A stretch of DNA of 40,192 nucleotides from a virus: positions 1 through 40,192 of the IMG/VR virus record IMGVR_UViG_3300043436_004107; one strand, 5' to 3'. Shown here piece by piece: positions 1 through 40,192 of the stretch (positions within the stretch are counted from its first letter, which is position 1; every line of letters begins with the position of its first letter). Under the pieces are notes generated by a model, which was not told the DNA's origin, did no database searches, and was given only the letters and a program-made list of their open reading frames with translations. The position numbers and the translations under genes were made by a program.

Positions 1-3
1 GCC

Positions 4-30
4 AAAAAAAAACGGGCCGCATTTGGCCCG
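4..30 (-). terminator. Rho-independent terminator of the left operon
   Basis: Read on the minus strand, a 6-bp GC stem (CGGGCC/GGCCCG at 25-30 and 13-18, loop of 6) is followed directly by nine T. It lies 22 bases downstream of the stop of the clamp-like gene, so it should end the leftward operon. Confidence 0.85.
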
Positions 31-51
31 CTTTCAATCATTGGTGGTTGT

Positions 52-1119
52 TTAATCCCACGCGCTAAACTCCTTTAAAATAACCCCGCCTCCGTTCGGC
101 CTGTGTACAGGCATTAAGAGCACAGTAACTATTGCACTTTCGTTTGTTCGTGCTGTCAACTTTAACGCTCTGCATTCTCCGTAAAAATCTAACTGGACTA
201 CATTACAATTGAGCTTGCATAGGGCTTCCGATACTTCTAAAAACATTGCCGCGTTAAAATAGGCCGTTGGTGCGTCCTCTGTTCGTCCTAACTTAACTGC
301 TACTAACTTAGGCGCGTCTTTACTTACATTCCTTCCTCTTATCTCCGCTTGCTTAAGTCCTCTGTGTAGTGTATCGGCTAACATATTTAGCTGTGCTGGT
401 GCTTCTCCTGCTGGTATTACATTCCTCCACTCTAACGGCTTCGCGTCTATCACTTGGCCTGTTTTGGCGTGAATTAAGCGCGTGCCTTCGTAGTTGGCGA
501 GTTGGTCTGCGTTGTTGTCTATCTGTGCGGCTATCTGTTCGCCCGTTTCCCCGTATCCAATACCTTTCAACGCTGCTGTGCTGTATAGCGTTTGCGCTGC
601 GTCCGTTATCAGCGTTCGGTCGCCCGTGTATAGCTCAACGCTTAATAGCTTATGAGCGTCCGTTGCTGTGGCCGTGTACAGCTCCAAGTGTATTGCGTGT
701 TGATTGTAGCTCGTTTCGTCCTTACGTGCGAACGATTGTAGCACATTAAACAGGGGCGCGGGCTTGGGTGCTTTTACCTTGTCTCCGTCCGTTGGTGTTG
801 GTACTGTCAACACTACGTCTTCAATTTGGATTCCGTGCTTCAATTTGATGTTCCAAACATTCAGCCAATGTAAAAGGGCGCGCGTAAATTGTGCCGCGTC
901 TTCGTTTGCTACTTCTACACCTGTTAAGGCTGTGAAGGTTTGCACGTGGTCGGCCGTTCGTTTCGGTTGGGCGTTCCAAGCGTCCGCGAATTTGCGGGCG
1001 GTGCTTGGGTTCATTATTTCATCAATTGCGCGTGTCAAGGGGTTAGGTGTTGGCGGGCACCAATTGCGTTCGGTTGTTGGTTCCATGGTTGGTTGTTCTG
1101 GGGTTGTTGTTGTGTGCAT
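52..1119 (-). CDS. Divergent DNA sliding-clamp (DnaN/beta-clamp) homologue
   Basis: 355 aa, close to the 366 aa of bacterial beta clamps. Two family hallmarks are visible: ATDAHKL at residues 152-158 matches ATDGHRL, which lines the peptide-binding groove of DnaN, and the C-terminus has the FN-x3-hLxVxxAL pattern followed by a final strand ending LLMPV, matching the terminal MPMRL of clamps. The distance from the ATDAHKL motif to the end (about 200 residues) also fits domains 2 and 3. The first 130 residues are diverged. If functional it would be a ring-shaped processivity factor for a DNA polymerase; no phage polymerase gene is visible here, so it would have to serve the host polymerase or compete with host DnaN (inference). 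Last gene of the left operon, just before a strong terminator. A second in-frame ATG follows at codon 12. Confidence 0.72.
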   Translation of the reverse strand: MHTTTTPEQPTMEPTTERNWCPPTPNPLTRAIDEIMNPSTARKFADAWNAQPKRTADHVQTFTALTGVEVANEDAAQFTRALLHWLNVWNIKLKHGIQIEDVVLTVPTPTDGDKVKAPKPAPLFNVLQSFARKDETSYNQHAIHLELYTATATDAHKLLSVELYTGDRTLITDAAQTLYSTAALKGIGYGETGEQIAAQIDNNADQLANYEGTRLIHAKTGQVIDAKPLEWRNVIPAGEAPAQLNMLADTLHRGLKQAEIRGRNVSKDAPKLVAVKLGRTEDAPTAYFNAAMFLEVSEALCKLNCNVVQLDFYGECRALKLTARTNESAIVTVLLMPVHRPNGGGVILKEFSAWD

Positions 1120-1138
1120 TGTGTAAAGTGTTAAGGGG

Positions 1139-1336
1139 TTAGAATTCTGTGATTAGTTCCACTTCTATCTCGCTTGCTGTGCTGCTGCCGTAAAAGTTTC
1201 CGCGGTTGTCGGGGCGGTAACTTAGGCCGTGTTGCTCACAGCGTTCTGTGAAGTGTTTCAGGGCTTCCGCAATATTGCTAAAGGTTGTCAACTGCGCGTG
1301 ACTGGTTGTGTAGTTCTTGAAAATGAGTGTGTACAT
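1139..1336 (-). CDS. Small protein of unknown function, left operon
   Basis: 65 aa, starting MYTLIFKNY. I do not recognise it. A longer reading of the frame would begin inside the preceding gene at 1441; the ATG at 1336 is preferred because it lies 25 bases after that gene's stop. Third of four leftward genes. The protein is mixed polar and aromatic with an acidic C-terminus (EIEVELITEF) and has no signal peptide or membrane segment. The 19-base gap before the clamp-like gene contains a TTAACACTTTACACA leader directly before that gene's ATG. Confidence 0.6.
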   Translation of the reverse strand: MYTLIFKNYTTSHAQLTTFSNIAEALKHFTERCEQHGLSYRPDNRGNFYGSSTASEIEVELITEF

Positions 1337-1361
1337 TGTGTTTAGTATTTGAGGGTTGTTA

Positions 1362-1913
1362 TTATTGAACTGCTGTGAACGGTTGGAAGTTTTCCACTTT
1401 GAGCGCATCAAGTGCGAATGTATCGACCTGCACTTGGTCAAAGTGGTTTGAACCTGTGCTCGCTATCTTTACGAGTGCTTCAACCGCTTGTTTGTAATAG
1501 GGTAAAATTTGGCTGGCTTCGCTTCCACAATAAACAACACGTGAATAGGTGTCGGCTTTGAGTACCTTTAGTAGGTGCGTTGCTATGTATACTATTTCTC
1601 GGTGTTGAAATAGGCTGTATTTGTCGCGCATAAACTCGGCCGCAATGTTCACAGTTTCCGCGCTGTTTGGGTTTAATACATGGCTTCGGGTGTAGTTCGT
1701 TTCGATGTCTGTACCAAGTAACATTATCGGGTAATAAACTCCGCGTTTCGGGTTGTTTAGTCGGCCTGTTTTCGGGTTGACTGTTTGTGTCACGTGGCGG
1801 AATCCTTTCCCGCTCTTAAATTCAAGTGAGTGAGTGAGGGTGGTTCTCAGATTGTAACCGTATGGGTAATTTTCAACGGTTACTGTTTTGCTGGTGCTGT
1901 AATACTGTTTCAT
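1362..1913 (-). CDS. Hypothetical protein, left operon
   Basis: 183 aa, not recognised. N-terminal half is rich in Y, T, N and basic residues (HVTQTVNPKTGRLNNPKRG around residues 40-58); the C-terminal half looks alpha-helical (AAEFMRDKYSLFQHREIVYIA). No membrane segment or signal peptide. It sits between a short lipoprotein and a 65-aa unknown, upstream of the clamp-like gene, and is probably co-transcribed with all three from the promoter at 2161-2190. Codon and base composition are visibly more G+C-rich than in the rightward genes. Confidence 0.65.
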   Translation of the reverse strand: MKQYYSTSKTVTVENYPYGYNLRTTLTHSLEFKSGKGFRHVTQTVNPKTGRLNNPKRGVYYPIMLLGTDIETNYTRSHVLNPNSAETVNIAAEFMRDKYSLFQHREIVYIATHLLKVLKADTYSRVVYCGSEASQILPYYKQAVEALVKIASTGSNHFDQVQVDTFALDALKVENFQPFTAVQ

Positions 1914-1938
1914 ATTATTATTTTTTAGGGGTTGTTGT

Positions 1939-2112
1939 TTAGTTATTAGCCCAACCGCAACCGCGGTTTGTGGTTGTCATGTGGGTATGTCCTGTGCGCT
2001 TGCTCTTCAAGTGCTGTTGGTGGTGGTGGGTTGCGTTGCTGCTGGTGCTGCATGAATTGAGAAGAATTGCAACGGCCGCGGCTGTTGTGATTGTGAAAAG
2101 TGCTTTTTTCAT
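1939..2112 (-). CDS. Small lipoprotein, first gene of left operon
   Basis: 57 aa. Starts MKKALFTITTAAAVAILL followed by a lipobox LNSC (Cys21), then a short His/Gln/Ser/Thr-rich mature part (THHHQQHLKS) ending GCGWANN. The KK n-region, Ala/Ile/Leu core and lipobox are textbook for a signal-peptidase-II substrate. The ATG is preceded by the shared TTAACACTTAAAAAATTACACAA leader. A surface lipoprotein made early could alter the host envelope, for example superinfection exclusion, but nothing in the sequence shows that. Confidence 0.65.
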   Translation of the reverse strand: MKKALFTITTAAAVAILLNSCSTSSNATHHHQQHLKSKRTGHTHMTTTNRGCGWANN

Positions 2113-2135
2113 TTGTGTAATTTTTTAAGTGTTAA

Positions 2136-2156
2136 GCGTCTCAACCGTTGAAACGC
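2136..2156. promoter_or_regulatory. Imperfect palindrome, candidate operator
   Basis: GCGTCTCAAC, a central C, then GTTGAAACGC: two 10-bp arms with one mismatch. It lies immediately downstream of the -7 box of the leftward promoter, in the 5' leader of the left operon. The same half-site GCGTTTCAAC recurs exactly at 2358-2367. A dimeric repressor site is the simplest reading; an RNA hairpin in the leader is the alternative. Confidence 0.45.
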
Positions 2157-2160
2157 GGGG

Positions 2161-2190
2161 CAAAGATAATCAGGAAAAAAGAAAAAGCAA
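2161..2190 (-). promoter_or_regulatory. Bacteroidota-type promoter of the left operon
   Basis: On the minus strand TTG (2190-2188), exactly 19 bases, then TATCTTTG (2168-2161), an exact match to the Bacteroidota -33/-7 pattern TTG-N19-TAnnTTTG. It precedes the 57-aa lipoprotein gene with a leader of roughly 40 bases that contains the palindrome at 2136-2156. Confidence 0.8.
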
Positions 2191-2433
2191 GAAAAAAATT
2201 CACTTTACCCTAAAATTTTTTAGTAAGTTATTTACTTTCAGTAAATTAAACCCCTAATTTTTTTTTTGCTGCGGGCGTTTTTTGGCTTGTTTGGTCGTGC
2301 TTTCTGGGTTGTATCAACGTGCGGTTGTGGTGCGTTTCTGGCTTGGTTATCTCTTAAGCGTTTCAACCGCTCATGTTCACTTGTTGGTGTTCGGTGTTTG
2401 GGCTGTTCGCGGTGGTGCGAAGGGCGCAATTGA

Positions 2434-2512
2434 GCGCATGTATGTACGTGCGCCCGTGTTACGTGTACGTGCGTATGCGTATGCGTATGCGTACACGTGT
2501 GCGTATGTGCGC
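2434..2512. repeat. Alternating purine/pyrimidine tract, Z-DNA-prone
   Basis: Bases 2434-2453 alternate perfectly (20 bp) and, after a short break at 2454-2460, 2461-2512 alternate perfectly for 52 bp. The core at 2471-2493 is three tandem GCGTAT units plus GCGTA. Such CG/TG/TA alternation favours left-handed DNA under negative supercoiling. Confidence 0.75.
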
Positions 2513-2515
2513 CCG

Positions 2516-2555
2516 AAATCGCCTATGAGGGGGTACGTGAAAATCGCCTATGAGG
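2516..2555 (+). repeat. Two 15-bp direct repeats
   Basis: AAATCGCCTATGAGG occurs at 2516-2530 and again at 2541-2555, 25 bp apart start to start. Related CCTATGA words follow at about 2607 and 2656, and one overlaps the start of the gene at 3004. Confidence 0.6.
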
Positions 2556-2729
2556 CATGAGACGAAAAATGAAAATCAGAAAAATTTTTTTTTTTACGCC
2601 CGTACCTATGATGGGCTGCTGAATTTCACACGTATGAGCGCATGTATACAAATACACCTATGACGTACATGATGAATTTATTGAAAATCAACCAAGTACA
2701 AAAAAGTTTGCTATTTTTTCATTTTTTTC

Positions 2730-2761
2730 TTGACTTTTACAAATTAGCCGATATATATTTG
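2730..2761 (+). promoter_or_regulatory. Early rightward promoter
   Basis: TTG (2730-2732), 21 bases, TATATTTG (2754-2761). The -33 region TTGACTTTT is shared with the promoter at 4884-4916, which also has a 21-base spacer, so the two form a pair. It precedes the 52-aa gene at 2800. Confidence 0.75.
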
Positions 2762-2799
2762 CAGCCGAAATTCAACATAACCCATAAAATTTACACAAC

Positions 2800-2958
2800 A
2801 TGGAAAAAAACTTTGTGCACAGAAAGAATCCTGTATTAAAGAATCAGCATCTTATTGAATGTGGGAATGTATCCCTACACTTACATGAAGCCGACTTCGA
2901 TAGTGATGAAGAGATAAATGAATTTATCGAGTTTTTGCTTAAAAAGTTAAACGCATAA
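2800..2958 (+). CDS. Small acidic hypothetical protein, first rightward gene
   Basis: 52 aa, starting MEKNFVHRKNPVLKNQ, with an acidic middle (EADFDSDEEINEF) and a C-terminal FLLKKLNA helix. Not recognised. The ATG lies about 40 bases after the -7 box of the early promoter, and the A-rich leader ends TTTACACAACATG, as for neighbouring genes. Being first behind an early promoter and very small fits a host-takeover peptide, but no function can be read from the sequence. Confidence 0.65.
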   Translation: MEKNFVHRKNPVLKNQHLIECGNVSLHLHEADFDSDEEINEFIEFLLKKLNA

Positions 2959-2974
2959 TCAATTAATAATTCAA

Positions 2975-3003
2975 TCAATAAACACTTTAAAATTTACACA
3001 CCT
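2975..3003 (+). promoter_or_regulatory. Shared leader element before a start codon
   Basis: CAATAAACACTTTAAAATTT followed by ACACACCT and ATG. Near-identical leaders precede the genes at 4956 and 5126, with weaker forms before 4371 and 5372 and, on the other strand, before 2112 and 1119. No purine-rich Shine-Dalgarno box is present in any of them. It may act in translation initiation or as a binding site for a regulator. Confidence 0.5.
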
Positions 3004-3930
3004 ATGAACACACAATTTTCTTCAATCGACTCTTTGTTGTCAAGCATCGAATCTACACAGGCATCAAGCATTAGCACGCTTCAGGAAGTAGGCTTAGATT
3101 GGCGCGTTAATCGTGTACAATTGTATACACCTGATGGCACACCAGTAGACTATTTCGCTAACCAGCGAGCCGACAATTCAGAGGTTCTTGCGGTAGTTAG
3201 TGATGGTTATCAAATCTTTCAGAATGAGGAAATGGTAGAGCTATGCGAATCGCTTGCAAATACCTTTGACTATAAAATACACAAAGGTGGGCAAATGGAT
3301 GGTGGGCGCAAAGTTTACATTCAACTTGAGTCTGATAGCGTGTATGGCATAGGCGAAAATGATGATACGATTAACCGCTATATCACAGCAGTTAATTCGC
3401 ATGATTGCACTACTTCACTATCCTTTGGTTCACTTGGCTTTACTATTAGTTGCAAGAACACTTTCTTTGCCGCTGCCCGTTCAAAGAACATGAGCCGCAT
3501 CCGCCACACTTCATCTATGCACGAACGAATTGACGCTGCAAAGAGACAAATCGAAGGATTAAAGATGGAGGAAAAGAGCCTGTATGAAAAGTTCTTTAGT
3601 ATGGCAAGTGTAGAAGCCACACCCAAACACATTGCACAGGTTGTTAAGCGTACACTTGAGATTGATATTAACCAGCGTGCAAGTGATTTGAAGGAAAACT
3701 ATTCAACCCGTAGAATAAACTTGGCCGAAAGTTTACTTTCCTCAATTAAGCGTGAGATGAGTTACAAAGGCAATACATTGTGGGGGCTTATGTCTGGTGT
3801 AACTCACTACACTTCGCACGTTCAATCAGCACCAAATCGAGCGGAGGGTAGAACTGAAAGTAAATTGATAGGACAGGCTCAAAAAATGGATGCAACCGCA
3901 TTTGCATACTTGAGCGACGTTATCGCATAA
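3004..3930 (+). CDS. DUF932 domain protein (phage/plasmid-like protein)
   Basis: 308 aa. The body matches the DUF932 family (TIGR03299 phage/plasmid-like proteins) in order: WRVNRVQLYTPDG, VVSDGYQIFQNEEMVELCE, then KVYIQLE and RYITAVNSHDCTTSLSFGS, then SCKNTFFAAAR and a helical C-terminal half. The biochemical role of the family is not established; it is common in phages, plasmids and mobile elements, usually in early or accessory regions. Length is typical. The start is fixed by the leader element ending just before it. A hairpin 21 bases after the stop probably ends its transcript. Confidence 0.85.
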   Translation: MNTQFSSIDSLLSSIESTQASSISTLQEVGLDWRVNRVQLYTPDGTPVDYFANQRADNSEVLAVVSDGYQIFQNEEMVELCESLANTFDYKIHKGGQMDGGRKVYIQLESDSVYGIGENDDTINRYITAVNSHDCTTSLSFGSLGFTISCKNTFFAAARSKNMSRIRHTSSMHERIDAAKRQIEGLKMEEKSLYEKFFSMASVEATPKHIAQVVKRTLEIDINQRASDLKENYSTRRINLAESLLSSIKREMSYKGNTLWGLMSGVTHYTSHVQSAPNRAEGRTESKLIGQAQKMDATAFAYLSDVIA

Positions 3931-3950
3931 TCAACCAAAATAAACTCAAT

Positions 3951-3974
3951 GGGCGGTACAATTCGGTATCGCCC
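3951..3974 (+). terminator. Hairpin terminator after the DUF932 gene
   Basis: GGGCGGTAC and GTATCGCCC form a 9-bp stem with one G.T wobble around a 6-base loop, followed by TATTTAACC. The T-tract is short, so termination may be partial. Confidence 0.55.
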
Positions 3975-4004
3975 TATTTAACCCTACTTACTTTCTATTT
4001 GCCT

Positions 4005-4229
4005 ATGGATATTTATTTAGAACAACAAGCACCTTATATCGCCCTACGAACCGATTTAGATACAGCCTTATTCCTACTACACTTTGCCAGTAACCTGTGC
4101 ATCCAATATCGGAAGCATGAAAACGAAATACGGGCATCATGGTATGAATTAACGGATGAAGAGGCCGCATACATAGCGCGGCAAATCAATCGAATGAAGT
4201 TAGAGATTAATCAAGTAAAATATAACTGA
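4005..4229 (+). CDS. Hypothetical protein
   Basis: 74 aa, starting MDIYLEQQAPYIALRTD. Not recognised. An in-frame TTG lies two codons upstream, but the ATG at 4005 follows the GCCT context seen at other starts here. Predicted mainly helical (ALFLLHFASNLCIQYRKHENEI, EEAAYIARQINRMKLEI). It lies between two hairpins (3951-3974 and 4259-4284), so it may form its own transcription unit or receive readthrough from the DUF932 gene. Confidence 0.55.
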   Translation: MDIYLEQQAPYIALRTDLDTALFLLHFASNLCIQYRKHENEIRASWYELTDEEAAYIARQINRMKLEINQVKYN

Positions 4230-4258
4230 GTGGCTTGTGTGTGTGTGTGTTAAAAAGT

Positions 4259-4284
4259 TAAGCCCCTCTCGTTTGGGGGGCTTA
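4259..4284 (+). terminator. Hairpin terminator
   Basis: TAAGCCCC (4259-4266) pairs with GGGGCTTA (4277-4284) over a 10-base loop. It lies just after the 74-aa gene and a short TG dinucleotide run (4236-4250). No strong T-run follows, so it may block RNA decay or be weak as a terminator. Confidence 0.6.
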
Positions 4285-4370
4285 GCTATAAACACTTAAA
4301 TATACACAAACACTTATATTACACTCAGCAAATATACACCCCTAAAAACAAAAGTCAACACTTAACTCTT

Positions 4371-4607
4371 ATGAACATGGAAGACATATATACCAGCTAT
4401 GGTTTAAGAAGCGAAAAAGAGATTTATCAGTATTTGGTTGAAAGTTATTTTAACGGCCAATTAAACCAAGCTAAAAAGATATTTCAGGAAATACGCTCTA
4501 TCAATTCCGTGCATGATTATGTAAAGAATTTTACAGAAAATCTGGAACAATGGTTTGAACCTGATACTTGTGATATTATTAAAACTTTCTTTAAAATAAA
4601 AAAATAA
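4371..4607 (+). CDS. Hypothetical protein
   Basis: 78 aa, starting MNMEDIYTSYGLRSEK, helical and charged with a lysine-rich end (FFKIKK). Not recognised. Its leader (4358-4370) carries CAACACTTAACTCTT before the ATG, a weaker copy of the shared leader element. A second ATG lies two codons in. It is separated from the following gene by seven bases, so the two form a pair. Confidence 0.6.
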   Translation: MNMEDIYTSYGLRSEKEIYQYLVESYFNGQLNQAKKIFQEIRSINSVHDYVKNFTENLEQWFEPDTCDIIKTFFKIKK

Positions 4608-4614
4608 AATTGAT

Positions 4615-4842
4615 ATGGTACACTTACAAAAAAAAGCAATCGATAATTTGGCTCAAATTCTATACGACAACGAAATTAGAATTACCAATTATGACTATGA
4701 CCGCGCCATGTGGGTATTGACGAAAATCAAAGCAGGCCAGCAGGTAATCGAGCTATTTCAGAAAGATTCCTTTCATGTATTCCTTGAGATTATGAGGCTT
4801 GAAACCGTTAATAGTATGCACAATGTGTTCAAACCTATATGA
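4615..4842 (+). CDS. Hypothetical protein
   Basis: 75 aa, starting MVHLQKKAIDNLAQILYD. Not recognised. The protein is probably helical (YDRAMWVLTKIKAGQQVIELFQ) and has no membrane segment. It directly follows the 78-aa gene and ends about 40 bases before the promoter at 4884-4916. Confidence 0.55.
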   Translation: MVHLQKKAIDNLAQILYDNEIRITNYDYDRAMWVLTKIKAGQQVIELFQKDSFHVFLEIMRLETVNSMHNVFKPI

Positions 4843-4883
4843 GAATAAACACAAAAATGTTAATATCTATTTATCAAAATTAT

Positions 4884-4916
4884 TTGACTTTTGTATAAAA
4901 AACACATTACCTTTGT
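4884..4916 (+). promoter_or_regulatory. Rightward promoter
   Basis: TTTG (4884-4887), 21 bases, TACCTTTG (4909-4916). It shares the TTGACTTTT -33 context and spacer length with the promoter at 2730-2761, so both are likely used by the same holoenzyme at the same stage. First gene downstream is at 4956. Confidence 0.75.
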
Positions 4917-4955
4917 GGCGATAATTTAATCAATAAACACTTAAAATCACACCTT

Positions 4956-5099
4956 ATGCAATCTCAACGATTTAATCATGCTGCTATAAAATTATTAGTC
5001 GGTAGCACCATAGTAGAAGCCCATGACAACTATATTAAATTAGATAATGGCTTCTTTTTTTATCTTTCAGACTCTGAAATTGAAGTTCTAAATTCATAA
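4956..5099 (+). CDS. Very small hypothetical protein
   Basis: 47 aa, starting MQSQRFNHAAIKLLVG, with a beta-rich GSTIVEAHDNYIKLDNGFF segment resembling a short strand-turn-strand module. Not recognised. It lies about 40 bases downstream of a consensus promoter, and a full copy of the shared leader (CAATAAACACTTAAAATCAC) immediately precedes the ATG. The next gene has the same leader. Confidence 0.6.
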   Translation: MQSQRFNHAAIKLLVGSTIVEAHDNYIKLDNGFFFYLSDSEIEVLNS

Positions 5100-5125
5100 T
5101 CAATAAACACTTAAAATTTTAACAC

Positions 5126-5353
5126 ATGCAAATAAAATTCCACCATTGTGGGTTTGCTGAATTTATTGCAGCATGGCAAGTATCGAATAAACAACAACCC
5201 ATGTTTCTATCAATTAGTTATGACGATAACGAAGAAGTTTATAGTCTTGAAATACATGACGATTCCAATCAATTAGTTGAATGGTTTAATTATCTTGATA
5301 AAGATGAGGTAATTCAGGACATATATGAAGCGGAGAAAATTCATAATAAATAA
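5126..5353 (+). CDS. Hypothetical acidic protein
   Basis: 75 aa, starting MQIKFHHCGFAEFIAAW, with strongly acidic stretches (SYDDNEEVYSLEIHDDS). Not recognised. The shared leader element (5101-5120) directly precedes its ATG, and the downstream gene begins 19 bases after its stop behind another copy, so 4956, 5126 and 5372 look like one operon in which each cistron has its own leader. Confidence 0.6.
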   Translation: MQIKFHHCGFAEFIAAWQVSNKQQPMFLSISYDDNEEVYSLEIHDDSNQLVEWFNYLDKDEVIQDIYEAEKIHNK

Positions 5354-5371
5354 TCACTTAAATTTTACACT

Positions 5372-5923
5372 ATGCACAAAGTACATCTTATCAAAGGTGA
5401 GGAAATTGTAACCCACCCGTTTGAAAATGCAATGGAAGCAGTTCGCTTCTATTACCTCAGCCAAATCAATCCTTTAGAGCCTTCAATCATTGAGCTTGTT
5501 CCTTCTGAATTTGAACACTTTGATTTCATGCCTCCAAAGGTTAATTATTTCAGCGGAACATTCGTTAATGAGTATTTCGTAGGCAAATGCACATTGGAGG
5601 CCGCTGATGGCACGTGTGAGCATTTTGAAGGGGTAATATCCGTTCATGAAGTAGATTTCGGTAAATATGCCACCACTCACCATAATAACACCTGCAAGCA
5701 AGCTATTTTAAATTTACAATTAGCTGGCGGCAAAAAAGTAGGACGCAATGATGATACTTGTCAAACTTTTCTATTGCTCGGTGACAATATGATAGCCGTT
5801 GATGATACAGGTCAAATCAAAGTATCTTCAAAAATGAGCACTTGGAATACAGCTATTGAGGAAATTATCTATGAATACGAAAACCCATACTATGACAACG
5901 ATGAAGAAAACTTCGCAATCTAA
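5372..5923 (+). CDS. Hypothetical protein
   Basis: 183 aa, not recognised. N-terminus MHKVHLIKGEEIVTHPFENA looks like a beta-hairpin plus helix; the middle has alternating hydrophobic strands (FSGTFVNEYFVGKCTLEA) and the C-terminus is very acidic (YYDNDEENFAI). No membrane segment. The next gene starts inside its 3' end, so translation of the two may be coupled. Confidence 0.65.
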   Translation: MHKVHLIKGEEIVTHPFENAMEAVRFYYLSQINPLEPSIIELVPSEFEHFDFMPPKVNYFSGTFVNEYFVGKCTLEAADGTCEHFEGVISVHEVDFGKYATTHHNNTCKQAILNLQLAGGKKVGRNDDTCQTFLLLGDNMIAVDDTGQIKVSSKMSTWNTAIEEIIYEYENPYYDNDEENFAI

Positions 5924-6239
5924 AAGCCCTAAAAAAGCAATGGCGGGAGCTAATAACTCCCACCATGCTATCGAATCACTAAATGAATCGGAAAACAACA
6001 ACAAGTGCAAAGATATGCCGCTATTTAGAGAATGTATTGAAAAATTTAGTGACATTGAGATTAAGTTCATTCTGATGCAACTAAATAGAGACAACATGAT
6101 GGGTAGAAAGATTACCCGTGTTGAGCTAAAGGATATTGAACAGGAATTTGTTCTAAAAGTAATTAGTAATTCACCAGTAGCCGAATATGGCTCACTTCTC
6201 AAAAATATCATTCAAACAAAACTTTTAAATTCAATTTAA
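5892..6239 (+). CDS. Hypothetical protein
   Basis: 115 aa from the ATG at 5892 (MTTMKKTSQSKSPKK). Other in-frame ATGs at 5871 and 5901 are possible; all overlap the previous gene by 23-53 bases. The N-terminal third is basic and low-complexity, the C-terminal part helical (FRECIEKFSDIEIKFILMQLN). Not recognised. It ends one base before the next ATG. Confidence 0.55.
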   Translation: MTTMKKTSQSKSPKKAMAGANNSHHAIESLNESENNNKCKDMPLFRECIEKFSDIEIKFILMQLNRDNMMGRKITRVELKDIEQEFVLKVISNSPVAEYGSLLKNIIQTKLLNSI

Positions 6240-6240
6240 C

Positions 6241-6717
6241 ATGAACACTTTACAACAAACCAAAGGCTATGAGATTTATAGCAAATCTCAAGTTAAAACT
6301 ACCGCTCAATCACTTTTAGATGAAGTACAGGAAGGTAGCATTGATACACTTTCTACACTTGCTCATCTTGAGTTTATGTCACAGGTGATAGAACTTGCAA
6401 AAGAAGAACTAAGGACAAGAGCTGTTGCCGAATTAGATTTATATGGAGCTGAAGCAAGAGTAGGTGTAGTTCGTCACGGGGTTACATTCCAACAAAGGGA
6501 AGTAGGAGTTAGATACAACTTTGAAAATACACCTTCATGGAATGAAATTAAGGCAAAGGAAGATGCTATTGCAGGTCAAAGAAAAGAACTTGAAGAGCAG
6601 CTGAAAGTCCTCAAATCCAAACAGACAATTTTGGACGAAGGTACTGGCGAGTTAATAGAGATGAACCCTCCAATCAAAACTTCAAAAACGTCCGTGGCTA
6701 TTACTTTATCAAAATAA
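6241..6717 (+). CDS. Hypothetical protein upstream of Bet
   Basis: 158 aa, not recognised with confidence. Mostly helical, with a likely coiled coil at about residues 105-132 (DAIAGQRKELEEQLKVL), then TGELIEMNPPIKTSKTSVAITLSK. Proteins with this helical layout often sit directly upstream of phage single-strand annealing proteins, so a recombination accessory role is possible (inference from position only). It lies 38 bases before bet. Confidence 0.6.
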   Translation: MNTLQQTKGYEIYSKSQVKTTAQSLLDEVQEGSIDTLSTLAHLEFMSQVIELAKEELRTRAVAELDLYGAEARVGVVRHGVTFQQREVGVRYNFENTPSWNEIKAKEDAIAGQRKELEEQLKVLKSKQTILDEGTGELIEMNPPIKTSKTSVAITLSK

Positions 6718-6732
6718 TCATTAACTTTATTG

Positions 6733-6740
6733 TATATTTG
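6733..6740 (+). promoter_or_regulatory. Candidate -7 box before bet
   Basis: TATATTTG lies 15 bases before the bet ATG. No TTG is found at the proper distance upstream, so this is a half-match only. Confidence 0.35.
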
Positions 6741-6755
6741 TAAAACAACAACAAC

Positions 6756-7607
6756 ATGAATCAGATTGAAAAAGCAGCAGCTTTTGACATTGAACGCGTC
6801 AAAAGTTATCTAAGAAGCATGAACCTTGCTTCGAATTTAACTCAAGCAGAGGTAACTCAATTTATTGAAATTGCACAGGGATTTGGCCTTAATCCTTTTA
6901 AGCGTGAAATCTACGCAAGTAAGTACGGCAATAACTTTTCTGTAATTGTAGGCTATGAGACATACATCAAAAGAGCAGAGAGAAGTGGTCGTCTTGCTGG
7001 ATGGAATGTAACTACCGATGGTAAATTGGATGATGGCAGTCTACGGGCAATTATCACAATTCACCGAAACGATTTTACTCACCCATTTGTGCATGAAGTT
7101 TTCTATTCAGAGTACGTGCAAAGAACTAAGGAAGGTCGTCCTACTAAGTTTTGGGCAGATAAGCCTTATACCATGATTAAGAAAGTTGCAATGGCTCAAG
7201 GTTTCCGACTTTGCTTTTCCGACGAGTTAGGAGGAATGCCGTACACAGCAGACGAGCTTCCTGACCATGTAGGCCAAAATCAAATTGTGATTGAGCCTAA
7301 AGATGAAAAAGCACCTTTAATAGTTTCCAATCAGGAGGTATATGACAAAATTCTCGTTTGCGTGGAAATGGATTGCCTTGCTGAGATTTGGAAGTCGAAT
7401 CCTGAGTTACACAACCATGAAGAGTTTAAGAAACTCGTAACTGAAAGGAAGGCTTGGATTTCAGAATTTGATAGAGTAGAGAATATGCTTGAGAAGATTA
7501 ATGCTTGTAACAGCGTTGATGAAGTGGCTGACCTGTTAAGAGAAGAAACAAGTAAAGAACTACTTGAAGCGGGTGGAAATAAGATTGAAAGTTTAACTAA
7601 TAAATAA
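6756..7607 (+). CDS. bet: Single-strand annealing protein Bet (RecT/Red-beta family)
   Basis: 283 aa. Promotes annealing of complementary single strands during phage recombination and replication. The family core is clear: FGLNPFKREIYASKYGNNF, then VGYETYIKRAERSG, PFVHEVFYSEYVQ, and FWADKPYTMIKKVAMAQGF ending LCFSDELGGMPYTADEL, as in Bet proteins. Residues after about 190 are a variable helical tail. No Exo-type partner is adjacent; the VRR-NUC protein at 14274 is the only other recombination-type nuclease seen. The replication protein and SSB follow within 4 kb, giving a usual annealase-replication cassette. Confidence 0.9.
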   Translation: MNQIEKAAAFDIERVKSYLRSMNLASNLTQAEVTQFIEIAQGFGLNPFKREIYASKYGNNFSVIVGYETYIKRAERSGRLAGWNVTTDGKLDDGSLRAIITIHRNDFTHPFVHEVFYSEYVQRTKEGRPTKFWADKPYTMIKKVAMAQGFRLCFSDELGGMPYTADELPDHVGQNQIVIEPKDEKAPLIVSNQEVYDKILVCVEMDCLAEIWKSNPELHNHEEFKKLVTERKAWISEFDRVENMLEKINACNSVDEVADLLREETSKELLEAGGNKIESLTNK

Positions 7608-7613
7608 ATAAAA

Positions 7614-8036
7614 ATGGAATCAGTTATGGAAACAGTAGAGAAAACTATTACAAACGTAGAAGCAAAAAAACAGCTTAAAAAAGACATAAAAGAAAAGTAT
7701 GGAACTATCCAAAAGTTTTGTGAGATTGCAGAATTTTCTTATTCTAAAATGAACATGCTTTTTGCAAATCGAATGAAAAAAGAAAGCGAGGATAAGATGA
7801 TAAGTCAGGTTGAGGTTTTGGTTAATCAAATGGTCAAGCAAATGGATAACCAAATCATGACTGAGGACGAAAGAAAGAGCATCCGAGGCCTCATGTTTTC
7901 CAAGCACAAAAACGTCAGAACTTTTTGCATGAACCATGAAGAGTTTAGCATCACTTTCGTGTCTAAAATTATCAATGGTCAGCGCAGAAAAAAAGATAAA
8001 AAGTATGAACGTTTTTTAAGTGTAATTTCACAATAA
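7614..8036 (+). CDS. Putative DNA-binding protein with duplicated HTH-like unit
   Basis: 140 aa. Two halves resemble each other: KEKYGTIQKFCEIAEFSYSK followed by a MNMLFANR segment (residues 25-53) and SKHKNVRTFCMNHEEFSITF followed by VSKIINGQRRK (about 95-126). Each has the layout of a Cro/CI-type helix-turn-helix, with a short helix, a FC turn, and a recognition helix ending in a basic NR/NG motif. Lys-rich overall. Its place between bet and the DUF1376 gene suggests it could bind the origin or act as an early regulator (inference). A second ATG lies two codons in. Confidence 0.6.
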   Translation: MESVMETVEKTITNVEAKKQLKKDIKEKYGTIQKFCEIAEFSYSKMNMLFANRMKKESEDKMISQVEVLVNQMVKQMDNQIMTEDERKSIRGLMFSKHKNVRTFCMNHEEFSITFVSKIINGQRRKKDKKYERFLSVISQ

Positions 8037-8041
8037 AACCA

Positions 8042-8833
8042 ATGAGTAAAGACCCAGCGTTTCTTTTTTACTCTTCTGATTTTTTGGCTGGAACTCAAGA
8101 CCTTACTATGGAAGAAAGAGGTCAATACATCACCTTGCTTTGCTTGCAACATCAGAAAGGTCATCTTACCGAAAAGATGATACGGCTATGCTGCGGCAAT
8201 GCCACGGCAGATGTCATGGCAAAGTTTCGGCAGGATGAAAATGGCCTATTTTTTAACGAAAGATTAGAAGAAGAAATTGGGAAACGCAAGAATCATTCTG
8301 ATAAACAACGAGTTAGGGCTATCGAAGGATGGAAAAAGAGAAAAAACAATGATTGCCAAACTGATGCCACGGCACATGCCACGGCATATACCACGGCAGA
8401 TGCCGCGGCAATGCCTAATAATATATATATAAATAATAATACTATTACTAAGTTAGAAGATATAGTTATTAGTAAAACATCTAATGAGTTAGAACCTATA
8501 CTCAAAGAAAAAGAAAAAGAAAAAGAAAGTTTGTCTAAAATTTTGATTACTCACCCGCTTCAAGTTTTCATCCGCGATAACTGCCCACAGGTTTCAAAAC
8601 TCAAAAAACAGATTACCGCTGATGAATGTGAAAAGCTACTTTCCAAATTCAACAACACGGAAATAGCAGACACACTTGTCGCAATGGAGAACTTCAAACA
8701 ACTCACAAGCAAGTACGTCAGCGTTTATCTCACATTAAACAACTGGTTAAACAGGAGACCCAATGAATCAACTACCCGCAACAACCCAAACAATCGAGGA
8801 GCAAATTACGAAAATGCGCTTCGGAACTTTTAA
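8042..8833 (+). CDS. DUF1376-type replication initiation protein (lambda O position)
   Basis: 263 aa. The N-terminus (PAFLFYSSDFLAGTQDLTME followed by ERGQYITLL) is the DUF1376/YdaU-type winged-helix domain found in phage replication initiators. Residues about 108-124 form a four-unit [DHY]-A/T-T/A-A repeat encoded by 12-bp DNA iterons, then an Asn-rich, AT-rich linker, then a helical C-terminus (ITADECEKLLSKFNNTEIAD). The gene order bet, this gene, 290-aa gene, ssb parallels lambda O-P, and the iterons with an adjacent AT-rich tract suggest that the protein binds its own coding region as an origin. The next gene starts inside its last 71 bases. Confidence 0.8.
   Translation: MSKDPAFLFYSSDFLAGTQDLTMEERGQYITLLCLQHQKGHLTEKMIRLCCGNATADVMAKFRQDENGLFFNERLEEEIGKRKNHSDKQRVRAIEGWKKRKNNDCQTDATAHATAYTTADAAAMPNNIYINNNTITKLEDIVISKTSNELEPILKEKEKEKESLSKILITHPLQVFIRDNCPQVSKLKKQITADECEKLLSKFNNTEIADTLVAMENFKQLTSKYVSVYLTLNNWLNRRPNESTTRNNPNNRGANYENALRNF
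8189..8232 (+). repeat. Upstream iteron cluster in the DUF1376 gene
   Basis: Related 10-mers TGCTGCGGCA (8189), TGCCACGGCA (8200), TGTCATGGCA (8212) and AGTTTCGGCA (8223), spaced 11-12 bp. The TGCCACGGCA copy is identical to units of the second cluster. Confidence 0.65.
8353..8410 (+). repeat. Four-copy 12-bp iteron array
   Basis: TGCCACGGCA (8365), TGCCACGGCA (8377), TACCACGGCA (8389) and TGCCGCGGCA (8401) lie exactly 12 bp apart; a degenerate fifth copy (TTGCCAAACT, 8353) keeps the phase. The core is nearly palindromic, TGCC-NN-GGCA. Confidence 0.8.
8411..8490. other. AT-rich stretch next to iterons, candidate unwinding element of the replication origin
   Basis: Directly after the iterons comes an AT-rich run with TATATATATAAATAATAATA at its start, continuing to about 8490 with few G or C. 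Iterons followed by an AT-rich segment inside the initiator gene is the layout of the lambda origin in gene O. Confidence 0.6.
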
Positions 8834-9635
8834 GGGCAAAGAAATCGTTCTTGCTCACCACGAAACCCGAATATGCGATTTAAGCGATTTAGAGCCACTC
8901 AAACAAGCTCTGCGGTATGTTATCACCTTAATCGGATTAAAGTCCGAAAATATGCCCTCAGAATCGCAAAAAATGGTATTGTTGGATTTTATTCAGAGTG
9001 AACTTTGCTATTTTAGTCCTGAAGAGTTTAAAATTGCCTTCAAACTTGCAGCAGCAAAAAAGCTCAATTGTGATGTTGAACACTTTCAGAATTTCAGCGC
9101 AAACTATGTTGGAAGAGTTATGGACGCATACTCAAACTACAAAGCAAATGCAATGAGAGAATACAAGTCGCAACTTGAGCAAGCCCCTGTTGAAGTAGAG
9201 ATGACCCAAGAAGAAAAGACACTTGTGTTTTACGAATTTGTTGAAACTTATATTGTAAAAAAGTTTGAGGCTTATCGTGAGACAGGTGTGCTTCAGGGAA
9301 CACTTAGTGGATTTGGAGCGGTATTTAGTACGCTGGAGGACAATCTAAAACTACTTCAACTGTCAATTGATGAAAAGAAACAGGTTTATGAAGTAGCCAA
9401 ACAAATTCATCAAGCTAAAAACGCAAGCAAAAAGCCAACAAGCAAAGATGAGGCAAAGCAAATCAGGGTACTTTTAGAAAGAACACTCAAAGAAGGTTAT
9501 GATAATGTCTATGAGGGTGAAATCAAAAAGCTCTGCTATGAGATGTGCGTCAAAAGTTTTTACGATGACTTAATTAAAAATAAACGAGATTTACGCCAAA
9601 TTATTGAACAATTTAAACAAGAACAGTATGAATGA
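8763..9635 (+). CDS. Putative replication protein (helicase-loader position)
   Basis: 290 aa. Overlaps the initiator gene by 71 bases and takes the place of lambda P, the helicase loader. Visible features: N-terminal RFGTFKGKEIVLAHHETR, a helical region with SPEEFKIAFKLAAAKKLN and FSANYVGRVMDAYSNYKANA, and a long charged helical C-terminus. There is no Walker motif, so it is not a DnaC-type ATPase. The role is inferred from position and general layout; it could also be a DnaB-interacting primosome factor of another type. Confidence 0.6.
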   Translation: MNQLPATTQTIEEQITKMRFGTFKGKEIVLAHHETRICDLSDLEPLKQALRYVITLIGLKSENMPSESQKMVLLDFIQSELCYFSPEEFKIAFKLAAAKKLNCDVEHFQNFSANYVGRVMDAYSNYKANAMREYKSQLEQAPVEVEMTQEEKTLVFYEFVETYIVKKFEAYRETGVLQGTLSGFGAVFSTLEDNLKLLQLSIDEKKQVYEVAKQIHQAKNASKKPTSKDEAKQIRVLLERTLKEGYDNVYEGEIKKLCYEMCVKSFYDDLIKNKRDLRQIIEQFKQEQYE

Positions 9636-9894
9636 AATGGTAAATTATCCTGCGGCAGTAATGTTCATCCTAAAGAACATGTACTTCAATGAATGCACCT
9701 TTGAACCCGAATTGGATGAAGAGGGAAACCAAAAGAAAGATGAAAAAGGTCGCGGCATCCAAAAAGCCAAGCATCAAGATGGCAAAACATTCAAGCAATG
9801 GTGTGAATTTCATCAGCTTGTAGTTAGCGAAAGCACTATTATTAACCCAAACGCCAAGCCACTAAAGATTGTGAAGCCTGGAATCGTAAAGTAA
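9628..9894 (+). CDS. Hypothetical protein in replication cassette
   Basis: 88 aa from the ATG at 9628, which overlaps the previous stop by 8 bases; an in-frame TTG lies further upstream inside that gene. N-terminus MNEMVNYPAAVMFILKNMYF, then an acidic/lysine-rich middle and a basic Pro/Ile/Val end (KPLKIVKPGIVK). Not recognised. Likely translated by coupling to the 290-aa protein. Confidence 0.6.
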   Translation: MNEMVNYPAAVMFILKNMYFNECTFEPELDEEGNQKKDEKGRGIQKAKHQDGKTFKQWCEFHQLVVSESTIINPNAKPLKIVKPGIVK

Positions 9895-9899
9895 AATAA

Positions 9900-10169
9900 A
9901 TGAAAACATTTTTACTGATTATAGGAATGTGGACTGCTTTTTTTGTCTACGCTTGCAATGGCGATGACCCGCAAGGTTATGGAGAAGAAGAGTATTGTAA
10001 TTGTGGAATGGTGCGTGAAGATAGCATACATTCCGCAACTCAAAGATACTTGCTAATCGTTGAAAATGAATGTTCAGGAAATGAAAAGACCTTTATAGTT
10101 GACCCGCTGATTTACAGCAAATACTACAAAGGAGACAGAATCTGTATTAACGACCAATCACCTTGGTAA
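9900..10169 (+). CDS. Small secreted or lipid-anchored protein
   Basis: 89 aa. N-terminus MKTFLLIIGMWTAFFVYAC is a signal peptide whose last residues VYAC form a weak lipobox (Cys19), followed by an acidic mature part with further cysteines (EEEYCNCGM, ENECSG, DRICIN). Not recognised. It is odd to find an envelope protein between replication genes; together with the lipoproteins at 1939 and 10565 it suggests early modification of the host envelope (inference). Confidence 0.6.
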   Translation: MKTFLLIIGMWTAFFVYACNGDDPQGYGEEEYCNCGMVREDSIHSATQRYLLIVENECSGNEKTFIVDPLIYSKYYKGDRICINDQSPW

Positions 10170-10185
10170 ACAAATCAAAATAAAT

Positions 10186-10542
10186 ATGAATAAAGTAATC
10201 CTATCAGGCAATGTGGGCGCAGAGCCACAATTTAAACAAACTGAAAAAACAGCAATTTGCAATTTCAGAATCGCAGTAAACGACAAGTTTAAGAAGGACG
10301 CACCACCAACTTGGTTCACCATCTCAACTTTCGGTAAGAGCGCAGAATTTGCAAATAAGTACATCAAGAAAGGCACGAAAGTCTTAGTTGAAGGTAAAAT
10401 CCAGCTCGATGAGGTTGAGAAAGATGGCGTTAAAAGACTTTTTGTATCAGTAATCTCAGACAATGTTGAGCTTATTGGCGGCAAGACTGATGCTCCATCT
10501 GAATCAAACGGACTTGAAGAAGATAAAGCCTTACCATTTTAA
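10186..10542 (+). CDS. ssb: Single-stranded DNA-binding protein
   Basis: 118 aa with one OB fold. N-terminus MNKVILSGNVGAEPQFKQTE, then CNFRIAVNDKFKK, TWFTISTFGKSAEFANKYIK, and KVLVEGKIQLDEV are classical SSB strands. The C-terminal tip EEDKALPF corresponds to the acidic DDDIPF tail that recruits replication and repair partners. Shorter than host SSBs because the linker is brief. It would coat single strands exposed during phage replication and Bet annealing. Confidence 0.93.
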   Translation: MNKVILSGNVGAEPQFKQTEKTAICNFRIAVNDKFKKDAPPTWFTISTFGKSAEFANKYIKKGTKVLVEGKIQLDEVEKDGVKRLFVSVISDNVELIGGKTDAPSESNGLEEDKALPF

Positions 10543-10564
10543 TCCCCAAAAAAAAACAACAACA

Positions 10565-10930
10565 ATGAAAAAGTTACTATTCTTGGCTATGGCAGTTAGC
10601 CTTCTTTCTTGCAAAAAGGAAGAGCTTGAAGATAAAACAAATACAATTCAACCACCTGTTGCATCTACTCTGAAATTGTACAAAGATTTCAATCCGCTTG
10701 CTCCATACCAAACGGCAACATTCATTTACACCGATGTTGATGGTCAAAGTCAATTCAAAACAAATCCAACAGGACTTGAAGTTACTAATGTAGATTTCTC
10801 AATGCCCGTTAAAATCACAGCCTTTGCTGGTAGCAATCTTGACCCCGATGTGCTTTGTGATTGGACGCTTAAAAAAGATGGAGTTGTAATTGATGTTCAA
10901 ACAGTTATCAATTACTCTTACGAGAATTAA
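10565..10930 (+). CDS. Small lipoprotein
   Basis: 121 aa. The ATG at 10565 opens MKKLLFLAMAVSLLSCKKEE, with a clean lipobox LLSC (Cys16) followed by charged residues. The mature part looks like a single beta-sandwich domain (LKLYKDFNPLAPYQTATFIY and later VKITAFAGSNLDPD). Not recognised. The ACAACAACAATG leader is A-rich with no Shine-Dalgarno sequence. It ends 20 bases before the tRNA-like element. Confidence 0.7.
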   Translation: MKKLLFLAMAVSLLSCKKEELEDKTNTIQPPVASTLKLYKDFNPLAPYQTATFIYTDVDGQSQFKTNPTGLEVTNVDFSMPVKITAFAGSNLDPDVLCDWTLKKDGVVIDVQTVINYSYEN

Positions 10931-10950
10931 TAAGTTAGCCTTCACCGCTA

Positions 10951-11010
10951 AGGATGTTAGTTTAAATGGTAAAACGCTGGCCGATGTGGGTTCGAATCCC
11001 ACACATCCTT
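10951..11010 (+). tRNA. tRNA-like element lacking the anticodon arm
   Basis: A perfect 7-bp acceptor stem (10951-10957 with 11003-11009), TA at positions 8-9, a D arm (stem GTTT/AAAC, loop AAATGGTA, 10960-10975) and a T arm (GTGGG, TTCGAAT, CCCAC at 10986-11002) are all present. Between the D and T arms there are only ten bases, where a normal tRNA has about 22 for position 26, the anticodon arm and the variable loop. It therefore cannot decode. Either a decayed tRNA gene or a processed tRNA mimic; the intact acceptor and T stems argue against simple decay. Confidence 0.7.
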
Positions 11011-11023
11011 CTAAATTAGAATT

Positions 11024-11287
11024 ATGAAAAAAAAATTAAGTATTATTGAAAAAGTAGCAATGACATGGACTTTTCCTCTCGTGCTGGTTGGATTTAGTTT
11101 CTTATCACTTATGGCAATCTTCTTATTCCTTCTTGCCTCTTTCTTAAATATATCGGGAACGATTGGGGCTGCAATTTATCTATTTGACCAAACCAAACTG
11201 ATGCTCATTGGCAGAAGGCTAAAAAAACTTGTTAAAAAAGACGAGGAAATGTATAAATTTGGTTCAGAGAAAACTGAACAAAAATGA
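11024..11287 (+). CDS. Small membrane protein
   Basis: 87 aa. Basic start (MKKKLSIIEK), then a strongly hydrophobic stretch at residues 15-54 (LVLVGFSFLSLMAIFLFLL in its first part) long enough for one or two helices, and a charged, Lys-rich tail. Not recognised. Its stop overlaps the next ATG (ATGA), beginning the chain of coupled small genes to 12544. Confidence 0.6.
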   Translation: MKKKLSIIEKVAMTWTFPLVLVGFSFLSLMAIFLFLLASFLNISGTIGAAIYLFDQTKLMLIGRRLKKLVKKDEEMYKFGSEKTEQK

Positions 11288-11499
11288 AGACACCTTTAAA
11301 GCTCTTACTTGCAGAGATTGAAGACAACAAAGAGAATGGCTGTCTTTTTCAGTTAAGAGTTATAAAGAATGCAATTGAAGAGTTGCTGGTTGAAGAAAGG
11401 AAACAAATTGAAGATGCTTTTTTGCATGGCAAGAGAGATGGATTATTGAACGTACATCAAAAACCTGAAAGTTTTTTTAATTCAAGATATAATCAATGA
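11284..11499 (+). CDS. Small paralogue family member 1
   Basis: 71 aa. Shares with five other proteins in the window an MKTP/MKTA-type start, a helix of the form EExKQIxDAFxxGxxxG (here EERKQIEDAFLHGKRDG) and an aromatic tail (SFFNSRYNQ). The function of the family is unknown. ATGA overlaps join it to both neighbours. Cytoplasmic and helical. Confidence 0.65.
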   Translation: MKTPLKLLLAEIEDNKENGCLFQLRVIKNAIEELLVEERKQIEDAFLHGKRDGLLNVHQKPESFFNSRYNQ

Positions 11500-11786
11500 A
11501 AACCGCTTTGCAAACTTTTTTAGACAATGCTGAAGATAGCCTGAAACAAATTGATTGTGAGCTACTTCAAAAAGTAAAGGACTTGCTACAACTTGAAAAA
11601 GAGTGTGTGGTTGGTGCTTACGAAGCAGGAATGATTGCTGCTTCAAATGATTTGAAAATTGATGCTATGGATTATTTTAAAAGATTTTACTCCGACCCGA
11701 ATGAAAACTCCAATGCAAGAATTGATATGCAGCTTGGCTTTGACACAGGACAAAGCAAAAAACGCAAAAGAAAAAGAATTTCTTGA
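11496..11786 (+). CDS. Small paralogue family member 2, with extended C-terminus
   Basis: 96 aa. Starts MKTALQTFLDNAEDSLKQ and contains the family helix (LEKECVVGAYEAGMIAA) and tail motif (MDYFKRFYSD). Its siblings end right after that tail, at the ATGA of the next gene; this one runs on another 29 residues into a basic end (SKKRKRKRIS), overlapping the next gene by 86 bases. That suggests a single-base indel near the 3' end removed the normal stop. Confidence 0.6.
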   Translation: MKTALQTFLDNAEDSLKQIDCELLQKVKDLLQLEKECVVGAYEAGMIAASNDLKIDAMDYFKRFYSDPNENSNARIDMQLGFDTGQSKKRKRKRIS

Positions 11787-11955
11787 TTCTTTAATTGACC
11801 TTGCTATTGACCTTCAGCGTGATGAAAAACATACAATCATCAAAGCTTTTAACGAAGGACAAAGGCACGGAATGTTTGATGGTATACTGCCGATTGATGC
11901 TGGAGCGATATACTACAACAAAAATTTTGTAAACCCCAATAACAAGTATAAATGA
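11701..11955 (+). CDS. Small paralogue family member 3
   Basis: 84 aa from the ATG at 11701 (MKTPMQELICSLALTQD), chosen because it restores the family N-terminus; the frame is open upstream inside the previous gene. Family helix DEKHTIIKAFNEGQRHG and tail AIYYNKNFVN are clear. Overlaps the next gene by ATGA. Confidence 0.6.
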   Translation: MKTPMQELICSLALTQDKAKNAKEKEFLDSLIDLAIDLQRDEKHTIIKAFNEGQRHGMFDGILPIDAGAIYYNKNFVNPNNKYK

Positions 11956-12176
11956 CAACAACAAAAAGAACACCTGTTCGGGAACTAATTGATTCTCTGA
12001 ACATTGCAATGAAAACGCAGATTAAAACTGAAGATGTAGAGCAAATGCTTTACGATATGCTTGAGTTTGAAAAGTGGGTTATCGCTGAGGCGTATGAAAA
12101 AGCATTGACTAACATTACAAATGGCGTTAGCATGGATGGACTTCAGTATTACGAAACCACATTCGATAACCAATGA
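11952..12176 (+). CDS. Small paralogue family member 4
   Basis: 74 aa. N-terminus MTTTKRTPVRELIDSLN, family helix EFEKWVIAEAYEKALTN and tail LQYYETTFDNQ. The glycine usual after the helix is replaced. Function unknown. Coupled by ATGA to the MazG-like gene that follows. Confidence 0.65.
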   Translation: MTTTKRTPVRELIDSLNIAMKTQIKTEDVEQMLYDMLEFEKWVIAEAYEKALTNITNGVSMDGLQYYETTFDNQ

Positions 12177-12544
12177 AAAAGCAAATTGAACAACTAAAAG
12201 AGTGGAATCAGGCGTGTGGTATCTTCACGCCTCCACACTTCATTGCGCTTCACAAGGAGCGAATGAAATTGCGATATAGCTTGATGGAAGAGGAAAACTC
12301 AGAGTACATGCTTGCAGACAGTCACGTTGAACTGGCAGATGCTCTTGGTGATATGCTTTACGTCCTTGTAGGAACTATTGTAGAACATGGACTTGAAAAC
12401 AAGATTGAAGACATCTTTGATGAGATTCACCGTAGCAACATGACCAAGGTTGTAAATGGCTCAGTATCAAAGCGAAGCGATGGCAAGATTCTCAAGCCGC
12501 AGAGTTATGAAAAGCCTAATATTGAAAAGATTTTATTGCAATAA
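12173..12544 (+). CDS. MazG-like nucleotide pyrophosphohydrolase
   Basis: 123 aa. All-alpha NTP pyrophosphatase: the metal-binding pattern ExxE...ExxD is seen as E41-N-S-E44 and E53-L-A-D56 (EENSE, then ELADALGDMLYVLVG), followed by the family's IEDIFDEIHRSNMTK helix. Such phage enzymes hydrolyse (d)NTPs to monophosphates, either cleaning the nucleotide pool or lowering host alarmone signalling; which applies here cannot be read. It precedes the HAD phosphatase, so the pair may act on nucleotides. It ends at the start of the promoter for the next unit. Confidence 0.82.
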   Translation: MKKQIEQLKEWNQACGIFTPPHFIALHKERMKLRYSLMEEENSEYMLADSHVELADALGDMLYVLVGTIVEHGLENKIEDIFDEIHRSNMTKVVNGSVSKRSDGKILKPQSYEKPNIEKILLQ

Positions 12545-12565
12545 TTCCAATCAGGCATATATTTG
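12536..12565 (+). promoter_or_regulatory. Internal rightward promoter
   Basis: TTG (12536-12538), exactly 19 bases, TATATTTG (12558-12565): full consensus. The -33 box lies inside the end of the MazG-like gene; the HAD gene starts 27 bases after the -7 box. Confidence 0.75.
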
Positions 12566-12591
12566 TGCCCTAACTTATATGAAATCAGCAT

Positions 12592-12900
12592 ATGGAAAGA
12601 ATATCCTTTGATATAGATGGCGTTTTGACTACTGAGAGAGGTAGAAAACTTGCCAAAAGAAAGCTGCTTGCTGGTTACGATGTTTGGATTGTAACCGCAA
12701 GAAGACAAACTGATGACAATACAGCCTATGACTTTGCCAAAGACCTTGGCATACGTGATTCACACGTAGTTTTTACCAACGGTAGAGACAAGTGGAAATT
12801 CATTCAGAAGTACAAGATTATAACTCACTACGACAATAATCCTGAGCAGCTGAAGAAAATAAAGGAAAACACAAAAGCTAAAGGCATTCTAATCCGATAA
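12592..12900 (+). CDS. HAD-superfamily phosphatase
   Basis: 102 aa, a minimal HAD fold without a large cap domain. Motif I FDIDGVL gives the nucleophile D7 and acid/base D9, motif II is VTAR with T35, motif III includes K67 (GRDKWKF) and motif IV is HYDNNPE with D81. All four are present, so activity is likely. The substrate is unknown; small phage HADs of this shape act on nucleotides or 3'-phosphate ends. First gene behind its own promoter. Confidence 0.82.
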   Translation: MERISFDIDGVLTTERGRKLAKRKLLAGYDVWIVTARRQTDDNTAYDFAKDLGIRDSHVVFTNGRDKWKFIQKYKIITHYDNNPEQLKKIKENTKAKGILIR

Positions 12901-12902
12901 AC

Positions 12903-13070
12903 ATGGCAAAGAAAACAGCAACACTTGAAGAACTCAGATTTAAAAGACTTGATTTGCTTAACCGATTTGTGGACGCAAAGACACTTTTCTTAAAGAACGC
13001 AATCACCAAGCAGCTCAAAACAGTAAACCAGCAATTATTTACACTAACAAACGACACGAGGTATCTATGA
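12903..13070 (+). CDS. Small basic hypothetical protein
   Basis: 55 aa, starting MAKKTATLEELRFKRLD, helical and basic (KNAITKQLKTVNQQLFTL), possibly a short coiled coil. It begins two bases after the HAD stop and its stop overlaps the next ATG (ATGA). Not recognised. Confidence 0.6.
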   Translation: MAKKTATLEELRFKRLDLLNRFVDAKTLFLKNAITKQLKTVNQQLFTLTNDTRYL

Positions 13071-13264
13071 AAAAGCAAACAGCAGTAGAGTGGCTTGAAG
13101 AAAAACTAAAAACATATTGTTTATTAACTATATCAATAAAAGCAGATTTTGAACAAGCCAAAGCAATGGAGAAGGAGCAGATTATTGATGCATTTAATTA
13201 TGCACGTTATCGTTTGGGGGATTCATCAGATTACTACAACGAAACATACGGAGGTGACGAATGA
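13067..13264 (+). CDS. Small paralogue family member 5
   Basis: 65 aa, the most compact copy: MKKQTAVEWLEEKLKTY, then the family helix MEKEQIIDAFNYARYRLG and tail SDYYNETYGGDE. It is the clearest statement of the family consensus. ATGA-coupled on both sides. Confidence 0.65.
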   Translation: MKKQTAVEWLEEKLKTYCLLTISIKADFEQAKAMEKEQIIDAFNYARYRLGDSSDYYNETYGGDE

Positions 13265-13551
13265 AATACAAGGATTTTAAAGACATGATTCAAACGCTTG
13301 ACTATCAAGCAAAGAATGAAAACGCTCTCTACAAACTGAATGTAGACATCTACGAGCATTCAAACGAATACAACAGAGTGATAGAACTGCTGATGAGCCA
13401 CTACTTTGGCAAAGAGGGATGCGATTGGATTACTTGGTTCTGCTATGAGAATGACTTTGGTCGCAAAAAGATGGAAGCAACAGACAAAGGCAAACTTATT
13501 TGCCAAGACATCAAATCACTTTGGGAATATGTAAACCAATTGAAAAAATGA
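13261..13551 (+). CDS. Hypothetical protein
   Basis: 96 aa, starting MKYKDFKDMIQTLDYQ. The centre HYFGKEGCDWITWFCYENDF and following GRKKMEA look like a conserved phage domain of unknown function. Cytoplasmic. It overlaps its neighbours by ATGA at both ends, so it belongs to the coupled set. Confidence 0.65.
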   Translation: MKYKDFKDMIQTLDYQAKNENALYKLNVDIYEHSNEYNRVIELLMSHYFGKEGCDWITWFCYENDFGRKKMEATDKGKLICQDIKSLWEYVNQLKK

Positions 13552-13787
13552 TAGATAAAATATTAGAGTGGTTTCCCGAAGAGGAACTGCTAAAAATTGA
13601 TGGATTTGATGATGCAATCATTGGAATTGAGGATTTAGATATGCGACTTATCTATTCCTGCTCAAAGATTATTGAAATACTTCAGCAAGATATGAGCGAA
13701 GAAGATGCCGTAGAGCACTTTGAATACAATATCAAAGGAGCTTGGGTAGGGGACAAAACACCAATATTTTGCATTGATAATTTATAG
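13548..13787 (+). CDS. Hypothetical acidic protein
   Basis: 79 aa from the ATG at 13548 (MIDKILEWFPEEELLKIDGF). The frame is open upstream but this ATG overlaps the preceding stop as ATGA, the pattern of the cluster. Acidic with a helical SKIIEILQQDMSEEDAVEHF segment, ending WVGDKTPIFCIDNL. Not recognised. Confidence 0.6.
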   Translation: MIDKILEWFPEEELLKIDGFDDAIIGIEDLDMRLIYSCSKIIEILQQDMSEEDAVEHFEYNIKGAWVGDKTPIFCIDNL

Positions 13788-13794
13788 AAAAAAG

Positions 13795-13989
13795 ATGAAC
13801 ACGCACGAGACAATAAAGAACCTAAGAATGAGCGCAAGCTACAATCAATGGTACGTAGCAAAAGAGCTAAATATCAGCCAGCCTGAGTATTCAAAGCTTG
13901 AGAATGGAAAAAGAAAAAAGATAAGCGTTGAAATAGTCAAAAAATTGAGCGACCTTTACAATATAGACATAGATGTATTTTTTAAATAA
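13795..13989 (+). CDS. XRE-family HTH regulator
   Basis: 64 aa from the ATG at 13795. Single Cro/CI-type domain: TIKNLRMSASYNQWYVAKEL, then the recognition helix NISQPEYSKLENGKRKKI and a third helical part VKKLSDLYNIDIDVFF. No dimerisation or cleavage domain, so it is Cro-like in size. It probably regulates phage transcription; the operator-like palindrome at 2136-2156 is a possible target (inference). Confidence 0.82.
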   Translation: MNTHETIKNLRMSASYNQWYVAKELNISQPEYSKLENGKRKKISVEIVKKLSDLYNIDIDVFFK

Positions 13990-13995
13990 ATCAAA

Positions 13996-14277
13996 ATGGC
14001 GAAATGTAAAATCACAAGGGCGACAGCGAAAGGAAAAGCCTGGAAAGCAGAATGCTCAGTTGAAGGTAAAAAACGAATTATCCAAGGTGGACAAGATACC
14101 CAAAGAGGTAAGTGGGGAACACAAGGTGGCAAAACCAAAGCCCAAGTCAAGTCGTTTCTTGCGCGTCATGGAGAGCCTAAAACGGCTAAGCAAAAGATAA
14201 ACGAAATCAATTGGAAGAAGGGAAGCCAAATAGGGAAGACCATCAACGTACCCAACAAGTTCTTTAAAAAGAAGTGA
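13996..14277 (+). CDS. Basic hypothetical protein
   Basis: 93 aa, highly basic. N-terminal half is Gly/Lys/Thr-rich (ECSVEGKKRIIQGGQDTQRG), the C-terminal half has KTAKQKINEINWKKGSQIGK and ends PNKFFKKK. Probably binds nucleic acid by charge; no domain recognised. Its stop overlaps the GTG start of the nuclease gene. Confidence 0.6.
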   Translation: MAKCKITRATAKGKAWKAECSVEGKKRIIQGGQDTQRGKWGTQGGKTKAQVKSFLARHGEPKTAKQKINEINWKKGSQIGKTINVPNKFFKKK

Positions 14278-14636
14278 AGCACGAAGAAAGCAATATCCAA
14301 AAGAGCTGCGTAGAGTGGTTTAAATACAACTTCCCAAAGCAAGTTATTGCCTCTTTCCCTAATGGTGTCTTTATCAGCGGAACACCTGTTCAAAGAGCAA
14401 AAAGATGGAATATCCTGAAAGCAGAAGGTGCAATGCTTGGCATGCCCGACCTGATAATATGTATTCCATCAGAAAAGTATCATGCCCTATTCATTGAAAT
14501 GAAGACTTCCAAAGGAGTTTTGTCTCCAAATCAGAAACAAACCCATCAGCTTTTAAAAGATGCTGGGTATGAAGTAAAAGTTTGTCGCTCACTTGATGAG
14601 TTTATTCAATCAGTTCACAATTATTTAGAATCATAA
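14274..14636 (+). CDS. VRR-NUC domain nuclease
   Basis: 120 aa. PD-(D/E)XK fold of the VRR-NUC type: GMPDLIICIP gives P58-D59, then ALFIEMKTSKG gives E75 and K77, followed by LSPNQKQTHQLLKDAGYEV and a C-terminal CRSLDEF. The GTG start at 14274 overlaps the previous stop and gives MKHEESNIQKSCVEWF, which fits the family N-terminus. Stand-alone VRR-NUC proteins cut branched or flap DNA; here it may resolve intermediates made by Bet. Confidence 0.87.
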   Translation: MKHEESNIQKSCVEWFKYNFPKQVIASFPNGVFISGTPVQRAKRWNILKAEGAMLGMPDLIICIPSEKYHALFIEMKTSKGVLSPNQKQTHQLLKDAGYEVKVCRSLDEFIQSVHNYLES

Positions 14637-14648
14637 ACAACAACTAAA

Positions 14649-14912
14649 ATGAGAACAGCAATGCAGCAATTTATCGCTCGGCTAAAGGATGCAAAAGACT
14701 CTACCCAAGCACCAACAATGAAAGTAGTATTCAAAGTAGCTATTGAAGAGGCAGAAGCCCTTCTTGAGCAAGAAAGCCAACAAATCAGGCTTGCTTATGT
14801 GGAGGGAAAAGAAGACCACACAAAAGAAAAGAATATCACTTCCACCGAATACTATAACAGCGTTTATAATCACGACAAACTTAAAATACAAGAAAATGCT
14901 AAAGAACTTTGA
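14649..14912 (+). CDS. Small paralogue family member 6
   Basis: 87 aa. Start MRTAMQQFIARLKDAKD, family helix EQESQQIRLAYVEGKED and tail TEYYNSVYNHDKL. It has the longest inter-helix linker of the set. The last 17 bases overlap the next gene. Confidence 0.62.
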   Translation: MRTAMQQFIARLKDAKDSTQAPTMKVVFKVAIEEAEALLEQESQQIRLAYVEGKEDHTKEKNITSTEYYNSVYNHDKLKIQENAKEL

Positions 14913-15291
14913 ATCTGTTACACACGAACTAACATCATTTGAACTTGAATGTGTTGAGTTTCTCGGTCAATGGTTTATGGCAAACAAAGGGCGTAAAAAC
15001 TCTCTTAAAAACGCTCAAATATCCAAAATAGTAGAGAATAAGTTTGGTAAAAAGCTTGTTGAGGCAAGAGTGAGAAAGGTTGTTCAGGCTTTACGCACAA
15101 ATGGACTTCCCAACCTTATTGCGTCAGGCAAAGGCTATTTCTACACCGAAGACGTAAAAGAAATTCAAGATTGGATTATAAGCCTAAAGCAAAGAGAGCT
15201 TGCAATAAGAACTATACGAGAAAAAGCTGAAAGACAGGTAGAAATTATGCACTTTGCCAAACAAGCAAGAAAGCAAATGCAGATGTTCTAA
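14896..15291 (+). CDS. Putative winged-helix protein, last rightward gene
   Basis: 131 aa from the ATG at 14896 (MLKNFESVTHELTSFELEC); the frame is open further upstream but would bury the start in the previous gene. Layout of a winged helix: EARVRKVVQALRTNGLPNLI is the likely recognition helix and ASGKGYFYTEDVKEI the wing. The C-terminus is a basic helix (KQRELAIRTIREKAERQ). Likely binds DNA, perhaps to control the early-to-late switch, given its place at the end of the early block. Converges with the minus-strand gene, sharing 4 bases. Confidence 0.65.
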   Translation: MLKNFESVTHELTSFELECVEFLGQWFMANKGRKNSLKNAQISKIVENKFGKKLVEARVRKVVQALRTNGLPNLIASGKGYFYTEDVKEIQDWIISLKQRELAIRTIREKAERQVEIMHFAKQARKQMQMF

Positions 15292-15686
15292 GAATTGATT
15301 TTCCTATCAATATAAGCTAAGGCTACATGCGATAAAGAAGCTCCTGGGATAAAATACCACCAGGAGCTTTCTGTATAAATATATAGTACAACAAAGCAAG
15401 CCGCAAACACGTAGACATTCATACAGAATATGCAATTTCCCAATGGTTTTGCAATCGGCTTAAAGGGACTGTTTTCAATTGCCTTGAGTACATTCTGCCA
15501 AAAGCCAAATATTTGATTTGGCGCAATTAGGTAATCAATAAAGATTGTAACTAAGGCAGCGGCAATAGAAGTAAACGTCACCATGTAAACCTCTTGAAGC
15601 ATTGTGGTGGAAGACAACAAGGCTGTTAGTATTGCTCCAACACATATTCCTGAAAATATCGAGATAGGTATTTCTAACTTTTTCAT
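15288..15686 (-). CDS. Membrane protein with CxxC motif, last late gene
   Basis: 132 aa from the ATG at 15686 (MKKLEIPISIFSGICVG). Three hydrophobic segments at about residues 6-28, 35-54 and 90-112. Between the second and third lies PLGNCIFCM with a CxxC (C85, C88). Unrecognised; it sits at the end of the late operon beside lysis genes, so a second holin or a membrane-stress role is possible (inference). The 10-bp hairpin that should end rightward transcription lies inside its coding region. Confidence 0.6.
   Translation of the reverse strand: MKKLEIPISIFSGICVGAILTALLSSTTMLQEVYMVTFTSIAAALVTIFIDYLIAPNQIFGFWQNVLKAIENSPFKPIAKPLGNCIFCMNVYVFAACFVVLYIYTESSWWYFIPGASLSHVALAYIDRKINS
15338..15370 (+). 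terminator. Terminator of the rightward genes, inside an opposing gene
   Basis: AAGCTCCTGG (15338-15347) pairs perfectly with CCAGGAGCTT (15360-15369) over a 12-base loop, followed by TTCTGT. It lies 47 bases after the last rightward stop and within the opposing gene. The stem is strong; the T-tract is weak. Confidence 0.6.
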
Positions 15687-15687
15687 A

Positions 15688-15984
15688 TTAGCAAATTGGT
15701 ACAATTCCACTTACTTCAAAACAACAAGCACCATCATTGCTTGTCAAATAAGGTACTGCGCTTCCTGTTGGTGTCTTGATTTTTATGGTAGTTGTACTAT
15801 TTTCATTGAAAGTAAAATCAAGTACAATACTATCGCCCGAATCAAAGTCAGCTTCAATTTCATAATATCCTCCACTTGAGAAAATTTGGAAAGTATAAGT
15901 TCCCGTGTAAGGAGCGACAATGCCAAATTGTATTTCCTCATTTGTAATGAAACAGCCTATATTTTTAGCGCATCCGCAGTTCAT
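15688..15984 (-). CDS. Small Cys-rich probable virion protein
   Basis: 98 aa from the ATG at 15984 (MNCGCAKNIGCFI). A beta-sandwich-like body (GIVAPYTGTYTFQIFSSGGY, SIVLDFTFNENSTTTIKI) with cysteine clusters at both ends (CGC...C and ACC...C). Resembles carbohydrate-binding or decoration modules in layout, but I do not recognise a family. It starts 18 bases after a -7-like box. Confidence 0.6.
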   Translation of the reverse strand: MNCGCAKNIGCFITNEEIQFGIVAPYTGTYTFQIFSSGGYYEIEADFDSGDSIVLDFTFNENSTTTIKIKTPTGSAVPYLTSNDGACCFEVSGIVPIC

Positions 15985-16001
15985 TTCCTTAGTATTTGTA
16001 A

Positions 16002-16009
16002 CAAATATA
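16002..16009 (-). promoter_or_regulatory. Candidate -7 box
   Basis: TATATTTG on the minus strand, 17 bases before the 98-aa gene. No TTG at the right distance, so a weak candidate. Confidence 0.3.
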
Positions 16010-16010
16010 A

Positions 16011-16565
16011 TTAGCAACCAGCATTGAAACACGGATTTTGGCAATAAAATTCAAGAGCCATATCCACATCAGCTGTCAAATTGAAGTCGTGGGCAACAAA
16101 AATCAGGTTTTTGTCAAAAATCTTGGGAGCTTTTGATTCTTCGCTTAATACCTGTATAGAATCTATTTGAGATGAAACAGGGGTAATTGTAGCATTAGCA
16201 AAAGAAGATGAAGATGGCAAATTAGCATTCATAAGCACAAATCGTATCCTGCTTTCAAGCTCATAGGCATCTACGTTCTTCATACACGCCACAATACGCA
16301 TTTGGTATTCTACGCGCACAAAGTTTTGCATGCCCGTAAACTTTTTCTGAGAAGAATCACCATAAGTTATCTCCCCTGTTGTTCTGTGGCGAATGTAGAA
16401 GTAGCTATCGTCATAATCGTTTAATCCAGCAAAGCGATATTCGTTTACGCCATCATCTTGGATAAGAACTCGTCCTTCTTCATCAAGTCGAGCAATGGCA
16501 ACGCCCTTTTTAAAGTCAATCTTTGATAAAAGGTCTTGGGCTAAGCAATGTATTACCTGTTTCAT
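16011..16565 (-). CDS. Putative tail-completion/virion protein
   Basis: 184 aa. N-terminus MKQVIHCLAQDLLSKIDFKK, a mixed alpha/beta body (RVLIQDDGVNEYRF, MQNFVRVEYQMRIVACM) and a C-terminus with FDKNLIFVAHDFNLTADVDM ending in Cys residues. The size and the position directly after the gp10-like protein fit a tail terminator, but the assignment is by position only. Its ATG shares a base with the previous stop. Confidence 0.5.
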   Translation of the reverse strand: MKQVIHCLAQDLLSKIDFKKGVAIARLDEEGRVLIQDDGVNEYRFAGLNDYDDSYFYIRHRTTGEITYGDSSQKKFTGMQNFVRVEYQMRIVACMKNVDAYELESRIRFVLMNANLPSSSSFANATITPVSSQIDSIQVLSEESKAPKIFDKNLIFVAHDFNLTADVDMALEFYCQNPCFNAGC

Positions 16566-17014
16566 TATGCAAATATTTTATCAATTTGAATATCTAAGGC
16601 TTTACCGACAAAGACTTCAAGAACATCTACCTCATCATCAGTTGGTCTAAAAATATAAAATTCACGCAAATCCTCTTGCTTTAAAGCTTTTTCTTTGTAG
16701 TCAAAATCGTTATCAATCATTATAACAACACTATCCTTATCGGCAACCTTAGTTGTCATACTTTTTCTCAGTCTTCCGCTAAATTTAAGGTCTACAAAAT
16801 CAGTCTGCAATCCCTTTTTCTTACGAATATCTCCCCAAAGAGCTGAATAACCAATGCCTATTGGGTTTTCATCTGAGTTTAGACCTTTCAGAAATATGCG
16901 CTCTTTCATAACCCCCTCCACGCCTCTTGTCGGGGTTAAAAGGATTTTATTGGCTTCATTAGTTAATAAAGCTTCAAGCTTGCCTAATTTCAGTATTGCT
17001 TGGTCAATTGTCAT
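16565..17014 (-). CDS. Putative HK97 gp10-like neck/tail protein
   Basis: 149 aa. Helical N-terminus (MTIDQAILKLGKLEALLTNE), then a GYSALWGDIRKKKG segment and DLKFSGRLRKSMTTKV, the sort of stretch seen in gp10-like/minor tail proteins that join head and tail, and a hydrophobic beta region near the end. Assignment is moderate: size, motif style and the next gene's size agree. It overlaps the spanin stop by 4 bases. Confidence 0.5.
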   Translation of the reverse strand: MTIDQAILKLGKLEALLTNEANKILLTPTRGVEGVMKERIFLKGLNSDENPIGIGYSALWGDIRKKKGLQTDFVDLKFSGRLRKSMTTKVADKDSVVIMIDNDFDYKEKALKQEDLREFYIFRPTDDEVDVLEVFVGKALDIQIDKIFA

Positions 17015-17457
17015 TTGTTTCTAATTGTTTTAATTAGATAAGCGATAGAGCCTATGGCTAAAAATAAGGCAAAACAGAAGATTGCTATCCAACGAATAGC
17101 GTTTTTAGTTTCATCAACTTGCTCAATAGCCTTCTCCTTGATGATTTCAAGCACCTTCTCAACGCGAACGGTATCAGGAGGACAAGTGGTTTCCACAAAT
17201 ACAGAATCACCAGGAAGGAACATAAGCTCAGTCCTGATGTCGGTCTGATGGTCATGGATGATTAAGGTGTCGAGCCGCTTATATTGAACAAGAGTATCAA
17301 AGGTTCGGCTTTGTGTAACAATTACCGTGTCCTTGTAATAGGTCTTGATTTCCGTTTGAGCAGGAAATCTTTCAGCACACTTCTCCGCAGTTATGCAGGA
17401 ATTAAGAAAGATTGCTATTGCTATCGGTACTGCTTGTAGAAGAAGATATGTTCTCAT
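17011..17457 (-). CDS. Unimolecular spanin (u-spanin)
   Basis: 148 aa from the ATG at 17457. The N-terminus MRTYLLLQAVPIAIAIFLNS ends in a lipobox with Cys21, giving outer-membrane attachment; residues 121-143 (around IFCFALFLAIGSIAYLI) are a C-terminal transmembrane helix for the inner membrane. The periplasmic part between is beta/charged with few helices. A lipoprotein signal plus a C-terminal TM segment in one protein is the definition of a u-spanin, which fuses the two membranes in the last step of lysis of Gram-negative hosts. Its start is nested 56 bases inside the holin gene. Confidence 0.82.
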   Translation of the reverse strand: MRTYLLLQAVPIAIAIFLNSCITAEKCAERFPAQTEIKTYYKDTVIVTQSRTFDTLVQYKRLDTLIIHDHQTDIRTELMFLPGDSVFVETTCPPDTVRVEKVLEIIKEKAIEQVDETKNAIRWIAIFCFALFLAIGSIAYLIKTIRNK

Positions 17458-17899
17458 TTTTATATGTGTCAACTTTTTTGTTAATCCAAGTAGCAAAATC
17501 CCTCTTAATGTATCCCAAAAGAGAAAGGTTCTTAATTAGGGAAAGCATATTAACAAGGACAATTGGCACAAAGATACCTTCATTGAGCCATCCAAGAAAT
17601 ATGCTTCCCTTAGCAAGATTATTAGCAAACATCAACAGTCCTATATGTGATAGCAGCTTCCAAAAGATAGATAGTGCCTTCCTTGTGTCAACCGAATCCC
17701 TTTTCCAAGCCACAACAAGGCTTGTAATATGGTCAGCGGCAATGAGCGCAAGTAAGGCAAACAATGATGCCGCAGGTGAGAAAATCCAGTCTTCTACAAA
17801 TCCCGTGAAAGCACCAATTGAGAATCCACCTACAACGGTTATCAATAGAACATGTTTTTTGAAATTCAAGCATAAAACTTCTATTGCAATGGATTTCAT
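17402..17899 (-). CDS. Phage holin
   Basis: 165 aa from the ATG at 17899 (MKSIAIEVLCLNFKK); an in-frame TTG at 17941 would add 14 residues. Four hydrophobic segments at about residues 16-34, 42-64, 81-94 and 105-127, including ALIAADHITSLVVAWKRDSV followed by DTRKA, which resembles the Bacteroidota/Clostridia phage holin family. Ends in a Ser/Thr-rich tail (NISSSTSSTDS). It would make pores in the inner membrane so the amidase reaches the cell wall. Next to the spanin. Confidence 0.8.
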   Translation of the reverse strand: MKSIAIEVLCLNFKKHVLLITVVGGFSIGAFTGFVEDWIFSPAASLFALLALIAADHITSLVVAWKRDSVDTRKALSIFWKLLSHIGLLMFANNLAKGSIFLGWLNEGIFVPIVLVNMLSLIKNLSLLGYIKRDFATWINKKVDTYKNENISSSTSSTDSNSNLS

Positions 17900-17947
17900 A
17901 TCGTCTTGCAACGTAGAGTTAATATACGACTTGAGTTTCAAAAAGTT

Positions 17948-18049
17948 CTATTTCGGTCGTGACGTTGGTCGTGGTCTTGCTGATGCTGGTCGAACCGCTG
18001 GTCGTGATGGCTTTCCACAAGCACCACATGCTTTGATGTTGTTATTCAT
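17948..18049 (-). CDS. Very small Arg/Pro-rich ORF before the holin
   Basis: 33 aa, starting MNNNIKACGACGKPSRPA. It has a CxxCGK zinc-knuckle-like start and then a run of PRP/RPAS units encoded by near-repeats of GGTCGTG on the plus strand. It occupies the only gap between the 313-aa gene and the holin, in the same orientation, and has an A-rich leader. Could be a short basic peptide or just a low-complexity relic; no homology recognised. Confidence 0.4.
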   Translation of the reverse strand: MNNNIKACGACGKPSRPAVRPASARPRPTSRPK

Positions 18050-18079
18050 TTGATTTTTTATTTTGTTAGTTTATATTTG
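18049..18079 (+). promoter_or_regulatory. Plus-strand promoter inside the late region
   Basis: TTTG (18049-18052), exactly 19 bases, TATATTTG (18072-18079), full Bacteroidota consensus. It points against the late operon, towards the terminator at 18125-18153. Confidence 0.65.
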
Positions 18080-18085
18080 CATTGA

Positions 18086-18153
18086 TAATAAGCGAAAAAC
18101 GGTTATATCCTCATGACGAACATTGCCTCACTAACAAGTGGGGCTTTGTTTTT
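18086..18153 (+). ncRNA. Candidate small RNA, antisense to the late operon
   Basis: A consensus promoter ends at 18079 and a hairpin with T-run ends at 18153, enclosing about 68 bases with no real gene on the plus strand. The transcript would lie opposite the gap between the 313-aa gene and the small ORF. Start and end are estimated from the promoter and terminator positions. Confidence 0.5.
18125..18153 (+). terminator. Terminator of the candidate small RNA
   Basis: GCCTCAC (18125-18131) pairs with GTGGGGC (18138-18144), one T.G wobble, loop TAACAA, followed by TTTGTTTTT. The T-run is on the plus strand only, so it serves rightward transcription. Confidence 0.7.
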
Positions 18154-19093
18154 ATGGGTTTCCGTAAACATATCTTGATTGGTTGCAAATCACACAAATG
18201 TCATCAATACGCTTGAATAACTCAGGTAATTGATTTACAACAATCTTCATGTGTCTATCATACTGCATACTAAACTCCTCGTAGAGAAAGTTTATTTTAT
18301 CATTGTCAAGCAAAGTAACAGAATTAAGTCTATCTGTTGCCTTTGCCTCCTTTACAATCTCAAGTCCTGACTTGTAAAGAATCGGGAAGCGTAAGTGCTG
18401 AGATATGATACATATCAGCTCATCAATCTTACATTCAGCAGTCAACTGTGCCTTAATTCCATAAGAATTGTTTCCCACTCCTGAACCACTCCATCCATTT
18501 ACAAGCATGAACTGAGAAGACTTGGAAGAACAACTGCATCCTGATTTCACATCTGTATCAGCTGGATTGATGGCTGTATTATCCATCACAATGTAAATCT
18601 CACGATTAGATGAGATATAATTAGCGAAAACACTTGCCTCACCATTTGCATCTGTTATAAAAGGAAATGAAGTAGAGTTCAAGCCATCAATAATCTGAAA
18701 TGAATGCGCTGTATTAGCCTGTTGGATACGGATTTTAACCTCTCCAACAAACACACGCATCATGCGAGTATTCTTGACTGTTGCCTTTATGCCTCTATCG
18801 TTAGGGGATGGAGCAAGGTAGTTAGAATTGAAATCACCAACCAAAAGCTCATCTATTGCGCTGTTTACTCTAAAATAAGGAAGTAAAAAGCCGCTAAGTT
18901 CTTGCATAACAAGCTCAGAGGCAAAATTAATCTTCTTTTCGAGCAGTTGAAGTCCACTCATGTATCCGCTATCAGCAATGTCTGCCGCCATACGGATATT
19001 GATTCCTTCAAGGTCGTTTATCCACAAACCGCTCTTTGGATTTGCAGAAAGGCATTTTACGCCAATTAAATTATCAAGACAACTTGGTAGCAT
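18152..19093 (-). CDS. Probable virion structural protein
   Basis: 313 aa. N-terminus MLPSCLDNLIGVKCLSANPK then SGLWINDLEGINIRMAADIA, a start that I associate with a Bacteroidota-phage virion family of unknown role. Middle part is beta-rich with a Cys cluster (SGCSCSSKSS); the C-terminus is helical with CVICNQS. Placed between the amidase and the holin, it may be a neck or connector protein. It overlaps the amidase gene by 20 bases. Confidence 0.5.
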   Translation of the reverse strand: MLPSCLDNLIGVKCLSANPKSGLWINDLEGINIRMAADIADSGYMSGLQLLEKKINFASELVMQELSGFLLPYFRVNSAIDELLVGDFNSNYLAPSPNDRGIKATVKNTRMMRVFVGEVKIRIQQANTAHSFQIIDGLNSTSFPFITDANGEASVFANYISSNREIYIVMDNTAINPADTDVKSGCSCSSKSSQFMLVNGWSGSGVGNNSYGIKAQLTAECKIDELICIISQHLRFPILYKSGLEIVKEAKATDRLNSVTLLDNDKINFLYEEFSMQYDRHMKIVVNQLPELFKRIDDICVICNQSRYVYGNP

Positions 19094-19583
19094 ATCCGAA
19101 TGGGTCTTTAGTGTAAATGTTTTTTTCAGGTATTCCTATCATTCTAAGATAGGTAGGAACAAAGAACGATGGGCAAGCCTTATTGTCGAATTGATTGTGT
19201 CCTGCAATCAAAATATCGGGCTTATATGCAATAACCTCTCTAATTATCGCTTCAAGTGCTTGGCTTTGCTCGTTTGACAATGTGTTTTTAGCTTTTTTAC
19301 CACTAACATCAAGTCCACCAACATAGCAAACATGGCGTGAAACCTTGTTCATGCCCTTTACTCCATTGGTTATCTCATTTGCATCTACGAACTTATCGCC
19401 ATCATGTTTCACAAATTGATGCCTATCTCCATCAAGCAAAATAAGGTCGGAATATCCAACCTTACTCCATCCGCGACCAGCAGGTGGTGGCGCTGTGTGC
19501 AAAGCCTTGACATGTTCAGCACCTATATTCTGCCCTTCACGAGTGGCTGTGCAATGAATGATTAAGTATTTAAGCTCATTCAT
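19074..19583 (-). CDS. Endolysin, N-acetylmuramoyl-L-alanine amidase (T7 lysozyme type)
   Basis: 169 aa from the ATG at 19583, which overlaps the previous stop by 8 bases; the frame extends 10 codons upstream without need. Amidase_2 fold: YLIIHCTAT with the zinc ligand H10, GWSKVGYSDLILLDGD with Y44, and AGHNQFDNKACPSFF with H129, K135 and C137, the same H...H-x5-K-x-C spacing as T7 lysozyme. Cleaves the bond between muramic acid and the stem peptide. No signal peptide, so it needs the holin. Not fused to a binding domain. Confidence 0.9.
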   Translation of the reverse strand: MNELKYLIIHCTATREGQNIGAEHVKALHTAPPPAGRGWSKVGYSDLILLDGDRHQFVKHDGDKFVDANEITNGVKGMNKVSRHVCYVGGLDVSGKKAKNTLSNEQSQALEAIIREVIAYKPDILIAGHNQFDNKACPSFFVPTYLRMIGIPEKNIYTKDPFGYATKLS

Positions 19584-20058
19584 TTGATGTTTCTTCTTTA
19601 GGCGTTTCTTCAATCACCTCTTCTTTCTCCTTCTTCTTTTTGATGTAGAAAAAGAAAGTAGCATGTTTTTCATTTTCAACTACTTCAAGAGATACAGTTG
19701 GAACTTCTTCAAGTACCCAATCCAAAACAATTTGAAATTTCTTCTCGTTTTTGCGTCTGAATCCATCAGAGCGGATAACAAATAAAGCGCCTTCACCCTT
19801 TTTTAGATAATCAGCAAACTTTGGCTTTGCTATTTTGCGATTAGTTTTTGCATCAATTGGAAACAAGTTAGCCAATGCTCTTGCTTGGTTTACTTCATCA
19901 ATTTTTCCACCCTGCAATATCAAATGCTTAATCTCTTCTTCTGTGCTTTTTCCAGCAAGTATCTGAATTGAGTGAGGAGAAATATTGCGCCAAAGTTTTT
20001 TGATAGCCAAACTAATATCGCCATTTACTCCATCTAATTTTTCTTCAAAGTCAATCAT
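19576..20058 (-). CDS. Hypothetical protein upstream of the endolysin
   Basis: 160 aa. Helical N-terminal two-thirds (MIDFEEKLDGVNGDISLAIK, LWRNISPHSIQILAGKSTEE), then YIKKKKEKEEVIEETPKEE, a charged low-complexity tail. Not recognised. No signal peptide. Its end overlaps the amidase start by 8 bases, so translation is likely coupled. Confidence 0.55.
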   Translation of the reverse strand: MIDFEEKLDGVNGDISLAIKKLWRNISPHSIQILAGKSTEEEIKHLILQGGKIDEVNQARALANLFPIDAKTNRKIAKPKFADYLKKGEGALFVIRSDGFRRKNEKKFQIVLDWVLEEVPTVSLEVVENEKHATFFFYIKKKKEKEEVIEETPKEETSNE

Positions 20059-20069
20059 ATTGTTGTTTT

Positions 20070-20864
20070 TTATCGTTTACCAAATCTTCTTGCGTTCGTT
20101 CTGATGGCATTTTGCATTGCCTGTGCGGTTTGACATCTGTTATTTGCCCTTCTTGGAGAACAAGCCTCAACTCGTGTGGTTTGGTCAACCTTGTTCTTTT
20201 GAGGAGATGTTGATGGCGGTGGAGCTTCAACTCCGTTACCCGAAAGCGGAACAATGATAGAATTGCACTCATTAATGCTTATTGTCAAATCCTGTGTTGC
20301 AGCACCAAGTGTTGATGGAGTAAAACTCACCATAATCTGTTGACTTCCACCACCTGGACATACAGTTACACCGCCAATATCTGAAAAAGGAGCTGTCAAA
20401 GTGCTAACGAAAAAGTCATTGCAACAAAGAAGCGTATCAGGCACATTTATATATAAAGAAGAACTATTTCCAATAGCAACATTGCCAAAGCTTAATGAAA
20501 TAGGGCTTATGAATGAAGATGGGTCAATAGATTCAAAGTAATAAATAAAAGTTGTTATACCTGTCACATTATCAAGAATTGTTAAAGTAACTGTATCAAT
20601 ACTTTCAGTTGATGGAGCGCAAACGACATAATCAAGTGTTACAGCTTGAAACGGGTCTAAGTTTAAAGGCAAAGAAAGAGGACTTCCATCAATAAATATG
20701 TTTCCAACACCAAAAGTAGATGAAAACGCTAAATCAAGAATTGTTATAGGGAAATCATCATTATTGGTCAAATTACATGAAATCTGACAACAACAATCCG
20801 TTATTAGCTTGTAAGTATCGTCAATTCTGTTGGGTTCTATGCAATTACCTATATTAATCGCCAT
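20070..20864 (-). CDS. Hydin/ASPM-type beta-domain virion protein
   Basis: 264 aa. N-terminal region CCCQISCNLTNNDDFPITIL then a second domain with SLSFGNVAIGNSSSLYIN and SFTPSTLGAATQDLTISIN ending PLSGNG, the pattern of choice-of-anchor-D (ASPM/SPD-2/Hydin) beta-sandwiches. The C-terminal 40 residues are basic and Pro/Arg-rich. The same domain type occurs twice in the giant fibre (26593). It directly follows the tube-like gene and its terminator, so it may decorate head or tail; which one is unknown. Confidence 0.65.
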   Translation of the reverse strand: MAINIGNCIEPNRIDDTYKLITDCCCQISCNLTNNDDFPITILDLAFSSTFGVGNIFIDGSPLSLPLNLDPFQAVTLDYVVCAPSTESIDTVTLTILDNVTGITTFIYYFESIDPSSFISPISLSFGNVAIGNSSSLYINVPDTLLCCNDFFVSTLTAPFSDIGGVTVCPGGGSQQIMVSFTPSTLGAATQDLTISINECNSIIVPLSGNGVEAPPPSTSPQKNKVDQTTRVEACSPRRANNRCQTAQAMQNAIRTNARRFGKR

Positions 20865-20881
20865 CTCAATTTATTTTACAT

Positions 20882-20889
20882 CAAAGATA
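20882..20889 (-). promoter_or_regulatory. Candidate -7 box after a terminator
   Basis: TATCTTTG on the minus strand just after the terminator at 20893-20920 and 17 bases before the 264-aa gene. The -33 element is not evident, but a fresh promoter is expected after a terminator. Confidence 0.4.
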
Positions 20890-20892
20890 AAT

Positions 20893-20920
20893 AAAAAAGG
20901 GAGCTGTTACACTCCCTTTT
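20893..20920 (-). terminator. Terminator after the tube-like gene
   Basis: On the minus strand AAAAGGGAG pairs with CTCCCTTTT over an 8-base loop, then T6. A full 9-bp stem with a T-run, 25 bases after the stop of the 181-aa gene. Confidence 0.85.
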
Positions 20921-20944
20921 AACCATAACCAATAACAATAACTA

Positions 20945-21490
20945 TTAACCTACTCCATTGAGGTCAACTTCAACACCGCAAAGCATGTTCAAGCTCAACC
21001 AAGAGATGGTTCCATCAAAGAAGATATTACCTGTTGAGTTATCTTCAATTACGTGGTCAACTTCAATTGAGAACTCATCCACGATACCATAGAAATAACC
21101 ATCACAAGTATAATAGCCCCAACGGTAAGATGAAGAATTGTTGACGATTGTGTTCCAAAAGTCTACATCCTTACAATCTTGAGGGTCACTATTGTAATCC
21201 TGGAAAGTCACCTGATTCTCTTTACCAACGAGTTGCTCAGGAGCGCAAGAAGAGATACGCTTCTTAGTGAAGCTGCCTTTTGGCTTTTGAGCAAGAAGCA
21301 ATCCTGAGAAAACAACATCGCCTGAGGCAACAGCTGCTTCCCATTCAGCACGGCTTCCAAGGTTAGTAAATACATAATCACACTTAATAAAAGCAAACTT
21401 AGAAATACCGCCATTACGAACGGTAATACCGCAACCACCCGTGATTGATTCGGGAAGTGCAACGGAGCAAGTAGAAGGACAAAGTGCCAT
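20945..21490 (-). CDS. Putative major tail tube or head-associated protein
   Basis: 181 aa, Cys-rich beta protein. N-terminus MALCPSTCSVALPESITGGC; middle KPKGSFTKKRISSCAPEQLV then QVTFQDYNSDPQDCKDVDFW; near the end DEFSIEVDHVIEDNSTGNIF. It directly follows the capsid gene and is closed by a strong terminator, as expected for a protein needed in large numbers. The strand pattern suits a tail tube protein; a head decoration protein is the alternative. Confidence 0.5.
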   Translation of the reverse strand: MALCPSTCSVALPESITGGCGITVRNGGISKFAFIKCDYVFTNLGSRAEWEAAVASGDVVFSGLLLAQKPKGSFTKKRISSCAPEQLVGKENQVTFQDYNSDPQDCKDVDFWNTIVNNSSSYRWGYYTCDGYFYGIVDEFSIEVDHVIEDNSTGNIFFDGTISWLSLNMLCGVEVDLNGVG

Positions 21491-21526
21491 TTTATTTAAT
21501 TTATTTTAGAGTTTAACGAGGTTTTA

Positions 21527-22549
21527 TTAGTCGCAACCTACGATTGTTGAGCAATCTTCGAAGTTGAAAGTGTAGTTTACACCTTCGTTATCGTCACCTG
21601 CTGCAAATGCGTTAGATGGAAGGAAGAACATAGTCCAATGCAATTGGAGCTTGACAGTCCAACGGTCAGCACAATCATCGTAGTGTACTTTCAAATCGTA
21701 AGTCAAACCTGTGAATGGGTCTGTGATTGTTCCGTGTTCGAACACATCATTACGCTTAGCGTAGTCACCTGCATAACGATTCCAAGTGATGAGTTGAACA
21801 GCACCTGGAGCAAGTACAGCAAAGTTACCAGCGCCCAAAACTGATTCAGCAAAACGGTCATTGAAGTACATGTAGTCAGTCCAACGAGCAAGGTCAGTAC
21901 CAGTAGTTGAGTTGCAACAAGCGATTTGATTAACTTTAGCAAACAAATCCAAGTTACCACCACCAATCATCATTGGAGCACCTGATGAACCAACCAAATC
22001 GTATTGGTGACGAATCTGAGCAGTTGCAATAGCACGTGAAGCATTTGTGGTGTCTTCAAAAAGCTTAACGCTCTTCAAAGTAGTGCCATCAGCGAAATTA
22101 CCGAAGTTGGTAGCTTGCAATGCCAACATTTGCTTGTCAAGAGCTACGTTGATAGCGTTCATTTGCCCCATGATAGTTTGTGATACCCACAAAGAATCAG
22201 CTTCGCAAAGTTTACGCATTTCGTCCTCATTGAAAAGCAATGAAGTTTCCAAACAATTGTCTACTTCAACGATAGTTTCTTTTGGTTCGTGCTCGTTAGT
22301 AGATGTACAGTTGTTTGTACAAGTAAGAGCAACCTCAGCCTCAATACCACGCTGAGCGTAGTTTACTTGAACCTTACGAGACTTGCCGTTTGTAGGAATC
22401 GGAAGCAATTCAACTCCCGCTGTGTTTTCTTGCGATACAATCGCATCCAAATAACCAACGCGGTCACGCTTCAGCTGTGGCGCATTGTTTCCTGCAACGT
22501 CATTCAAATTGACTTGCAGGTTTTGACATAAACCTTCTGTAAAAGCCAT
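21527..22549 (-). CDS. Major capsid protein
   Basis: 340 aa, the usual size. The N-terminal ~90 residues with QLKRDRVGYLDAIVSQENTA and LPIPTNGKSRKVQVNYAQRG lead into a spine-like helix (CEADSLWVSQTIMGQMNAI), and the C-terminal half has NFAVLAPGAVQLITWNRYAG and DPFTGLTYDLKVHYDDCAD, a P-domain/A-domain layout like other Bacteroidota phage capsids. It follows the scaffold-like gene. Ten or so cysteines are unusual for an HK97-type capsid protein. Assignment rests on position, size and strand layout. Confidence 0.72.
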   Translation of the reverse strand: MAFTEGLCQNLQVNLNDVAGNNAPQLKRDRVGYLDAIVSQENTAGVELLPIPTNGKSRKVQVNYAQRGIEAEVALTCTNNCTSTNEHEPKETIVEVDNCLETSLLFNEDEMRKLCEADSLWVSQTIMGQMNAINVALDKQMLALQATNFGNFADGTTLKSVKLFEDTTNASRAIATAQIRHQYDLVGSSGAPMMIGGGNLDLFAKVNQIACCNSTTGTDLARWTDYMYFNDRFAESVLGAGNFAVLAPGAVQLITWNRYAGDYAKRNDVFEHGTITDPFTGLTYDLKVHYDDCADRWTVKLQLHWTMFFLPSNAFAAGDDNEGVNYTFNFEDCSTIVGCD

Positions 22550-22599
22550 TTTTTTTGTTTTTTAAAAATTAAAATTTGTTTTTTTGGGGTAATAAAAAA

Positions 22600-22648
22600 A
22601 GCCCATCCAAAAGAAATAATTCAATTGAATGGGCTGAATCTTAGCCCC
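22600..22648 (-). promoter_or_regulatory. Attenuator-like pair of hairpins before the capsid gene
   Basis: On the minus strand three segments follow one another: GGGGCTAA (22648-22641), AGCCCAT (22635-22629) and ATGGGCT (22606-22600), the last followed by seven T. The middle segment can pair with either neighbour; pairing with the third gives a terminator, pairing with the first prevents it. The capsid ATG lies 50 bases further on. Confidence 0.55.
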
Positions 22649-22701
22649 GAATTGCACTATGGTGTGCGAACCCAGGTGAGTGAATGAGCCTCCGCTCCGT
22701 T

Positions 22702-23511
22702 TTATTCTTTACCAAATACCTTCATTGACTGAAGACGCTCTGCATTTGCTTGCGCCTTCTGTAAGTGAGGCAGGTTGAATTTTGGTGCTTCAGAACTTGC
22801 TGGTTTTGGTGCTTGACCTTGTGGAACAGCAGTTCCTGCGTTTGATTGTTTTACAACTTGCAGTTCAGACAGGTGTGAATCAATCAATTCATCAAAGGTA
22901 ATAGATTTTGTGCCATCTTGGTTCAAAGGTTTTAAACCATTTTTAGTTTTTACCTCAATTTCACCACTTTCAAGCACATCATAATCGTATTTTGACGATA
23001 AATAGCTCTCAATAGCTGGCAAAATAGCCTCAGGCTTGACAATCAAATCGCGCTTTGCAAGTGTAGAACGCAAAACATTTGACTTTTTAAACTGCTTAAT
23101 AGCTGATTGTGATTCATTCTCTTTTGCGGGAATTACCTCTTCCAAAAGACGCTTGTTTTCCTTGGTAAGTTCAATCAGCTTGTTTTGCAGCTCTTCAGCA
23201 CCCTCTGAAGGTGTGCTACGCATCTTTTCAAAAGCAAGATTGATTATTTCGTCAAATCTTTTGTCTTTTACCTCTTCGTTAGAAAGAGAAAAAGTCTTTT
23301 TAATCTTATGCTCCATCTTTGAAAGCTCAGTACCACGAACTTCGTCCTTGATTGGCTGAATAAAAGAAGGGTCATTAGAAAAAACATCTTGCATTGATGA
23401 TTTATAGCTATTCACAAACGGTTCAATGTCCACCTCTTCTTCTGCCGCAAGTTTGGCAATTGTAGAAGATGGAACTCCGATTTTCTTTAAAAATGATTCA
23501 ATGTTCTTCAT
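22702..23511 (-). CDS. Capsid scaffold-like protein
   Basis: 269 aa, highly charged and helical. A coiled-coil at about residues 105-135 (EELQNKLIELTKENKRLLEE) and a C-terminal basic, Ala/Gln/Pro-rich tail (GQAPKPASSEAPKFNLPH) ending SMKVFGKE. Such a protein directly before the capsid gene is usually the internal scaffold removed during maturation. No protease motif is visible, so the protease would come from elsewhere or the scaffold exits intact. Confidence 0.68.
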   Translation of the reverse strand: MKNIESFLKKIGVPSSTIAKLAAEEEVDIEPFVNSYKSSMQDVFSNDPSFIQPIKDEVRGTELSKMEHKIKKTFSLSNEEVKDKRFDEIINLAFEKMRSTPSEGAEELQNKLIELTKENKRLLEEVIPAKENESQSAIKQFKKSNVLRSTLAKRDLIVKPEAILPAIESYLSSKYDYDVLESGEIEVKTKNGLKPLNQDGTKSITFDELIDSHLSELQVVKQSNAGTAVPQGQAPKPASSEAPKFNLPHLQKAQANAERLQSMKVFGKE

Positions 23512-23519
23512 GTTGTTGT

Positions 23520-23762
23520 TTATTTACGTTTACGATATGTACGCTTTGTTTCGACTTCTTCGGAAGACGCTTCTTCACCATCTACATAGCTATCTTCAAC
23601 TACTTCATCATTAATAACGGGCTTAGGTTGGGCAGGGATTGGCTTCTCGGTCAGAATCTCAAAATTCTTGAATAGACCGCCCTTCTTTAGCTGGTCAACA
23701 GCAAACTTGGTCATCACAGCGACCTTGCCTGTCTTGACATTTAAAACTTTAATCTTGTTCAT
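23520..23762 (-). CDS. Small head-region protein
   Basis: 80 aa. N-terminal module MNKIKVLNVKTGKVAVMTKF then AVDQLKKGGLF, followed by a Pro/acidic linker and a basic tail (ETKRTYRKRK). It lies between portal and scaffold with its own consensus promoter. Role unknown; small head completion or decoration is possible. Confidence 0.55.
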   Translation of the reverse strand: MNKIKVLNVKTGKVAVMTKFAVDQLKKGGLFKNFEILTEKPIPAQPKPVINDEVVEDSYVDGEEASSEEVETKRTYRKRK

Positions 23763-23776
23763 TGTTTAATTTTTTA

Positions 23777-23807
23777 CAAATATAATTAATTATTGTTTGG
23801 TTGCAAA
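23777..23807 (-). promoter_or_regulatory. Internal late promoter for the head genes
   Basis: TTTG (23807-23804), exactly 19 bases, TATATTTG (23784-23777) on the minus strand: full consensus, lying across the 3' end of the portal gene. It would boost the 80-aa protein, scaffold and, if the attenuator is passed, capsid. Confidence 0.75.
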
Positions 23808-25510
23808 GACTCTTCTTCCTCGTCTGAACTCATGTCGTCATCTGAATCATCACTTGTTTCTTCGGCAAGCATTGGAGCTAAATAAGCATCAATCATTGCG
23901 AAAATATCACTAATTGGTTCTTCGAGTACAGCTGTTCCATTTTGAGCAACTATTGTTGTCAAAGCTTTGTAAGCATGAAGTGATTTAAGCACATCCTCCT
24001 TCTCAATTATACCACTCTGCATCATGGAAATCTTATCCTTTGCGCTGATAGTATAAATAGGGTCGTAACTTACAAGAACCTCTACCAAACGAGAAACAGC
24101 CTTATTGCCGCTGAAACGCTTCCTTGCCAAGTCTTTTGTAGTCTCAATAAGGAAAGAAACAGGTGCATTTCGGTCTGTAAGATTGATAATCTCTTGCATC
24201 AAATCCCACTCAGTCTTCATTGAGAAGGAAATAGGCTTGATGATATTTGGCGCTTGCGGATTTGTTACATTGCGATAAGCCTCAATATAAACAAGCGACT
24301 TGTATATTATCTCATCAAAAATATTGTTGCTGATTTTCGTCAGCTGAGCAAATGAATCTTCTCTATCAATAATCTTAGCAACCCCACTCTGTGCCTCATC
24401 AATTAGATTAAGGTGCAAAGCATCCTCAGCTTTCTTGAGCAAAGTTTGCCAAGCATCACCCGAATACTGAATAATATCAACTGGAGGAGTGATAAATCTG
24501 ATTAGAGGCTCAGTTGATGATTCACCCGAAAATGCAGCATTGCCCTTTTCTCTGATAAACACACCAAATGGAGAACGGGAAACTATTCGACCTGTTCCAT
24601 TACATCTGCGACACATATCATGCTCCTCATTCTCTGAATCATAGATAATACCATCGCGGCATCCTTTAGCATCACAAGTCTCACCCACTTCTTCCCGATA
24701 TGGGAACGCAGATGTTGTCATAACTCCCTGCCAATCAGAGTATTGGCGTATTGCTTCATTTGCAAAAGGCACAAATGCACTAAAGTAACTCTCAAAATAC
24801 TTCTCAGGAGTTAAGTCACCACCAAGAACACAGCCTGGCACTTTACCAATGTTGTGCATGTAAACGGGAATGACTTCAAATTGTATTTTTCGGTCATCGC
24901 CATATTGAACATGCTTGTAAAAGCCTACATTAGTCAATGTGTAGTAAACAAGACCTTCGTTTACAATTTTATTTGACTTTTTAATACGGCTTTTTTCTTT
25001 TTCATCAAGCCAAGTGATGTTGTTTTTATCAAGATATTTGATTTGTTCCGTAGAGATAATCAAAGGCTCTACATCAACCTTGACAGAAGGATTTATAAGA
25101 CCTTCCCCAGTAGGAATCCACACAATCCATCCGTTTGGGTCTTCAATCATGCGTGGAACGACAAACTTCTGAATGTATGAGTAAAAGAAGTTCTCATTGA
25201 ACTTAACTGTACTCAAATAAGCGTTCAGCTCATCACTAACTTGAATTGAGAAGTTGGCGTTTTGGAATATCCGATAAAGTTTGTCTATCGCTTTCTGAAT
25301 TGAGCCTTTTGTGATTGGCTCATATATCATCTCGCGGTATTTCTTTATTTCAGGGTCTTCATTTGGTCTGCGCTCAGTCAATATCTTGCCTGGCTTTTTA
25401 CCACGAGTGTGTACGAACATTGTCTCTCGCACATTATACCATTCATCGTAGTAATCAGGGCGATACTTTTTATCCGTAAGGATTATATTTATGTCTTCAA
25501 TATTTATCAT
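23786..25510 (-). CDS. Portal protein with inserted zinc-ribbon
   Basis: 574 aa from the ATG at 25510, which overlaps the preceding stop as ATGA; a TTG two codons upstream is less likely. Size, position before scaffold and capsid, and the mixed helical body (FVPFANEAIRQYSDWQGVM; KKAEDALHLNLIDEAQSG) point to the dodecameric portal at the head vertex. At residues 279-303 there are C-x4-C and C-x2-C pairs (ETCDAKGCRDG...MCRRCNGTGRI), a DnaJ-type zinc-ribbon rarely seen in portals. The C-terminus is very acidic (DDSDDDMSSDEEEE). Confidence 0.72.
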   Translation of the reverse strand: MINIEDINIILTDKKYRPDYYDEWYNVRETMFVHTRGKKPGKILTERRPNEDPEIKKYREMIYEPITKGSIQKAIDKLYRIFQNANFSIQVSDELNAYLSTVKFNENFFYSYIQKFVVPRMIEDPNGWIVWIPTGEGLINPSVKVDVEPLIISTEQIKYLDKNNITWLDEKEKSRIKKSNKIVNEGLVYYTLTNVGFYKHVQYGDDRKIQFEVIPVYMHNIGKVPGCVLGGDLTPEKYFESYFSAFVPFANEAIRQYSDWQGVMTTSAFPYREEVGETCDAKGCRDGIIYDSENEEHDMCRRCNGTGRIVSRSPFGVFIREKGNAAFSGESSTEPLIRFITPPVDIIQYSGDAWQTLLKKAEDALHLNLIDEAQSGVAKIIDREDSFAQLTKISNNIFDEIIYKSLVYIEAYRNVTNPQAPNIIKPISFSMKTEWDLMQEIINLTDRNAPVSFLIETTKDLARKRFSGNKAVSRLVEVLVSYDPIYTISAKDKISMMQSGIIEKEDVLKSLHAYKALTTIVAQNGTAVLEEPISDIFAMIDAYLAPMLAEETSDDSDDDMSSDEEEESLQPNNN

Positions 25511-26574
25511 CTGCAAGAAAGTGATTTATTACAATCAATTTTTTCAAAATTAACTTCTAAATACCATTGTGAGCCATTCTCATTGTTTTTATTTATGTCA
25601 CCTTGAACTTGGTATTCTGTGCCATTCACATAAACATTTTTGCCCGATAAAATACTTACTAAATTTCTGACAAAAGATTCAGGCAAGTGGTGAGTTCTTA
25701 ATTGCCAAACCTCACTTTTTTGGCTCATAATAGTTTTCAAAGAAGTGTTTATGATTTCCTTAGTGACTGAGAAGTTTGTTTGCTCAAAATAACCAGGAAC
25801 TCTTATTCTGTTTGAGTATTGAAATGGAGTTCCGTATCCTACTGTAAAGTCTGTTCCATAATACATCTTGAAACAATCATCTTTTGGATATTCTGATTCA
25901 ATGACTTGGCTTGCATTTTTTTCAGGACAATCTACAAATTTGAAAGGTTCTGAGTAAAAAAACTGTACATTATTAGATGAAGGAAGGCAAGAATTATTAG
26001 CCGTAAAATTGAATTTGAAATAAAAACAGTTTTCCAATCCTTCCTGTTCCAAATACAACCTAATAGCATTTAGGTTGAATCGAATCATTTGAATTGGAGT
26101 AATCGTTTGATTTCCTGAATAGTCGTATGTGATGTGTTCTCCAATATACTTAAAAGGAGCAATAACATCAAACATCTCCTCCGTTATAGTAAGGGGTTCG
26201 TCATCACAACAAGTCAATATTTCAAAAGAAGCAAGAGCAGTATCATTTGCTGGGGATAATAGATTTTCAGGATACCAACCGTGGTCGCAATTTATTGCCG
26301 ACATATTATAAGGTTGATGAAACTGAAAGTCTATTGTATCACCTTGTTGGTATGGAATCCAAAAAGGCAAATCGTTTCCGCAAAGATTGCAATTCCAAGA
26401 ATCTGACGCATCACAAAGAACAAGTCCATTTGTAACTATCAATTTACCGCAAAAACCACATACAGAGTTGATTTCATGACAATAAATTCTTGAATTTGGG
26501 TCGTCATAAAAGCAAAACTCAGTTGCATCACAGAATACAGCTTTTTTTGCGGAATAACTATTAAAGAGTTGCAT
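25507..26574 (-). CDS. Cys-rich probable tail/baseplate protein
   Basis: 355 aa. An N-terminal zinc-ribbon-like region with CHEINSVCGFCGKLIV and NCNLCGNDLPFW, then a long beta-rich body with many aromatic and Asn residues (NCFYFKFNFTANNSCLP). It follows the giant fibre and precedes the portal. No family recognised. A minor tail, baseplate or fibre-chaperone protein is likely from context. Its ATG is 4 bases after a TATCTTTG box, but that has no matching -33 element. Confidence 0.5.
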   Translation of the reverse strand: MQLFNSYSAKKAVFCDATEFCFYDDPNSRIYCHEINSVCGFCGKLIVTNGLVLCDASDSWNCNLCGNDLPFWIPYQQGDTIDFQFHQPYNMSAINCDHGWYPENLLSPANDTALASFEILTCCDDEPLTITEEMFDVIAPFKYIGEHITYDYSGNQTITPIQMIRFNLNAIRLYLEQEGLENCFYFKFNFTANNSCLPSSNNVQFFYSEPFKFVDCPEKNASQVIESEYPKDDCFKMYYGTDFTVGYGTPFQYSNRIRVPGYFEQTNFSVTKEIINTSLKTIMSQKSEVWQLRTHHLPESFVRNLVSILSGKNVYVNGTEYQVQGDINKNNENGSQWYLEVNFEKIDCNKSLSCR

Positions 26575-26592
26575 ATTTCAAAGATAATTGTT

Positions 26593-29500
26593 TTATGGAC
26601 ACAAAGCGTTTCCTATTTTAAACGTACCAATAGCAGTCATGTTAGTTCCAGTTGTAATTCGAATAGTCCACTCTCCACCTATTGCGGCTCCCCATACAAA
26701 ACTAACATTACCCGATGTTGAGCCAATTGGAAGAGTTACTTGTGGCACGCCACTAAAGCTCCATTGTCCACCCCAAAACTCGACAATCCTTGTAGTTGGA
26801 ACATTGAAGGAATATTCAAGAACGTATGTCTGTCCAGGAACAGGAGCTGGCGTTTCTCCAACTTGGCTGACTCCATATCTATATCTGTTTTCGCTTGAAT
26901 TATTAAATATCAATTGGAATGAATCTCCGACTGTAAGAGAGGCCATGCTTATGCCTGAGCCAGTATGGTCGCGGTGAAATGTAAAATACTCACAAATAGC
27001 AGCAGCATCAGGGAAACTAATATATCCGCAGAAACGATATTTTTTATTATTTACTAATGTTTGAGAATCTAAAATAACCGATGCTGTTAATGTTACTGGG
27101 TCAAAGGAAGTATCCATTGATATTACACGAGGATTACTTTGTTGAGCCATTACAGCAGGGCTAAAAGCCTCATTATTTTCAACAAGATAAGGCTTGCCAT
27201 AAGGTTCAGGCTCCATAAAGAATATGAAGTTACCCTCTCGATTTGCCTGATAAGTCAATTTTATACTTTCATAATCAGAATAGCATATTGGCTCTTCAAT
27301 AGGAACATAAATTCCCGTAGCTGGGTCTATCCCTTCAATTGTAACATCAGTAAGCACTTGGTCGAAACCTGAGTTAGCTGGCTCAAAATCAATTGCACTT
27401 ACTTTAAAAGCCTTAACCACATTCCAAATGAATGTTTCGCCAACTTGAGGCTCTAAATCAAAACCAAAAACATATTCAAAATAAATATCTTCATTAATCC
27501 AAGATTCATCAATGTTATTAGCAAAAACGTATGAAGCAGAAAGAGCGCCAGCAGATGTTCTTAGCATGTAAGATGAGTTGTTGGCAACCAACACCTGACC
27601 TGAAGAAGGTGAAAATAAGTTGCTCTCCCAAGGAACTCTTATGTTATTTGTAAAAATGTCTACTTCATTTGCGCCTGAATCTTGAACCACCATTCCACCT
27701 GAACCCAAACTTCCTATGCCGCCCAAGTTGTTGAATCCACCAAAAAATCCAGGAGTTCTTACGGATTGATAGCTTGCGTATTGAAAAAATGTCGTCTGAC
27801 TATTGGTTGGGAAGTTTTGCTTTCTCTTGTAAATGTTTAAGCGAACAGATTGCAGTTGACTTCTCCAGTCAGTCATTATAATACCAATGTCACGCATGCA
27901 AAGTATAAAATCGCCTGAAGTAACAGTAACCCGATGGTTTATTCTTTCCTTTCCAACAGGTCTAAAGCAATTTACTGGATGCAATTGCCAATATTGACCA
28001 AACTCAGATGTTACTTCAGGTTTGCAATCACAATCTCTTGTAGGTAAATTGGTAACACCTATTTCTTGAGATATGAATGTATTTACCATCGTTCCTGCCG
28101 AACCATAAACAATAGCAGCAACCCTATATTTATCATTTAGATTCAGATTTGAATCTACGTGCATAGTGCAAATACAAGTTCCACCACCGCTTGAAAATAT
28201 TGATGGTCTTACAAGATGATTATCTAAAACACCCGTTCCAGGAAATGTAAACACTCTTGCTCTCGAAGAATCTGATGAACTTAAAAAATCAACATTGTTA
28301 TCTTCAACGCTTACATTAAAAAGATGAAAGATTACAACGGAAGCAGAATTGCCATAAATAGCAGGTATATCAACTTCAAATCCAATCTGCGTGTTCTGTA
28401 AAATTGAAAAATCAGAAACAGGAAGTCCGTTTCTTGATAGAGTGAATGAATGATTTAAAAATTCAGGAACATTATCACCTAAACTTTTGTTGTAAAATCT
28501 TGCAGCATAATTTGTGCAAGTATAAGTCATGCACTTAAAAGGAGAAGCATCTACAAGCGTAGCTGGGTCAGTAAGTAAGAAAGCTGCATGTAGAAATTTG
28601 TCTTTAATATTGTATACTGATGCAAAAGTGTTTAACCAATCAGTAGGAGATGATATTGTAGACCTTTTAAACTTATTAAGGTTAGGCCAAGTAATATTTG
28701 AAAGAAAAGTTTCATAATCTTGGAGCATGTAAAACGTGAACTCAATATTGAACGTTCCGTTTATAGCATTTACAGGTCTAAACTTTACTTCCCAGTTCTT
28801 TAAATTTAAAGCATTCATTCCCGCCCCAACAAGATTCATTGTTTGAGCAACTCCATCAGGGTGCGCTCCTGATAGATATTGAAAATAATATTTTGTAGGA
28901 AAATCAGAAGTACCATCAAACTCCTCCGCGCAAGTAAAACTGAATAATGAAGGATTAAACTGAATGCTCCATCCAGTTACCAAACCAACATCATACTTCA
29001 TTTTAAAAACAAAAGTCTTTTGCTCTAAAAAGCTTGCTGTTGAATACAAAAGTTCTGTGTCGCAAAAACCACTCTGAGGAGGCAAATAGTTTCCTTCTGT
29101 CTGTATCTCAATATCCAAGCAGCAAAGACAACCGCAAGGCTCTTCAAAAACAGAAGCCGTAACATTAAAATCAACACCACAATAATTGCTTATAGTACAC
29201 AAAGCACTATTGCTAAGGTCAGTTGGAGACCATGTTAAAGTAAGAAGTCCTATTTGGCCTTGTGAGATAGTAGTTGGATATGGAAATTGTTGGGGTTCAG
29301 GACTTCCACATCCACTTGTATCTAAATTTATTAATAATTCACCAATTGTGATGTTATTTACAGTAACAGACTTTGTGTTTGTAGAATTTATAACTGTATC
29401 TGTAAAATCAAATGTGGTAGAGTTAAATAATGAAGGTAAATCAACACACTCCATATTGAATGTGTATGGCAACTCATTACCATGCTCTAAGGTGACTAAT

Positions 29501-30468
29501 TGAAAAGTCCAAGCTGACAATGGGTCTGTAACTCCATCATAACAAACTTCAAATTCAAAAACAACAGTTTGCCCAGGGCTTAAAACAGGCCATGATGGTG
29601 GCTGTCCTGAAAAACCAACAAAACTCACATTAACACCGCTTCCAGCATCGGTTATAATGAAATCATCAAGAGTAACAGCAGTATTGTGAGTGTTTTGAAA
29701 TGTCACAAATGTATTTTGACAGCTTACGCAACAATTGAGGTAATTAGTTCCTTCAGGGTCTAATCCACCACTTATTATTTCTAATCTGTGAATTAAAGGA
29801 GCTGCTGTTGATATGCCAGTAAACAATAATCCAGCATTACAAGAATAACCAGCGCAATTTAATGTTTGACCTTCATTTAGTGGTGTCCATTCAAAATCTA
29901 AATCTACTGTTTCACCAGGTTGAACTGTAACCGCACTTGGAACCATTGTAAGACCAACTGCTCCACAACCTTCAAAATCAACAGTAACAACATAAGGAGC
30001 CATTGAGTTATTGGTAAACTGAATAGTTTCAGTCGCTGTTGTATCAGCTGGTACATTTCCAAAATCTATTGAAAGAGCACTAAAAAAGTCGCTTATTTCA
30101 ACACATTCAGTATCAAATTCATAAGCTTGGTCGCTATTATGCTCTGCTGTAACTAAGGTTATTGAAAAGGCTGAGGTAGGAACAAAATTATAACAGACCT
30201 CAAATGTTATTTGAATAGAGCCACCCTCAAAAACTGTATATGGATATGAGATAGGATTTCCGTTAATATCCCATAAATAAACAGCCAAACCATTACCAAA
30301 AGATGCTGTATCAATAATTACATTTGTTAGCGTAAGAGGACTATTGTGTTGATTTACAAAGGTCAAAACTGGATATTGACAAAAAGAACAGACACACAAT
30401 AATCCATTATTCAACCCTGATTCTACTGGGTTCAATCCATCTGTAAGTACAAACCTATGTATGCTCAT
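26593..30468 (-). CDS. Giant tail fibre/adhesin with Ig-like (Hydin-type) tandem repeat
   Basis: 1291 aa. The first 445 residues are a tandem duplication: units begin IHRFVLTDGLNPVE (residue 3) and IHRLEIISGGLDPE (residue 226), each with a Cys cluster, a strand region and an FGNV- or FTDTV-type beta-sandwich of the ASPM/Hydin kind. Next comes a Cys-cluster hinge (PCGCLCCLDIEI, about 445) and a long beta-rich body, ending in an Ig-like domain near residue 1210-1290. Position behind the tail hub makes host recognition the likely role. No enzymatic or autocleavage motif was seen. Confidence 0.7.
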   Translation of the reverse strand: MSIHRFVLTDGLNPVESGLNNGLLCVCSFCQYPVLTFVNQHNSPLTLTNVIIDTASFGNGLAVYLWDINGNPISYPYTVFEGGSIQITFEVCYNFVPTSAFSITLVTAEHNSDQAYEFDTECVEISDFFSALSIDFGNVPADTTATETIQFTNNSMAPYVVTVDFEGCGAVGLTMVPSAVTVQPGETVDLDFEWTPLNEGQTLNCAGYSCNAGLLFTGISTAAPLIHRLEIISGGLDPEGTNYLNCCVSCQNTFVTFQNTHNTAVTLDDFIITDAGSGVNVSFVGFSGQPPSWPVLSPGQTVVFEFEVCYDGVTDPLSAWTFQLVTLEHGNELPYTFNMECVDLPSLFNSTTFDFTDTVINSTNTKSVTVNNITIGELLINLDTSGCGSPEPQQFPYPTTISQGQIGLLTLTWSPTDLSNSALCTISNYCGVDFNVTASVFEEPCGCLCCLDIEIQTEGNYLPPQSGFCDTELLYSTASFLEQKTFVFKMKYDVGLVTGWSIQFNPSLFSFTCAEEFDGTSDFPTKYYFQYLSGAHPDGVAQTMNLVGAGMNALNLKNWEVKFRPVNAINGTFNIEFTFYMLQDYETFLSNITWPNLNKFKRSTISSPTDWLNTFASVYNIKDKFLHAAFLLTDPATLVDASPFKCMTYTCTNYAARFYNKSLGDNVPEFLNHSFTLSRNGLPVSDFSILQNTQIGFEVDIPAIYGNSASVVIFHLFNVSVEDNNVDFLSSSDSSRARVFTFPGTGVLDNHLVRPSIFSSGGGTCICTMHVDSNLNLNDKYRVAAIVYGSAGTMVNTFISQEIGVTNLPTRDCDCKPEVTSEFGQYWQLHPVNCFRPVGKERINHRVTVTSGDFILCMRDIGIIMTDWRSQLQSVRLNIYKRKQNFPTNSQTTFFQYASYQSVRTPGFFGGFNNLGGIGSLGSGGMVVQDSGANEVDIFTNNIRVPWESNLFSPSSGQVLVANNSSYMLRTSAGALSASYVFANNIDESWINEDIYFEYVFGFDLEPQVGETFIWNVVKAFKVSAIDFEPANSGFDQVLTDVTIEGIDPATGIYVPIEEPICYSDYESIKLTYQANREGNFIFFMEPEPYGKPYLVENNEAFSPAVMAQQSNPRVISMDTSFDPVTLTASVILDSQTLVNNKKYRFCGYISFPDAAAICEYFTFHRDHTGSGISMASLTVGDSFQLIFNNSSENRYRYGVSQVGETPAPVPGQTYVLEYSFNVPTTRIVEFWGGQWSFSGVPQVTLPIGSTSGNVSFVWGAAIGGEWTIRITTGTNMTAIGTFKIGNALCP

Positions 30469-30483
30469 TTTCTTGCTTTTTTA

Positions 30484-32286
30484 TTAAACGATACCCTTTA
30501 CAGCAATAGTCCTTTTCAAAAAATCAACGGTCAATTCTTTGACCTCTCCAAATTTAATGTTATTTCCAACCCTTAGACGAATGTTTTTTGAAAAATCTAT
30601 ACCATCAAATTCACCACAATCAAACTCAAAAGTGAAGCTGAAATCGTACATTTTAGCTCCTGGATTCCTTGGATTATTAATATAGTGAAATAAAGTGTAA
30701 AGATTATTTGAGTTGTTCTCATTAAACCACATTGGGTAGTTATACAAGCTGTCAACAGGAACTGGCTGGTCTTCAAGTGTTACTTCTCCAACCGAGTAGT
30801 TGTAATAAAGATTTTCTATCACAACACCTCCTGTAAAGGCATTAGAATAAAACCTCTGTACTATTGCGTTGTCTACTGGAGATGAATCATCCCATATCAA
30901 AAACTTATAGTTAAAGGCTGTATGCTGAGACATTAAAAGCAATGTTTTTGAATCGTCAATTGCGTTTCCAAAAGCCGTGTTTGCAGGAGTATTTGCAGCC
31001 CAACCTATTGCGTCAAATCCAGCTAAGTCATCCCTGAACCTCGCCATTCCTGATAGGAATTTGTTATCCATAAATTCAGACTGAGCAGGAGAAGGAGGAT
31101 TATTCCATTCAACTATGGTATTAAATCTTTCAGCAGCTTCAGACGCTAAAAGGTCAGAACCATCTTGTAAATACTCATAAACACCATAAGCATACTTCTT
31201 TTCATCAATCCAAGAAAGGCAAATTCTGTTTTCTAATATTCTACCGTTAAGCAATAGCTGTTCGGCATCAATCCATGTATTTGTATTTGCAAAATAGTCT
31301 TTTCTTTCAAATATCAATTCACCATCAATTATCCAATACCTCGCATTGAAGAGAGGCTTGAGATGTCGTTGCATTAACGAATCAAGCGTTTCAATAGGTA
31401 GGTTTTCTGTAATCAAAAGACCATTTGTTTCGCTTGGCTTGTACCCTTTACGAACTGGAGCTGAAAAAAGCAAAAGATTGTAATAAGGTGATGAAGAATC
31501 GTTAAGTATTGAGCTTCTAAAACTTAAACCACATTTATCACAAACATTTTGAATGTAATCTCTCACGAGCGCGGTTGGATGATACCATTGACATTGAATC
31601 ATCCTATTCTGCAAGTCATCAAACCACCCAGTTATTTCATCAAAAGCATTTTGAGGGTTAGTCCATTCACCCGCAGCACAATCACCAAACGTACAATCTG
31701 TAAAAGGAATAGCACAAACAATATTACAGACAGCTGCTCCAATGGATTGAATAATAACAACCACCAAAGACAAAGGCAATAGAATAATGTAAATAGCAGT
31801 ATTTATGATTGTGTAAAGACCTAAAAGAATCTCAGCTATTACCTGAGGTCTCATTTCCACACAATAGCGCAACTTTTTTTGTTGTCTATTTAAAAAGCCA
31901 TCATTTAGATTGTGGTTTTCATAAATAAGTGTTGATTTAACACAATCTAATTCAGGTTGTTTTTCTACGATTTGACAACTAATCCAACACTCAGGTTCAC
32001 ACCAATCAATGCCGCCACCCGTGATTACTCCATCAAAAACAAGTCTGCCACAACACTCATCATAAACTTGTGCGCTCACTTCATTGATAAATCCATTTGG
32101 GTCATCAATCAATTGAGCCTTTAAGATGTCATATCCATCCCCATAAAAAGTTAGCTCCGCGCTATAAGACTTGCTTAAAATACCTTGCTCATCATCTTGC
32201 CTATAAGTAACGGTAAAATTGTCTACTCCATCTATTTCCCCTGTGATTATTGTACCATTTAACTTAATTATAACTGGTGCTTTCAT
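30484..32286 (-). CDS. Tail hub / distal tail protein with hydrophobic segment
   Basis: 600 aa. Follows the tape measure, the place of Dit/Tal-type proteins that cap the tail tip. N-terminus is beta-rich (IKLNGTIITGEIDGVDNFTV), Cys pairs at 78-79 and 96-104, and the C-terminus has FEFDCGEFDGIDFSKNIRLR and KFGEVKELTVDFLKRTIAVK, as in hub proteins. Unusual: residues 149-195 are continuous hydrophobic, around AIYIILLPLSLVVVIIQS, long enough for two membrane helices. Its ATG overlaps the tape measure stop. Confidence 0.65.
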   Translation of the reverse strand: MKAPVIIKLNGTIITGEIDGVDNFTVTYRQDDEQGILSKSYSAELTFYGDGYDILKAQLIDDPNGFINEVSAQVYDECCGRLVFDGVITGGGIDWCEPECWISCQIVEKQPELDCVKSTLIYENHNLNDGFLNRQQKKLRYCVEMRPQVIAEILLGLYTIINTAIYIILLPLSLVVVIIQSIGAAVCNIVCAIPFTDCTFGDCAAGEWTNPQNAFDEITGWFDDLQNRMIQCQWYHPTALVRDYIQNVCDKCGLSFRSSILNDSSSPYYNLLLFSAPVRKGYKPSETNGLLITENLPIETLDSLMQRHLKPLFNARYWIIDGELIFERKDYFANTNTWIDAEQLLLNGRILENRICLSWIDEKKYAYGVYEYLQDGSDLLASEAAERFNTIVEWNNPPSPAQSEFMDNKFLSGMARFRDDLAGFDAIGWAANTPANTAFGNAIDDSKTLLLMSQHTAFNYKFLIWDDSSPVDNAIVQRFYSNAFTGGVVIENLYYNYSVGEVTLEDQPVPVDSLYNYPMWFNENNSNNLYTLFHYINNPRNPGAKMYDFSFTFEFDCGEFDGIDFSKNIRLRVGNNIKFGEVKELTVDFLKRTIAVKGIV

Positions 32287-35200
32287 CTTGCTCTATTGTT
32301 TATTCTTTGTTGTTTGTAGCTAATGCGAGAAACAATACCATTGATTCCGTTCTCATCAATTGAAAGCTGCATTCCTTGTTGTTCGCGAATAGCACGTTCA
32401 ATACGTTCAAGTCTTTCGTCACTTGATTTGCTATTTACAACAAATACCTTATCATTGACTGATTTAGCAAGCTCAGGATGTCTACCTGAGTGAATAGCTT
32501 CCAAAAGTGGACGATACTGACGAGTTCTTTGTGCGTTCATAACGAACTCGCCCTTGTGAACAGTACCTGCCTCTTGGAACTGATGACCATCACCCGTATA
32601 ACCACCCTTTGCGAATGTAGCGGCTGATTGTGCTTGCGCTCTTGCCTGAGCAAAACCAACAGCCATTGCAGCGAGTAATGCAATGATAGTAAATGGACTA
32701 CCTGGTTGGCTTGCGGCTTTTGAAACAGCGATTGCAGTATTTAAAGCAATTTCAATTACAGCAAGAGATTGTTGTTGTCTTACAAAGCTTGCCTTTTGGC
32801 GATTCAATGTATCAAGTCGTTCTTGTTCAGCTTTAAGCAGTACAACATTCCCCTTGTCAGCAATCTCTTTTGCCGCGTCAACCCTTCTTTGTTGTTGAGC
32901 AATAGCGGCATCAGTTTGCTTTATCTGAGCATCAATAAATGTAGCGGTGAAGTCTAATACAGCCTGTGAAATATCAAATATTGCCTGTAAGCGAGCATCT
33001 CGCTCTTCATTAATAACCGCAATTTGAGCTTCGTTATTGTCTTCTATCGCCTCTGTATCTTTGTTACTTCTATCTCTTCTTTTTTGAGAATAATTTTCTT
33101 GAATGTCATTGATGTCTTTTTCTGTTTCTGCATTGATTTTAGTAATCTTAATTCCCTTATCAGATTCTACATCAATGTTTTTCTCAATTTCAAGACGCGT
33201 GTTTTTATACGCTTCTTCAATGTTGCCAATATCTATTTGATATTGAAGATTAGCTAATCTTATTTTTTTTGCCTTTTCCTCTTCAGAATCAGAGGACTTT
33301 TTTATCAAACCTATTTCTTTAAGGTAATCATCCTCTCTTAGTTTTTTTGCATCATTTACAGCCTTGAGATTTAATGCGTAATCCTCGTCCAACAATGCAA
33401 TATCAGCATTTCTTTTATCCTCTCTTTTTTTCTTCTCTTGCTTTTCCCTTTCTTCCAAAATTGAGAAATATTCACGTTGAGCGTCTTCAATACCAGTAAC
33501 AAAAGGGTCTTCAAGTCCACGCTCTTGCACACCACGCGAAAATTGAAATATATTTAGTCTTTTTCTTTCAGAATTTTCTTTTTGAACTGACTTTCGTATT
33601 TCATCGTATGCTTTTTGTAATTCCTCCGCCTGAGAAACTTCATCGCCCATAAGCTGTATTGATGTCTTGTACTTTTTATTAAATTCATCAATAGAGTTAT
33701 TTATTGAATCTATTTCAAAATCAAAGGCAGTTTCACCTGCTGCTTGAAAGCGGAGAATGTCTTTTTCTAATTGTTCTAAATCAACTTTAAGGTCTTCGAA
33801 CTGAAACTCAGTACCACCAAACTCAACTCTTGGAGCTTTAATAAATTTACCCTTGCCAAATGGATTGTCTTCAAATATGTCCATATAAAACTCATCCATT
33901 CCATCTCTAAGTCTATCAAGCGCTGCAAGTTCAGAATCAAGTCTTTGATTTGTAAGGTCTTGATATACTTCTCCAAGTTCATTAGCAAGCTTTCTTCTTG
34001 CAACATTGCCATCTCTTTCAATCTCGTAAAGTCTTTTCTCTAAGTCTTTAGCTCTCTTTTCTTGTTCCTGACCACGAATGATTTCAAGTTGCTGTATCAA
34101 AACATTCTTCTGCTGTTCAGTAATTTCTCTTCTGCGAACAGACTCAATCTCTCTGTCAATCTCTCTGTTTACGGTGTCTTCATTAATCCTATCAAGCTGT
34201 TGTAGCTTAACAATCTCCTCTTCAAAATCGGCAGCATTTACGAAGCTAAACTCAATATCTTGTCTTCTAATGTCTTCATTATTCTTGCGTATGCGGTCAA
34301 GGAGTGAAGCGTATTCTGATTCAAACTCTTTGAGTCTTCTTAACGCTTCTTTTGCTGCATCGTCATCTACTACTTTTCCAGTTCCTCCTCCAGTTTTTGG
34401 TAATACAAGTTGGTCAAAAGCACCTAATATTCCATAAGATTCAATAAGTTTTTCTACTTGCACATTAAGTGCTTCTACTCCGTTTATTTGATTATTAATA
34501 GCTTGGTTAAAAGATAATACGCCCGCTGCTGCGGCTGGGGAGAATGGTGCTATTGAAAGTGCTTCTCCTATTAACAAATTACCTGGCTCTAATCTGCCAA
34601 GCTCATCAAGTCTTTGCTGAATTAATGCTTTTGTTTTTTTAAATCCACCTTGTTTCTCATCATCTGATATTATAAGTTCAATTGGAATTTCAAGTCCAGC
34701 ATCAGAAGCTAACTTTATAAGCTCAAATTGTACATCTGCTATTTGTTCATTTAGCTTATTAATTATTGCAGTAGAAGCCTTTTCTTCATTTACAGCTATA
34801 ATTGCTTGTTCAACATCTCGCCAAGCATCTTCAAGTAATTTTACATCTTTCTTTTCATCGCCAACAAGTTTAATGCTTGTTTCATATTTTTCATTTACTT
34901 GGTCAACTGCTTTTTGTCTTTCTCTTAAAGATTTGCTACCATCTTTGGCTGTGTCAAACAATTTCTTTGTTGCCGCAGTCTCTTCACTAATAGCCTTTTT
35001 TGAACTAAGTTCAAACTCTTTAAAGGCCTCATCAGCATCAATAAATCCATCATTAGCACTATCAACAGCGTCGCCATAGGCGTACCAAGCTGATGCTGCC
35101 GTAGCCAACAAAGTAATTATTAATCCAAGAGCGTTTCTTGAAAGAGCTGCATTGAAAGCATTAGTTGCCGCTGTTGCGAGTCGAGTACCAGTTGTTAATG

Positions 35201-36686
35201 CGGCTGTTGCAAGTGTTTGAGCCGTTAATCCTTGAGCAGCAAGCACGGCTGCTCCAGCTTGGAAGGCAGTTGCAATTCTATTTGCAATTTTTACACCTGT
35301 ATTTATTACGGTAAGCGCAGTATTTTTTACTATATTTAATGAATTAGCAAAATAGGCAGCTGTTAAAGCGGTAGTTGCCGCTGTTAAAAGTGTAAATACA
35401 GTTGCATTTTCTCTAATTGTTGTTGGAAGCTCTCTGAAGAACTCAAGTGAAGCCTTACCGAAATTAATCAGGCGGTTATACACAGGAAGCAATCCTTCAC
35501 CTATTTGACGCAAAAGCTCATTGTACTCTTCACTCAAACGGGCAAGCTGACCCGTAGTAGTATTAGCAAGTGCATTTGTAAGATTAAAAAACTTACCACC
35601 CTCACTTGTAGCGGTCTTAAATGCGTTTTGTACATCCTCAAACGTAATCAAACCCTTACGCATCTTGTCTTTAAGCGAATCAAAAGACTCTCCAGTTGTG
35701 CGGGATATTTCACTAAGCGGATTGAAACCAGCCGTAACGAGCTGAAGCAAGTCTTGTCCGTACAAACGGCCTGCCGCTCTAATCTGTCCAAATACAAGGG
35801 CAAGTCTTTCAAGTGGAACACCAACACCACCCGCAACATCACCAAGTGTTTTAATAGTTGGAATAAGTTCACCAACGGTTACTCCGTATCCAAGAAGTGT
35901 TCTTGATGCTTGGAATACATCGTCAACGGTGAATGGAGTCTCAGCTGCAAATCTGCGAAGCTCTTTAATCTTTTGGTCTGCAAGTACAGCGTTTCCTATC
36001 AAAGTACCAAATGAAACACTCAATGTCTCATAATTCTTTGCTGCATCTACTGCTGCTCGCCCAAATGAAAGTATAGAAGCGCCAATTGATACTGCGCCAA
36101 GAGCCACACCTGTACGCGCAATGATGTTGCGCAAACGCACAAAGTTGGTTGAAGAGTTGGCTACTGATTGAGACAAAAAATTAACCGCTGCCGTAAGACC
36201 AATTATCTGTTGAGTAGATTGACCTGTATTGCTGTTAATGTTTATGGGTTGTGGTTGAACGGGAGGCGGTTGATTAGCCCTTGATTGAGCAGCACTAACC
36301 TGAGATGTATTGACAGTAATTGTCACTCTTTGCTTTAGCTGATTAATCAAGTTAATCAATCCCTGCAACGCCTGTCTTGCCTGTGATGTCTGTGCTTGTA
36401 CAGTTATATTTGTCTTTTTATCTGCCTTAGCGAGCGAATCACTAAGACGCTTAACCTCAGCGGTAGCACCTTTGGTATCAACTTTAAGCGAAACAGTCTT
36501 TTTACTTAGCTGAGTAATTGCGCTATTAATATTGCTTATTCTACCAGTTGCCTGAGTAGTATCAGCAGTTACCTTAATAGTAGCCTTCTTTTGAATAAGC
36601 TCAAGACCGCGTGTTATCTTAGCAAGCTCTTGTGTAGCCTGAGTAGTATTTGCTGTAACTTGAAAAGTAACATTCTTAACTGCCAT
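32283..36686 (-). CDS. Tape measure protein
   Basis: 1467 aa, the longest gene. N-terminal repeats of the kind VTANTTQATQELAKITRGLE and VTADTTQATGRISNINSAIT; the central tape-measure domain (TIGR02675 type) has AETPFTVDDVFQASRTLLGY, GQIRAAGRLYGQDLLQLVTA and LITFEDVQNAFKTATSEGG; then hydrophobic helices at about 440-520 and a long coiled-coil, charged C-terminal half. At about 0.15 nm per residue this predicts a tail near 220 nm. It sets tail length and passes with DNA into the host. It lies right after the G/G-T chaperones. Confidence 0.92.
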   Translation of the reverse strand: MAVKNVTFQVTANTTQATQELAKITRGLELIQKKATIKVTADTTQATGRISNINSAITQLSKKTVSLKVDTKGATAEVKRLSDSLAKADKKTNITVQAQTSQARQALQGLINLINQLKQRVTITVNTSQVSAAQSRANQPPPVQPQPININSNTGQSTQQIIGLTAAVNFLSQSVANSSTNFVRLRNIIARTGVALGAVSIGASILSFGRAAVDAAKNYETLSVSFGTLIGNAVLADQKIKELRRFAAETPFTVDDVFQASRTLLGYGVTVGELIPTIKTLGDVAGGVGVPLERLALVFGQIRAAGRLYGQDLLQLVTAGFNPLSEISRTTGESFDSLKDKMRKGLITFEDVQNAFKTATSEGGKFFNLTNALANTTTGQLARLSEEYNELLRQIGEGLLPVYNRLINFGKASLEFFRELPTTIRENATVFTLLTAATTALTAAYFANSLNIVKNTALTVINTGVKIANRIATAFQAGAAVLAAQGLTAQTLATAALTTGTRLATAATNAFNAALSRNALGLIITLLATAASAWYAYGDAVDSANDGFIDADEAFKEFELSSKKAISEETAATKKLFDTAKDGSKSLRERQKAVDQVNEKYETSIKLVGDEKKDVKLLEDAWRDVEQAIIAVNEEKASTAIINKLNEQIADVQFELIKLASDAGLEIPIELIISDDEKQGGFKKTKALIQQRLDELGRLEPGNLLIGEALSIAPFSPAAAAGVLSFNQAINNQINGVEALNVQVEKLIESYGILGAFDQLVLPKTGGGTGKVVDDDAAKEALRRLKEFESEYASLLDRIRKNNEDIRRQDIEFSFVNAADFEEEIVKLQQLDRINEDTVNREIDREIESVRRREITEQQKNVLIQQLEIIRGQEQEKRAKDLEKRLYEIERDGNVARRKLANELGEVYQDLTNQRLDSELAALDRLRDGMDEFYMDIFEDNPFGKGKFIKAPRVEFGGTEFQFEDLKVDLEQLEKDILRFQAAGETAFDFEIDSINNSIDEFNKKYKTSIQLMGDEVSQAEELQKAYDEIRKSVQKENSERKRLNIFQFSRGVQERGLEDPFVTGIEDAQREYFSILEEREKQEKKKREDKRNADIALLDEDYALNLKAVNDAKKLREDDYLKEIGLIKKSSDSEEEKAKKIRLANLQYQIDIGNIEEAYKNTRLEIEKNIDVESDKGIKITKINAETEKDINDIQENYSQKRRDRSNKDTEAIEDNNEAQIAVINEERDARLQAIFDISQAVLDFTATFIDAQIKQTDAAIAQQQRRVDAAKEIADKGNVVLLKAEQERLDTLNRQKASFVRQQQSLAVIEIALNTAIAVSKAASQPGSPFTIIALLAAMAVGFAQARAQAQSAATFAKGGYTGDGHQFQEAGTVHKGEFVMNAQRTRQYRPLLEAIHSGRHPELAKSVNDKVFVVNSKSSDERLERIERAIREQQGMQLSIDENGINGIVSRISYKQQRINNRAR

Positions 36687-36690
36687 GCTT

Positions 36691-37490
36691 TTAACTTCTT
36701 AGTGATTTACGTTTTGCGTTGTTGTTGCTCTCTGTATCACTTGATGTTGCCTTGTCATGCGCCTCAGCCCTTTCTTCTGCAATCCGAATATAAGTGCTTA
36801 AAGTCATATAGTATTCGTCCACACTTAAAGATTCTAACACTTTCATCTCAGACACCTTATTATCACATATTAATTGATTCATGTGATTGATGTCGTCTAT
36901 GTACTTTAATATCTCATGCTGAGCAAATGTTTCTTTATTCTTTCCGTGTTTTGGGCGTTCTGAAGCAAATACTCTTGTATATCTATTTCTGACATTTGTG
37001 AATAATTCATTGTGAACTCGAACGCCCTTTGGACAAAAAAATTGAAAGCCTCCTTGTTTTGCTTGATATAATCAACTTTCTTTACTCTGTCCACTTCGCT
37101 AAAATCAGTTTCATCTTCTCCCTCCAAAACAAAGTAAGCGGCAGCCAGGTTGATGAGCGTCTCTTCTTCACCAATAAAATTCAATCTAAATTCAATTTCA
37201 TTTAGGATGGCAAACAAATCAACGATTTTACCGCTGTTTGCATGCTCCTTCATCTTCTTCATCAGGTCAAGCAAATTCTGCTTGGTGAGATTCATCTCTT
37301 GAAACTTGGTTGCAACCTCAGCTGCAATCGCTCTTTTTGCAGGAATAGTGACTGCGTTTTGAAACTCATACCAATTTCTACCAAGGGCATCCTGAAAAAT
37401 TGGTGTTAAAGGGATTTTTGAACCTGTTTTTACCACAGATTCTACCTTTACATTCTCTGTTTGTTGTTGTTTTCTCTTAAACCACTTCAT
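36691..37490 (-). CDS. Tail assembly chaperone G-T fusion made by -1 frameshift
   Basis: Predicted product of slippage on T TTT TTT (37041-37035): residues 1-152 of the G protein, then the -1 frame without interruption to the stop at 36691, 114 further residues, 266 aa in all. The downstream part contains ERPKHGKNKETFAQHEILKY and a helical EMKVLESLSVDEYYMTLSTY, reading like a genuine protein. The -1 frame is open from just upstream of the slip site to the end. G and G-T chaperone tape measure and tube, as in lambda. An ATG at 36882 could start a separate 63-aa T protein instead. Confidence 0.68.
36906..37490 (-). CDS. Tail assembly chaperone G-like protein
   Basis: 194 aa, starting MKWFKRKQQQTENVKVES. 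Helical body with EFQNAVTIPAKRAIAAEVAT, NLLDLMKKMKEHANSGKIVD and FVLEGEDETDFSEVDRVKK. The order terminase, this protein, a short overlapping frame, tape measure matches G and G-T genes. Codons 150-152 (AAT TTT TTT) contain the slippery heptamer. Without slippage translation ends at 36906. It overlaps the 39-aa ORF stop by 4 bases. Confidence 0.72.
   Translation of the reverse strand: MKWFKRKQQQTENVKVESVVKTGSKIPLTPIFQDALGRNWYEFQNAVTIPAKRAIAAEVATKFQEMNLTKQNLLDLMKKMKEHANSGKIVDLFAILNEIEFRLNFIGEEETLINLAAAYFVLEGEDETDFSEVDRVKKVDYIKQNKEAFNFFVQRAFEFTMNYSQMSEIDIQEYLLQNAQNTERIKKHLLSMRY
37035..37041 (-). promoter_or_regulatory. Slippery heptamer T TTT TTT for -1 frameshifting
   Basis: In the zero frame the codons are AAT TTT TTT GTC, so X XXY YYZ is T TTT TTT, one of the best -1 slippage sites. 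The -1 frame is open for 114 codons after it, ending exactly at the stop before the tape measure. No clear downstream stem-loop was seen. Confidence 0.65.
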
Positions 37491-37606
37491 TTTTTGCCTT
37501 TTTTCTTTGATTTATTTAGTGTTGCCGTGCAAATAGCGTAAGCAGATGACCTGCTCTTGCCTGTTTTTGTGATATCATTCACACATCGTTCAAGTTTCTT
37601 TGGCAT
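37487..37606 (-). CDS. 39-aa basic phage protein
   Basis: 39 aa: starts MPKKLERCVNDITKTGKSRS, has SAYAIC and a Lys-rich end. The pattern KKL-x2-CV-x5-K-G-K-S-x-S-x-A-x-AIC recurs in small phage and prophage proteins of unknown role. The ATG lies one base after the terL stop and the end overlaps the chaperone start as ATGA. Confidence 0.65.
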   Translation of the reverse strand: MPKKLERCVNDITKTGKSRSSAYAICTATLNKSKKKGKK

Positions 37607-37607
37607 T

Positions 37608-38882
37608 TTACGCTTGTTTTAAATATCTAACAAAGTTACTATGAAATGACCACAAATAATAGCGGAAGCAGTCAAGCAAGTGAGTTTTTGTTGCGTCTCT
37701 TGCCTTGTCAATCGCACCACTTTCATTACTTTCAACAGCCATAAGGTCGGCAATCAAGAATTGACAGCTTGCATCAATTTGAAAGTCGGGGTGTTTTTCA
37801 AGGAGCGAGTTTAAAAGCACCCTTGAGTTCTTAATAGATGGATTGAAAGATGGAACACGGAAACTGCTTCTTGTAATTTGCAGTTGTTCTTTGATAATCA
37901 TGTAGTAGTTCATCGCCCCTTTGGTCATTGCAGAGCGGTTTGCGCCACTTGCATCACCTGTTACAATGAATGGAACACTACCATATTCCTTTTGAATAGC
38001 ATCACAAAGGGCAAAGATGTCTGAGTTGCGTAATCTGAACTCTTTGAGTATCCTAATCTTGCCTCCATAGTGCTGGGCAGATATGCAAGTAATCGGGTCT
38101 ACGTTAAAGTCAAAGGATAAATACAAGTCCTCATTTGGATTGTACTTGATATTTGGTCTAACTGTTTTAGCCTTATCAAAAGCATAAGCAAATGGTCTAT
38201 CTACATCAACAGCATCCCAATTACCATCAACGAATATTGCCCTTGTAATCTCATCCAAGTTATTCAAGCTCTCAATGTAATCTTCAGGCAACAACGTATT
38301 ATCAGCCATCGTAGCAGGTAAATAAAAATGCTTTTCTGGCATATTCTTCTCTACATAAGGCTTATAAAACTTTTCCTTAGTCCAATTTTGGCTTGGGTTG
38401 CAAGTAATAAAGATGAGTTTTGGAGGCATTGGTGTGATGATGTTACGACCACAGCGCAGAATAGCCTTGTTAAACGTCCTTTCTTGCAACTCTTGCCCTT
38501 CTTCAAGGAAAAAAAAGTTACCTTCAAGTCCATCAAACTGCGTCAAATCCTTGTCATTTTGAAAGTTCTCTGAGATAAATTGCAGTTCACTTCCATTCTT
38601 AAATATCACAAGCTTATCCTGCTGATTGTATTTCTTGACAAAGTTCTTTGGACATAGCTTAAAAAAACTCTTGATGGAAGTCTTCTTTAGCCTTGGCAAA
38701 CTTTCCCTGACCACAAAAGACCGTGAGCCAGGGTAAAACTTGGCAAGCATAATAGCAATAGCCATTGTAACATAGGTCTTTCCGCCCCCTGCTGCTCCAC
38801 CATACATCAAGTAGTTATAATCACCACTCAATGCCGCCCGAATAAACTCCTCTTGCTTAGGAAAAGGTTCAAATGCTACCAT
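37608..38882 (-). CDS. terL: Terminase large subunit
   Basis: 424 aa. Walker A GGAAGGGKT at residues 28-36, Walker B FFFLEEGQE with the catalytic glutamate, and a coupling motif ITCNPS. The nuclease domain has SFDFNVDP (metal Asp), TGDASGANR (second Asp) and HLLDCFRYYLW (final Asp). It pumps DNA into the prohead and cuts it. Its start overlaps the previous gene by 7 bases. Mature size for this family. Confidence 0.95.
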   Translation of the reverse strand: MVAFEPFPKQEEFIRAALSGDYNYLMYGGAAGGGKTYVTMAIAIMLAKFYPGSRSFVVRESLPRLKKTSIKSFFKLCPKNFVKKYNQQDKLVIFKNGSELQFISENFQNDKDLTQFDGLEGNFFFLEEGQELQERTFNKAILRCGRNIITPMPPKLIFITCNPSQNWTKEKFYKPYVEKNMPEKHFYLPATMADNTLLPEDYIESLNNLDEITRAIFVDGNWDAVDVDRPFAYAFDKAKTVRPNIKYNPNEDLYLSFDFNVDPITCISAQHYGGKIRILKEFRLRNSDIFALCDAIQKEYGSVPFIVTGDASGANRSAMTKGAMNYYMIIKEQLQITRSSFRVPSFNPSIKNSRVLLNSLLEKHPDFQIDASCQFLIADLMAVESNESGAIDKARDATKTHLLDCFRYYLWSFHSNFVRYLKQA

Positions 38883-39151
38883 ATACGCTTTTTAAAGTAT
38901 TGCCGCTCAAATGAGTATTTATGAAGGCCAAAGTAAGTCTCAATATCTTTCCAATCCCTATAATCCTCCATCTCAAAGTCAAGGATACTCTTATCACGCA
39001 TCTTAATCTCATAATCAGTCAGCCTTGTTTGGATATACCTATCCACCATCCTAATATTCTCCTGACTCTTGCAAAGAGAACCAATGAGCAATTCAATCTC
39101 AGGCACACTAAGACTCAATCTCCCCTTTATATATTTAGGTAACTCCCACAT
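38876..39151 (-). CDS. Hypothetical protein between terminase genes
   Basis: 91 aa, starting MWELPKYIKGRLSLSVPEIE. Charged and helical; the centre MVDRYIQTRLTDYEIKMRDK and the basic end (FERQYFKKRIW) have no recognised family. It lies between the small and large terminase genes. Possibly a packaging accessory. Confidence 0.55.
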   Translation of the reverse strand: MWELPKYIKGRLSLSVPEIELLIGSLCKSQENIRMVDRYIQTRLTDYEIKMRDKSILDFEMEDYRDWKDIETYFGLHKYSFERQYFKKRIW

Positions 39152-39152
39152 A

Positions 39153-39368
39153 TCAATTCATATAAATCCTACTCTCAAGCTCATCCAAAATAGTACAGAA
39201 GAACTCATACTCATCCATCAACTTATCTACTATATGATTTTGGAATAAGCTCATTTCTATCTTCATCAAAACATATTCTATATAAGCGTATGCTTGTAAC
39301 AAACCACCATGCTCGGCAATAACATTACTCGCATAACGCTTAATAACAGTATACTCTGCTTTGGTCAT
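39153..39368 (-). CDS. Hypothetical protein next to the terminase small subunit
   Basis: 71 aa from the ATG at 39368 (MTKAEYTVIKRYASNVIAEH). A TTG two codons upstream also opens the frame. Helical, acidic at the end (FFCTILDELESRIYMN). Not recognised. One base separates its stop from the next gene's ATG. Confidence 0.55.
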   Translation of the reverse strand: MTKAEYTVIKRYASNVIAEHGGLLQAYAYIEYVLMKIEMSLFQNHIVDKLMDEYEFFCTILDELESRIYMN

Positions 39369-39380
39369 AAGCAATTAGTT

Positions 39381-39881
39381 TTAAGTAAACTTAATCACCT
39401 GGTCGCCAATCTTAAATACCTGCTCGTCAGCAACAGCTTCATGCAACCCTTCATTGTTCCAACTCATTGGGTCACAGTTCTTTAACGCAAAGATGATAGC
39501 AGTCACATTAGGCTTAACAAAGCTCCTCTTCTTGCTCTCAGACCGACCAACAGAATCACCTATCTTATTGAACCTCTCAACACTCTCCGTTTCTTCAATA
39601 TAATAGCCTTCTATGGCCTTTTCTAAGGCTGTCTGAGCCTTATGTATCAGCTCTGTCTTATATGAGTTTGTTGCCTCTCTCTTAGCGTTTTTATATAGCT
39701 CTGCACACTCAGCGTACTTACCGCAGTATTTGTGGAAAGCCCTTTCACTCAAACCCTCCTTGCCACAACAACTCACAATAGTGTAATTACCCGTAGCATA
39801 GTGCTCACAGATACGAGCAACCCATTCAATACTCTCCAGCTTCTTCTGTTCCTCCTTATCTATTTTACCGTTTTCTTTCAT
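39381..39881 (-). CDS. terS: Terminase small subunit
   Basis: 166 aa, first gene of the late operon. N-terminal DNA-binding helices (IEWVARICEHYATGNYTIVS then KEGLSERAFHKYCGKYAECA) correspond to the HTH of TerS; a basic central oligomerisation region follows (KREATNSYKTELIHKAQTAL), and the C-terminal part has VTAIIFALKNCDPMSWNNEG, typical of Bacteroidota-phage TerS proteins. It recognises the packaging site. Its partner TerL lies two genes on. Confidence 0.78.
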   Translation of the reverse strand: MKENGKIDKEEQKKLESIEWVARICEHYATGNYTIVSCCGKEGLSERAFHKYCGKYAECAELYKNAKREATNSYKTELIHKAQTALEKAIEGYYIEETESVERFNKIGDSVGRSESKKRSFVKPNVTAIIFALKNCDPMSWNNEGLHEAVADEQVFKIGDQVIKFT

Positions 39882-40192
39882 AGCCGTTTTATTTATTAAT
39901 CAAAGATAATTCAAATACGCAGAACCTTCCCCTCGGTTGCATAAAATTCCGAACCAAAAGGTCAAGTCCAAATTCCAAAAATAGAGCGGGGGTACATCCT
40001 ATCCCTTCCGTCCTCATTTTTTCCATGCTACCCCCCCCCTATTTCAGATTTGATTTTATTCGGCCTGTAACGGGGTGCAAATTTCAACGGGCTACATTTC
40101 CCCGTTCGTTTACTTTCGTGCTCTTGTTGGTCAAAAAAAGCAAGAAAACAGGGTTTTTAAAAACGAGTGAGCATATGTTCATCGCGTTTTTC
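39882..40192. other. Noncoding right end, possible packaging site
   Basis: 311 bases upstream of terS without a convincing gene. It holds a run of nine C (40031-40039), a 7-bp inverted repeat (AACGGGG 40069-40075, CCCCGTT 40100-40106) enclosing an AACGGG copy, and a poly-A stretch (CAAAAAAAGCAAG). A pac or cos site is commonly found next to terS, but nothing here proves it. Confidence 0.4.
39901..39908 (-). promoter_or_regulatory. Candidate late promoter -7 box
   Basis: TATCTTTG on the minus strand, 19 bases before the terS ATG. No TTG at the usual -33 distance, so it may need a phage factor or be a weak site. Confidence 0.4.

Follow-up and report, generated by a model that had tools for sequence, protein, structure and literature searches.

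The gene and its replication neighbourhood

Repeated short words inside a DUF1376-type gene of a virus raise the question of whether this gene harbours the replication origin on which its own product acts. We analysed the gene within the window, i.e. the whole 40,192-bp virus record, whose left half carries a block of replication and recombination genes on the + strand (Table 1). The protein encoded at 8042-8833 matched PF07120 with 24.0 bits and an E-value of 5.2e-5, covering positions 5-85 of the 86 of the model. The gathering score of 30.1 was not reached, i.e. the protein is a recognisable, divergent match. A Pfam search up to E 0.1 returned DUF1376 alone, with no match to lambda O (Phage_rep_O), Phage_rep_org_N or DnaD. 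Among the PHROGs, 9327 ('primosomal protein') matched with an E-value of 3e-15.

The gene that follows the DUF1376 gene is a DnaC-like loader in the relatives L021 and L148 and a primase-like gene with a CHC2 zinc finger and a Toprim domain in L034. RecT and SSB in the window together with these DnaC-like and primase-like neighbours in relatives fit a replication setting. The gene at 8763-9635 of the window belongs to no named family; its place in the position of a DnaC-like loader makes it a candidate for a new type of loader.

Table 1. Coordinates of the features in and around the DUF1376-type gene.
Feature	Position	Strand	Basis and remarks
RecT	6756-7607	+	Pfam
Upstream gene, probable HTH protein	7614-8036	+	phrog_925, HTH DNA binding protein
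DUF1376-type gene, probable initiator	8042-8833	+	ORF, 263 aa, 792 bp
N-terminal domain	8042-8356	+	predicted winged-helix-like core and long C-terminal helix ending GWKKRK
Cluster 1, iteron-like	units 8189-8198, 8200-8209, 8212-8221	+	within the DNA-binding-domain coding region
Cluster 2, four phased 12-bp units of TGCCACGGCA type	8365-8410	+	codes for the inter-domain linker; kept in relatives
A+T-rich stretch, probable DNA-unwinding element	8413-8480	+	84% A+T; sequence only
C-terminal helical domain, swappable	8546-8770	+	alignment, model
Downstream gene, PHROG 26016	8763-9635	+	overlaps the DUF1376 gene; slot of a DnaC-like helicase loader in some relatives
Single-strand DNA-binding protein (SSB) gene	10186-10542	+	Pfam SSB, E 2e-26; same replication block

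Two clusters of short units

The sequence-only reading had described four 12-bp units in perfect phase at 8365, 8377, 8389 and 8401. Positions and phase were confirmed with a spacing of 12 bp throughout, but only two of the four are exact repeats: 8365 and 8377 carry TGCCACGGCA, while 8389 reads TACCACGGCA and 8401 reads TGCCGCGGCA. The related cluster it had placed at 8189-8232 was borne out, with TGCTGCGGCA at 8189, an exact TGCCACGGCA at 8200, TGTCATGGCA at 8212 and a weak fourth unit at about 8223-8232. Because the first spacing of cluster 1 is 11 bp and only the following one 12 bp, the units at 8189 and 8200 are in different codon phases. With at most one mismatch TGCCnnGGCA occurred at 13 sites in the 40 kb, and seven of the 13, including all four exact ones, were located within the 792-bp gene; the numbers expected by chance are about 10 for the whole window and about 0.2 for the DUF1376 gene. 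The array at 8364-8415 was the top-scoring tandem repeat of the window, and no second array of TGCCnnGGCA was found elsewhere in the 40 kb.

The upstream HTH gene has repeats as well: TTGGTTAAnCAA-like words start at 7818, 7830 and 7842, in 12-bp phase (7818-7853). In L012, TTGGTTAACCAA words are present both in the upstream gene (2760-2795) and in the initiator linker (3358-3393), and the linker of L024 has seven of them (1250-1399). The TTGGTTAAnCAA-like words upstream in the window lineage may be remnants of an earlier origin, or they may be sites for some other protein.

The A+T-rich stretch and GC skew

An A+T-rich stretch had been noted directly after the array. Indeed, the 60-mers starting at 8416-8418 contain 88% A+T, which is the maximum of the window, tied with 23739. 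Among 70 relatives, 58 had the most A+T-rich 60-mer of the gene no more than 60 codons after the N-domain, where 27% would be expected from a uniform distribution. The stretch encodes a peptide rich in N, E, D, K and I in the relatives. Cumulative GC skew, which the sequence-only reading had named as a check, was computed over the window and was uninformative: there was no origin signal at 8.3 kb, and the curve tracks gene orientation with a turning point near 15 kb, where gene blocks converge.

Relatives and word classes

Scans of viral and genome contigs yielded about 200 loci, which were reduced to 71 divergent genes for comparison. Annotated phage and plasmid collections contained few relatives, 14 control genomes had no PF07120 match, and a further search for the upstream gene gained no additional phage. 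In most of the 71 genes the N-domain is followed by a linker with repeated words, an A+T-rich stretch and then varied C-domains. The word depends on the lineage; we found TGCCnnGGCA, AACCTA/TAGGTT (ACCTA/TAGGT), CATATG, TTGGTTAAGCAA, ATACCAAAT, AGATAACCC, TCCGAGCGA and others. In most classes cluster 1 and the linker carry the same word, and in other lineages both clusters change together. Some genes, e.g. L033, L039 and L084, have the linker array without an array at cluster 1.

Selection on the DNA

As a null, 20,000 synonymous versions of the DUF1376 gene were drawn from the codon usage of the phage itself. Not one of the 20,000 recodings matched the gene in the number of words that come as near to the consensus or nearer, or in the lag-12 identity of the linker; for cluster 1 taken alone such identity was ordinary (p = 0.15). 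The words employ the codons GCC and ACG, which are rare in this phage. In 37 relatives with an N-domain at least 70% identical, codons 52, 54, 55 and 56 were invariant wherever the amino acid was kept, the counts for cluster 1 being 33/33 for GGC, 35/35 for GCC, 24/24 for ACG and 35/35 for GCA. The invariance of these cluster 1 codons extends to every TGCC-class member in which the amino acid is retained, while Val58, two codons past these, showed free synonymous variation.

A de novo search for the most-repeated 9-mer against synonymous shuffles was not decisive, with p = 0.04 for the window and many relatives not significant, because A-rich words dominate. Its place was taken by a comparison of cluster 1 with the linker of the same gene. 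Cluster 1 and the own linker shared 444 7-mers, while synonymous recoding gave 153 ± 15. By word class, with words of fewer than two G/C left out, z was 17.1 for TGCC, 14.6 for ACCTA, 8.4 for CATATG and 4.6 for the others. For eight array-less chromosomal homologues z was about 0 (0.4), and neighbouring regions of the N-domain gave z-values of only -1.5 to +2.2 in the same test. Relatives that retain both clusters with different words show that selection acts on the DNA itself.

The repetitive, ATA-rich linker peptide (DATAHATAYTTADAAA) and the near identity of the units could also stem from a tandem duplication of recent date or from a peptide repeat with a function of its own, the DNA word being a by-product. 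Yet neither is compatible with the recoding results, with a word that is kept in divergent relatives and in other reading frames, or with its covariation with cluster 1, where the encoded peptide is another one and forms part of a structured domain. In relatives with 11-bp spacings the linker word lies in another frame and specifies SHGNATA instead of ATA-ATA. A word that occurs in more than one codon frame excludes a functional repeat at the peptide level. We looked for relatives that keep the protein repeat without the DNA words and found the reverse, i.e. words that are kept while the peptide changes. The sequence-only reading had left two explanations for the conservation of synonymous positions, a function at the DNA level or a very recent tandem duplication. 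The latter is excluded by the relatives, which keep the word across divergence and frames; the former is favoured by the recodings, the invariant codons of cluster 1 and the persistence of the words across frames. Taken together, we attach next to no probability to the by-product explanation.

The word and the N-terminal domain

The AlphaFold2 model of residues 1-105 had a mean pLDDT of 92.6 and was helical, with one short beta-hairpin and, at the C-terminal end, a long helix; we call this a predicted winged-helix-like layout. In BFVD the N-domain shares its fold with named DUF1376 proteins; Foldseek returned many of them with E-values down to 1.6e-6 and TM-scores up to 0.90, and further matches included Lin1244/Lin1753-like and replication proteins. 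Sequence and fold searches of the PDB with the N-domain gave nothing significant, and a PDB search with the C-domain model, which was built from only 7 sequences, gave no match. The C-domain probably contacts the helicase or a helicase loader.

Natural domain swaps bear on the question of which domain the word belongs to. L004 shares the word with the window and has an N-domain 87% identical to that of the window, while its C-domain is unrelated. In L012 and L024 the C-domain is close to that of the window (76% and 73% identity), but the N-domains are only about 30% identical and the word is TTGGTTAAGCAA. By this double dissociation the word goes with the N-domain rather than the C-domain, which is what one would expect of a word that the N-domain reads. 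The linker is at the same time the junction of these clear swaps (window against L012 and L004), and the repeats might mark or promote recombination between N- and C-terminal modules without a role in replication. We consider this very improbable, because cluster 1 is located inside the N-domain, away from the junction, and yet shares the linker word. In addition, the words of the window and of L012 differ, so they offer no shared homology for that exchange.

The sequence at the end of the long N-domain helix goes with the class of the word. GWxKRK was found with TGCC in 16 of 17 cases, GGRPK with ACCTA in 14 of 20 and RNNRKK with CATATG in 11 of 13. The mutual information between helix end and word was 0.88 compared with a permutation maximum of 0.39, values that include shared ancestry; moreover, the motif adjoins the linker, which makes joint inheritance without direct contact possible, and some GGRPK codons themselves include part of the ACCTA word. 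We see an even chance that in the large DUF1376 family a part of the origin lies within the very sequence that encodes the DNA-binding domain and that the word was switched repeatedly together with the helix-end motif in the manner of a recognition code. If true, the same bases encode the protein region and form the word that it reads, and the two must coevolve.

A probable origin inside a probable initiator gene

Judged from the alignments and recodings, the sites exist, are selected as DNA, covary between the clusters, follow the N-domain and adjoin an A+T-rich stretch in most relatives; the window gene itself combines repeated sites under DNA-level selection with an adjoining A+T-rich stretch. 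By analogy, the N-domain, the A+T-rich stretch, the exchangeable C-domain and SSB or DnaC-like neighbours fit the layout of lambda O and SPP1 gp38. We thus favor the view, and with considerable confidence, that the protein is a phage replication initiator (replisome organizer) of this type with the origin inside its own gene. This supports the sequence-only reading, in which the DUF1376 protein would bind its own gene as lambda O does. Points against it are the GC skew, the Pfam score below the family threshold, the lack of lambda O, Phage_rep_org_N, DnaD and PDB fold matches, and a downstream gene whose unnamed family does not mark it as a helicase loader. The N-terminal DUF1376 domain would bind the TGCC(nn)GGCA units of both clusters (8189-8221 and 8365-8410), and the protein-DNA complex formed there would melt the A+T-rich stretch beside it at 8413-8480. 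The C-domain would recruit the host replicative helicase, probably together with the next gene product, and theta replication by the host replisome would start from the clusters.

On the other hand, the units could be operators through which the DUF1376 protein or another phage regulator represses or times the replication operon, with replication starting elsewhere. Short, partly dyad-symmetric words at a spacing of 11-12 bp have the looks of operators, and the gene upstream, which has internal repeats of its own, probably codes for an HTH protein. However, the clusters lie deep within the gene and in no promoter position, they are followed by the A+T-rich stretch in most relatives, and their words go with the N-domain of the gene even where the C-domains are unrelated. 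Furthermore, related proteins are labelled primosomal in PHROGs, and the L012 protein matches 'replisome organizer'. We regard operators as the sole function as unlikely; an origin and an autoregulatory site can coincide, and the operator reading may be partly true.

Comparison with known systems

In lambda O the N-terminal part binds DNA and the C-terminal part faces the helicase. The origin of lambda lies in the middle of gene O and consists of repeated binding sites (iterons) followed by an A+T-rich tract (PMC7466680). The window gene resembles O and ori-lambda in being a probable initiator gene with a probable origin of its own, where repeats precede an A+T-rich tract. Unlike lambda O, its protein has no Phage_rep_O match, and unlike lambda, there is a second cluster inside the DNA-binding-domain coding region. 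The units of 10-12 bp at 11-12 bp spacing are also shorter than the lambda iterons.

SPP1 gp38 binds the direct repeats of oriL inside gene 38 beside an A+T-rich unwinding element and acts with a loader and a DnaB-type helicase (PMC6316719). The likeness to organizers of the gp38, Lin1244 and Phage_rep_org_N type is seen in the BFVD matches of the N-domain, while the window protein differs from Phage_rep_org_N organizers by lacking that Pfam match. SPP1 has a distant second origin, oriR; a counterpart is unsupported in the window because a second word array was not found there. RepA-type iteron plasmid origins also have tandem direct repeats with an A+T-rich stretch alongside; their repeats are bound by an initiator, as proposed for the window. 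Plasmid iterons usually lie beside rep, outside the gene, and are longer.

The N-domain of the window protein is homologous to the N-terminal domain of DUF1376 (PF07120)/YdaU proteins, whose genes in phages are often found beside DnaC-like loaders or helicases, e.g. in an Acinetobacter prophage with a DUF1376 gene near a DnaC-like loader or helicase (PMC7760358). These proteins are catalogued as of unknown function or as 'primosomal protein', and in the open-access literature we found no description of embedded binding arrays or an origin for DUF1376 or YdaU. The principle of an origin inside the initiator gene is established by the precedents of lambda O and SPP1 gp38. What is new is that it extends to DUF1376, with a second cluster in the coding region of the DNA-binding domain, short units at 11-12 bp and a repeated switching of the word in which both clusters take part.

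The proposal offers a testable function for DUF1376, a common family of phage proteins listed as of unknown function. It also narrows the site of a probable replication origin down to about 300 bp in dozens of phages and prophages, of which many belong to Bacteroidota, a group with few known phage origins. Because the words are self-embedded each genome reports an initiator together with its site, and recognition rules may thus be readable from sequence alone. The proposal would further yield initiators paired with their origins, from which vectors for bacteria that are hard to manipulate could be built.

Variant layouts

Some homologues depart from the common layout. L101, L103, L104, L105, L107, L109, L110 and L111 from Flavobacteriia and other Bacteroidota probably do another job, because both clusters and the A+T-rich linker are missing. 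In L028 (3001-3978) a segment with paired CxxC motifs (HNH-like) was apparently inserted into the linker and the linker array is gone; cluster 1 of this gene retains TAGGT words. Finally, L058, L060 and L063 have a related C-terminal segment, unrelated N-domains and repeated linker words, e.g. GGAACGGAGAT, GAACAGTAGCG and CCTAACAAAG; this points to other initiator families with a layout of this kind.
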